From Candidatus Hydrogenedentota bacterium (GTDB lineage Bacteria > Hydrogenedentota > Hydrogenedentia > Hydrogenedentales > CAITNO01), in contig JAAYJI010000181.1 of the NCBI GenBank assembly GCA_012523015.1, positions 1-39,984 of the forward strand: a stretch of 39,984 bases of DNA. Direction: 5' to 3'. Both the position numbers and the translations under genes were made by a program. How positions within the stretch are numbered: the stretch's first letter is position 1; every line of letters begins with the position of its first letter. The notes beneath the pieces are model-generated. The model saw nothing but the letters and a program-made list of their open reading frames with translations, made no database searches and was not told the origin of the DNA. Positions 1 to 39,984 of this stretch are shown piece by piece.

Positions 1-1313
1 CGCACGGTATAGGGGAAATCGACCGTCTCATCGCCTTCAAAGCGATCAGGGCTCACGAAAGGAAGCATGCATTCCAAAGCGCGTTCTGCCAGCTTTCCAT
101 GTCCCACTTCACGGCGACCCGGTCCCGCAATACGGCGAACCTCTCCCACTGACCAGGGCGGGAAATTATAGTGCAGGAAGAAGCGGCGGAATTCATCGCC
201 TGTAAGCTCGTCTAAACGCATTTCATCACGGCTCGTACCCAAGGTAGATGCCACGATCGCCTGCGTTTCACCCCGTGTAAATAAGGCGCTGCCGTGTACA
301 CGCGGGAGGATACCCACTTCAATGGAAATATCGCGCACTTGATCAAGGCTTCTGCCGTCTATGCGCGTGTTCGTATCAATGACCTGCTTACGCATAACGT
401 GTTTTTTCAATTCGCCCAGTACATCAGCAATTTCGCCGGCACACTGCTCGAATCGCTCTTCCCCATATTTTTCAAGCAGGGCTTCAAGGGTTTCCGTCTT
501 AACCGCATCCAGCGTATCAAGCCGTTGTTGTTTTTCACGAATACTGAAGGCTTCTTTAAAGCGTTCTGCTGCCAAGGCCTCTACGTCCGCAACGATCTCC
601 GGATTGGGTTCCGTATCATCGACAGGCATTTTTTCCACGCCTGCACGACTGCGAAGATCTTCAATTGCCTCAACAATAGCGCGGATATGAACTTGGGCAA
701 ACTCAAGTGCCTCAACCATAAGTGCTTCGGAAAGCTCGTGCGCCTGACCTTCAACCATGCAAATGGAATCTTTGGTGCCCGCCACAATAATATCCAGGCT
801 GCTGTTCTCCATAAGATCCATTTTCGGGTTGACCACCAACGTGTCGTCGATATAGCCTATGCGCACCGCGCCGATAGGCTCAACGAGGGGCGCTTTCGAC
901 AGATGCACCGCCGCAGAAGCGGCGTTAATGGACAGGATATCGGGGTTATGGATATTGTCTGCCGAGAACACGGTTTGACAAATCATGATTTCGTTACGGA
1001 ACTTTTTCGGGAACAGAGGGCGCAGCGGCCGGTCTGTCATACGGCACACTAAGATTTCCCGTTCCGACGGCCGCGATTCGCGGCGAAAGAAGTTACCTGG
1101 AATCTGACCTACAGCATAAAATTTTTCTCGATAATCCACGGTCATAGGGAAGAAATCAGCATCTTCCCGTGCCTCGGGCGCAACGGTTACAGCGGAAAGA
1201 ACCATGGTCTCCCCACTCTGACAAATCACAGAACCATGCGCTTGTTTCGCAATACGGCCAGTTTCGAATTGTAATTCGACCTCGCCCGTTTGAACTGTTA
1301 CTTTTTCTACCAT
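1..1313 (-). CDS. pnp: polyribonucleotide nucleotidyltransferase (PNPase), C-terminus cut by window edge
   Basis: PNPase degrades RNA 3' to 5' by phosphorolysis and is a core enzyme of the cytoplasmic RNA degradosome. About 437 N-terminal residues are visible, roughly 60% of a normal ~700-aa PNPase. They show the first RNase PH domain (GQIPGNFFRRESRPSEREI and MTDRPLRPLFP at about residues 70-100), the all-helical linker with a Glu/Lys-rich stretch, and the start of the second RNase PH domain (GRSLDQVRDISIEVGILPR, then FTRGETQA). The KH and S1 RNA-binding domains and the second catalytic half lie beyond base 1. The ATG at 1313 follows AAAGGA at a good distance. A nearby ATG at 1320 is out of frame. 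rpsO lies directly upstream, the usual rpsO-pnp order. The identification is firm; only the missing 3' end limits the annotation. Confidence 0.97.
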   Translation of the reverse strand, partial: MVEKVTVQTGEVELQFETGRIAKQAHGSVICQSGETMVLSAVTVAPEAREDADFFPMTVDYREKFYAVGQIPGNFFRRESRPSEREILVCRMTDRPLRPLFPKKFRNEIMICQTVFSADNIHNPDILSINAASAAVHLSKAPLVEPIGAVRIGYIDDTLVVNPKMDLMENSSLDIIVAGTKDSICMVEGQAHELSEALMVEALEFAQVHIRAIVEAIEDLRSRAGVEKMPVDDTEPNPEIVADVEALAAERFKEAFSIREKQQRLDTLDAVKTETLEALLEKYGEERFEQCAGEIADVLGELKKHVMRKQVIDTNTRIDGRSLDQVRDISIEVGILPRVHGSALFTRGETQAIVASTLGTSRDEMRLDELTGDEFRRFFLHYNFPPWSVGEVRRIAGPGRREVGHGKLAERALECMLPFVSPDRFEGDETVDFPYTV

Positions 1314-1380
1314 CAAACATTTCCTTTAAGCCTTGCCTTACTTTTGCAGGCCTGTTCAATTCCCGGCACTTCTATGCGCA

Positions 1381-1437
1381 GCACCGATCCGGAGGGACCG
1401 GTGCATATCAGACAACGACCTTCTATAGAAAAGGTCG
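1381..1437 (-). promoter_or_regulatory. two hairpins in the rpsO-pnp intercistronic region
   Basis: The 178-bp spacer between rpsO and pnp holds two clear inverted repeats. One spans 1381-1404: 10-nt arms with one mismatch and a 4-nt loop. The other spans 1416-1437: CGACCTT against AAGGTCG around an 8-nt loop. Neither is followed by a U-run on the minus strand, so they do not look like intrinsic terminators. In Escherichia coli the pnp leader forms a stem cut by RNase III and used in pnp autocontrol. A similar role here is an inference from position only. Confidence 0.5.
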
Positions 1438-1491
1438 GAAAAGAAGACAGGCGCTGCACACCTCTCAGTACCAAGCCTCCCCAAATTGCGG

Positions 1492-1761
1492 CTATTTGCG
1501 CAGCCCAAGCTTACCGATAAGCGTGCGATACCGTTCCACGTCCTGCTTGTGTACATAGTTAAGCAGGTTTCTGCGCTTTCCTACGAGACGCAGGAGACCG
1601 CGACGACAGGCAAAATCCTTGGGATGCTGCCGTAAATGCGCTGTAAGCTGGTTAATACGTTCAGTAAACAAGGCCACCTGAACCTCTACGGAACCGGTAT
1701 CTTGGCTATCATGACCGTGAGCTTGTACGATTTTTTCTTTTTCTTCTCTTGCAAGTGCCAT
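1492..1761 (-). CDS. rpsO: 30S ribosomal protein S15
   Basis: S15 binds the central domain of 16S rRNA early in small-subunit assembly. From the ATG at 1761 the protein is 89 aa, the family's usual length. The reading frame stays open 22 codons further upstream, but that extension has no S15 similarity. Family signatures are [27 protein letters not shown] at the N-terminal half, [25 protein letters not shown] in the rRNA-binding helix-loop-helix, and a [12 protein letters not shown] end. The site GAAAGGTG sits 5-6 nt before the ATG. It lies 131 bp downstream of pgk and is followed by pnp, the conserved rpsO-pnp pair. Confidence 0.97.
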
Positions 1762-1856
1762 TTCAATCACCTTTCTGGTATACACCCGTGCCCAGCACAG
1801 CGACGGTGAACCGCTTGCCCGAGTCACGGGTACGTTTACGTTACTCTATTAGTATA
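1762..1856 (-). promoter_or_regulatory. rpsO promoter -10 and structured leader
   Basis: A -10-like TATACT reads on the minus strand at 1851-1856, but I see no good -35 in front of it. Transcription from it would give a leader of roughly 80 nt. Within it ACCCGTG and CACGGGT (plus-strand positions 1784-1790 and 1825-1831) pair perfectly and enclose a smaller AGCGGT/ACCGTCGCT stem just ahead of the S15 ribosome binding site. S15 is known to repress its own translation through leader RNAs that differ from phylum to phylum. This fold is a plausible member, not a recognised one. Confidence 0.45.
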
Positions 1857-1891
1857 ACAAAAAAACCATCTATTCAGGGAAAATCTATGCC

Positions 1892-3154
1892 TCAGCCACA
1901 TCCACGACATCCGGCACAGCCGCCTGGCATATCCGTTAATGCGGCGAGTCCGGGTAATTCTTTGCCTTCCAACATTTCGAGCGACGCGCCGCCGCCTGTG
2001 GAAACATGCGACATTTTGTCGGCCAATCCAAACTGAATCACTGCCGCCGACGTATCGCCGCCGCCAATAATGGAGGTCATCGGACCCTCTGCCAAGGCTT
2101 GCGCAATGGCCCGGGAACCGGTTGAAAAATTCTCCATCTCAAAAACGCCTACAGGACCATTCCAGACGACGGTGCGCATCGTTTTGAGCGCGGCCACATA
2201 GCGTTCAATGGTCTTAGGGCCAATGTCCATGCCTTGCCATTTTTCAGGAATTGCATCAACATCCACCACTTTCCTGTTCGCGTCATTGTCGAAAGCATCT
2301 GCAATCACCACATCTTCGGGCAACAACAGATCCACCCCTTTTTCTTGAGCAAGTTTCATCACCTTCTTCGCCACTTCGATCCCCGGCTCATCCAAGAGCG
2401 AATCGCCGATTTCCAGCCCTTGCGCTTTCAAAAAGGTATAGCTCATACCGCCGCCGATAATCAGCGTATCCCCCAAATCAAGAAGATGCTCGATCACGTC
2501 AATTTTACCGGAGACCTTGGCACCGCCGAGCAGCGCAGCCAGAGGCCGTTCCGGTGTATTCAAAACTTTGGCAAAATATTCCATTTCTTTGTCGACCAAA
2601 AATCCGGCGGCACTCAAGGCGACGTAATGGGTCACCCCTTCCGTCGACGCATGGGCGCGATGGACAGTACCGAAGGCGTCGGAAACATAAATCTCTGCCA
2701 AGGCTGCCAATTGTCGCGCAAATTCAGGGTCATTGGTCTTTTCACCCTTGTTGAATCGGGTGTTTTCCAAAAGAATAATGTCCCCTTCCTTCATGGCCGC
2801 CACAGCTGCCTCTACTTCCGGGCCGACACAGGCGTCCATCTTCTTGACAGGCGCGCCGACCAGATCACTGAGACACTGGGCGATAAAATCCATTTTCAGC
2901 GTGCTGTTAGCCGCTTCCATCGCTGCGCGCTCTTCGTCATTGGTAACTTTGGAGAGATCTTGAGGACGCCCCAAATGTGACATAAGGATGAGTTTGCCGC
3001 CTCTATCGCGAACATACTGAATACTTTTCAATGCGGCACGGATACGCATGTCATTGCGCACGCTACCGTCTTTATGCAGGGGCACATTAAAATCAACGCG
3101 CATCAAAACGCGGCGGCCTTGAACATTCACCTGATCAAGTCTGACCTTTTTCAT
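1892..3154 (-). CDS. pgk: phosphoglycerate kinase
   Basis: Transfers phosphate from 1,3-bisphosphoglycerate to ADP in lower glycolysis, in the cytoplasm. The N-terminal substrate domain shows [24 protein letters not shown] and LMSHLGRP; the middle shows [13 protein letters not shown] and [11 protein letters not shown]; the nucleotide domain ends with the [39 protein letters not shown] signature. I chose the ATG at 3154 because AAGGA lies about 8 nt before it, whereas the in-frame ATG at 3163 overlaps that site. This gives 420 aa, slightly long. After the usual [10 protein letters not shown] end there is an extra Gly/Cys tail ([10 protein letters not shown], three cysteines). It lies downstream of gap with a 81-bp spacer that contains a hairpin. 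Confidence 0.97.
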
Positions 3155-3182
3155 GGAAGACATCCTTATGGGTAAAACTTAT

Positions 3183-3216
3183 GGAGAAACGGGACCGCCT
3201 CCAAGAAGCGGTCCCG
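3183..3216 (-). terminator. hairpin between gap and pgk
   Basis: CGGGACCGC (3190-3198) and GCGGTCCCG (3208-3216) form a perfect 9-bp GC-rich stem with a 9-nt loop. On the minus strand the stem is followed by TTTCTCC, a short imperfect U-tract. It starts about 20 bp after the gap stop codon. It could be a leaky terminator that lowers pgk relative to gap, or an mRNA-stabilising 3' stem. Confidence 0.55.
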
Positions 3217-3235
3217 ACAAGAGATTTTAAATAAC

Positions 3236-4234
3236 TTAGCCGGCCATCAATTTGAACAAATCGATGCAGCGGTTGGAATAACCCCATTCATTGTCGTACC
3301 AAGAAATAACTTTGACCATGTTGCCTTCCATGACCATCGTCAGCTTGGAATCAAAGATGGAGGAGTAAGGATTGCCGATGACGTCGCAGGAAACGATTTC
3401 GTCTTCAACATATTGCAATACGCCTTTAAGCGCGCCTTCAGAGGCGGCCTTCATGACGGCGTTGACTTCTTCCACAGTCACGTTGCGGGAAACTTCCACA
3501 ACCAGATCAACGACACTGCCGTCGATAACGGGAACGCGCATCGCCATGCCGTGCAGTTTTTTGTTCAGTTCGGGCAGCACTTCGCCGACTGCTTTGGCAG
3601 CGCCGGTCGAGGTCGGAATAATAGAATAGGCGGCAGCACGGGCACGACGCAGATCGCTATGGGGCATATCAATAACCTTTTGGTCATTGGTGTATGCGTG
3701 GATCGTGGTCATGAGACCGCGTTTGATGCCGAAGTTTTCGTGGAGCACTTTCGCAACGGGCGCCAAGCAGTTCGTCGTGCAGCTGGCATTGGAGACTGTC
3801 TTATCTTCGGGCTTCAGGGTGTCATGATTCACACCGTAAACAATGACGGCATCCAAGGCATCTTTCGGGGGCACACTGAGCAGGACTTTTTTCGCACCTG
3901 CTTTGATGTGCAGTTCACATTGTTCTTTGGAACGGAAAACGCCGGTAGATTCGAGAACAAGGTCGACGCCTTTTTCGCCCCAATTGAGCGCTGCGGGATC
4001 TTTTTCCGCGCTGACAAATACTTTTTTGCCATCAACAATAAGGTAATCGCCATCGGAGCTTACGTCTTTTTTGTATACACCCATGACGCTGTCATATTTA
4101 AGCAAGTGTGCAAGGGTTTTCGCATCACTCAAGTCGTTGATTGCTACTACTTCAAAAGCAGGTTCTTCCATGAGCAGTTTGAATACGTTTCTGCCGATAC
4201 GACCAAATCCGTTAATACCAATTTTTGTTGCCAT
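3236..4234 (-). CDS. gap: glyceraldehyde-3-phosphate dehydrogenase, phosphorylating
   Basis: Oxidises glyceraldehyde 3-phosphate to 1,3-bisphosphoglycerate with NAD+ in cytoplasmic glycolysis. The Rossmann fold opens with KIGINGFGRIGRNVF (residues 4-18). IND at 32-34 places the acidic residue expected for NAD use. The catalytic cysteine is C152 in SNASCTTNCLAP, and the S-loop and C-terminal WYDNEWGYSNR are intact. Length is 332 aa, normal for the family. The ATG at 4234 is preferred; a TTG two codons upstream is possible but closer to the AAGGA site. A good promoter (4486-4515) would give a leader of about 245 nt. pgk follows on the same strand. Confidence 0.98.
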   Translation of the reverse strand: MATKIGINGFGRIGRNVFKLLMEEPAFEVVAINDLSDAKTLAHLLKYDSVMGVYKKDVSSDGDYLIVDGKKVFVSAEKDPAALNWGEKGVDLVLESTGVFRSKEQCELHIKAGAKKVLLSVPPKDALDAVIVYGVNHDTLKPEDKTVSNASCTTNCLAPVAKVLHENFGIKRGLMTTIHAYTNDQKVIDMPHSDLRRARAAAYSIIPTSTGAAKAVGEVLPELNKKLHGMAMRVPVIDGSVVDLVVEVSRNVTVEEVNAVMKAASEGALKGVLQYVEDEIVSCDVIGNPYSSIFDSKLTMVMEGNMVKVISWYDNEWGYSNRCIDLFKLMAG

Positions 4235-4617
4235 AGCCAAGAGATTCCTTTCGATTGATTCGGGTTATACTTACACGGTACCTTGATGCGTGCTGTTTCA
4301 GATTCTCGCGTGGGGATGAACCCGGGTACAACAACCCATCAAGGCTACATCTGTGGAAATGCATTGAAAATAAGGATGAGGTATTGTTGCAGCGTAAGCC
4401 CTTACCGTGGTTCTTCTCCCCTGCAACCCCCTTAAATAATAAAGACTTGCTTTAAAGGGGCAGTATACCTTACCTTAATGAGGCTAGTATGCCATAATAA
4501 TGCCGGTCAAGTCAATCAATGCCGTGGATCCCTATCCTGTCTGCGGCATCCGGTTTCAGTTTTCTGGGTCGGTCAAATAGCCGCGGAGCGTGCTCTGCGG
4601 ACAAAAGGAAAACAACG
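4235..4617. other. divergent intergenic region between gap and the lipoprotein gene
   Basis: This 383-bp gap separates two divergently transcribed genes. It contains the minus-strand gap promoter and, overlapping it on the plus strand, a weaker TTACCT (4470-4475) / CATAAT (4493-4498) pair with 17-bp spacing that might serve the lipoprotein gene. On the minus strand the gap leader can fold CCCCTTTAAA against TTTAAGGGG around 4430-4460. I see no convincing small gene. Confidence 0.5.
4486..4515 (-). promoter_or_regulatory. sigma70-type promoter for gap
   Basis: Minus strand: TTGACT (-35, 4510-4515), 18-bp spacer, CATACT (-10, 4486-4491). It points at gap and leaves a long leader of about 245 nt. 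The spacing matches the other good promoters in this window. Confidence 0.6.
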
Positions 4618-5931
4618 ATGCGCGCGAAAATGTCGGATCTTTTAAGAAGAGCGCTTAAAGGGGGATTCCCCTGCCTATTCTTGGTTATTCCTTTATTGAT
4701 ACAGCTTGGCGGCTGTGATTCCTGCATCAGTAAACAAAAAATATCTGAAGGCCCCGTGCTGCAAACTCCGGCAAGCCCCGCTGCTGCGCCCCCTGTGCCC
4801 ACTCCCGGTTCACCGCTTCCATATCCCGCCGCGGCGACAGAAAGCGGCGTGACAGCCGCCCCTCAAGAAGAAGCGCCTCAACCTCCAAGTTATGGCGCTG
4901 AATTGGTGCTCAATATCAAACCGGGGATGAGTTATGAAGAGGTTCGAGAAATCCTCGGTGATCCCGGCGTTGTCGTTGCCGGCACCGAAGAACAAAATGT
5001 TGTGTATCGATGGAGCGCCTCAGGCGTCAGCTTCATGGGACGTTTCGAAAACGGAGAATTGATCCGAAAAAATCTCATCGCGTCAGATGAGCCGAACCAA
5101 ATTCCAGATGAAGAAACACGACGCTTTGATCAATCCTTATTTGAGCAGATCCAACCCGGTATGAGTATTGATGATGTACTCATGATTATCGGCATGGACG
5201 CGCAACCTTTATCTGCCGAAGGTTCCACCGTAAAACTTTATAAATGGACCGATGCGGAAGGCTCCAGTATCACCGCCCGTTTTGAAAATAAAAAGCTGGT
5301 TCGAAAATCAGGCGCGATTCTTAGCCGCAGTGAGGCAGAACACAGAGCCGCCCTCCCTGAAACAAGGCAGCCTGCTGAGGATATGGCTTCCGACGAAATG
5401 ATCGCTGTTGAAGAGGAGGACATCGCAGACGAGGCACAGGAACAAAGGCAAGAATACGGGAGCACCGACGACGGAGAAATTTTGCAGCAAGGAGGGCAAC
5501 AGAAAAGGGCGACTATTTCTCCAACCGAACTAGAGCAAAAATCAAAAGTCCATGTGATTGGATCGAAACGGCGGGAACGAGAGCTGTCCGAAGATGATTC
5601 TCCTTATGCGGGCCGATCTTATCGGCCGAAAACCAAGTTGCCCGAATTTAAACGAAGCTTGCGTTCAGGCTCTTATGAAATTCTTTTCCAAAATACAACA
5701 GCCCATCGTGCGCAAGTGGCGCTCATTTCTGAAGAAGGCGGTATGGAATTGAATGTGCCGCCCAACGGACGTGTAACGAAGAAAGTAGGACGGGGTACCT
5801 ACAATCTTTATTTCATTTACGACAATGACCCGTACACGCTGCACCAAGGTCAATCGATTCCCGTGAAAGAATTGCTGGTTGATTTCGTCGTATATTTATT
5901 TGATGATTCCTCGGAAGTGAACCTCCTGTGA
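4618..5931 (+). CDS. lipoprotein with two SmpA/OmlA-like repeats
   Basis: Start ATG 4618 follows AAAGGA with an 8-nt gap. An in-frame ATG at 4519 has no site and would spoil the signal peptide. The 437-aa product has a basic N-terminus, a hydrophobic segment (19-30) and a lipobox LGGC with Cys33, so it should be a lipid-anchored envelope protein. A Pro/Ala-rich linker (about 45-92) leads to two homologous ~55-aa repeats (about 98-153 and 176-231). Each has the form IxPGMSxxxVxxIxG followed by YxW and ARFENxxLxRK, as in SmpA/OmlA/BLIP-like folds. An acidic, Gln/Glu-rich linker follows, then a C-terminal beta-rich domain (about 345-437). Proteins with this fold often work in envelope assembly; the exact role here is unknown. 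Confidence 0.8.
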   Translation: MRAKMSDLLRRALKGGFPCLFLVIPLLIQLGGCDSCISKQKISEGPVLQTPASPAAAPPVPTPGSPLPYPAAATESGVTAAPQEEAPQPPSYGAELVLNIKPGMSYEEVREILGDPGVVVAGTEEQNVVYRWSASGVSFMGRFENGELIRKNLIASDEPNQIPDEETRRFDQSLFEQIQPGMSIDDVLMIIGMDAQPLSAEGSTVKLYKWTDAEGSSITARFENKKLVRKSGAILSRSEAEHRAALPETRQPAEDMASDEMIAVEEEDIADEAQEQRQEYGSTDDGEILQQGGQQKRATISPTELEQKSKVHVIGSKRRERELSEDDSPYAGRSYRPKTKLPEFKRSLRSGSYEILFQNTTAHRAQVALISEEGGMELNVPPNGRVTKKVGRGTYNLYFIYDNDPYTLHQGQSIPVKELLVDFVVYLFDDSSEVNLL

Positions 5932-6326
5932 GTCATGGCAGAACGCCCTCCTTTTGCGCTGTCTTTAATCCAAGAACCAAGACAATAGTTTCGACCAAAA
6001 AACGATGTCGTGGTTTCAAGAATTAGCTCCTCTCAGTGCTGCGCCAATAAAAAAACAAATCTACTTATTTTATTTGTATTTTTGTTCACAGATTGCTACA
6101 ACTATACAAGATTAAAATTTGAAGTGAAGGTATCGGAGCGTTGATGAAGTAATGCTGATGCGTTGCTTTGCATCAGCACGGTTTCTTTTGTCGGCATAAT
6201 CAGGCAATGCCTGTTATAAGCGCGGACCGAATCTAAGGAATGGACGGCGCTTCGGTTGCTCATAAGGATGGGTAACCGGCAATAGTTGTATTGGGAGATG
6301 GCCACAACCATGAGGAGAAACTATCC
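5932..6326. other. intergenic region before the histone-like gene
   Basis: 395 bp without a supported gene. The stretch 6045-6115 is AT-rich and could hold a promoter, but I cannot pick convincing -35/-10 boxes. The only strong structure is the hairpin at 6153-6178. Short reading frames here have no ribosome binding site of note. Confidence 0.5.
6153..6189 (+). terminator. strong hairpin followed by T-rich run
   Basis: TGCTGATGC and GCATCAGCA form a perfect 9-bp stem with an 8-nt loop (6153-6178), followed by CGGTTTCTTTT. It lies 220 bp after the lipoprotein stop and about 150 bp before the H1-like start. It may end the lipoprotein transcript or a small RNA, or act as an attenuator for the next gene. 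The U-run is interrupted, so terminator strength is uncertain. Confidence 0.45.
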
Positions 6327-6527
6327 ATGGCCGCAACGAAACCAGATGTAAAAAAAGCTGCAGCAAAGAAAGCAGCGCCCAAGAAGGCACCGGCGAAGAA
6401 AGCTGTCGTAGCAAAAGCAGCGCCCAAGAAGGCACCCGCGAAAAAAGCCGCGGTGAAGAAGCCTGCTGCGCCCAAGAAGGCACCCGCGAAGAAAGCCGCA
6501 GTGAAGAAGTCTGCTGCGAAGAAATAG
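6327..6527 (+). CDS. histone H1-like Lys/Ala/Pro-rich DNA-binding protein
   Basis: Start ATG 6327 follows GAGGAG with about 9 nt spacing; an in-frame ATG at 6291 lacks a site. The 66-aa product is almost entirely A, K, P and V, built from repeats of the form (A)PKKAPAKKA(A)VKK, like the C-terminal tail of eukaryotic histone H1 and bacterial HC1/AlgP-type proteins. Such proteins bind DNA without sequence preference and compact the nucleoid. There is no globular domain and no hydrophobic segment. The repeated codons (gcg/gca, aag/aaa) make the gene prone to length change by slippage. It is monocistronic: a large hairpin with a U-run follows at 6564-6620. An RNA-binding role is equally possible. 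Confidence 0.85.
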
Positions 6528-6563
6528 CCATACCGAGTCGCTATTTACCTTGAGTAATTCATG

Positions 6564-6620
6564 AGACCGCACAAGTCATAGGGACTTTCCCGTATAATGG
6601 CTTGGGCGGTCTTGTTTTTA
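6564..6620 (+). terminator. intrinsic terminator of the H1-like gene
   Basis: AGACCGCACAAG (6564-6575) pairs with CTTGGGCGGTCT (6601-6612) with one mismatch. The loop contains a small GGGA/TCCC stem. TGTTTTTAT follows directly. A TATAAT at 6593-6598 lies inside the loop and has no matching -35. Confidence 0.7.
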
Positions 6621-6689
6621 TATAAAACTTTCACCGCTTAGTCGTAGATCATGAACTACTCATCAATGCAAAGGAGTTATCATCAACCG

Positions 6690-8903
6690 ATGCAGTCAAG
6701 TCAGGAACATATCTTAGAAATAGTGCAACGAGCTGTTCAGCGTTCCAAAGCGCCCGGCGCCGTGGCGTGTGTAGGTCAGGGGAATGAACGTATCTTTCTC
6801 GGTGCCGCAGGTCAACGCGCCCTTGCTCCACAGCATGAAACCGCCACGGTGGACACGCTCTATGATTTGGCGTCCTTGACTAAAGTGGTTGCGACAACAA
6901 CGGCTGTACTCTTATTAAGAAATGCCGGCGTGCTGGATCTTGATCAGTCGGTATCAGCCTTTATTCCACTTGCTCATCTTGATCGTTTCACGCTGCGCCA
7001 TCTCATTACACACGCTTCCGGAATCCGCGCCTGGGATGCTTTTTACACACGTCTCTCAGGACAGCTCCCCTATATCGAAGCCATCGCCGCATGTGCCGCC
7101 GATGCACAACCGGGGGTACAACGTACCTACTCCGATCTCGGTTTCATTTTATTGACTCGGGTGGTTGAGCAAGCGGCTCAAGAGAATTTTGAGACCTTTT
7201 GTAAGACCCATATCTTTGATCCACTGGGGATGAAGGATACCTGCTTCAAACCGACCGACGCGCTCCGCCAACGATGCGCCCCCACTGAGAACAACAAGGC
7301 ACGGGGCGGTATCATTCGTGGCGAAGTGCACGATGATAATGCCTTTGCGTTGGGCGGCGTCTCCGGGCACGCGGGTCTTTTCAGCACAGCGGAAGATCTC
7401 GAAAAATTTTGTCGTGCATTCATGGCCGGTCGTATCTTGCCCATAGAAACACTGGACGAGATCACACGAATCGGTCAACTTCCCTATTATCCTTGGCAAG
7501 GCTTGGGATGGTGGCTGGATCCCTGCGCCTCCGGGCCAAACGGATTCCTGACCGCGCGCACTGCTCTAGGTCATACAGGCTGGACCGGAACAAGTATTTG
7601 GATGGATCGCGCCAACCAAGTATATGCGATTCTTCTGTCCAATACCTGTCATCCCAACCAAAAAAACCGGGATAACGGTGAACTGCGCCGCAGCTTTTAT
7701 ACCCCGCTGTCGGCTCTGTTTTATAAAGATACGACCAATGCACAAAGCGGCCTTGACCGGCTCGTACGCGACAAGTTTGCGCCCTTACATGAAAAACGAT
7801 TCGCCTTATTGTCCAATACGGCTGCTGTCGATCAAACAGGTCGTCCCATCTTGGACGTCTTGGCGTTGGATAAATCACTGACTCTGCGGTACATTTACAG
7901 CCCTGAACACGGCTTTACCGGAAGCGCCGAGGCAGGCGAAAAAGTCTCCTCGAAAGAAGGCGCTGTGCCTATCATTAGTTTATACGGTGACCGCAAAGAA
8001 CCTTCGCCCAGCGAACTGGCCGGCATTGATCTCTTTGTCGTCGATCTGCCTGATATCGGCGCACGCTACTATACCTATATGGCTACCATGAAAAGCTGCA
8101 TGGAGGCATGCGCAAAAGCAAAGGTGCCTGTACTCGTACTGGACCGGCCCAATCCCGTCGGCGGCGCAGTGCTTGAAGGTCCCCTTCCGGCGCAATACAA
8201 ATCTTCTGTTTGCTGCGCACCCATCCCCATCCGCCACGGTATGACCCTCGCTGAGCTCGCGCTCTATTTCAAAGACACCTTTTTTGCCAATACCAATCTG
8301 AAATTAAATTTCAGTCTTGCCGACAATTGGTGGCGTGAATTGGATTTTGACCAATGTAATCTGCCTTGGGTAAATCCTTCCCCGAATATACCCAACAGTG
8401 AAGCGGCACTCATGTATGTGGGCACCGCTCTTTTTGAAGGGCTCAATGTGAATGAAGGGCGGGGCACCGAAACGCCCTTCCTCGTGTGCGGCGCGCCCTG
8501 GATGAATCCCATTGAGATCTTGAAAAGAATCGACGCCGCAGAGCATCCCGGCATCGCACTCACCGGTACGATTTATATGCCCAAGTCCATACCGGGCAAA
8601 GCCACGAATCCCAAGTATCGGGATCAGCTGTGTCAGGGTATCCTCTTTAACATCACCGACAGACAACAAGCCCGGCCCTTCAAAGCAACCCTTGCCGTGA
8701 TTATCGCGCTGCACCAATGTCATCCGGAACTGAAATGGGAAAATTTTTTCGATACCCTCGCCGGCGGTCCGTGGCTGCGCGAACAGATTCTAGCAGGAAG
8801 ATCGGCAACAGCCATTACGGACGAGATTCAAAAGGATCTGGTGAATTTTGATGCGAAACGGCCGAAACTATATGCCCCGTTGAACACACGTCTGGAACTG
8901 TGA
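6690..8903 (+). CDS. fusion: class C beta-lactamase-type serine hydrolase + DUF1343/NamZ exo-N-acetylmuramidase
   Basis: Two cell-wall-related domains are joined in one 737-aa chain. Residues 1-345 are a penicillin-binding-protein/beta-lactamase class C fold: S62-L-T-K65, Y147-S-D in place of YxN, and H295-T-G. Residues about 355-735 match DUF1343 (NamZ), seen in FALLSNTAAVDQ, IYSPEHGFTG, VDLPDIGARYYTYM, LDRPNP, NEGRGTETPF. NamZ enzymes remove terminal N-acetylmuramic acid from peptidoglycan fragments; the serine-hydrolase domain may act on the attached peptide or ester. I chose ATG 6690, about 13 nt after AAAGGAG; in-frame ATGs at 6651 and 6666 lie before or on that site. No signal peptide is visible with any of them, so the location is unclear. 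Its 3' end overlaps the convergent next gene by 36 bp. Confidence 0.88.
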   Translation: MQSSQEHILEIVQRAVQRSKAPGAVACVGQGNERIFLGAAGQRALAPQHETATVDTLYDLASLTKVVATTTAVLLLRNAGVLDLDQSVSAFIPLAHLDRFTLRHLITHASGIRAWDAFYTRLSGQLPYIEAIAACAADAQPGVQRTYSDLGFILLTRVVEQAAQENFETFCKTHIFDPLGMKDTCFKPTDALRQRCAPTENNKARGGIIRGEVHDDNAFALGGVSGHAGLFSTAEDLEKFCRAFMAGRILPIETLDEITRIGQLPYYPWQGLGWWLDPCASGPNGFLTARTALGHTGWTGTSIWMDRANQVYAILLSNTCHPNQKNRDNGELRRSFYTPLSALFYKDTTNAQSGLDRLVRDKFAPLHEKRFALLSNTAAVDQTGRPILDVLALDKSLTLRYIYSPEHGFTGSAEAGEKVSSKEGAVPIISLYGDRKEPSPSELAGIDLFVVDLPDIGARYYTYMATMKSCMEACAKAKVPVLVLDRPNPVGGAVLEGPLPAQYKSSVCCAPIPIRHGMTLAELALYFKDTFFANTNLKLNFSLADNWWRELDFDQCNLPWVNPSPNIPNSEAALMYVGTALFEGLNVNEGRGTETPFLVCGAPWMNPIEILKRIDAAEHPGIALTGTIYMPKSIPGKATNPKYRDQLCQGILFNITDRQQARPFKATLAVIIALHQCHPELKWENFFDTLAGGPWLREQILAGRSATAITDEIQKDLVNFDAKRPKLYAPLNTRLEL

Positions 8904-10127
8904 ACCGCCTCGACGCCGATACCGCCGGTGGGCATAAAGATATTCCGCCAGCGCCCGATAGATCCACGCCACTCCCCAGCGCGGAAAAACAATGCGGGAA
9001 CGGAAACAGGGATAGGCACGATACCAAGGCGCACCGTCGCTATTGCTGCGCAATTGATAATGGGTCCAGCGCAAAGTCTGCACGGCAGCGTTCAATGCGC
9101 CGGGCCGAAACTCCGCCAACGCGCTGTTGCAAAGAATCCCCTCGGCACAAGAATGAATATCAACCGGCCACGCCCCCCAACCATTTACGGGCATACCGTC
9201 AGCGCGGAACAGTTTGCGATAAAAAGAATAGCCTCGCTTTAATGAATCCGACAATTCCTCTGAGGGATGAATCTTGTATAGGGTGTAAAGGGCGCGCAGC
9301 ACAAAGCCGCTATGATGATGATCCACCAATTCCATGAGTGCCGGCTCGTAGCCGTCGCCTGCAACCGATACGCCATAAGGCCATGCACCGTCTTCACGCT
9401 GTGCAGACAGACTAAACTCCAGAGCGGGCCGGAGCTCCTCCATTAAATCTCTATCCTTTATGCGCGACGCCGTATGCAAGAGATGGGACACCGTCAGCAG
9501 ATTAGCATTATGCACACGCCGCTGATCAGCGGGAGTGTAGGCGAAACACCACGTATCCTTATCACCCGGCAAACGGGGCAGCGACTCCAAACAAAAGTGA
9601 CTGATCCCTTGCGCCGCATCGAGCAAAGCCCCATCGCCGCAAAGACGGTGAGCAAGAAGAAAGGCCTCCCCGGCAATGGCGCCGATAACACTCACCGGCG
9701 TATTGATCGGACAGTCTAAGCCCGTGGCGCGTATGGGAAAAGGATAGCCCCAACAGAGCCCTTCATAGCCGGGCACCGCCAGCCGGCGCAGTTCATCCAA
9801 ATGGCGCAATCCCCTATCCAAATGAATCGTATCCCCCGTAACTTGATAGAGCCGCAAATCACCGTGCGCTGTCAAGGCAAGGGCTTTGGGATTCAAGGCG
9901 GGCTGAATACGGAGCAGCCGCCTCGACAATAAGGGGAAACAATCGGACAGCGCCGTCGAGCTTTTACGCAGCAAGGGGCGCGTCTGCAATGCACGGAAAA
10001 AAGGATGCGCTTTAATGTCAAAAGGATCGTAACCGCATAGACCATGACGCGCAATCCAGCGGTGCAGCTGAATGATCCATTCTTGAGCGATATGGATATC
10101 TCGATTGTTTGTCAAGTACAGGGGCAT
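8868..10127 (-). CDS. predicted alpha/alpha-toroid protein, partner of a glycosyltransferase
   Basis: The 419-aa product has no signal peptide or membrane segment. It reads as a series of helix pairs with aromatic- and Gly-rich turns (GYEGLCWGYPFP, EDGAWPYG, DHHHSGFVLRALY, GWGAWPVDIHSCAEGIL). That pattern is typical of (alpha/alpha)6 barrel enzymes such as glycosidases and uronate epimerases/lyases and their relatives. The last ~25 residues are basic. It starts 7 bp after the glycosyltransferase stop, with AAAGGA 11 nt before the ATG, so the two form an operon. A role in building or trimming the same glycan is likely, but the reaction cannot be named. The 3' end overlaps the convergent NamZ-fusion gene. 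Confidence 0.75.
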   Translation of the reverse strand: MPLYLTNNRDIHIAQEWIIQLHRWIARHGLCGYDPFDIKAHPFFRALQTRPLLRKSSTALSDCFPLLSRRLLRIQPALNPKALALTAHGDLRLYQVTGDTIHLDRGLRHLDELRRLAVPGYEGLCWGYPFPIRATGLDCPINTPVSVIGAIAGEAFLLAHRLCGDGALLDAAQGISHFCLESLPRLPGDKDTWCFAYTPADQRRVHNANLLTVSHLLHTASRIKDRDLMEELRPALEFSLSAQREDGAWPYGVSVAGDGYEPALMELVDHHHSGFVLRALYTLYKIHPSEELSDSLKRGYSFYRKLFRADGMPVNGWGAWPVDIHSCAEGILCNSALAEFRPGALNAAVQTLRWTHYQLRSNSDGAPWYRAYPCFRSRIVFPRWGVAWIYRALAEYLYAHRRYRRRGGSQFQTCVQRGI

Positions 10128-10134
10128 AAAACCG

Positions 10135-11214
10135 TCAATCCTTTTTCCAACGGATTCCCAACATGACTTCTTTGAAGGTTGGATAAAAATGAGCCACAGA
10201 ATAACGGGCTTTTATATGCCCACGGGCAGCGCGGCCCATCGTTTCACGCAATTCGGGCTGCCTAATTAATTGCTCTAGTTTCTCGTACCATTCTTCCGGT
10301 GAATCGGCCAAAAATCCGGTCACACCATCTTCTACTACAGTCTTGTTCATGCCCACCGGCGACAAAACCACCGGTGTGCCCGCTCCCATATATTGTAAGG
10401 CTTTGAAGGCACATTTACCCCGAGCGCGGGGAGTGTCGATTAGAGGCATCAACCCAATATCCGCTTCCGTAAGATAGTTGATTTCGTCGTCAATGATCCA
10501 CTTGCGATTACGCACGGTGATCCCGGGAAAGTCCCATTCTTTCGATGTGGAAATCATCATCTCCAAGGGATATTTTGTAGAGAGTTCTTTAATGGCGGGC
10601 GCGATGCGGTCTAAGTAGCCGAGATTATCGCTGAGTCCCGTCCACCCCAGAATTATAGGCTGCCCCTCATGGTTCCCATATTGTTTCCCTCCGTACAGAG
10701 GCATATCTATGCACGTGGGGATAATGGTGGCGGGGCAGCCCTCACACTCCACATATTCCTTGATCAGTTCATTGCCTGCAACACAATGTTTGCACAAACG
10801 CGCCATTTTAGCAGTCCACCCAAAATCCATGAATCGAAGAAAAGGGCTTTCTACAAAAGCAGGCGGCTCCCAAATGGCGTCATCCAAATCCATGACAAGG
10901 CGGGGATTTAAAAAAGAAATGATACGCTCAAAAAAAGGAGGGCCATAAGGAAACACAGGGCCCCGAAAAAAAACCGCTGCCGCACCCGGCACATGCCGCA
11001 ATTGGGCGAAGCGGTGCAAGAACACCAAAAAAAGGTAAAGCAGCTTTTTCAGTCTGCCTTGGGATTCATAAAGCGCTTCTTTCCAGCGCACCGGCGCGGG
11101 CACACACACAATACACCGATGCCCCTCTTCTTCGAGAAGACGGGAGAAAGACTCCACACGGTAACGTATGGCCGCGTTTTTTCGGGTTTCGCAAGCGAAG
11201 AAAACAAACTTCAT
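10135..11214 (-). CDS. glycosyltransferase, GT-B fold (GT4-like)
   Basis: A 359-aa cytoplasmic or membrane-associated GT-B enzyme that should transfer a sugar from a nucleotide donor to a glycan. The N-terminal half opens with KFVFFACETRKNAAIRYRVESFSRLLEEEGH; this acceptor domain includes LVMDLDDAIW at about residue 130. The C-terminal donor domain has PIILGWTGLSDNLGYL, EADIGLMPL and the donor-binding loop CAFKALQYMGAGTPVVLSPVGMN, followed by VVEDGVTGFLADSPEEW. The GT4 E-x7-E motif is degenerate: its first Glu position is occupied by C/F. No good Shine-Dalgarno precedes the ATG at 11214. A promoter lies at 11296-11324. Acceptor and donor unknown. Confidence 0.88.
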   Translation of the reverse strand: MKFVFFACETRKNAAIRYRVESFSRLLEEEGHRCIVCVPAPVRWKEALYESQGRLKKLLYLFLVFLHRFAQLRHVPGAAAVFFRGPVFPYGPPFFERIISFLNPRLVMDLDDAIWEPPAFVESPFLRFMDFGWTAKMARLCKHCVAGNELIKEYVECEGCPATIIPTCIDMPLYGGKQYGNHEGQPIILGWTGLSDNLGYLDRIAPAIKELSTKYPLEMMISTSKEWDFPGITVRNRKWIIDDEINYLTEADIGLMPLIDTPRARGKCAFKALQYMGAGTPVVLSPVGMNKTVVEDGVTGFLADSPEEWYEKLEQLIRQPELRETMGRAARGHIKARYSVAHFYPTFKEVMLGIRWKKD

Positions 11215-11295
11215 GGGTCGCTACCATCGGGTTAGAGATGCTGTGTAGACACGTGCAACACGATCAACGGAAAGCACATTCACTACGGAGCTTGT

Positions 11296-11324
11296 ATTAT
11301 GGCGGGTAGATTCCCAAAACTCAA
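11296..11324 (-). promoter_or_regulatory. sigma70-type promoter for the glycosyltransferase operon
   Basis: Minus strand: TTGAGT (11319-11324), 17-bp spacer, CATAAT (11296-11301). It follows the tRNA-His terminator and leaves a leader of about 75 nt to the ATG at 11214. Confidence 0.55.
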
Positions 11325-11378
11325 ATCATGGATGGGGGCACGGCGATTGCCAAAATAACAGGGACTCCGCTGAAACAC

Positions 11379-11415
11379 AAAAAACCTGCCTCAACAGCCG
11401 GATGCTGTAGGCAGG
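11379..11415 (-). terminator. intrinsic terminator of tRNA-His
   Basis: On the minus strand CCTGCCTACAGC pairs with GCTGTTGAGGCAGG: 6-7 bp at the base plus an inner CAGC/GCTG, around an ATCCG loop. TTTTTT follows directly. It lies about 20 bp past the tRNA 3' end. Confidence 0.8.
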
Positions 11416-11433
11416 GTCGTCGCCATTACACGA

Positions 11434-11510
11434 TGGTACCGGGGCTGGGGTTCGAACCCAGGACCTCTGGATCCACAATCCAGCGCTCTAACCAACTGAG
11501 CTACCCCGGC
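11434..11510 (-). tRNA. tRNA-His (anticodon GTG)
   Basis: A full cloverleaf of 77 nt reads on the minus strand: acceptor GCCGGGG/CCCCGGT, D arm GCTC-N9-GAGC, anticodon arm CTGGA-TTGTGGA-TCCAG with anticodon GTG, 5-nt variable loop, T arm CTGGG-TTCGAAC-CCCAG, and an encoded ACCA end. The anticodon makes it histidine-specific. Two positions are unusual for bacterial tRNA-His: base 73 is A rather than C, and the genomic base before G1 is T rather than G. In addition G1 faces U72. It has its own promoter (11526-11555) and terminator. Confidence 0.95.
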
Positions 11511-11525
11511 AACATAACACACCAT

Positions 11526-11555
11526 AGTATAGCCTTTGATTGAAGGCTGTTTCAA
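11526..11555 (-). promoter_or_regulatory. strong sigma70-type promoter for tRNA-His
   Basis: Minus strand: TTGAAA (11550-11555), 18-bp spacer, TATACT (11526-11531). The tRNA starts 15 nt downstream of the -10, so the 5' leader is very short. Confidence 0.75.
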
Positions 11556-11653
11556 CCAAAACAGCGCGGCGATGCCGTCAGATACGATGACAGGACGGTT
11601 CAAAAAGACGGACACAGCCACCATGCCGCCACAGGATGCCGAGGACTTGAGAA

Positions 11654-13936
11654 TCACTCTACAGTGAGCGTTGCATAACTGTAACTGTAGTCGCTGCTGA
11701 GGGGCAGCCGTATGAGCGTACGATTGGGTTCCGCAGCCATGGTCTCCGGACGCGCCACAAAATCGGCAAAGGCAGGCAATCCCCAAGATTTCTCATGAAT
11801 GCCCAGTTCCAAGGGCAGCTCCGCTTCTGTTTCCAGACGAAGTGCGACCCCATCCCGAGGCGGAATTTCCAAAGATATATTCCAGTCCCTGTCTGCGCCG
11901 GGCAGTTCATGACCAAGGATCCACGCCCGATATACGGGCGCGCCTGATACGACCCGAATCCACATGCGTTCAGGACCGCGGGGCGATGAAATGATGAAAC
12001 TTACCTGCCGTTTCCCCGCCACTTCCTCATCCGCCGTTATGCGCAGACTAGGCGGATCCGTCAATGGCAAAGGAGCCGGTCCTTTCAAGTAAGCCGTGTT
12101 ATCATTATGTAAATAAGCGCCTGCCTTCTCCGGTGTCGCGTCGTCAGGAATGTAACGCGCCAACCAGGGATCTAACTGACGGGCGGAGCTCAGCCACCAC
12201 GCCTCGTTCTTATCGTAATCCACCCCATAGGCAAGACAGTTCAGGTACGGACTCTTCACGCCGGGAAGACATCCCACATAGGCAGCGCCTAACAACACGA
12301 TGCCGATGACCACCAAGGCAAGGGCTGATTGAAACCACCGTGCTGACCGCAAGAGACACCATTGAGGCAGTGAAAATGAAAAGAGCAGCATCACGCCCGG
12401 AACCAACACAACAGAAAGCATAGAGGTTACGGTGTAGAAAGGCATGACCAATACGGGCGTAAGAAACATAAAAGGCGGCACGGCAAAAAACAAAGAAAAA
12501 CGGATAGAACGGGGCGAACTGGCCTCTCCCTGTCGTGAACCTATCAGCAAGATCAAGAGATAGACCAATCCGAAAGCCAACGGGATCAGCGTGAGGTTCG
12601 CGCCGCCGGGCAACATAACTTGACACAGCATCAAACCAACAAGGAACCATACTAAAGCGCCCGCTAACATTTCCTGCGGCCGCGACCATCGGCGCAGCAA
12701 CGCAGCGACTACAAGAAAGATAGCCGTGCCCACTGCAACAAGTCCCAGAGAAAAGGTATTATTTTGATATAAAGCCATTTCCCGAAAACGCAGAAAGATC
12801 AGGTAGCAAGAGGGTATCGCCACAAGAGAAAAGAAAAATGAAGTGATGGGAAAGATAAGGGTGCCAACCACAACACCGCGCCACGTGAGGCTCTTGGAAA
12901 GAAAGCCGTAGAGAAAGACCGCCAAAAAAACAACGAGGGCAAGAAGTGCCAGCCGCCAGCCCCACGCAATAGGATATACCACCATATGACCGCCCAATGT
13001 ATTGAAATATTGTGCGTCGGGCGCGTAACAATCATTGAGGGGAATCGTTCCAAAATGACGGGCAAGACCAAGGGTATAATTACCGTGGTGTTGTAGACTG
13101 GACAGACTAATATTTTCCGCATTGTCCAACACCGTATGGTAATGTTGGAAGCCATTTACAAAGGCAACATTTAATCCCGCCACGTCATACTTATAGTGTT
13201 CAAAGTCGCTGTTGAAAGGCATCCGCTTATAAAAGTCGTACATAACGGAATTTGCCCGTGCGCCGACACCTGCCTTCGCAAGTTCACGGACGACAAAACC
13301 GTTTTCCGGCGAGGTCTCAAACATGAGGGAGGGACCGCAGCTGCCCCGTGCTTCCAGCCCAAGCATGACGCGCACATCCTGAAACCACGGATGATTGCGG
13401 AAGCCTTTTGCGCCGCCCATATTAAATTCTTCCTGATCGGCAAAGACAAAGATAATATCATTGCGCAGCTTCGGCATGCCGGTGAGGGCCCGTGCCGTTT
13501 CCAATAGGGCGGCAACGGCTGCCCAATCATCAGCGGCGCCCGGGCCCCAAGGCACAGAATCAAAATGGGCGTCCATAGCGAAAGCATTCCCGGATTCACT
13601 GCCCCGTATACGCCCGAGCACGGCGCGGCGGCGCGATACTTGCCGTTCCCCCGTCTTGTCATACTGAAAGAGCAGTTCCGTTTCTACACCAAGATCTTCC
13701 AAAGTTTTTTGAATGTAGGCGCAGGCTTCATCATTACGCAAGGATCCTGCCGGCTGCGGCGCTGTACATACTTTTTCGATATGATGCCATGCACGGATGG
13801 CAGAGAACTGATCCGGCGCTGCCGAGGTGGGAAGAGGGCGGGGCGCAAGGGAATACTGCCACGCGAAAACAGCAGCAGCAGCAAGAATAATCAGAGGAAT
13901 GATGTTGGCAACAGAGGAACGATGAAACAAGGTCAT
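11654..13936 (-). CDS. M28-family zinc peptidase with C-terminal multi-pass membrane domain
   Basis: A 760-aa membrane protein. After an N-terminal transmembrane helix (about 9-28) comes an M28 aminopeptidase domain (about 40-310) that uses two zinc ions. Ligand and catalytic motifs are MDAHFDSVPWGPGAADDW (His and bridging Asp), FADQEEFNMGG (catalytic Glu-Glu), LGLEARG and the late HYHTVLDNAENIS histidine. The remainder has about eight hydrophobic helices (about 335-570) and an extracytoplasmic beta-rich C-terminal domain. The layout resembles ERMP1/Fxna-type M28 proteins. The start at 13936 has AAAGGAG 6 nt upstream. Substrate unknown. The tRNA-His gene follows on the same strand under its own promoter. 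Confidence 0.88.
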   Translation of the reverse strand: MTLFHRSSVANIIPLIILAAAAVFAWQYSLAPRPLPTSAAPDQFSAIRAWHHIEKVCTAPQPAGSLRNDEACAYIQKTLEDLGVETELLFQYDKTGERQVSRRRAVLGRIRGSESGNAFAMDAHFDSVPWGPGAADDWAAVAALLETARALTGMPKLRNDIIFVFADQEEFNMGGAKGFRNHPWFQDVRVMLGLEARGSCGPSLMFETSPENGFVVRELAKAGVGARANSVMYDFYKRMPFNSDFEHYKYDVAGLNVAFVNGFQHYHTVLDNAENISLSSLQHHGNYTLGLARHFGTIPLNDCYAPDAQYFNTLGGHMVVYPIAWGWRLALLALVVFLAVFLYGFLSKSLTWRGVVVGTLIFPITSFFFSLVAIPSCYLIFLRFREMALYQNNTFSLGLVAVGTAIFLVVAALLRRWSRPQEMLAGALVWFLVGLMLCQVMLPGGANLTLIPLAFGLVYLLILLIGSRQGEASSPRSIRFSLFFAVPPFMFLTPVLVMPFYTVTSMLSVVLVPGVMLLFSFSLPQWCLLRSARWFQSALALVVIGIVLLGAAYVGCLPGVKSPYLNCLAYGVDYDKNEAWWLSSARQLDPWLARYIPDDATPEKAGAYLHNDNTAYLKGPAPLPLTDPPSLRITADEEVAGKRQVSFIISSPRGPERMWIRVVSGAPVYRAWILGHELPGADRDWNISLEIPPRDGVALRLETEAELPLELGIHEKSWGLPAFADFVARPETMAAEPNRTLIRLPLSSDYSYSYATLTVE

Positions 13937-14044
13937 AGGATGCTCCTTTCAGGGACATTCACCCCGTCGGCACGATTTCGCCGAAAGCGAAATCACCCAA
14001 TCATTAAGACTTCAAGGAGAAATGAAATGTTTCACCGACACTGT

Positions 14045-14081
14045 GATAAAAAAAAGACAGGCAAACAAATCGCCTGTCTTT
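14045..14081 (-). terminator. strong intrinsic terminator after the micro-peptide genes
   Basis: AAAGACAGGC (14053-14062) and GCCTGTCTTT (14072-14081) form a perfect 10-bp stem with a 9-nt loop. On the minus strand the stem runs into eight consecutive T, then ATCAC. It lies about 40 bp after the stop codon of the second micro-peptide, so the peptide transcript should end here, before the M28 gene. Confidence 0.85.
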
Positions 14082-14119
14082 CACTAATCTACAGCATCAC
14101 AACCATAAAGGATTGTTAA

Positions 14120-14233
14120 TTATCCGCCAAACAATACGTCGGACAGAAAATCAAACATACCGTTGAAAAGAAAATCTAAAAAGAAGGTGATTGTCCGAGT
14201 CACCAACAATTGAAACAGTACCGCGAAATCCAT
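14120..14233 (-). CDS. 37-aa hydrophobic peptide (micro-gene 2 of 2)
   Basis: ATG at 14233 is preceded by AAAGGA with a 6-nt gap, one of the better ribosome sites in the window. The product begins MDFAVLFQLLVTR and ends DFLSDVLFGG. It is rich in Phe and Leu with a single Arg and several Asp, so it could span or lie on a membrane. It resembles the neighbouring 36-aa peptide: both have LFxxL near the start, then T, FF and FL at matching spacing, so they are probably paralogues. A hairpin (14250-14272) precedes it and a strong terminator follows. No known family is recognised. Type I toxins, leader-like peptides and small membrane regulators have this general character. Confidence 0.6.
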   Translation of the reverse strand: MDFAVLFQLLVTRTITFFLDFLFNGMFDFLSDVLFGG

Positions 14234-14249
14234 AAAAAGTCCTTTCTTT

Positions 14250-14272
14250 CAAGCCTGTCTTTCATAGGCTTG
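14250..14272 (-). promoter_or_regulatory. hairpin just upstream of the 37-aa peptide gene
   Basis: CAAGCCT and AGGCTTG form a perfect 7-bp stem with a 9-nt loop that ends about 8 nt before the AAAGGA site. Its minus-strand sequence contains TGAAAGACAGGC, the same 12-mer that begins the 5' arm of the terminator at 14045-14081. This leaf could therefore pair with the terminator's 3' arm instead of its own partner. Confidence 0.45.
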
Positions 14273-14353
14273 TGTCGAGAAAATCAATCGTAACAGTCGA
14301 CCTCATTCCAAATACACTTCTGCATACTGCGCGACAGCAGCAATAGCTTCTGA

Positions 14354-14464
14354 CTATTCCGCCGACGGAGGAAAGACCCAGCCCAAAACCAAATCCGTTA
14401 AAAATCCGGTAAAGAACTGGAAAGTTACCCTGAACAACTCTTTGAACAGATTGAACAACAGCAT
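14354..14464 (-). CDS. 36-aa hydrophobic peptide (micro-gene 1 of 2)
   Basis: ATG at 14464 follows AAGGAG with a 7-nt gap. The frame is open further upstream (to 14608), but no site supports a longer product. The peptide begins MLLFNLFKELFR and ends VLGWVFPPSAE. It has Lys, Glu and Arg near the N-terminus, then a long Phe/Leu/Val stretch of about 18 residues that could form one membrane helix. It shares spacing of LFxxL, T, FF and FL with the 37-aa peptide 120 bp downstream. Both lie in an AT-rich island between the M28 peptidase and the EEP membrane protein. Function unknown. Confidence 0.6.
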   Translation of the reverse strand: MLLFNLFKELFRVTFQFFTGFLTDLVLGWVFPPSAE

Positions 14465-14837
14465 AGACTTACTCCTTCTTGTCATTCCAACGTTGAAATA
14501 CCAACCAACAACTATTGAAAGCACCCGCTTAAAATACAACAACAAGTGCGTGCTTGTTACGAAGCCTTCTTTTAAAAACAAGTCATTTATGGATTGTCGG
14601 GGATACAACTGTTTTTATATGCATGGGGCTTCCACAAAATACAGGCTGTTTGGGTCTATGCTATTTTTATTGAAACAGCTCACGCGAAAGCTGGTGCATG
14701 TAAAAAATATTTCCCGCAAAAGTATCCTTAAAAAACACTTTTCTCCCAAATTAGATGATCTTAAATATCAACCTAGAGAATAACATAATTTGTTAGGACG
14801 ATTAAAAATAATTTTTAAACAAAAAAATGCCGGTAAG
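14465..14837. other. AT-rich non-coding stretch upstream of the micro-peptide genes
   Basis: About 370 bp, visibly richer in A and T than the flanking genes. It should hold the promoter of the micro-peptide transcript on the minus strand, but I cannot single out good -35/-10 boxes. A small inverted repeat (ACAAG/CTTGT) lies near 14540-14560. A 113-aa plus-strand frame across it starts with TTG, lacks a ribosome site and is antisense to a micro-peptide; I do not call it. Confidence 0.5.
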
Positions 14838-16865
14838 TCAAGGCGCTTCAGATCCCTTCAGTTGCAGCTGTGCCCAGTGAAGGGGATGATCGCTTCGAGA
14901 CTGGGGAGGCAATACATAATCGTTTTCCAGCACCGTGAACGGAGCACTGAGAAAGATGTGGTCAATCGCGTCATCGATAGCAATGCCGCGCTTCATCCAC
15001 AAAGGATTTGAACCGGAGCGGGCGGCAACCTGCGAAAAAAAATCCATCAATTGCCCATAGAAGGGATCGCGCTCCGTGAAATTAAAATCGCCCATGGCAA
15101 TGGCATATTGATAACGAGAAGCTTCTTTCACAAGGGAGTCCAGATGGGCATTTTTAATTTCCGCATCGCCGGCAGGATGATTGGAAAAGACGGCAATCGG
15201 CTGACCTGACAGTTCTATTTCCGCCGCCGCCGTACCCACCTCATCAGGATTGCTGAAAGAAAAGAGAACACGCGGATTCTCTAAGGGATATCGAGACAGC
15301 AGCGCTGTCCCAAAAGTACCGGAAATGCTGCCGGGCCCGTAAAAGGCGTGATAGCCCAAGGATTGCGAAAAATAGTATACAGCATCTACCAAGGCGCCCG
15401 AAACACGAGCAGTATCACATTCCTGTAAAGCAATAACATCAGCATTAAGGCAGCGCAAGAGTGAGCGTTGCCCCAGGTAATCCCGAACGCCGGCAGTGTT
15501 GGAACCTTGTTGCATATTGTAGGAAACAACGCGGAGTGTGTCCCCTCTTGAAGCTTCCATGACCGGCCTCTGCGTGTGCCACAACGAAGCCAGCCACAAC
15601 AGCAAAAGGATAAGGGACAGGCTCCCCATAAGGCGTGTTCCACGACGAGGAAGCGCCGCCTTATCCGGAGCCTTGACAAAGCCAAAGATCATCAAGAAAA
15701 CACCTAAAATAAAAAAAGGCAGATAGAATTGATTTCTCAGCACCTGTCCGCCCGGAACATAGCCCCACACATTGGTGAGGATCAACAAAATAGAAATGGA
15801 CACCAAGAACAACGCGGCCACGATCAAAGGCGCTACAGCGCAGCGGGGATGTGCGAAAGGACGAACTGAAAAGTAAGCGCCGCTCTTACGCAGATTCAAT
15901 AGGATCACAGGCGACATGAGCAGTGCCATCCACACACCGCTTTTACCGGGTAAAACGCCGCTGCTCAAAACGATGGGCACGGAAAGGGCTGTTTCAGGAA
16001 AGGGCGGCCGACCCGCATAAAGGGCAACCACCAAAAGGGTCGTAAAAATAAAATTGCCTACAGGCAAGCTATAACGGCCGGGGTTCGGGATCCTTTGTCC
16101 TACGAGCATAAACAGGACAATCGGAACAACTACAGCTCCGGAGAAAAGCGTGCCCGTAAAAAAAGGACGGCTGTATCCATGCCAGCCATTTACAGCCAAG
16201 GGCGAAGAAAGAAAAAGGAAGGCAATGCCAAGGGCGGCGAAGAAAGAACACATCGGCACAAATGCTGCGCCGGATCCCATGTCTGCATCTTCCACCGCTT
16301 CTTGTTCTTGCAAAGGCGCGTTCAGATCATGCCACGAAAGGAGCAGCGCCATGCCGGTTAACACGGCGCCCAAGGACAGCGCCATGCCGTCCATAGAAAT
16401 ATCAAGCGACAATCCCCACGAACGCAACACTACAGACAGAAGCACTGCAACGCCCAAGGCCTTTCCAAAATCGGGGGATAAGCGCGCATAAGGGCGGCTC
16501 AGCAAACACGCCAGCAACACCAAAAAAAGAGACACCCCAACACCGCCGAAAAGAATACCGCCCATAGTGCCCAACAAGGGCGCGCAGAAGCGGCACAGGA
16601 GGAACAATAGCACGGCGGCACGAAATAATCGGGGCGTAGACTGCGGCGGAAGCCATAGCAGGGGCAGCGCAACCAAAAAGAGCAATAATCCCAGCAGCTC
16701 CATACCCGGCGCCAAGGCGGTCAAACTAATCCTGTAGATACTTTCCATCCACACGACGAAAAGCTGGAAAAAGAAAAGTAGGATCATGCCCAACCACAGG
16801 CTGCGGACAGGATCATAGCCGGACAATCTTTCTTCATTTTTTTCCGGCAATGTCGTATGCTTCAT
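14838..16865 (-). CDS. multi-pass membrane protein with C-terminal endonuclease/exonuclease/phosphatase (EEP) domain
   Basis: About 675 aa. The first ~420 residues contain roughly a dozen hydrophobic helices. The C-terminal ~240 residues form an EEP domain like DNase I, sphingomyelinase and Mg2+-dependent phosphatases: RVVSYNMQQG, VIALQECD (metal Glu), NHPAGDAE, AMGDFNFT (catalytic Asp/Asn), DDAIDHIFLS and RSDHPLHWAQL (terminal Asp-His). All expected catalytic motifs are present. The EEP domain probably cleaves a phosphodiester in a lipid, sugar or nucleic acid outside the cytoplasm. ATG 16865 is preferred because AAGGA lies 10 nt upstream; an ATG at 16889 is possible. It follows the DUF4091 gene closely, so they may be co-transcribed. 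Confidence 0.82.
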   Translation of the reverse strand: MKHTTLPEKNEERLSGYDPVRSLWLGMILLFFFQLFVVWMESIYRISLTALAPGMELLGLLLFLVALPLLWLPPQSTPRLFRAAVLLFLLCRFCAPLLGTMGGILFGGVGVSLFLVLLACLLSRPYARLSPDFGKALGVAVLLSVVLRSWGLSLDISMDGMALSLGAVLTGMALLLSWHDLNAPLQEQEAVEDADMGSGAAFVPMCSFFAALGIAFLFLSSPLAVNGWHGYSRPFFTGTLFSGAVVVPIVLFMLVGQRIPNPGRYSLPVGNFIFTTLLVVALYAGRPPFPETALSVPIVLSSGVLPGKSGVWMALLMSPVILLNLRKSGAYFSVRPFAHPRCAVAPLIVAALFLVSISILLILTNVWGYVPGGQVLRNQFYLPFFILGVFLMIFGFVKAPDKAALPRRGTRLMGSLSLILLLLWLASLWHTQRPVMEASRGDTLRVVSYNMQQGSNTAGVRDYLGQRSLLRCLNADVIALQECDTARVSGALVDAVYYFSQSLGYHAFYGPGSISGTFGTALLSRYPLENPRVLFSFSNPDEVGTAAAEIELSGQPIAVFSNHPAGDAEIKNAHLDSLVKEASRYQYAIAMGDFNFTERDPFYGQLMDFFSQVAARSGSNPLWMKRGIAIDDAIDHIFLSAPFTVLENDYVLPPQSRSDHPLHWAQLQLKGSEAP

Positions 16866-16896
16866 GAGTGCTCGATCCTTCTTTTCCATGCCAAAG

Positions 16897-19248
16897 TCAC
16901 GGCGTATTGGTACCCGTCAACGTCAGTCCCTCTTCAATCAATTCGTCCACTTCCGCACGGGCGCTGATGATGGTATCCGGGTTTTGCGTATATTCTTTCC
17001 ACGATGTTGTAATTTCGGGCTTCACGGCAAGCACCGCTTTTGCAGCTGCAGCAAAGTCGGCATGGGCATCATCAGCCGCCGCCTTTTCCACCAAAGACGC
17101 CAGTATGGCGAGCGCCTCGTAGTCCTCAATTCCATCACGCAGATTTTCCATGCGCGTGCTGGCGAGGGGTTCCTTATCAGGACCGGGATACATGAGAATA
17201 CCGTCACTGTTGGTTCTAAAGGAATAAGGGTTCCACGGGCGCTCGGGCCATTTGGGCGCGTCCATATTCCAGTTTTCCTGTCCGTCATAAAGGTTGATAA
17301 GATAATAGAGAAATCCGGTCATCCCTTGTTGAAAAAACTGCCACGGCAGGATACGGGGATCCACGCCCGGAAAATCAATAAACAGGTTGGCATAAGGACG
17401 CCCGGGGCCGCAACACACATAGGCCCACACCTCATCACCGGCGGCTTGGCGTTCCCGTACCATCTCCATTTTTTTCTCCGGCAGCTGTTGGGTGAGCGGT
17501 GTCCATACATTAATATATCCAACATGCTTATCGATAATAGGATTGGCGCTTTCCCGCTTCAGCCACGGGAATTTGTCCGCCAACATGCCAAAGACCCGGT
17601 GGAGCGACGGATCCACATTTTCCACAGGATCTTTACGCATTTCCGATTCATCGAAGCCGTGCACATACCACGTAAAATCCTGCCAGTCTTTTTCCTTCAC
17701 AAATTCTTCCCACGAAGCGATCCAAGCCTCCAATTCAGCCATAAGTGTATCTGCCGCTTCGGGATCTTTCGGCAGCACATCCACATTCGCCAAGCAAGTC
17801 GCATTCATACCCCGTTCATAACAATAGTCCATATCGCGGTGGGCGGGGAAAACCCGACTTTTACCCCCTTTCAAAGACGAATAAATCTGGGTTGGGCTGA
17901 GCCGATGGGCGAGCAGGAAATCGTAGAGGCGCAGCCAGTCTTCACGGGGCAGCACATCTTCACATTCATAGGAGGTGTAGAGCGGTCCATGACTGCAGTT
18001 ATCATCTAAGCCCAATGTCTTTTTCACCGCATCCGGGGCATACCACATTTCCCAAATGCCGGGATTAAAACAAAAGGCGGTTTTTAATACACCTCGTACG
18101 GGCAACGAAAAAGAACGCACTTGAAGTTCCAGTCCAATATGTTCCACTGCATCGTCCGCCATGATTCGGATCACACCATGATAGACGCCCGGCTTGGTAC
18201 CGTGAGGCACAGACACCGTGAACCAGATCGGCTGAACAAAGCCGGACTCCACATCAAAGGCAGCACGAGGCAGCAGCACATCGGGCCACCACCAGCCCGC
18301 GCGCCGCATGGAAGAATTAGACTGTCGTGTCTGCACATAGCCCACGGGATGCCAGGATAGATTCTCTTGATCCAACCGTGTGGCCCCGTCACTGTGGAGC
18401 AAGTCGCTCAGCACCACCTCTACCCCGTGCAAGGCGCCGCTCGTCGGGATCACGACCAACTGAAAGCTTTCCGATTCACGCCCCGCCGCAGCAAGTTGTA
18501 CGGTGCTGTTCAACCTTCCCGTGAAATCTCGTGCCTCACGAAAGACCTTGTCCATAGGACTAGCAACACCGACCAAAAAAGGAAGGCGCTCATTGGGTTT
18601 CACTTCCGGATACCTTTCCCAACCTGATACGAGCATCGCCGTAGGATCGTCGGGAATGATCTTGCTGACGCGCACCCAAAGCCAGCGTGTTTCACTGTTC
18701 GTATCTTTAAAATCAGAAAAAGAAAGGGGCGCTGATGCGCGGTTGGGACGCCACGCGGGAACGGGCTGATCAAGCTGTGCCACGCCGTTTATGCGCCAGT
18801 CAAAGACTTGATGCTGATTAAAGTCGCAAGACAAGATCACGCTTGCGCCGGGCGCAACGGTTGTTTTTGCACGATGCGCAGCGTTCAACGTCGGCCGTTT
18901 GCCGGTGAACTCAACCACGAAGGGGCCGCCCGTGTTCGCGTCCTGACCCCAACCGCCAATGCGCACCGGCACAAGAGACCACTCCATGCGCAGCAAATAC
19001 CCGTCACTCGCGGCCGGAATGGCGAGCTGCGTTTGACTTACAGCACTGCTCGTCCCTTCAGGGTCGCTGCACGTGTACAGTGCGCCGTCTTCCATGCGCG
19101 CCGTACCGCTAAGTTCCCAAGCCTCGGCAGCCCCGTTTTCTGTGAAGCGCTGCTCCCATATAATTTCTTGTTGTTCCGCGGTAGCAATGCCTGCCCCTAT
19201 CCCCAACATACAAAGAAAACCAGCCAGTATAAAAGGAGTGTGTTTCAT
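16897..19248 (-). CDS. secreted DUF4091 / GH123-like protein
   Basis: 783 aa with a Sec signal peptide (about 1-24, ending ATAEQ). The N-terminal ~200 residues look like a beta-sandwich, possibly carbohydrate-binding. A second beta domain (about 230-390, with RESESFQLVVIP and the GVYHGVIRI turn) leads into a TIM-barrel-like region. The C-terminal DUF4091 motif is intact: SDGILMYPGPDKEPLASTRMENLRDGIEDYEALAIL. WYVHGFDESEMRKD at about residue 540 holds adjacent acidic residues of the type used by GH123 beta-N-acetylgalactosaminidases. Related proteins act on amino-sugar glycans outside the cell; the exact substrate is not known. ATG 19248 follows AAGGA. Confidence 0.85.
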   Translation of the reverse strand: MKHTPFILAGFLCMLGIGAGIATAEQQEIIWEQRFTENGAAEAWELSGTARMEDGALYTCSDPEGTSSAVSQTQLAIPAASDGYLLRMEWSLVPVRIGGWGQDANTGGPFVVEFTGKRPTLNAAHRAKTTVAPGASVILSCDFNQHQVFDWRINGVAQLDQPVPAWRPNRASAPLSFSDFKDTNSETRWLWVRVSKIIPDDPTAMLVSGWERYPEVKPNERLPFLVGVASPMDKVFREARDFTGRLNSTVQLAAAGRESESFQLVVIPTSGALHGVEVVLSDLLHSDGATRLDQENLSWHPVGYVQTRQSNSSMRRAGWWWPDVLLPRAAFDVESGFVQPIWFTVSVPHGTKPGVYHGVIRIMADDAVEHIGLELQVRSFSLPVRGVLKTAFCFNPGIWEMWYAPDAVKKTLGLDDNCSHGPLYTSYECEDVLPREDWLRLYDFLLAHRLSPTQIYSSLKGGKSRVFPAHRDMDYCYERGMNATCLANVDVLPKDPEAADTLMAELEAWIASWEEFVKEKDWQDFTWYVHGFDESEMRKDPVENVDPSLHRVFGMLADKFPWLKRESANPIIDKHVGYINVWTPLTQQLPEKKMEMVRERQAAGDEVWAYVCCGPGRPYANLFIDFPGVDPRILPWQFFQQGMTGFLYYLINLYDGQENWNMDAPKWPERPWNPYSFRTNSDGILMYPGPDKEPLASTRMENLRDGIEDYEALAILASLVEKAAADDAHADFAAAAKAVLAVKPEITTSWKEYTQNPDTIISARAEVDELIEEGLTLTGTNTP

Positions 19249-19367
19249 GATCTTTTCCTTGTCCTATGGATACCATCAACAGCGATACGCTCCGTTGCAG
19301 TATAACAACACCTCTGTTCAGATCGAAATAAAAAGACTTATCCGTCTCCAATGGGGGGGGGCATAAT

Positions 19368-20516
19368 TCAAGGCGTAGCCGCCGTCGCATTTTTCTCAAT
19401 CTGTGCGGAAAGGTCCTGCAAACGTCCGCCCGTTACAGCCGTCATGGATGGGGCGTATCGTTTCGCGTCGTTTATACGGAAGCGCTGAATAGGGCGGCCT
19501 TGCAACGTGTCAACATGTTCCACAGCGTCGTCATCTACATAGAGGCGGACCGTCTCGAAATGAAAGGGACTATCCTCCTGATCTCCGTCATGTATACGTT
19601 CCGAAGATAGGGCACGGTATTCCTTTCCGCGCAATATATAGCGCCGCCCCGCAGCATGAGGAAAAACAGCAGTGCACCACAAGTTTCTTTTTTGACTTAG
19701 GAAGGCTTCTTTTTCGACAGATTCAGGACGATATAAGAAACGGAATTTTTCCGACACCGGCATTTTCAAATCCATATACAGAAAAAAATTCAAGAGCGTG
19801 GGCGTGACCGATGCCAATAACTGATCATGGCCGGCCTGCCAATAAGAAGCGGCCCCTTCGTTTTCCCAAACTTCACCGTCGAAACAAGGTACCCAGTAGA
19901 CGGGCAGCGTACTGTTCATGATACAGCGGTACGCGTTTCGGTCTAAATTCACATTGTATTCATGAAACTGCCCTTGACTATTACCGATAAAAGTATAGAG
20001 GCGGCTTATTTTATTATGCAGCAATTCAGGATCTCGATTGTAGGCAGCCGCCACGTCGCGCAGACTGCCCACCGTAAAGATAATAACGGGTGTCACAGAT
20101 GCCTCTAATAAAGACAGGATTTGTTCAACGCCTCCTTGATAACGCCTGTCTTGGCTGCGTCCATTATCCTCAGGACAAGTCAGCGGTTCAGCCAGACCGA
20201 TCACACAGGGGACGGAACGGCCTGTTAATCTGTTCATCTGCGCAACAGGAATGGCGCCGGGACATGCTTCCTGCCTTAAGCCCTGATCCAAAATAATTAT
20301 CTGAAGATCAAATTCTTCTATAGAGTAGATACAGGCGAGATCAAAATGGTCGTCCGCATCCTCGTGAGGATGAAAGAGGTCAGTGCAGTAAATGACCGGT
20401 ATCCTTGTCGGAGTTAGCCCATCGGCTAAAGCGCTGCCCATGCTGCCCAACACCGCTACACAGAGTAGCAAGCAAGCCTTGCCGATAGGGCGGTAATACT
20501 CTTTAAAGGCTTTCAT
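19368..20516 (-). CDS. exported nucleoside-hydrolase-like protein
   Basis: ATG 20516 has AAGGA 9 nt upstream and starts a Sec signal (MKAFKEYYRPIGKACLLLCV...ALADG). The open frame runs to 20615, but that part has no site. The 382-aa product begins its mature part with VIYCTDLFHPHEDADDHFDLACIYS. This recalls the Asp-rich calcium-binding loop of inosine-uridine nucleoside hydrolases, with extra residues inserted. FTVGSLRDVAAAYNRDPELLHNKISRLYTFIGN matches the family's TxGPxTNxAxAL and IxxMGG region in position. Several key residues differ, so it may be a sugar- or ribosyl-hydrolase of a divergent subfamily. A run of nine G lies just after the stop codon. Confidence 0.7.
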   Translation of the reverse strand: MKAFKEYYRPIGKACLLLCVAVLGSMGSALADGLTPTRIPVIYCTDLFHPHEDADDHFDLACIYSIEEFDLQIIILDQGLRQEACPGAIPVAQMNRLTGRSVPCVIGLAEPLTCPEDNGRSQDRRYQGGVEQILSLLEASVTPVIIFTVGSLRDVAAAYNRDPELLHNKISRLYTFIGNSQGQFHEYNVNLDRNAYRCIMNSTLPVYWVPCFDGEVWENEGAASYWQAGHDQLLASVTPTLLNFFLYMDLKMPVSEKFRFLYRPESVEKEAFLSQKRNLWCTAVFPHAAGRRYILRGKEYRALSSERIHDGDQEDSPFHFETVRLYVDDDAVEHVDTLQGRPIQRFRINDAKRYAPSMTAVTGGRLQDLSAQIEKNATAATP

Positions 20517-20678
20517 ACTACAGATTCCTTCTAACGTGGGCTTTGACCACAACCCAGAATTTTCTCTGTTGAGATGATTTGATGGGCCGCCATGCCCCAA
20601 AATGTAGGTTTTCAAAAAAAGCCAATAGAAAGGACAGACGGCGCATGAACATGATAGTAACGCACTTCAAAAACACAA

Positions 20679-21434
20679 TCAAGGCTTTTTCCGACCATTA
20701 TCCCTTTCCACCCGGCGCGCCGCCGCCTCCTCATCGCCTTCTGTAAAATGCCGCGTACAGGGAAAAGGCTTTCCCAAATGATCGGGCAACGCCAAAGGGC
20801 AGCCTTCACAACAAGGCATTTTCTTACAAAAATCCTTCGCCGTCATCACGATCAAGGCATGCAATTCTTTGTAAAGAGCAGTGTCGGCAGGGAAGGTCTC
20901 ATGTATCAAAGCTTGCAAGGCGTCATACCTTATTTTTTCCGGGATAAATCCACATCGATAAAAAATACGCTTCGTATAAGCATCAACAACAAAGATAGGC
21001 TTTTCGCAGGCATAGAGCAAAATATCGTCAGCCGTTTCCGGTCCGATACCCTTGAGCGCCAGCAATTCTTCCCGCAACAGGGAGGTCGGACGCTTTGCCA
21101 TGCGCGCCATGGAGCCGCCATAATTGTCCATTAAAAAAGCACAGAAGCCTTTGAGTCGTTCCGTTTTTTGTCGATAATAGCCCGACGAACGGATCGCCAT
21201 TTCCAAGGATTCTTGCGGCGCCGCCATGATCTGCCGCGGACTGAGCCAACGCAAGGCTTTAAGCCGGGTCAGCGCCTTCTCTACGTTTGACCATGCCGTG
21301 TTTTGGGTGAGTATGGCGCCAACGGCGATTTCAAAGGGTGTATCCCCGGGCCACCAATGGGTGGGGCCAAAGTGTGCTTCCATCCGCTCAAAGATTTCAT
21401 GTAAGCTGTCGTTTATAGTCATCATGAAGTCCAT
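20679..21434 (-). CDS. HhH-GPD DNA glycosylase, endonuclease III / MagIII-like
   Basis: 251-aa base-excision repair enzyme that flips out and removes damaged bases. The helix-hairpin-helix is LLALKGIGPETADDILLYA (about 124-142), and the catalytic Asp is D151 in FVVDAYTKR. The position equal to Lys120 of E. coli endonuclease III is Glu133 here, so it should be a monofunctional glycosylase without AP-lyase activity, as in 3-methyladenine glycosylase III. The Fe-S motif is also altered: C203, C209 and C212 give x5 and x2 spacing (C208 adjoins C209), and the next Cys is only at 226. The C-terminal tail is basic. Start uncertain: ATG 21434 lies very close to AGAAGGA, and ATG 21425 has better spacing. 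Confidence 0.85.
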   Translation of the reverse strand: MDFMMTINDSLHEIFERMEAHFGPTHWWPGDTPFEIAVGAILTQNTAWSNVEKALTRLKALRWLSPRQIMAAPQESLEMAIRSSGYYRQKTERLKGFCAFLMDNYGGSMARMAKRPTSLLREELLALKGIGPETADDILLYACEKPIFVVDAYTKRIFYRCGFIPEKIRYDALQALIHETFPADTALYKELHALIVMTAKDFCKKMPCCEGCPLALPDHLGKPFPCTRHFTEGDEEAAARRVERDNGRKKP

Positions 21435-21812
21435 GCTTCCTTCTAAAATAGGAGTAATTAATAATCTTAAAAATGCAGTGATACCCTATTCTTTCCATTA
21501 GGGCTATGTCCGTTCAAATGGCGCAGATCTTCGTTGCCCTCCCAGCCGTCGGGTAATTACATCTTTTCAGAAATATTTAGCACGTCAATTTGTTATAGAC
21601 ATAAAGCCAAGTCATTGCGAATACCGCCCTGATGCGTGCCGCCGGTTTTACAAAGCCTATGGAGGAAGACGGCATTCCATGTTTTCCACATGGGTCGGAC
21701 GCTTATAAAAGCCAATTGGCTAAGAACAGGGCGCTCTATTAAAATGTCTTGCCGAAACAGGAAGTTCCTGACCCCTTATTATTGCTGAAGCCTTATTCAA
21801 GAGGAAGTGGCC
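21435..21812. other. divergent intergenic region upstream of the transhydrogenase operon
   Basis: About 375 bp between a minus-strand glycosylase gene and the plus-strand pnt operon. A small hairpin CCATGT/ACATGG lies at 21677-21693 and a -10-like box with an adjacent palindrome at 21704-21721. No open frame here has both a ribosome site and a convincing composition. Confidence 0.5.
21704..21721 (+). promoter_or_regulatory. -10-like box followed by a 12-bp palindrome upstream of pntAA
   Basis: TATAAA (21704-21709) is followed at once by AGCCAATTGGCT (21710-21721), a perfect 12-bp palindrome. The -35 position is poor (GTTTTC, 17 bp upstream). A weak promoter with a palindrome over the start site would fit a dimeric regulator. 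It lies about 90 bp before the pntAA start. Confidence 0.4.
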
Positions 21813-22949
21813 ATGCGATTTTTTGTACCCAAAGAAACTGCGCTCCATGAAAAGCGTGCTGCAGTCATCCCCGATACCGTTTCGCGTCTCGTACAACTGG
21901 GCGCGGAAGTGGTGGTTGAAAGCCAAGTGGGCGAAGCCTCAGGCTTTCCCGATGACAGTTATGTCAATGCAGGTGCCTCTGTATCCACAGATCGTGAAGC
22001 ACTCCTTTCCCAAGCGGATGTGGTGCTGCGCGTCGGTAAACCATCCATTGAAGACATCAACTTGATGAAAAAAGGCAGTCTTCATATCGGCCTGCTGGAG
22101 CCTTTCACTGCCCATGATGTATTGGATGCCTTGATGGCCCGTGAAGTCGATGCCATCGCCATGGAAATGATCCCGAGAACGACCCTCGCCCAGAAAATGG
22201 ACGTGTTGAGTTCCCAAGCGAATCTGGCGGGATATGTAGCGGTGATCATAGCAACGAACCAACTGAATCAAGTACTGCCCATGATGATGACGCCTGCAGG
22301 TACACTGAAGCCGGCACGTGTGTTTATCATTGGTGTGGGCGTTGCCGGCCTGCAAGCCATCGCAACGGCACGGCGGCTGGGCGCGCGGGTCGAAGCTTTC
22401 GACACACGGCCCGCCGTGGAAGAACAAGTCCGTTCACTGGGCGCGCGCTTTGTTAAAATCGACTTAGGGGAAACGGGGCAAACAAAAGACGGTTACGCCA
22501 TTGAATTGACTGATGCCCAAAAAGAACAACAAAAAGAGGCCATGGCAAAAGTCATCGCCCAATCGGACATTGTGATCACGACGGCGCAGGTTTTCGGACG
22601 AAAAGCGCCGCTTATCGTCACCCGTGAGATGATCGCCGCCATGAAGCCGGGCAGTGTCGTTGTTGATCTTGCTGCGGAAACAGGCGGTAATGTGGAAGGT
22701 GTAGAGCCGGGCGTGGAACAGCATATTGACGGCGTCACCCTCATCGGAGCCGACAATTTCGCCAGCCGCGTTCCCCGCCACGCCAGCCAAGTGTATGGAA
22801 CGAATTTATTGAATCTCATTTCCCATTTTTGGGACGAAGAAAATAAAACGCTGAAACTTGATGCGGAAGATGAAATTATGGATGCTGCCCTGATTATTCA
22901 ATCAGGGGCACTGCGTAACGAACAAATCAAACAAGCAAGGCAAGACTGA
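21813..22949 (+). CDS. pntAA: NAD(P) transhydrogenase alpha subunit, part 1 (NAD-binding domain I)
   Basis: Domain I of proton-translocating transhydrogenase binds NAD(H) and passes hydride to NADP bound by the beta subunit. The 378-aa protein has the alanine-dehydrogenase/PntA N-terminal fold (MRFFVPKETALHEKRAAVIPD). The Rossmann domain shows FIIGVGVAGLQAIATARRLGARVEAFDTRPAVEEQVRSLGA, and a later motif is QVFGRKAPLIVT with MKPGSVVVDLAAETGGN. ATG 21813 is preferred, with AGAGGA 6-7 nt before it; a GTG two codons earlier is possible. The subunit is split: the membrane part is the separate next gene, as in Rhodospirillum and many other bacteria. Confidence 0.96.
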   Translation: MRFFVPKETALHEKRAAVIPDTVSRLVQLGAEVVVESQVGEASGFPDDSYVNAGASVSTDREALLSQADVVLRVGKPSIEDINLMKKGSLHIGLLEPFTAHDVLDALMAREVDAIAMEMIPRTTLAQKMDVLSSQANLAGYVAVIIATNQLNQVLPMMMTPAGTLKPARVFIIGVGVAGLQAIATARRLGARVEAFDTRPAVEEQVRSLGARFVKIDLGETGQTKDGYAIELTDAQKEQQKEAMAKVIAQSDIVITTAQVFGRKAPLIVTREMIAAMKPGSVVVDLAAETGGNVEGVEPGVEQHIDGVTLIGADNFASRVPRHASQVYGTNLLNLISHFWDEENKTLKLDAEDEIMDAALIIQSGALRNEQIKQARQD

Positions 22950-22950
22950 T

Positions 22951-23241
22951 ATGGAAATGTTGTTATTGCTCTTTACTTTTGTGCTCGCCATTTTTTTGGG
23001 CTTCGAACTGATCAGCAAGGTGCCCTCTCAACTGCATACGCCTCTGATGTCCGGATCCAACGCCATCTCGGGGATCAGCATCGTCGGCGCGCTCATGGCA
23101 GCGGGACTTGCTGAAGATTCCAAATTGGGTATCGCACTGGGACTGATCGCCGTGATCTGTGCGAGTATCAACGTCTTCGGCGGCTACCTCGTCACCCATC
23201 GTATGCTCAGCATGTTTAAAACAAAAGGAGGAGACCGCTAG
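22951..23241 (+). CDS. pntAB: NAD(P) transhydrogenase alpha subunit, part 2 (membrane)
   Basis: A 96-aa membrane protein with three hydrophobic helices (about 1-19, 38-55, 60-80). It forms part of the proton channel together with PntB. SQLHTPLMSGSNAISGISIVGAL is the conserved family signature. It starts 1 bp after the pntAA stop and its stop overlaps the GTG of pntB by one base, so translation is probably coupled. Confidence 0.95.
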   Translation: MEMLLLLFTFVLAIFLGFELISKVPSQLHTPLMSGSNAISGISIVGALMAAGLAEDSKLGIALGLIAVICASINVFGGYLVTHRMLSMFKTKGGDR

Positions 23242-24632
23242 TGAATACAATCATCGTTCTCGCCTATATCGTTTCATCAATCCTGTTCATCTTCGGCTTG
23301 AAGATGCTGAGCAAAGCAACCACCGCTGCGCGAGGCAATCAAATATCAGCCGTGGGCATGTTAATCGCTATCGTTGCCACCCTCCTTTACAACGGCATGG
23401 ACTACAAATGGATTGTCTTGGGTATGGTCATCGGCGGCGGTATCGGAACCATTGCCGCCATCCGTGTGCCCATGACCTCCATGCCCGAATTCGTGGCGCT
23501 GTTCAATGGAACCGGCGGACTTGCCAGTATGTTGGTGGGCTGGGTCGAATACAATAAAGCCTTGGGCACCTCCAACATCCATGAACTTGTGCCCATGATC
23601 GCCATTTATCTTGCCATACTCATTGGCGGCGTCACCTTTACCGGCAGTATGATCGCGTACGCGAAGCTCGCCGAGCGCATCGACGGGAAACCGTTCCTAT
23701 ACCGAGGACAACAAGTAGTCAACGCCCTCGTTCTCATCGTATTGGTGGCGGCAGGCGTCTTTTACATCGCGTTTCCGGAAACCGTGGCTACCCTCCCCGC
23801 CTTTTACCTTGCTTTAGTACTCTCCTTAATGCTGGGCGTCCTCGTCACCATCCCCATTGGCGGCGCCGATATGCCTGTAGTCATTTCTTTATTAAATAGT
23901 TATTCGGGCTTGGCAGCCTGTGCAGCAGGCTTCGTCATTTCCAATACGGTGCTCATCGTTGCCGGATCGCTTGTCGGCGCCAGCGGTATCATTCTCACCA
24001 ATATCATGTGTAAAGCCATGAACCGCTCCCTCGGCCATGTCCTTTTCAGCGGTTTCGGTGCTGCCGGCGGCACAAGCGCATCAGCACAAGCCGAAGCGGG
24101 CGAGGGCAAAGCCATCACCGCCGAAGATGCCTATTACGTATTGGAAGCCGCGTCCTCCGTCGTCTTTGTACCCGGATACGGGATGGCAGTCGCCCAAGCG
24201 CAGCACGCTGTCCGCGAACTGGGTGAATTGCTAGAAAGCAACGGCGCCGAAGTCAAGTATGCCGTGCATCCTGTCGCGGGACGTATGCCCGGCCATATGA
24301 ATGTCCTGCTGGCGGAAGCCAATGTGCCCTATGAACAGCTGGTCGAAATGGATGATATTAATCCGACTATCGAAAATGTCGATGTGTGCGTGGTTATTGG
24401 CGCCAATGACGTGGTGAATCCTGCCGCACGAGAAGACGAGAGCAGCCCCATTTACGGAATGCCCATTATCAATGTTGATTTGGCACGTTCCTGTTTTGTG
24501 CTCAAACGCTCCATGCGTTCCGGCTTCGCAGGCGTGGAAAATCCCCTCTTCTTCAAGGAAAATACGCGCATGCTCTTCGGCGATGCCAAAGCGAGCCTTG
24601 TCGCGCTCATCGACCAATTTAAAGGCAGCTAA
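23241..24632 (+). CDS. pntB: NAD(P) transhydrogenase beta subunit
   Basis: 463 aa. The first ~270 residues are membrane helices carrying proton translocation, with MTSMPEFVALFNGTGGLASMLVGW and PIGGADMPVVISLLNSYSGLAACAAGF. The C-terminal domain III binds NADP(H): VPGYGMAVAQAQHAVRELGELLESNGAEVKYAVHPVAGRMPGHMNVLLAEANVPYEQLVEMDDIN. The start is GTG at 23241, overlapping the pntAB stop, with AGGAGG 9 nt upstream. The complex uses proton motive force to reduce NADP with NADH. It ends before a strong terminator. Confidence 0.97.
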   Translation: MNTIIVLAYIVSSILFIFGLKMLSKATTAARGNQISAVGMLIAIVATLLYNGMDYKWIVLGMVIGGGIGTIAAIRVPMTSMPEFVALFNGTGGLASMLVGWVEYNKALGTSNIHELVPMIAIYLAILIGGVTFTGSMIAYAKLAERIDGKPFLYRGQQVVNALVLIVLVAAGVFYIAFPETVATLPAFYLALVLSLMLGVLVTIPIGGADMPVVISLLNSYSGLAACAAGFVISNTVLIVAGSLVGASGIILTNIMCKAMNRSLGHVLFSGFGAAGGTSASAQAEAGEGKAITAEDAYYVLEAASSVVFVPGYGMAVAQAQHAVRELGELLESNGAEVKYAVHPVAGRMPGHMNVLLAEANVPYEQLVEMDDINPTIENVDVCVVIGANDVVNPAAREDESSPIYGMPIINVDLARSCFVLKRSMRSGFAGVENPLFFKENTRMLFGDAKASLVALIDQFKGS

Positions 24633-24670
24633 TTTTCTATAACGCTTTTGCCGCACACCGGATATTTAGT

Positions 24671-24710
24671 AAAGCCTTTACTCCTTCGGGGGTGAAGGCT
24701 TTTTCCTTTT
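24671..24710 (+). terminator. intrinsic terminator of the pnt operon
   Basis: AAAGCCTTTACTCC (24671-24684), a TTCG tetraloop, then GGGGTGAAGGCTTT (24689-24702): 14 paired positions including two G-U. TTCCTTTT follows. The UUCG loop makes it very stable. Confidence 0.9.
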
Positions 24711-24745
24711 GCCGACCGCCAAGACACCACGACACTGTAGATTTT

Positions 24746-24775
24746 TTGACTCTTAGGCGCAGGTCTAAGTATACT
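24746..24775 (+). promoter_or_regulatory. sigma70-type promoter for the membrane-anchored protein gene
   Basis: TTGACT (24746-24751), 18-bp spacer, TATACT (24770-24775). It lies just after the pnt terminator and about 86 bp before the next start codon. Confidence 0.7.
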
Positions 24776-24861
24776 CACTTCCGATGGTAACGCCGACATA
24801 GACGAAGCAGTAATTTACGAGGCGTTCTTTTGTCTCAATCAACATTTTCGGGAGGCCCGTT

Positions 24862-25839
24862 ATGAAAAAAGGGTGTTTAGTTGTATTAATTATTCTGGCT
24901 GTATTGCTGGCGCTGGTCGTGATCGGCGGATTCGTCGCCTATTCTAAATACGATACCGTATTGGGATTAAGCGAATCACCGGTCATCAGTCACGAAGAGA
25001 TCCTAGTCGGCGATCCACGGATTCGCGGCATAGTCAATCCTTTAATGGCCTTTCCTTTCCTTGAAGAATACATCACCGACGATCTGGATCTGCCTATCAG
25101 CCCGGATCAGGTAAAAATGCTATTGCCCTACGTGCTTCCCCGCGAAATTACCCTCTTGGCAGACTCGGATCTTCAAGGGAACCAATTCAATCTGACCCTC
25201 TTCATCAATGAACAGCGCCTTGGCAATTATTTGGAAGAACAAATCAATGCCTCCAATGCCCTCGAGAAAATCAAGCAAATCCAATGGGATGAAGAAGGTG
25301 TGGTCCTTCCCCAACGGGGTGATCTCCATGTGAACGGAACCCTTCCCATTCCCGATTCCGTGCAAGATGATTTGGTTAAACTGTGGCCAACCCAAACCGC
25401 ACAGCCTGCCGCACGCATTGAAGGTGATAACCAGCTTGAACTGGTCGTTGATAACCGTAACGGAGACGTTCTCGCCCTTGCGGCCGCCGGTGTTGAAGCC
25501 GCCGGACAAAGCTGGGAAAGCCTGATTGCCAACCAATTCGGAGCAACCGCCATAGGCATCATTGAAAGCATTCAAGTCCTTCGTATCCAAGCCAATTTTA
25601 TCGACAAAGATACCGTGAAGATCCATCTGAATATCGCTTCAGACGAGGAAAAAGGACCGGGGCTGCAAATGCTGCTGGCAGGACTTGCGCTTCCCGCATT
25701 GACAAAGGAACTCCAGACCAACTACGCGTTGACACTCAAAGGCGACTTGCCTTGGGACGCCAATCAAAACGCCATCATTGGCGATCTTGAACTGAGCGGT
25801 ATTGAATATCAGATCCGCGCCAAACTCGCCGGAAAATAA
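24862..25839 (+). CDS. membrane-anchored protein of unknown function
   Basis: 325 aa, start ATG 24862 with GGGAGG 6 nt upstream. One N-terminal transmembrane helix (about 5-26) anchors an otherwise soluble, probably extracytoplasmic part. That part alternates beta-type hydrophobic strands with acidic loops (DSDLQGNQFNLTLFINEQRLGNYLEEQI; LELVVDNRNGDVL; ALTLKGDLPWD). I recognise no family or catalytic motif. Repeated phrases such as NQFNLTL, NQLELVV and YALTLKG suggest internal beta repeats, perhaps a lipid- or polymer-binding fold. It stands alone between a good promoter and a good terminator. Confidence 0.75.
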   Translation: MKKGCLVVLIILAVLLALVVIGGFVAYSKYDTVLGLSESPVISHEEILVGDPRIRGIVNPLMAFPFLEEYITDDLDLPISPDQVKMLLPYVLPREITLLADSDLQGNQFNLTLFINEQRLGNYLEEQINASNALEKIKQIQWDEEGVVLPQRGDLHVNGTLPIPDSVQDDLVKLWPTQTAQPAARIEGDNQLELVVDNRNGDVLALAAAGVEAAGQSWESLIANQFGATAIGIIESIQVLRIQANFIDKDTVKIHLNIASDEEKGPGLQMLLAGLALPALTKELQTNYALTLKGDLPWDANQNAIIGDLELSGIEYQIRAKLAGK

Positions 25840-25855
25840 TAGACCTATAACATGT

Positions 25856-25908
25856 AGACCCGCTTTTATGAGCACCAATCGGGCGCCCCATAAAAGCGGG
25901 TCTTTTTT
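25856..25908 (+). terminator. intrinsic terminator after the membrane-anchored protein gene
   Basis: AGACCCGCTTTTATG (25856-25870) and CATAAAAGCGGGTCT (25889-25903) form a perfect 15-bp stem with an 18-nt loop. A T-run overlaps its end. The minus strand has no U-run after the stem, so it works for the plus strand. Confidence 0.85.
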
Positions 25909-25992
25909 ATTGTCAGATGATAGGCTGTGCAGCCTATTATTGCTGGCTTTCCACGCCTCCGCTGAAAAGGCGGAAGTACGCATGCCACGACC

Positions 25993-26568
25993 TTAGCCGC
26001 GCAGTTTACCGGCAAGCCACACCAAGTTTTCAGCGAAATGGCGGACTGTCTCCACGCTTTCCGTGTCTTCTGATACTTCGCCTTGCAGCCTGCCAAAACC
26101 AACGTTCCAATAAGAACTGCCGGGCACGACCATGTCCATAATCATGAACCAGAACAAGAGTTGTGCCAAGGTAAAATTCTGACCGGCGCGCCGAGCCACC
26201 ACAATGGGCCCGCCGATTTTACGAGAAAATACGTTGCCATTGGCGCGGCCCACATAGCCTGCACGATCCAAAAGCGCCATGAGGTCGGCCGTGGCGGAGC
26301 CAAAGTAGACGGGCGAACCCAACAACAAGATATCTGCCTGACGCATCTTCTCATAGACTTCATGAAAAGCGTCTTTTTTCGTAATACATTCGTTGTTCTT
26401 CATGACAAAGCAGGTGCCGCAGGCTTTACAGGGACGAATCGGATTTTCCGCCAGTTGGATCAGCTCGCCGCTGATCCCCGCCACTTCCAAAACATCCAAA
26501 CAAACACGCAACAAAGTGCTTGTATTGCCGTTTAGCCGCGCACTTCCATTGATCGCTACTGCATGCAT
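25993..26568 (-). CDS. iron-sulfur flavoprotein / NADPH-dependent FMN reductase family
   Basis: 191-aa flavodoxin-fold electron carrier. The FMN phosphate loop is INGSARLNGNTSTLL (about 7-21). C47, C50, C53 and C61 in PCKACGTCFVMKNNEC form the compact cysteine motif of Isf-type proteins, which bind FMN and a 4Fe-4S cluster. GSPVYFGSATADLMALLDRAGY (about 84-105) is the second flavin loop. ATG 26568 follows GGAG at about 9 nt. It starts 13 bp after the metH stop on the same strand, so it is probably in the metH operon. MetH needs reductive reactivation of its cobalamin by a flavodoxin-type donor, so this protein is a fair candidate for that job (inference from context). Confidence 0.88.
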   Translation of the reverse strand: MHAVAINGSARLNGNTSTLLRVCLDVLEVAGISGELIQLAENPIRPCKACGTCFVMKNNECITKKDAFHEVYEKMRQADILLLGSPVYFGSATADLMALLDRAGYVGRANGNVFSRKIGGPIVVARRAGQNFTLAQLLFWFMIMDMVVPGSSYWNVGFGRLQGEVSEDTESVETVRHFAENLVWLAGKLRG

Positions 26569-26581
26569 TGCAAAGTCTCCA

Positions 26582-29500
26582 CTAGGTGTATCGGGCCTCT
26601 TTATGAAATGAAACTGCCGCTGCCGTTGTGCCCGTCGGCCGGAATTCGCCCGTTTCAGTAACCTCTACACCGAGGGCGGCGTTAGCATTGAGCGCTTCAA
26701 ATATCAGGATATTTTGCGAAATGTCTTTCATACCCGGATAGCCCGGCGACCAGCGTTGCCCGCAATCGGCCGGAACACCGACCGTCTCACGCAGTGTCTT
26801 GTGCAGGAAATCGGCCATGTCTTCGGCAATACGGTCGCTCAATCCCTGTAGGAAAAGGGCAGACTCAAAATCGTCCTTGCTCTTAAAGCGCTCCACTTGA
26901 GCCTCAACCTGCGGACCGGCAGTACTCAACTGTAACCCTATCATATCATAGCTTTCGGCTTGCCGGGGCATAAAATATTGCGCTCCCGAAACCAAATCTT
27001 CGTTGCCTGCGCCAATTACCGTGCTGAAATGAAGGCGCACCAGTTCCCGATCCAAATCCTCAGGATCAAGCAGGATCACATGCTCCCCTTCACTGTAACA
27101 AGGGAACAAGCCCATGACGCCCTGCGGCTTCAGCCAGCCCTGTTCATGGGCATCGCGAACCCAGCGCTGCAACATGCTTTCAAGATCTTCTTTCTCGGTC
27201 TTCATAGGATCTTTACCGCGGACACCGCCGAATCTCCAGTTCAGCGAAAAGAGCGTGTGGCGATCCAATTGCGGCGCCAATTCAGGCAGAGGAATCCGAT
27301 ACACACGGGATCGGAAACCCGTAATACCCGAACGATCCAAGCCTTCGTAGCTGATTTCTCGACGCGGCAAGGTTGCCAATAATTTGGCTTCAATCTCCAA
27401 GCGGCGCTGGGCTTGCGTATATTTACGCGCCAATTTGCGGCGGTTATCCTCATAGACGGCAGCAAGCCCGGTACTGCTTTTAATCAGGTTCATCATGTTA
27501 ACGCCGTCCATGGCAGTGCGACAGAAGAACACGTTGCCCCGCATCTCTTCGGGATCGCTGCGCCCTGCCAGTGCCACATAGGCCGCGTGTCGATCGCTCA
27601 CGGGCGCGCCGCCAATAATCAGCGGTAAGTCAAGGCCTTGCTCTTCCATCATGCGCGACACGGTAATCATGTGGTTCGACGTTTGCACCAACAAGGCAGA
27701 CATACCGATAGCGTCTGCTTTATGGGTTACCGCCGCGTCAATATAAGCCTGCAAGGGGGTCATCACGCCGAGATCAATCACTTTATAGCCGTAATTTTCC
27801 AACAAGGTACGGGCGAGATCTTTTCCAATGGAGTGCACATCTTGGTAGACCGTGCCTAAAACGACAACCCCTTTATACTGAATTTCTTCTGACGCTGAGA
27901 GGCCGCTTTGGTTCGATAAATACTGCTCAATGAAACCCATGACTTGACGCATCACATCGGCGGAACGGAGCAGATGGGGTAAGGATACTTCCCCTTTCGC
28001 GAAACCGTCACCCAACTCCTGCATGGCAGCCATCAACCGTTGATTCACAAAATCGAGGGGCTCCCAACGCTCCAAGGCGTCACGGGTCTGCTCCACAATC
28101 CGATCTTCATAGCTGTACTCATGACCGCGGAAGGTAAAGCTGCCGGGCACCCGGTCTTTATGACCATCCTTGATCTTTTCTGTAATCGCCGTATCCGTAT
28201 CCAAGGTATCATATCGAACGGCGACTTTTTGCGGGCCGCCGCGCTTCGCTTCCGCAATGGTTTCCAGCTGGTCAAAGGCGTCCATATCGTGTTCAAGGAT
28301 GATACGCAAGGCAAGTTGATAGTGTTCCGGATCCAAGTCCTCCACAAACAAATAATGGTTGGGATTGATAATGGCGGCATCAAGTCCGCGTTTGCGCGCC
28401 TCATCCAAAAACACCGAAGTCAACACAATACGCATATAGGGCTTCGCTGCAAGGCCGTTGGTCAAGTTTCCAACGCCTAAGATAGTTTTCACCTTCGGAT
28501 GCTGCGTCTTGACCAGACGGATCCCTTCAAGGGTTTCCACCGCAAAATTCATGGCAGCGTCACTTTCCGAGCCCACCGGAAAAACGTTAACATCAATGAA
28601 GATACGCTCCGGCCCAATGCCATAGCGTTCAAGGGCGCGCGCCAAGAGATCGCCTGCCAGCGCGGCTTTATCTTGAGCCGTTGCCGCAGGACCTTTGGTT
28701 CCGGTACACAAGCCGACAAATACAGGATCATGTCCTTGCGTCGCTTCTATAACCACATCCATTTTCGGGACGCCCGGCGACACTTCCTCCAGTGAAATGG
28801 AATTGAGAATAGGCCGGCCCGGATAGACCTTGACCGCCTCGGTAAGCGCATCTGCTTGGAAGGAATCCAGACACATGGCTCCGGAAAAATCTATGGTTTG
28901 ACTCTGTACTACCTTGCACAAGGTCGATACCGTATCGACCTGATTCGAGTCCATACACACATCGATAATCTGACAGCCTAATTCTTGCACCTGTCCGCGA
29001 ACGACCGTATCTAAGATATCGTGATCGATACCCGTATCATTTTCCACGGCATCCCGTACTTTTTTAGAACCCCGCAGATTAAGACGTTCACCAAAACGAA
29101 TAAGATTTTCGCTACTGTCCAGAGGCACCGCTTCTTGGGGCCCCGAAACATAGACCATGGTGGGCGGTGTTGTTTTTTTAGGCCTAATTGATTTTAATAC
29201 TTCCACCGTACAGGCAATATGTTCGGGCGTGGTGCCGCAGCAACCGCCCACAACACGGGCGCCAAATTCTCCAACAAACCGGCCTTGATATTCCGCAAAA
29301 GCTTCGGGCGGAAATTTAAATACTGTTTTCCCTTCTTCCGAATGGGGCAGTCCCGCGTTGGGAATGACCGATACGGGCACCGAAGCGACCGCACAAAGGC
29401 GTTCAACCGTTTTCTCCATTAAATCGGGGCCGATGGAACAGTTCATACCGAAAACATCCAGTCCTACCCCTTGCACCGTAACGAGTGCCGCATGAATATC

Positions 29501-30208
29501 GGTATTGAAGAGTTGCATCCTGCCGAAACGGTCCACGGTCACCTGCCCGATAATGGGCAGCTGTTTTTTCCGTTCCGCCAAGGCACGGCGCGCCCCGAAA
29601 ATACCCGCCTTCAATTCCAAAATATCCTGTTGCGTTTCAAACAACAATACATCGGCGCCGCCATCAATAAGCCCCAGCGCCTGCCGATAGAAATTATCGG
29701 CAATATGGTCAAAACTGCTGCGCCGCAAGTTGGCAGTCGTGGCGGAAATGACGTGGTTCGACGGCCCCATAGAGCCGAGCACAAAGAGCGGGCGGTCCTC
29801 ACAACCGGGCTCTTGTCGAAATTGGGCAATCGCCTGCTGCGCCAACTCCGCAGCGCGGCGGCTCAGATGATAGGCAAGGCTATTGGTATCACTGCCGCGC
29901 AGCTCCAATCCATAAGGATTGCCGGCAAAACGCGCCCCGTCCAAAGTCGAGAAATCATATTCCGCCAAGCGCAAGGGCGAGGATCCGAAACTGTTGGTTT
30001 CGACTGCCTGCGCGCCGGCCCGTAAAAAGGCAAGATGAATATCGATCACCGCTTCCGGGCATGAAAAGCATAGGAGATCACCCAGCATTCGGAACGCGGC
30101 GCCGCCATAAAAATCATCGCCTAAATCCAGTTGTTGGATCATGGTTCCTGTGGCGCCGTCAATACATAAGGGCGCGCTGTGGATCGTACGCAAAAATTCG
30201 TGTGTCAT
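26582..30208 (-). CDS. metH: methionine synthase, cobalamin-dependent
   Basis: 1208 aa, all four modules present. Homocysteine domain (1-335): zinc ligands C257 (GMNCSIGP) and C323/C324 (GGCCGTTPEH). Pterin domain (about 365-650): RFGERLNLRGSKKV, VDVCMDSNQVD-like strand, KTILGVGNLTNG. Cobalamin module (about 700-900): Asp790 and His792 in DVHSIGKD form the base-off/His-on motif, followed by a second B12 loop MSALLVQTSN and IIGGAPVS. S-adenosylmethionine reactivation domain at the C-terminus: RWSPGYPG and LTE-like EVTETGEFRPTGTTAAAV. It transfers a methyl group from 5-methyltetrahydrofolate to homocysteine. The start ATG 30208 has only a weak site. A structured 230-nt leader precedes it, and a flavoprotein gene follows. 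Confidence 0.97.
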   Translation of the reverse strand: MTHEFLRTIHSAPLCIDGATGTMIQQLDLGDDFYGGAAFRMLGDLLCFSCPEAVIDIHLAFLRAGAQAVETNSFGSSPLRLAEYDFSTLDGARFAGNPYGLELRGSDTNSLAYHLSRRAAELAQQAIAQFRQEPGCEDRPLFVLGSMGPSNHVISATTANLRRSSFDHIADNFYRQALGLIDGGADVLLFETQQDILELKAGIFGARRALAERKKQLPIIGQVTVDRFGRMQLFNTDIHAALVTVQGVGLDVFGMNCSIGPDLMEKTVERLCAVASVPVSVIPNAGLPHSEEGKTVFKFPPEAFAEYQGRFVGEFGARVVGGCCGTTPEHIACTVEVLKSIRPKKTTPPTMVYVSGPQEAVPLDSSENLIRFGERLNLRGSKKVRDAVENDTGIDHDILDTVVRGQVQELGCQIIDVCMDSNQVDTVSTLCKVVQSQTIDFSGAMCLDSFQADALTEAVKVYPGRPILNSISLEEVSPGVPKMDVVIEATQGHDPVFVGLCTGTKGPAATAQDKAALAGDLLARALERYGIGPERIFIDVNVFPVGSESDAAMNFAVETLEGIRLVKTQHPKVKTILGVGNLTNGLAAKPYMRIVLTSVFLDEARKRGLDAAIINPNHYLFVEDLDPEHYQLALRIILEHDMDAFDQLETIAEAKRGGPQKVAVRYDTLDTDTAITEKIKDGHKDRVPGSFTFRGHEYSYEDRIVEQTRDALERWEPLDFVNQRLMAAMQELGDGFAKGEVSLPHLLRSADVMRQVMGFIEQYLSNQSGLSASEEIQYKGVVVLGTVYQDVHSIGKDLARTLLENYGYKVIDLGVMTPLQAYIDAAVTHKADAIGMSALLVQTSNHMITVSRMMEEQGLDLPLIIGGAPVSDRHAAYVALAGRSDPEEMRGNVFFCRTAMDGVNMMNLIKSSTGLAAVYEDNRRKLARKYTQAQRRLEIEAKLLATLPRREISYEGLDRSGITGFRSRVYRIPLPELAPQLDRHTLFSLNWRFGGVRGKDPMKTEKEDLESMLQRWVRDAHEQGWLKPQGVMGLFPCYSEGEHVILLDPEDLDRELVRLHFSTVIGAGNEDLVSGAQYFMPRQAESYDMIGLQLSTAGPQVEAQVERFKSKDDFESALFLQGLSDRIAEDMADFLHKTLRETVGVPADCGQRWSPGYPGMKDISQNILIFEALNANAALGVEVTETGEFRPTGTTAAAVSFHKEARYT

Positions 30209-30440
30209 ATGTTGTCATCCAAGGGAATGGGCTCTCATCCCCATATTGTCCCGCGGGAAAGGACAAGGCTTTCCCCGCAGCGCCATTCATTTATAAACCA
30301 GTCCGGGACACCGGTCCCAAGACACAGAAATCCTTGTTCGAATTATGTCGCCCCTAAATCCTCGCCTTCCTCGGGCCCATGTATTAACCGTGCTGTCTCG
30401 TCTCTCAGGTCTCGGGAAAACATCCATCCGTTTTATCCAT
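30209..30440 (-). promoter_or_regulatory. structured leader upstream of metH
   Basis: The 232-nt spacer between the PLP-enzyme gene and metH folds into several stems on the minus strand. GGGAC-CGGT-GTCCC is followed by GCGGGGAAAG against CTTTCCCGC, which competes with a TTGTCC/GGGACAA pairing. GGGATG against CATTCCC then lies next to the start codon. Alternative, mutually exclusive stems suggest regulation. I looked for the SAM-I, SAM-II, SAH and cobalamin riboswitch cores and could not match any, so the class is unassigned. Confidence 0.35.
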
Positions 30441-31649
30441 TCATTTCGCAAGCAAGGCGCGATCCAAATCAGCGATAATGTCGCTGCTGTCCTCAATCCC
30501 CACTGCCAGCCGCAACAGCGTATCGGTAATACCGAGCGCATAGCGTTCCTTGCGCTTGAGATTATAATAACTCACCATGGCAGGATGGGTGATCAGCGTC
30601 TCCACACCGCCCAGGCTGGGCGCGATATAACACAATTGCAAGCGGTCAAGGAAAGCCTTTGCATCTTTAAGCGACCCTTTGATGTCAAAGGAAATGACAC
30701 CGCCGAATCCGCTCATCTGCGCCTTAGCCGTTTCATAGTGAGGATGACTTTCCAAGCCGGGATAGTAAACGCGTTTCACTTGCGGATGGGCTTCAAGAAA
30801 GCGCGCCACTTCCAAACCCGTCTGATTGTGTTTTTCCATGCGCAGCGCAAAAGTCTTCATACCGCGCAGCAACAGATAACAACAGTGCGGATCAATGACG
30901 CCGCCAATCGCCTTGTGCAGCGCGCGGATCTCATCAATAAGCTCTTTTTTACCCAAGACCGCCCCGGCGAGGATATCGTTGTGTCCTGCCAAATATTTCG
31001 TGGCGCTGTGCAGCACAATATCAATGCCGTAATCGAAGGGGCACTGATTATAAGGGGTACTGAAAGTGGCATCGATCATGGTCAACAGATTATAGCGTTT
31101 CCCCAAATCACGGAGCCGTTCCAGATCAAAGATATTCAGATAAGGATTGGTCGGGCTTTCGCTCACAATAAACCGTGTGTTGGGGCGAATGGATTCTTCA
31201 AGACGTGCATAATCGCCGAAAGCTACGATGGTACAATCCACACCGAAGCGCTGCAGATAGGAACTGCAAAATTCAAGGGTCCGCTTATAGGCATCATCGG
31301 TAATGACAATATGATCACCGCTGCTGACCAACGCCAGAATCGTCGTCGTTATCGCGCTCATCCCCGAACTGAATATGACACAATCTTCGGCACGGCAGAT
31401 GGCTGCAAGCCGATCTTCCGCCACTTTTTCCGTGGGATTGCCGTAACGGCCATATTCGAAGTGCGCCTGACCGTGGCGTGTATAGGCTTCAATATGCTGA
31501 CTATCCTTGAAGGCATAGGTAGAGGTCTGCACAATGGGTGTTGTCACAGAATCGGCGTAACGGAATCGTTCTTCACCGGCATGGACGGAGACTGTTGAAA
31601 TGCCGCAACCCGGCGTTTTTCTCGGAGCAGATTTCTTGGAGTTTGTCAT
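30441..31649 (-). CDS. trans-sulfuration PLP enzyme (cystathionine gamma-synthase / beta-lyase / methionine gamma-lyase family)
   Basis: 402 aa from ATG 31649 (GAGG site); an in-frame ATG at 31694 adds 15 residues without a site. Cys/Met-metabolism PLP family motifs are all present: YGRYGNPT (66-73), SSGMSAI (94-100), ESPTNPYLNI (164-173), MIDATFSTPYNQ and PLP lysine K218 in HSATKYLAGH, followed by LRGMKTF and SLGGVETL. The fold acts as a tetramer in the cytoplasm. Next to metH the likely role is making homocysteine for methionine synthesis: cystathionine gamma-synthase, beta-lyase or direct sulfhydrylation. The exact reaction cannot be told from motifs alone. Confidence 0.92.
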   Translation of the reverse strand: MTNSKKSAPRKTPGCGISTVSVHAGEERFRYADSVTTPIVQTSTYAFKDSQHIEAYTRHGQAHFEYGRYGNPTEKVAEDRLAAICRAEDCVIFSSGMSAITTTILALVSSGDHIVITDDAYKRTLEFCSSYLQRFGVDCTIVAFGDYARLEESIRPNTRFIVSESPTNPYLNIFDLERLRDLGKRYNLLTMIDATFSTPYNQCPFDYGIDIVLHSATKYLAGHNDILAGAVLGKKELIDEIRALHKAIGGVIDPHCCYLLLRGMKTFALRMEKHNQTGLEVARFLEAHPQVKRVYYPGLESHPHYETAKAQMSGFGGVISFDIKGSLKDAKAFLDRLQLCYIAPSLGGVETLITHPAMVSYYNLKRKERYALGITDTLLRLAVGIEDSSDIIADLDRALLAK

Positions 31650-31754
31650 GAATACCTCGGTTGGGATCAGTGTAGAGCGCGCTGGCGCTTGCAATCCATA
31701 GATGCGCGTGAGTAATTATAATCAGAGACAGGCGAATACGTTGATTTGACTTTC

Positions 31755-31784
31755 AGTATACATCTGAACAGTCGTTTATACCAA
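31755..31784 (-). promoter_or_regulatory. sigma70-type promoter for the PLP enzyme (and metH)
   Basis: Minus strand: TTGGTA (31779-31784), 18-bp spacer, TATACT (31755-31760). A second TATAAT lies about 45 bp nearer the gene but has a poor -35. Confidence 0.5.
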
Positions 31785-31934
31785 ATAAAAGCGAAGCGAA
31801 GCATTTACACGGCGCGCAACAGGAACAGCGCCGTCAATGTTAGCTCCTTCAAAGGCGGCACAATAAAAAAGAGCACGCCTCTCCTCTTTCTATCGCTCCT
31901 GAGTAAAGAAGTCATCCCGCAGACGAAGGCGCCC

Positions 31935-32711
31935 TTATGACTCTACACGAATCGCAGGCGCCAGAGGGGCGAGCCGTTCACGGATTTCTCGTTCTACCGG
32001 CTCAATCAGCGCAAGGGCGTCATCCTGCGACGATGCCTTTGCTGCAATACGCACACGAACAAGACCGGCAGAGGCAAGTAAGCCAATGGTCGGATTGTGC
32101 TGAGACTGGATCAAATCCGCAATGAGCGCGTCCACCCGTGATTCACCCACGTCCTCCACCAACAACACCCGATAATGTATGGTAGAGGCAATCTCATACT
32201 TCCATTTTAAATAAGGGATAACGACGCCCTCACACATACGCCGTAACTCACGGGGTACACCCGGCATACAGATAATGGTTTTAGATCCACGCTCCGCAAT
32301 CAGTCCCGGCGCAGTACCTTCCAAGTTTACAATGGGCACGGCACCCTTGGGCAGAAAGGCTTGACGCCTGTTATTTTCTGAAAGAGGCCGTTTGAATCGT
32401 CGAAACCGTTTTTCGATAACGTCGAAAAGATCTGCATGATATTCCAGCGGCATGTCCAGCACCTGCGCCACACAGTCCCGCGTAATATCATCTGCTGTAG
32501 GGCCCAGCCCGCCGCTGCACAAAATGGTATCAGAGCGGCTTAGCCCCAGCTGCAAGGCGTCATTGATACGGGAGGCATTATCGCCCACAGTGGTTTTCCA
32601 ATACAGGTCGACCCCTGCCGTGGCAAGGCTGCGCGCCAGATAACCGGCGTTTGTATCCTCCACCTGACCCAGAAGCAATTCCGTACCTATCATGAGCAAT
32701 TCGGTCTGCAT
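31935..32711 (-). CDS. CinA N-terminal (COG1058, MoCF-like) domain protein, without PncC domain
   Basis: 258 aa. It shows the CinA/MoCF_biosynth signature MIGTELLLGQVEDTNAGYLARSLATAGVDL (about 7-36), SDTILCSGGLGPTADDITRD (about 60-79) and GVPRELRRMCEGVVIPYL. The family hydrolyses ADP-ribose or related nucleotides. Full-length CinA (about 415 aa) also carries a C-terminal nicotinamide-nucleotide amidase (PncC); here the chain ends soon after the linker domain at about residue 250. The stop codon is clean and there is no sign of the missing domain downstream, so this is the single-domain form rather than a frameshift. AAGGA lies 12 nt before the ATG. Confidence 0.88.
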   Translation of the reverse strand: MQTELLMIGTELLLGQVEDTNAGYLARSLATAGVDLYWKTTVGDNASRINDALQLGLSRSDTILCSGGLGPTADDITRDCVAQVLDMPLEYHADLFDVIEKRFRRFKRPLSENNRRQAFLPKGAVPIVNLEGTAPGLIAERGSKTIICMPGVPRELRRMCEGVVIPYLKWKYEIASTIHYRVLLVEDVGESRVDALIADLIQSQHNPTIGLLASAGLVRVRIAAKASSQDDALALIEPVEREIRERLAPLAPAIRVES

Positions 32712-32725
32712 GAAAAGAAAATTCC

Positions 32726-34156
32726 TTAACCGTCAGCGGACGCGTATAAGCCGGAGCCCTCTGTATTCTCAACGAAGTTCAGTTCTTCTCCTGAAAAAAT
32801 AGGATGGATGGGGGGAAGATATTCCATGGCGGGATACTTGGAGGCGGCAAGTTGAATCAGATACAGATGCACGAGCAGCTTGGCAAGCCGTTGTTGATGC
32901 TCCGATTTGCAGACCACGCGGAAGCCTTGTTCACAGGCATGGCGCAGACGATCCGAACACGCCTGAGGACGGCGCGCATTCACATCTGACCAGCCAAATA
33001 AATCCAGATCGCTTCCTTCCGTTTCAAGACAAACCTGCGTCTCAAACTCCCTGTTGAGCTGCTCATAACGCTGCAGCAGTGCATCAAGCCAATGAAAGAT
33101 CGCACGATATCCTTCATCGTAAATGTCGACCGTGATCCGAGCCGCATCGATGGTATCAAGCGTGTACCGGCTCAGGTAAATCTCCCGTTCTTCGTTCCTG
33201 TCCGGCACCATGCGTATACGCAGCTTTTCGGTAGGATCGCCAAAATTGAACCGTTCCAAAATGGTCGACATCGAAAAGAGGGTCGGCGACAAGAGCATGA
33301 ACTCATGGAGCAGGGTCGGGATCAGTTCGTTTCCTTCCAAGAGCTCATCAAGGGCGGGTAAGGGCGCGTAGATAGCGGCACGCCAGTCCAGCCACATATC
33401 ATGAAAGAGCCGCACCAACTTGCCGCCGCTTTCCTTGCGCAGCCGCTCCTGATGGATCGCTGATCCGTCGCATAGGGCGATGAAACGACCCTGCAGCGAC
33501 CGGCGCGTGCGCCTGAAGATATCATGTTGGAACACATAGCGCGTAAACAAAAGACGATCCATCAGACAATCAAGGGCTGCCGTTGACATGGACGTACATT
33601 CATTTAACGCTTGCGTCCAGCGGTCGCACCAATCGCGCAGACGACACGCCGCCGCACTGCGCGGTTCACGGCGAATCTCCTCCAAAGCGCCGCGGCTCAC
33701 CCGGCCATGCTGCAAATAGACCGCTAACTGTTGATTGAAAGAAGCGGGGTCATCAGCCGACAAGAGCAGCTGGCTGCCGTGGTTATCGTAAAAATAGCTG
33801 CGGTTCAAATCGCTGATAAAAACATAATGGATGTTAGGCGAGGTGCTTTCTTCCATGAGCAGCCGCGTCGTCGTGCAATAATCCAATCCTTTGTCGCGGA
33901 TTATCGAAGGCGCGTCCAAGGCGCCGGGCATCAAAAAATAGGCGGCAACCGTTGTCAGTCCATCGGCACGGAGCAGGTAAGTCAGCGCATTCAGCCGCTC
34001 AGCCGCCGCCTTCGGTGAAAAGGGAATGGGGAAATCCCAATCGAGCAGCGCGAGCAGCTTCATTACATAGGCACGTTGTTCCACCTTCGAGGAATCTGCC
34101 AGATGACCCCACCAAGATTCACAGATCTTGGCTATTTCGGAGGCGCTGTTTTGCAT
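32726..34156 (-). CDS. unknown protein with weak type IIG restriction-enzyme-like helical features
   Basis: 476 aa from ATG 34156, which has GGGAG 10 nt upstream; the frame opens further with a TTG at 34183. Not a recognised family. The first ~130 residues read like an alpha/beta domain (AYVMKLLALLDWDFPI; LTTVAAYFLM; TTRLLMEESTSPNIHYVFISDLNRSYFYDN). Then LDCLMDRLLFTRYVFQHDIF recalls the LLDRLLFIRFLED helix found before the methyltransferase domain of type IIG/PglX-like enzymes, followed by LVRLFHDMWLDWRAAIYAPLPALDELLEGN. No SAM-binding loop and no NPPY motif occur, so it is not itself a methyltransferase. It is co-directional with the CinA-like gene, 14 bp before it. The restriction-enzyme likeness is tentative. 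Confidence 0.6.
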   Translation of the reverse strand: MQNSASEIAKICESWWGHLADSSKVEQRAYVMKLLALLDWDFPIPFSPKAAAERLNALTYLLRADGLTTVAAYFLMPGALDAPSIIRDKGLDYCTTTRLLMEESTSPNIHYVFISDLNRSYFYDNHGSQLLLSADDPASFNQQLAVYLQHGRVSRGALEEIRREPRSAAACRLRDWCDRWTQALNECTSMSTAALDCLMDRLLFTRYVFQHDIFRRTRRSLQGRFIALCDGSAIHQERLRKESGGKLVRLFHDMWLDWRAAIYAPLPALDELLEGNELIPTLLHEFMLLSPTLFSMSTILERFNFGDPTEKLRIRMVPDRNEEREIYLSRYTLDTIDAARITVDIYDEGYRAIFHWLDALLQRYEQLNREFETQVCLETEGSDLDLFGWSDVNARRPQACSDRLRHACEQGFRVVCKSEHQQRLAKLLVHLYLIQLAASKYPAMEYLPPIHPIFSGEELNFVENTEGSGLYASADG

Positions 34157-34515
34157 CTGTACATTTCTCCCAAAGGCTATCAAAAAGCGGAAATAAATTC
34201 CCGGCGTAATAACAAGCGTTGTTCAGGCCCGCCATCCTCGAAAAAATTGCTTGATCCATATCGATGAACAAGCCTGAACAACTCAAGGTGGTCAGTGTCG
34301 CCCATGGAGATTTGAGCCCATGAAATTGTAACGGGCATAGGCCCCAATCTCGGCTCAATACCACAACATGTGGCGTAGTTCTGCTTAACATCATATACAG
34401 TTTGTAGACAAATATCAAGCAAAATAAGAGGAAAGATTTAAAGGGAAAACTCCCTTCACGTTAAATGCATCCGGAACAGGGAACTATTAAAAGGCGCTTC
34501 ACCGCTTTTGGGCGG
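34157..34515. other. intergenic region with an 11-bp inverted repeat
   Basis: About 360 bp between two minus-strand genes. GTTGTTCAGGC (34218-34228) is inverted exactly as GCCTGAACAAC (34272-34282), 43 bp apart. A small hairpin AAGGGA-AAAC-TCCCTT (34441-34456) about 60 bp after the beta-helix gene's stop could act as its terminator, with a weak U-run. A 99-aa minus-strand frame covers part of the region but has no ribosome site, and I do not call it. Confidence 0.45.
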
Positions 34516-35811
34516 CTAATCATCGGATAACAACTGCAAACTGCACCCCGTACTTTCCGGTGCCAAGACCATGCGCGCCGCGCCCGGTCCTTCTCGGCGC
34601 AGGCTGCCTTCGAGCCCATGCACCCCTTTGTCGCCCTCTTTTTCCGAAGACTTCAATACAGGCCGGTCAAGCGTATCATAGACAACACATTCGTCAAAAT
34701 AGATGCCGCCGTGTCGCGTGGCGATGCTCTCTCGGTTGAGGGACAGCTGAACGGGCGCCACCTCTTTGTGTTTCTCTGCGACGGCATTCAAGTGACAATC
34801 GATAAAGTGTACCTGCGCCGCTGACGCCGACTTATCATATACATTAATACCGCTGCGCCGTGTGTGTTCTACCGTGCAGTTCCGGAAAACGATCGAACCG
34901 CCGGGACCATCATCACCCAGCGCACCCACTGTGATCCCGTGATCCAGCCCATTACGGATATGACAATTTTCAAACAAAATAGAGAGAGGCGTGGACGAGG
35001 CGCGGAGAGGCCGCAAATACAAGAGAATGCCCGAACCCTTGTTGCCCGCCATGGTGCAGTTGCGAATTACCACATTGACCAGCCGCTCGTTGTCACGGTT
35101 CGGCTCCAGATCAATCCCCGCCTGAGGCGCAGTCCCTTGGGTCCCGCTCAGCTCACAATTTTCGATCAACAGCGAATCTGCACTGATGACGCTGATTCCT
35201 TGGCGATGGTGGTTTAAACATGCCACATCACGGATAACCACGTTTTTACAATAGGGCTGTTCACTGCTGGCGCCCAGATAGCTCCCGTCGCCGCCGCTCG
35301 CCTCTAAACGCAGCCCTTCCACATGGATATTCGTGCAGCCGACAAAATTCAAGGTCATACGCCATTCCGCCGCCTCGTAGGCGTCACTCTGATAATCACG
35401 CTTGTTCATCACCAATCGTGCGTTGTAGCCGCTCAGCTTGATATTTTCACAATTGCGCGCCGTGATCAAACTGTCCGATTTCCCTTTGAACTGATCTTTT
35501 TTGGCAAGGAGCACCACCCCCGGTTCAAAGATCAATTCCAAATTACTATGTAAGAAGAGGGGCCGCACAATCCACGGCTTCCCCATAAAAGGAATGGACA
35601 AACGTTTCACACCTGAGTCAATAGCCGCCTGCAAAAAGGGCGTGGCATCCTCTGCGTCAAAGCCCCACCACGCCGCGCTGGCAATCTCTTCATCACCGGC
35701 CAGAGCGCGCGCCACTGCGGCAGCATCGCCGGACTCGGCAGCCACAGCAATACCACTAAAAAGCAACAGACCGCTAAGCCCCATTACCACACACAGCCAT
35801 GGAAGTTTCAT
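34516..35811 (-). CDS. secreted right-handed parallel beta-helix protein
   Basis: 431 aa with a Sec signal peptide (about 1-24, ending IAVAAES); AAGGA lies 9 nt before the ATG. The body is a pectate-lyase-type beta-helix: repeated ~22-25-residue coils of the form NVVIRDVACLNHHRQGISVIS, LIENCELSGTQGT, NVVIRNCTMAGNKGSGILLY, LFENCHIRNGLDHGITVGA, VFRNCTVEHTRRSGINVYD, HFIDCHLNA. An N-terminal FLQAAIDSGVKRLSIP cap (about 58-75) is typical of polysaccharide-active members. Such proteins bind or cleave acidic polysaccharides outside the cell; no lyase active site can be assigned by eye. The next upstream gene is a secreted glycosidase-like protein, 40 bp away, likely the same operon. Confidence 0.85.
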   Translation of the reverse strand: MKLPWLCVVMGLSGLLLFSGIAVAAESGDAAAVARALAGDEEIASAAWWGFDAEDATPFLQAAIDSGVKRLSIPFMGKPWIVRPLFLHSNLELIFEPGVVLLAKKDQFKGKSDSLITARNCENIKLSGYNARLVMNKRDYQSDAYEAAEWRMTLNFVGCTNIHVEGLRLEASGGDGSYLGASSEQPYCKNVVIRDVACLNHHRQGISVISADSLLIENCELSGTQGTAPQAGIDLEPNRDNERLVNVVIRNCTMAGNKGSGILLYLRPLRASSTPLSILFENCHIRNGLDHGITVGALGDDGPGGSIVFRNCTVEHTRRSGINVYDKSASAAQVHFIDCHLNAVAEKHKEVAPVQLSLNRESIATRHGGIYFDECVVYDTLDRPVLKSSEKEGDKGVHGLEGSLRREGPGAARMVLAPESTGCSLQLLSDD

Positions 35812-35851
35812 CGTATTCTTTCCTTATTCGTCTTCGGAGGAAATCTCCGTC

Positions 35852-37270
35852 TTAATCTAGAGGCTCCAAAACCTTTACAGAACGGGACGACATATGCAGG
35901 CGCACCGCGCCCTGTTCAATTTCCAAGATCTCACCGCTGTACCGCTCTCGATACTTCATGCCGTTCAACGCGTCCAGACCGCTCAGGGTCGTCACCAAGG
36001 GTCCCGTCCATTCATTGACCACCAACAGCCACGGCGTGCCCGCTGCTTTTTTAGCCAACACCACAATATCACGATCCACAGAACCTTGAACCTGTTCAAA
36101 GCGTGTCTGAATATCGAAGTTCGCATCAGGCGATGCCAAGACCTCTTGAATGTCCCGCAATTCACCGACTACCTGAAGGAGCTCTTCATAAAAACTGCTG
36201 TCTTTTTCCACATAGGCGCTGCCCCAATAGAGGATGCCCCGCGCGCCGTGTACAATCGCGTCATAGGCCATAAAACGGGATTCCGACTTGCTCGGCCGGC
36301 GCAAGACTTTCCGCTCTTCCTCTGAACGCTGTCGCTGAATGTCGCCCCAGCCAAAGCCTTGCAAGACCATCCACACCGGCTTGCCCGGAGCCGCATTCCC
36401 CATACGACGGGTAAAATCACCGACACAAGACAGTTTTTTATTCGCCAGATCAGAATGGTCAATAGAACTATTTTCTGGAACAGGATAGATATCGCAGCCC
36501 ACGATATCTGCGCCGTGGTTATAAGCGGCGAGTTGTTCGATTTGATTACGGGGCGCATGATTCATCCAAATGGGGCGGCCGCTCAATCCCTTCAAAAAGT
36601 GATAGCCTTTCACCATGCCCGCACACTGCACCGTCGCACGCTCCTCAGCATTGCCCAAACCATAACCAGGATGAGGCGGGTCAACGCCTAAGGTACGCCA
36701 CAGATCGTCCGCCATCGCTTCTGCTTCTTTATTCTTGCCTATCATTTGCAGGCGGTCAATGGCCTCGCGCTCTTCACTCAGTTTGTCGCGCAGCGCAACA
36801 TCAGATATAGTCGAGATCGCTTCCTTTTGTTCGCCCGGCTCTTTGTGACGCCGCCAAATTTCTGCGCCATACCATGTATTCCAAAGCGCTTCATCCGGTA
36901 CTTCCCAAACAAGCAGGGCGGGATGATCGTTGAATTCCGCCGTCATCCCACGAAGTGCTTCCTCACGGCTTGCCACATCTTCGGAAAGATCAATGCTGTT
37001 CGTCGTGCCCAGCCACCCATAAAGGCCCCGTTCGTGGAGCAGATCCAAGGACGCGCTGTCCGCTTTGCTGTGTACCAAATTCACCCCCGCCGCCGCCAAA
37101 CGATCCAGCTCCCCATCCGCAGTCGGCATATCATAAAAACCCAACACAAAGAGGCGTTCACCGTCAACATTCAACATGCCGTCCGCCTCGATGCTCACCT
37201 CAACACCGTGAAGCGAAGCGCACAGGGACACAAAAAACACACCCATCAATATCAGTGTTTTGTTCATCAT
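35852..37270 (-). CDS. secreted TIM-barrel glycoside-hydrolase-like protein
   Basis: 472 aa with a signal peptide (about 1-22). AGAAGG lies about 8 nt before ATG 37270. A short beta domain (GMLNVDGERLFVLGFYDMP) leads into barrel-like repeats: LAAAGVNLVHSKAD, LLHERGLYGWLGT, FNDHPALLVWEVPDEALW, GADIVGCDIYPVPENSS, KPVWMVLQGFGW, SRFMAYDAIVHGARGILYWGSAY. The order fits clan GH-A, with Glu123 or Glu127 in WEVPDE as candidate acid/base; the nucleophile is not clear. A C-terminal beta domain (about 395-472) follows. Probably acts on an extracellular glycan together with the downstream beta-helix protein. The exact family cannot be named. Confidence 0.8.
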   Translation of the reverse strand: MMNKTLILMGVFFVSLCASLHGVEVSIEADGMLNVDGERLFVLGFYDMPTADGELDRLAAAGVNLVHSKADSASLDLLHERGLYGWLGTTNSIDLSEDVASREEALRGMTAEFNDHPALLVWEVPDEALWNTWYGAEIWRRHKEPGEQKEAISTISDVALRDKLSEEREAIDRLQMIGKNKEAEAMADDLWRTLGVDPPHPGYGLGNAEERATVQCAGMVKGYHFLKGLSGRPIWMNHAPRNQIEQLAAYNHGADIVGCDIYPVPENSSIDHSDLANKKLSCVGDFTRRMGNAAPGKPVWMVLQGFGWGDIQRQRSEEERKVLRRPSKSESRFMAYDAIVHGARGILYWGSAYVEKDSSFYEELLQVVGELRDIQEVLASPDANFDIQTRFEQVQGSVDRDIVVLAKKAAGTPWLLVVNEWTGPLVTTLSGLDALNGMKYRERYSGEILEIEQGAVRLHMSSRSVKVLEPLD

Positions 37271-37402
37271 AGAAAAAACCTTCTGTATAAGACTGTTACA
37301 AAAAATATCCCAAAAAAATACCGTATCACGACATCAACCGATTTATCAACATTATCCCTAACCTTTCACACCCTTCGATAGTGCCCCGGCATAGGGAAAA
37401 TC

Positions 37403-37500
37403 TTTGAAACCGAATTTCCCATAAGATACACTGTGTAGACTGGCTAAGCTTCGTTGTGACTCTGTAGATCTCATTGCGGCAGGCACCGATAGGCCTGCGC
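37403..37500 (+). repeat. dispersed 98-bp repeat, copy A
   Basis: Aligns without gaps to 39691-39788 in the same orientation; I count 72 identical positions of 98. The best block is ATAAGATACACTGTG. Conserved patches AGATC, TTGCGGCAG and CCGA-AGGCC follow. Read on the minus strand both copies keep the same open frame (GLSV..AA ... HSVSY ... FK), which may be left over from a coding ancestor. Confidence 0.7.
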
Positions 37501-37640
37501 AATACAGCACCTCGATAAGGGCAATGATATGTTTATCGGAAGAGGCAACCAATATCCAATCACACATGACAACACGTCACAAGTAAGATCTATAAACTCC
37601 TTCCAAGACAATATTTCACCGAACCTTGGACGAACGAAAA

Positions 37641-37650
37641 GTTGTACAAC
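37641..37650. promoter_or_regulatory. 10-bp palindrome, possible operator
   Basis: GTTGTACAAC is a perfect palindrome 34 bp before the start of the cassette's first gene and just upstream of its AGGAGG site. The position fits an operator for a dimeric repressor. No binding protein can be named. Confidence 0.35.
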
Positions 37651-37684
37651 AAATGCCCTTCGACAGATATAGGAGGCAGTAGTA

Positions 37685-38530
37685 ATGAATAAGAGACAAC
37701 CAATCTATAAACGACAGCGATTTCTTTTGTCGTTTATTCGTCAGTTAAACGCAGGAGTATCCTTAGCTGATTTACAAAAATTAGTGTTTCTGCAATTGAA
37801 GAGAAAATCAGAAGCTTACTACGACTTTTTGCCGCATGCACACGGTCCTCATTCTTTTCAGCTTGCAGAGGATGTGGATATTCTCTTAAAGAATGGATTT
37901 ATTACGATTGAAGACACAAATATTAAAGCAACCGGGTATTCCCTTAAGGAAAATTCATCGAGCGGTAACGTCCTTATCCGCGAACTATATAATGTATATC
38001 CTTATGGCGCCATGAAGAATGAAGGGGCTGACCGCCTTTTCCACAAGGAAAAAATATGTCATTTAAATAATGAAAAACAAAAAAATACGGCTTCCGAAGA
38101 AAGGTTATTTACAATCGGCTATGAGGGTAAAAGCATAGAGCAATTTATTAAACAGTTAATCCAAGAGGGGATTAAGTTACTATGTGATGTCCGTAAAAAT
38201 CCGCTTAGCCGAAAATTTGGATTTTCAAAGACCAGACTTACCCATATAACAGAAAGTGTCGGGATTAAATATGTGCATGTTCCCGCTCTCGGCATCGAAA
38301 CCACAAAGCGCCGTGTATTGAAGACTTCCGAGGACTATATATCGCTCTTTAATGATTACGCCAAGACACTGCCGAAGTTGGAAGCTTATCTTAATCAAGT
38401 TTATTATTTGCTTCATTCTTACACGCGCATTGCCTTGATGTGCTTCGAAAAAGATCCTGCGCAATGCCATAGGCATGTTGTAAGAGATTATCTAATTAAA
38501 ACGCACAAGGTCGGGAGTACAGACTTATAG
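37685..38530 (+). CDS. DUF488 protein with N-terminal DUF4065/Panacea-like domain
   Basis: 281 aa; ATG 37685 follows AGGAGG with 8 nt spacing. Residues about 10-85 (RFLLSFIRQLNAGVSLADLQKLVFLQ ... HGPHSFQLAEDVDILLKNGFITIED) have the layout of SocA/DUF4065 (Panacea) domains, found in antitoxins and phage proteins. Residues about 141-275 are DUF488: FTIGYEGKSIEQFIKQL, LLCDVRKNPLSRKFGFSKTRL, YVHVPALGI, and ALMCFEKDPAQCHRHVV, with Cys/Cys-His-Arg near the end. DUF488 has no firmly known activity. The gene is AT-rich compared with the chromosome to its left. The next gene starts 2 nt after the stop, so the two should act together. The N-terminal assignment is by pattern and less sure than DUF488. 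Confidence 0.82.
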   Translation: MNKRQPIYKRQRFLLSFIRQLNAGVSLADLQKLVFLQLKRKSEAYYDFLPHAHGPHSFQLAEDVDILLKNGFITIEDTNIKATGYSLKENSSSGNVLIRELYNVYPYGAMKNEGADRLFHKEKICHLNNEKQKNTASEERLFTIGYEGKSIEQFIKQLIQEGIKLLCDVRKNPLSRKFGFSKTRLTHITESVGIKYVHVPALGIETTKRRVLKTSEDYISLFNDYAKTLPKLEAYLNQVYYLLHSYTRIALMCFEKDPAQCHRHVVRDYLIKTHKVGSTDL

Positions 38531-38532
38531 GT

Positions 38533-39369
38533 ATGGAAAAAAAACGAATTTACATCGTCGCAAAAACTTATCCGACAATTTCAAAGAAATATGCGGAGCT
38601 CGTTTGTACGGCAGGAATCTTGGAGGACGGCTCTTGGATTCGGCTTTATCCAATTCCATTCAATACCTTGGCTGAAGAACAAAAATATCCAAAATATACA
38701 TGGATTAATGTGAAGATAACACGCAATACAGCAGACAATCGTTTTGAATCCTATAGACCGGATCTTTCGACGATCGACGTTGAAGAAAAATCAAAAAAAA
38801 CGAACTGGGACGTGAGACGCAGGATTATCTTTAAAAACAAAAAAATTTATACCAATTTTGATGAGTTGTTGTCTAAGAAAAACAAAGACGGTACCTCCCT
38901 TGCTGTGTTCAAACCCACAAAGATAAAAAACTTCATCACAGCGTCAACAACAAATGAATGGGATAGTGACAAACTCGAACATCTAGAGATGGAGTCAAAA
39001 CAGTTAGATCTGTTTTTGACGCCTGAGGAGATAAAAAAACAGTTTAGAGTTGTTCCAAAAGTACCCTATAAATTCTATTATCAATTCGAAGATGAAACAG
39101 GCAAGCTACATAAATTAATGATCTTGGACTGGGAAATCGGTATGCTCTACATTAAGTGTCTTAATATAGCAAAGGGTGACAAAGAGACGGCAATATTAAA
39201 AGTGAAAGAAAAATATTATGATACCTTCATTAAAAATGACCTTCACTTCTTTCTAGGCACTTCAAGAGCCCATCACGCTAGAGCGCCTAATCCCTTTATG
39301 ATTATTGGAGTGTTTTACCCACCGCTGACAACACCGGATCCACAGATGAATTTATTTGATATGGAGTAA
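38533..39369 (+). CDS. unknown protein with two sliding-clamp-binding-type motifs, partner of DUF488 gene
   Basis: 278 aa, start ATG 38533, 2 nt after the DUF488 stop. No family can be named with confidence. The N-terminal half (MEKKRIYIVAKTYPTISKKYAELVCTAGIL; GSWIRLYPIPF; YTWINVKITR) reads as small beta-barrel strands, perhaps OB-like, with a second beta-rich part at about 170-265 (KFYYQFEDETGKLHKLMILDWEIGMLYIKCL; HFFLGT; IIGVFYPP). QLDLF at 157-161 is the exact bacterial beta-clamp-binding pentapeptide, and QMNLF at 271-275, four residues from the C-terminus, is a good variant. No nuclease or ATPase motif is visible. Strongly AT-rich. Role unknown; a DNA-linked defence or repair function is an inference. 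Confidence 0.75.
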   Translation: MEKKRIYIVAKTYPTISKKYAELVCTAGILEDGSWIRLYPIPFNTLAEEQKYPKYTWINVKITRNTADNRFESYRPDLSTIDVEEKSKKTNWDVRRRIIFKNKKIYTNFDELLSKKNKDGTSLAVFKPTKIKNFITASTTNEWDSDKLEHLEMESKQLDLFLTPEEIKKQFRVVPKVPYKFYYQFEDETGKLHKLMILDWEIGMLYIKCLNIAKGDKETAILKVKEKYYDTFIKNDLHFFLGTSRAHHARAPNPFMIIGVFYPPLTTPDPQMNLFDME

Positions 39370-39400
39370 TACAAAAGAAAGACGCCACGGCGGATTGAAT

Positions 39401-39471
39401 TTCCGGTGTTTAAATACTTGGCATTACTTCTTGGTTGCTTCTTGGTTGCTTCTAGTTGCAAGGTTGCAATA
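39401..39471 (+). repeat. ~71-bp direct repeat, copy 1, with nested 10-11-mers
   Basis: Begins TTCCGGTGTTTAA and ends AAGGTTGCAATA. Inside, CTTCTTGGTTG occurs twice and CTTCTAGTTG once in tandem. It lies just after the cassette's second gene. A second copy starts 18 bp later. Confidence 0.7.
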
Positions 39472-39488
39472 ACAGCATCTTATTGAAG

Positions 39489-39558
39489 TTTCAGTGTTTA
39501 AGTGATCGGCGTTGCTTCTTGGTTGCTTCTAGTTGCTTCTAGTTGCAAGGTTGCAATA
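39489..39558 (+). repeat. ~70-bp direct repeat, copy 2
   Basis: Aligns with 39401-39471 along its full length: same TGTTTAA start and the same AGTTGCAAGGTTGCAATA end. Here the nested units are one CTTCTTGGTTG and two CTTCTAGTTG, so the sub-repeats vary between copies. No gene is seen in it. Confidence 0.7.
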
Positions 39559-39690
39559 GGATTACGTGAAATCTGCTTTCGTCAGCGCTTAACAGCACCT
39601 TAGCCAACAACTACCATCCGATAGCTGCTGCGGGCTCCTGCGCCGCAGACCTCCAAGCAATACACTCCCTTCATAAGTACTGCGCCAAGT

Positions 39691-39788
39691 CTTGAAACGG
39701 ATTCTCCGATAAGATACACTGTGAGAACCGGGAAAGGGGCGCGGTGCCCCTATAGATCCCCTTGCGGCAGCTACCGACAGGCCGGCGT
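39691..39788 (+). repeat. dispersed 98-bp repeat, copy B
   Basis: Direct-orientation match to 37403-37500. This copy has an extra small hairpin, GGGGC-GCGGT-GCCCC, in the diverged middle. Together the two copies bracket the AT-rich two-gene cassette and the 70-bp repeats. Confidence 0.7.
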
Positions 39789-39911
39789 GACGCGGCACGT
39801 TATCACGGAATCGCGAAGATCCTGTATAAATGAGCCGGTCATGACCCTGAAATACAATGTGTCAAGCCCCCGCTTTTTGGTCCAGTTGTTATGAGAGTTT
39901 CTGTGTTTCAT
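39771..39911 (-). CDS. possible 46-aa small protein
   Basis: ATG at 39911 is preceded by AGGAGG with a 7-nt gap, a near-perfect ribosome site. The peptide begins MKHRNSHNNWTKKRGLDTLYF and ends CRVTPACR. It is basic and not hydrophobic. The last six codons run into repeat copy B. It may be a real small gene or the broken start of a former larger one. I recognise no family. Confidence 0.3.
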   Translation of the reverse strand: MKHRNSHNNWTKKRGLDTLYFRVMTGSFIQDLRDSVITCRVTPACR

Positions 39912-39933
39912 GAGCGCGCCTCCTGGCAGGATT

Positions 39934-39984
39934 GCATGGGCGCTTGTGGAGCCGAGCGTAGCGAGGCGGAACAAGCGCCCATGC
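39934..39984. repeat. 14-bp perfect inverted repeat ending at the window edge
   Basis: GCATGGGCGCTTGT (39934-39947) is repeated in inverted form as ACAAGCGCCCATGC (39971-39984), with a 23-bp GC-rich spacer (GGAGCCGAGCGTAGCGAGGC...). The right arm ends on the last base given, so the element may continue. No U-run is visible, so it may be a REP-like element, a mobile-element end or a terminator. Confidence 0.6.

What the first reader, a model, noticed from the sequence alone, without database searches (positions are those of the whole stretch)
14120..14464. Tandem hydrophobic micro-peptide genes with strong ribosome sites
A 36-aa and a 37-aa peptide, each with an optimal AAGGAG/AAAGGA site, share the spacing of LFxxL, T, FF and FL and are followed by a strong terminator. 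They are far below the usual annotation cutoff and lie in an AT-rich island. Candidates include a type I toxin pair, membrane regulators or secreted amphipathic peptides.
Basis: partly seen in the sequence, partly recalled or inferred. Interest (0 to 1): 0.6.

Follow-up and report, generated by a model that had tools for sequence, protein, structure and literature searches.

The report
Conserved tandem helical membrane micropeptide genes
Two unannotated genes for 36- and 37-residue, very hydrophobic helical peptides are real: they are kept side by side throughout one branch of the uncultured phylum Hydrogenedentota, match no known family, and share an unusual spiral stripe of polar residues which suggests that they pack together in the cell membrane.

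Summary
The two micro-genes are real, on the minus strand, in a Hydrogenedentota MAG. Upstream peptide B (14464..14354) and downstream peptide A (14233..14120) recur as a B->A pair in all 17 genomes of the family and in all 4 genomes of a second family. They are under purifying selection (pooled pS 0.60, pN 0.15) and keep strong ribosome sites; a terminator-like hairpin follows A in most units. Neighbouring genes are not conserved between genera, so the unit stands alone. Peptides of the same build occur in four other families, in three of them at one conserved site beside pheA. None matches a curated family above cut-off, and no phage or plasmid relative was found. Each window peptide is predicted as one helix; members are mostly anionic. 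In 66 peptides of 17 groups the polar stripe repeats every ~3.85 residues, not 3.6, which points to right-handed helix packing. Best reading: signal-less micropeptides that co-assemble in the membrane through this stripe (inferred, not shown). Type I toxin membership is not supported (no cationic C-terminus, no antisense signature; one subthreshold Fst match). PSM-like surfactants are the strongest rival. Function is untested.

The parts
14354..14464 (-). Gene B (upstream), 36 aa MLLFNLFKELFRVTFQFFTGFLTDLVLGWVFPPSAE; predicted single helix 2-30
   Evidence: ORF; conserved with A in all 17 genomes of the family; pN much lower than pS in relatives; AlphaFold2 helix, mean pLDDT 87.6
14472..14477 (-). 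Shine-Dalgarno AAGGAG of gene B
   Evidence: sequence; strong SD kept in relatives
14120..14233 (-). Gene A (downstream), 37 aa MDFAVLFQLLVTRTITFFLDFLFNGMFDFLSDVLFGG; predicted single helix 3-35
   Evidence: ORF; conserved; selection; AlphaFold2 helix, mean pLDDT 88.8
14240..14245 (-). Shine-Dalgarno AAAGGA of gene A
   Evidence: sequence; SD kept in relatives
14234..14353 (-). Spacer of 120 nt between B and A; length 25-125 nt in relatives, no unusual fold; a hairpin at 14272-14250 is not shared
14052..14082 (-). Intrinsic-terminator-like hairpin with T-run after gene A
   Evidence: stable hairpin at the same place in most relatives
14478..14837 (-). AT-rich upstream region, expected to hold the promoter and leader; no sigma-70 consensus found

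Best explanation
A stand-alone two-gene operon makes two probably paralogous, signal-less, single-helix membrane micropeptides, B then A, from one short transcript that ends at its own terminator. Shown by sequence and computation: conserved genes, tandem order, strong SDs, purifying selection on the residues, one predicted helix each, and a narrow polar stripe that repeats every ~3.85 residues on an otherwise Phe/Leu/Ile/Val-rich helix. Inferred: the helices insert into the membrane and pack side by side along that right-winding stripe into homo- or hetero-oligomers, giving a structural, pore-like or regulatory membrane assembly for which the tandem copies supply the partner chains.
For: B->A pair in 17 of 17 genomes of family f1 and 4 of 4 of f7, same order, both with SD. 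pS 0.60 against pN 0.15. Terminator-like hairpin after A in most units. Neighbours not conserved between genera. Single helices predicted. The polar stripe peaks at 93.5 degrees (sd 2.1) in 66 peptides and 93.8 (sd 1.1) over 17 groups, including groups without alignable sequence; window proteins used as control scatter with sd 16.8, and ideal 3.6-residue synthetic stripes return 100 degrees. Periods above 3.63 imply right-handed packing, about 3.8 being the most extreme known (PMC4786415). B and A profiles cross-detect partner peptides in f7. 13 of 24 B and 15 of 24 A reach a membrane-span hydropathy of 1.6.
Against: Membrane insertion and A:B association are untested. Hydropathy is borderline in many members. 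Some families appear to have a single peptide at the pheA site, so a two-peptide assembly is not universal. The Fourier peak comes from 30-residue stretches and related sequences are not independent, although 17 groups agree. pTM is only 0.43-0.44, as expected for lone helices.
Confidence: 0.48

Rival explanations
1. Signal-less amphipathic surfactant-like peptides that lie in the plane of a membrane or other hydrophobic surface, or are exported, working like phenol-soluble modulins (membrane remodelling, vesicle release).
For: Small helical amphipathic peptides without a signal sequence, 1-3 tandem copies with own SD, fast sequence divergence. PSMs are likewise small amphipathic helical peptides, beta type 44 aa (PMC10653798).
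Against: The polar stripe is narrow and has a ~3.85-residue period, where an in-plane helix should show about 3.6. No conserved transporter gene nearby. No sequence-family match.
Confidence: 0.22
2. Type I toxins: small hydrophobic peptides kept silent by an antisense RNA, poisoning the producer's membrane when expressed.
For: Size and hydrophobicity fit; tandem copies; one f7 B peptide matches NCBIfam Fst at E 4.9e-5, 23.1 bits, and another at E 0.07.
Against: The Fst match is under the 26-bit cut-off and covers 14 residues; 22 of 24 B peptides and all A peptides have none. Type I toxins generally carry cationic residues, usually C-terminal (PMC8309996); these are mostly anionic. No consistent leader structure or SD sequestration, no shared direct repeats, no Rfam match. 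Present in every genome of a family rather than patchy.
Confidence: 0.13
3. Accessory small subunits or regulators of a larger membrane protein complex encoded elsewhere, as CydX or KdpF are.
For: Single-helix membrane micropeptides of about 30-40 aa often play that part (own knowledge); universal in the family; no partner in the neighbourhood.
Against: Always two or more peptides in the f1/f7 unit, fast divergence, own terminator, and stripes shared between the two peptides suggest that they pair with each other.
Confidence: 0.13
4. Two-peptide leaderless bacteriocin.
For: Tandem, leaderless, helical, 1-3 peptides.
Against: Leaderless bacteriocins are strongly cationic and much less hydrophobic (PMC6131525); these are anionic and very hydrophobic, with no conserved secretion or immunity genes.
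Confidence: 0.02
5. Chance ORFs in an AT-rich intergenic stretch.
For: Short ORFs with SD-like sites occur by chance, and the window pair's mutual similarity alone is not significant.
Against: Conservation across families, pN far below pS, fixed order.
Confidence: 0.01

Closest known systems
Phenol-soluble modulins (alpha and beta type) of staphylococci
   Same: Small, signal-less, helical amphipathic peptides in tandem genes; beta type has similar length (PMC10653798)
   Different: Different phylum, no sequence-family match, narrower polar stripe of ~3.85-residue period, no conserved neighbours such as an exporter, secretion unknown
Fst/Ldr family type I toxins
   Same: Single hydrophobic helix of 30-40 aa, chromosomal, sometimes repeated; one subthreshold profile match
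   Different: No cationic C-terminus, no antisense or leader-structure signature, shared by all genomes of a family, two different peptides on one predicted transcript
Two- and multi-peptide leaderless bacteriocins (e.g. enterocin L50, aureocin A70)
   Same: Tandem leaderless peptide genes, 1-4 peptides
   Different: Those are cationic and less hydrophobic, with dedicated secretion/immunity genes (PMC6131525)
Right-handed coiled coils (hendecad 11/3, pentadecad 15/4, YadA 19/5)
   Same: Periodicity above 3.63 residues per turn implies right-handed packing; 19/5 = 3.80 is the most extreme known (PMC4786415)
   Different: Here the bulk of the helix surface is hydrophobic and the stripe polar, i.e. 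a membrane-type, inside-out version; no structure is known

Membership tests
Type I toxin-antitoxin (Fst/Ldr type) | Hydrophobic single-helix peptide under 60 aa | tested here: met
   30-55 aa; helices predicted for A and B; composition
Type I toxin-antitoxin (Fst/Ldr type) | Cationic residues, usually at the C-terminus (PMC8309996) | tested here: not met
   Net charge 0 to -5; K+R about 3% of residues
Type I toxin-antitoxin (Fst/Ldr type) | Curated family model at cut-off (NF033608) | tested here: not met
   Best member 23.1 bits, cut-off 26, 14 residues
Type I toxin-antitoxin (Fst/Ldr type) | Antisense RNA antitoxin and structured or SD-sequestering leader | tested here: inconclusive
   No leader or spacer structure signal, no shared repeats, no Rfam match; transcription itself not testable
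Type I toxin-antitoxin (Fst/Ldr type) | Toxic when expressed without antitoxin | not testable with these tools
   Needs experiment
Phenol-soluble modulins | Small signal-less amphipathic helix in tandem genes | tested here: met
Phenol-soluble modulins | Sequence relation to a curated family | tested here: not met
   No Pfam or NCBIfam match to any PSM model
Phenol-soluble modulins | Secretion and surfactant activity | not testable with these tools
   Needs experiment
Leaderless bacteriocins | Net cationic charge | tested here: not met
   Net charge 0 to -5; bacteriocins positive
Leaderless bacteriocins | Associated secretion/immunity genes | tested here: not met
   Neighbouring genes differ between genera, so no dedicated cluster

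The most novel reading that the evidence does not exclude
A phylum-characteristic class of partnered membrane micropeptides that build a right-handed helical bundle around a polar stripe: an assembly made only of ~37-residue chains encoded as tandem paralogues, defined by a shared ~3.85-residue stripe rather than by alignable sequence. It would be a new kind of minimal membrane complex, such as a channel or a membrane-organising lattice.
Probability: 0.3. Interest if true: 0.82.

Novelty: new variant of a known kind. Interest (0 to 1): 0.6.

Why it matters
A deep-branching uncultured phylum carries a conserved set of micro-genes, universal in at least one family, that the curated family libraries miss because the genes are short and diverge fast. 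The peptides keep a physical pattern (a polar stripe of ~3.85 residues per repeat, near the extreme of known right-handed helix packing) where they do not keep alignable sequence. That gives a testable structural prediction and a search criterion that needs no alignment. If the assembly is real, it would be among the smallest membrane complexes, made of peptides of ~37 residues.

Tried and rejected
Single-sequence and profile searches covered all 68 genomes held for the order/phylum. Viral contigs (A), plasmids (B) and phages (A): nothing. Pfam, NCBIfam, PADLOC (B only) and PHROGs (B only): nothing above cut-offs or beyond weak hits; the Fst match is subthreshold. PDB sequence profiles: only weak PsbI hits for A (best E 0.17, treated as chance between hydrophobic helices), none for B. 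Rfam: only a subthreshold mir-192 match to the terminator hairpin. RNA-based regulation: spacer and 5'-UTR folds not unusual, SDs not consistently sequestered. Fst-like direct repeats: a 12-nt TGAAAGACAGGC repeat in spacer and terminator occurs in this genome only. Functional linkage by neighbours: none conserved between genera for the pair. The sigma-70 scan found no promoter in the island; TATAAT-like boxes upstream in several relatives were seen by eye only. A fold search with a single helix was not run because it would be uninformative. Other phyla could not be searched: the one scan of named genomes was used with a close-relative pattern and returned only Hydrogenedentota.

Full report
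WHAT IS THERE. The window is contig C181 of a 3.7-Mb metagenome-assembled genome. The nearest named records carrying the pair are Candidatus Hydrogenedentota MAGs. The finding lies on the minus strand. Gene B (14464..14354, 36 aa) is followed after a 120-nt spacer by gene A (14233..14120, 37 aa) and a 13-pair hairpin with a T-run (14082..14052). Each start has a strong Shine-Dalgarno site. The island has GC 0.376 against 0.508 for the window. It lies between an endonuclease/exonuclease/phosphatase-domain protein (14838-16889) and an M28-peptidase-domain protein (11654-13936), both on the same strand.

IS IT MORE THAN CHANCE. Conservation settles it. Single-sequence searches found both peptides in tandem in sister species and other genera. 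Profiles found B and A in tandem in all 17 genomes of the family (E down to 1e-19; genus g7 scored weakly at first and significantly with the extended profiles). Tandem units were extracted at 25 loci by ORF and SD criteria (family f1, family f7, and one less certain unit in G018); the same criteria gave one unrelated pair in 340 kb. Over 15 pairs of units the genes show pooled pS 0.60 and pN 0.15, and the spacer is usually less conserved than the genes. The frames are therefore under purifying selection as peptides.

HOW FAR IT GOES. Family f7 has the same pair in all four genomes, with sequences barely alignable to family f1. Family f2 has a pair. Genus g7 has two or three copies of the pair in some genomes and a second paralogous type ('YLQ' type), which also occurs in family f3. 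In families f3, f10 and f11, one to three peptide genes of the same build lie at one conserved site, convergent with pheA, with a UvrD/PcrA-like helicase gene next to pheA in several loci read (gene names from sequence motifs, own knowledge). Those of f10 and f11 cannot be aligned convincingly with A or B, so their link rests on position, SD, size, charge and the stripe described below. No convincing peptide was seen at the pheA site in f1, f2, f4, f5, f6, f7, f8 or f9, and no significant profile hit appeared in f4 or f5, so absence there is provisional. Between genera the neighbours of the pair differ: it is a stand-alone unit. Within the window's genus, three units share the downstream M28-peptidase gene, and a second location occurs in two genomes.

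THE PEPTIDES. They are 30-55 aa, mostly Phe/Leu/Ile/Val/Gly/Ala, with few Lys or Arg; net charge is 0 to -5. AlphaFold2 with the family alignments gives one continuous helix for each window peptide (B 2-30, mean pLDDT 87.6; A 3-35, 88.8). Hydropathy is borderline for a membrane span: 13 of 24 B and 15 of 24 A reach a 19-residue mean of 1.6. The B profile picks up A peptides in two f7 genomes (E 7.5e-4 and 0.05) and the A profile picks up one B peptide (E 0.045), so A and B are probably paralogues; this is not proven.

THE STRIPE. The hydrophobicity spectrum of 66 peptides peaks at 93.5 degrees per residue (sd 2.1), a period of ~3.85 residues; the 17 group means are 93.8 (sd 1.1) (a 60-peptide version gave 93.7, sd 1.5). 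Amphipathic-scoring 30-mers from the window's other proteins scatter with sd 16.8. Synthetic peptides of identical composition on an ideal 100-degree stripe come back at 100.0-100.3, with 1-15% at or below 97, against all of the real ones. The polar positions are about 5, 8/9, 12, 16, 20, 24, 28 in B and 4, 8, 12, 16, 20, 24, 28, 31/32 in A. Periods above 3.63 imply right-handed packing; 3.75 is strongly right-handed and ~3.8 is the most extreme known coiled coil (PMC4786415). A narrow polar stripe of this pitch on an otherwise hydrophobic helix is what a membrane-embedded, right-handed helix bundle would need; an in-plane amphipathic helix would be expected at about 3.6. This step is inference from sequence statistics, and related sequences are not independent.

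MECHANISM. Best reading (0.48): one short transcript is translated into two signal-less helices that enter the membrane and associate along the polar stripe, as homo- or hetero-oligomers. Shown: the genes, their order, selection, helix prediction and the stripe. Inferred: a single transcript, membrane insertion, association and role. Rivals are PSM-like surfactant peptides (0.22), type I toxins (0.13), accessory subunits of another complex (0.13), leaderless bacteriocins (0.02) and chance ORFs (0.01).

AGAINST THE TOXIN READING. The general features of type I toxins include cationic residues, usually C-terminal (PMC8309996); these peptides lack them. Leader folds are not unusual (mean z -0.5) and the SDs are not consistently sequestered. 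A repeat shared between spacer and terminator occurs only in this genome. Rfam gives nothing. The Fst model matches one f7 peptide below its cut-off and a second weakly. Universal presence in a family also differs from patchy toxin modules. A toxic effect cannot be excluded without an experiment.

NOVELTY. No curated family covers these peptides, and no viral, phage or plasmid relative was found. A search of the paper library for small proteins in this phylum found none. The kind, small membrane-active helical peptide, is known; this family, its spread in the phylum and its shared stripe appear to be new. Whether it exists outside Hydrogenedentota could not be searched.

Noticed in passing
L176, L177, L179, L180, L181, L209, L211, L214, L219, L224: In families f3, f10 and f11, one to three amphipathic peptide genes with strong SDs lie at one conserved site, convergent with pheA (a uvrD/pcrA-like helicase gene is next to pheA in several); G043 (L214) has three in tandem.
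   Followed up: yes
L173, L174, L179, L180, L194: A second paralogous type of the same peptides ('YLQ' type, e.g. MNVDVSNFFQGLVETVMVYLQTFLQSLLTGLVENILPF) in genus g7 and family f3, single or in pairs.
   Followed up: partly
L041 and L042 (G002); L118-L120 (G014); L121 and L183 (G009): Some genomes carry two or three copies of the B/A pair at different places: duplication of the whole unit, or strain mixing in an incomplete MAG.
   Followed up: no
L053 9300-9570; L040 and L042: In G018 a tandem peptide pair directly follows a predicted outer-membrane-type protein gene ('AELQNVSIGGQITILGEYY'); a protein with the same N-terminal motif lies convergent to the pair in G001 and G002. Possibly coincidence.
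   Followed up: no
window 14266-14255 and 14084-14073: The 12-nt string TGAAAGACAGGC occurs in the B-A spacer and again in the terminator stem; not seen in relatives.
   Followed up: yes
window 6651-8903: One ORF joins a beta-lactamase-type domain with both NamZ (exo-N-acetylmuramidase) domains.
   Followed up: no

Follow-up and report, generated by a model that had tools for sequence, protein, structure and literature searches.

The window analysed here, a 39,984-nt stretch of contig JAAYJI010000181.1 from a Candidatus Hydrogenedentota bacterium, carries two closely spaced genes on the + strand near its end. Gene A (37685–38530, 281 aa) and gene B (38533–39369, 278 aa) are separated by 2 nt between the A stop codon and the B ATG, and an AGGAGG sequence lies 8 nt ahead of the A start. 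The pair lies upstream of a glycosidase-like gene on the opposite strand, at a distance of 414 nt. Their GC content (38.5% for A, 36.8% for B, 37.7% for the cassette) compares with 51.5% in the remainder of the window, and the cassette falls 6.7 SD under the mean of same-sized windows. The AT-rich two-gene cassette with 2-nt spacing outlined in the initial annotation of this DNA thus stands, in both coordinates and composition.

The cassette is flanked by a direct repeat of ~97 nt, unassigned to a strand, whose left (37404–37500) and right (39692–39787) copies are 75% identical. A search of the genome found no copy beyond these two, and the repeat was unmatched at the congener loci examined. 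Between B and the right-hand copy lies a tandem duplication (39394–39558) of a ~78-nt unit with 88-nt spacing, 86% identical and GGTTGCTTCT-rich, which corresponds to the repeat-rich tail described earlier. At the contig's extreme end is an imperfect inverted repeat (39934–39984, 75% over 51 nt), and another AT-rich stretch of the window (14001–15000, 40% GC) has a mid-part without an obvious long ORF.

A catalogued pair acquired by horizontal transfer

Both proteins match, nearly end to end, the two models of the phage-defence candidate PDC-M19 in PADLOC-DB 2.0: A matches PDC-M19A (PDLC04505; E = 6.3e-86, residues 8–275) and B matches PDC-M19B (PDLC04508; E = 3e-103, residues 1–267). Since the window holds the same two proteins in the same adjacency, with no difference in membership, the pair is already catalogued and is not new. 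What we describe here are the clamp motifs, the predicted tandem OB fold and the archaeal PIP-box of PDC-M19B. B also matches phrog_25907, a phage family of unknown function (E = 1.9e-57), so the earlier view of it as a partner without a nameable family has to be dropped; no Pfam or NCBIfam family matched it. To our knowledge, neither a settled function for DUF488 nor a mechanism for PDC-M19 has been established. Candidates of the PDC type are nominated through guilt by embedding in defence loci and are mostly unvalidated (PMC12988326). In the literature searched, M19 was not mentioned and no anti-phage experiment with it was found.

The distribution of B is sporadic, at 2–7% of genomes per phylum. 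Within the window's phylum, 4 of 68 genomes have it, with none of three congeners among them; in three other phyla, the counts are 21 of 297, 11 of 399 and 15 of 392. B of the window belongs to a group (SH-aLRT 99) shared with Bacillota, viral contigs and a rumen genome of Planctomycetota, apart from its phylum-mates; constraining it with two of these was weakly rejected (AU p = 0.037), and with all three strongly rejected (p = 3e-7). In an empty-site comparison, two congeners have a sugar kinase, not the cassette, upstream of the orthologous glycosidase, a partial comparison in that the sugar kinase lies on other contigs in the window's genome. From composition, tree and sporadic distribution, we conclude that the cassette was recently and horizontally acquired, in agreement with the gene transfer originally proposed.

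B is carried by mobile elements more widely, occurring on 23 plasmids, in Gordonia temperate phages, where it adjoins the immunity repressor, and in ~50 IMG/VR matches. A gammaproteobacterial version is present on Pseudomonas plasmid NZ_CP087161. The DUF488 gene of Gordonia phage Nymphadora (gp42; L045:8822–9274) is publicly annotated as 'HipA toxin', a name that looks wrong because its profile matches are to PDC-M19A/DUF488-type models.

Conserved and exchangeable parts of A

Within A, a full-length DUF488 domain (PF04343) spans residues 150–270 (38132–38494, + strand; E = 2.5e-27, 96.3 bits against a curated cut-off of 22.2), which bears out the description of A as a DUF488 protein with an extra N-terminal domain. 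A also passes, marginally, the cut-off of PF22751 ('active DUF488-N3'; E = 2.4e-6, 28.3 bits against 27), and all 26 aligned relatives match this family at E up to 1. A PDB sequence search with A alone gave no match. In the AF2 model of A (mean pLDDT 87), the DUF488 domain matched by fold the Sulfolobus PTP-fold phosphatase 2i6i (prob 0.99, TMt 0.49).

Across the 80 DUF488 partners compared, D168, R170, G203, C253, E255, C261, H262 and R263 are invariant. A putative active-site loop, C253-x-E255 ... C261-H262-R263 (38441–38473, + strand), contains the last five of these residues and is preceded in the domain by D168 and R170; its catalytic role is suggested by the fold. We predict the DUF488 domain of A to be a Rossmann-like enzyme of PTP/rhodanese type that depends on cysteine and would carry out a cysteine-based reaction.

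The N-terminal domain of A (~residues 8–95; 37706–37969, + strand) shares the signature LQK...F...Y.F.P...G.YS with SocA/Panacea and the DarG C-terminal domain, though profile and fold matches to both are weak. A DarG profile covers residues 17–81 (E = 0.01–0.05), and the DarG C-terminal domain 7yk3 is matched by profile (E = 0.07) and by fold (prob 0.96, E = 0.0076). SocA_Panacea (PF13274) is matched by 5 of the 26 relatives (best E = 0.0025), whereas A of the window itself falls below the Pfam model and no toxin partner was identified for it. In other lineages, this position is occupied by ParB_N and HTH domains (Saccharolobus, Haloquadratum), by an XRE-HTH (Streptomyces) or by nothing. The DUF4065 (SocA/Panacea) look noted at the outset thus survives as a weak likeness, seen in relatives and in the DarG matches, but not as a match of the window's own protein, and the Panacea-like domain is not a fixed component of the system.

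With plain DUF488 proteins (PF04343 and PF22751), A has in common the full domain and its conserved residues; it differs from them in its fused N-terminal domain and its tie to B. The Saccharolobus and Haloquadratum partners of B share the ParB_N-HTH-DUF488 architecture of archaeal ParB-CTPase-DUF488 fusions (PMC12704722), unlike A of the window, which is without ParB. An archaeal ParB-fold DUF488-HTH protein, which may or may not be a B partner, binds CTP (PMC12704722).

Predicted OB folds and clamp motifs of B

The AF2 model of B (38533–39369, + strand), built with 39 relatives in the alignment, is of high confidence (pLDDT 91.2, pTM 0.87) and points to a tandem OB-fold protein, predicted to bind DNA. 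Neither a PDB sequence search with B alone nor a search with a B profile found a relative of known structure. The best Foldseek matches in the PDB were an RPA-AROD OB complex, a HIN domain on dsDNA, CST, Teb1 and a telomere end-binding protein, and among viral models baculovirus LEF-3, at TM-scores low enough (0.2–0.4) that the OB assignment is a topology call. The predicted architecture resembles that of the tandem-OB family DuOB (PF22557); the window's B does not match this family, and three B relatives match it weakly, all below the cut-off (best E = 0.0019; best relative 18.7 bits against 27).

The low-confidence segments of the model are the linker between the OB domains (~residues 150–170) and the tail (~residues 270–278), and both hold a clamp-like motif: QLDLF at residues 157–161 in the linker (39001–39015, + strand; pLDDT ~70) and QMNLF at residues 271–275 in the tail (39343–39357, + strand; pLDDT ~56). 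The beta-clamp consensus is QL[SD]LF. Among 59 B representatives sharing <70% identity, a QxxLF-type motif is present in the linker of 52 and at the C-terminus of 41, with both in 39; the corresponding rates per same-sized window elsewhere in the same proteins are 0.45% and 0.29%. The clamp motif first remarked on in B is therefore better founded than originally stated, with two conserved sites in place of one. The flanks of the motifs vary freely (entropy ~3 bits), and position +2 favours D, N or S, like the beta-clamp consensus. As a mixed alignment of B proved too diverse to be scanned for patterns, we worked with alignments of subclades; registering an alignment on the motif inflates the conservation of the motif columns, and an independent alignment still gives Q157 at 90% or more. 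In a fresh sample from two further phyla (Bacillota/Planctomycetota-type), which played no part in forming the pairing idea below, the linker motif was kept in 14 of 17 full-length B copies. The QxxLF pattern also occurs in 36 of the 80 DUF488 partners, mostly as a helix segment (e.g. QKLLF). At two sites in flexible segments, B has the conserved QxxL(F) peptide that characterizes beta-clamp binders; from these short motifs, we infer that it docks on the sliding clamp.

In two related Sulfolobales plasmid homologues, the linker site reads QATLDQYI or QATLEQYI, a strict PCNA PIP-box, and the tail reads NVKLDDFI or NVSFDKFI. Strict PIP matches occur only twice in 70 bacterial sequences. The two haloarchaeal copies fit this pattern poorly: B of Natronococcus ends in QPGLDSF, an incomplete PIP, and that of Haloquadratum contains QAKLF, a bacterial-type match. 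Three viral scans yielded no archaeal homologues, so the PIP-box comes from the two related plasmids, and we treat an archaeal switch of the docking peptide as a lead. A further archaeal match lies in Methanosarcina acetivorans.

The same Sulfolobales plasmids carry a small ORF directly after B (L046:8852–9358 and L051:8864–9355) that by eye looks like a PD-(D/E)XK nuclease (EID ... FExK), and its product could be a third component there.

Pairing, genomic context and possible function

To count pairs, we gathered B homologues from genomes, plasmids, phages and viral contigs, retaining non-redundant copies of at least 150 aa. A DUF488 gene adjoins B in 77 of 79 such loci across bacteria, archaea, plasmids and prophages, the exceptions both being archaeal (Sulfolobus pSOG2 and Natronococcus), and it adjoins every full-length B of the fresh sample. 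The trees of B and DUF488 are correlated (r = 0.70, against 0.12 for the best of 999 permutations), and the two proteins co-evolve. The tight pairing suggested by the initial annotation was thus recovered well beyond the window, where rare co-occurrence would have spoken against it. The arrangement of the genes varies: an A with a long N-terminus precedes B in an operon in 33 cases, and a stand-alone DUF488 gene is convergent to B in 33–34 of the 77, frequently such that the 3′ ends overlap. An operon with 2-nt spacing is therefore not general, the genes being convergent in about half of the loci.

Several loci depart from a simple pair. Tandem DUF488 gene pairs occur in the window's order, in L016, L020, L024 and L025 and in similar loci, and the tandem pair of L016 matches another PADLOC candidate, PDC-M45B/C. 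In four Bacteroidota-type loci (L063, L074, L075 and L007), B is broken by in-frame stops or a frameshift, beside an A that is intact where it was read (L063, L074 and L007); these interruptions may stem from gene decay, from B being costly or from errors of assembly.

The neighbours of the pair include defence and mobile-element genes. On one viral contig (L106:2742–9519), A and B lie between the mod and res genes of a Type III restriction-modification (RM) system, in the order mod-A-B-res, with 4-nt overlaps or a 12-nt gap; elsewhere the pair adjoins a Type IIG RM gene (L006) or HsdR (L089). Among 136 neighbour ORFs from 37 loci, counted without a matched control, PADLOC matches were to Type I–III RM, Gabija, DISARM and BREX models, and PHROGs matches were to integrases and repressors. 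Together with the 23 plasmids and the Gordonia phages, these loci fit the restriction and phage contexts in which such a pair was first expected. Many copies also belong to ordinary backbones of plasmids, with genes such as those for metal resistance and sugar transport. Because location inside defence loci was PADLOC's criterion for choosing PDC families, this context is not independent evidence; it supports a defence role and does not prove it.

The two conserved clamp-docking tags of B suggest that the pair acts on replicating DNA, and it is the genomic context from which the defence reading is drawn. With middling confidence, we favour a mobile module of two proteins, of PDC-M19 type, which works on replicating DNA and most likely serves in defence against phages or plasmids. 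In such a module, B would bind the sliding clamp of the host by means of one or two QxxLF peptides (a PIP-box in Sulfolobales), while its two predicted OB folds would hold DNA, probably single-stranded. Docking and DNA holding by B could place the DUF488 enzyme of A at the fork, or on new DNA or nucleotides, and the exchangeable N-terminal domain of A (Panacea/DarG-like, ParB, XRE-HTH or none) may add a layer of targeting or control. A more specific proposal, which we put forward tentatively, is a widespread, fork-patrolling immune system in which a tandem-OB adaptor on the clamp would bring the DUF488 cysteine enzyme to foreign DNA that has just been copied, the docking peptide having changed from beta-clamp to PCNA type on the move into archaea.

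Clamp tethering and OB folds are typical of repair and replication proteins, and under the main rival explanation mobile elements would carry the same anatomy as cargo for repair or maintenance coupled to replication; the enzyme would repair or edit new DNA or the pool of nucleotides on behalf of the element or its host and would have no part in immunity. The plasmid neighbours of the pair, which include SSB, RadC, Ku, UvrD, RecT and helicases, are in keeping with cargo of this kind. However, its sporadic presence in each phylum, its insertion within an RM operon and its location in prophage immunity regions all argue against such a role, and we consider maintenance cargo rather unlikely.

A toxin-antitoxin system, in which A would combine a Panacea-type antitoxin with an enzyme and the toxin would be either B or the DUF488 domain, fits poorly and seems improbable. 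Panacea and the DarG C-terminal domain, which the N-terminus of A weakly resembles, are both antitoxin modules; A and B form an operon in the window, and the four loci with an interrupted B beside A would suit a toxic B. Yet about half of the systems consist of a stand-alone DUF488 protein lacking the Panacea-like domain and encoded convergently to B, ParB or HTH domains replace that domain elsewhere, and an antitoxin would have no need of the invariant DUF488 active site.

An accessory role in RM or DNA modification, in which the pair might, for instance, change or recognize modified bases on behalf of an adjacent RM system, also seems improbable: the loci with Type I, IIG and III genes, and DNA methyltransferases in Haloquadratum, would accord with this role, but RM genes are absent next to the pair in the majority of loci, including that of the window. 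Given how sporadically the pair is distributed and the mobile settings in which it is found, we reject an ordinary metabolic enzyme pair in a housekeeping setting, which had been named at the start as the alternative to a defence or maintenance module.

The anatomy described here makes both DUF488 and PDC-M19 testable, through clamp docking by two named peptides and the role of the invariant cysteines. If the defence reading is true, PDC-M19 would tie defence to the replication machinery. Furthermore, its occurrence in both bacteria and archaea, where the docking peptide may have changed to match, would if true constitute a natural experiment in clamp recognition.
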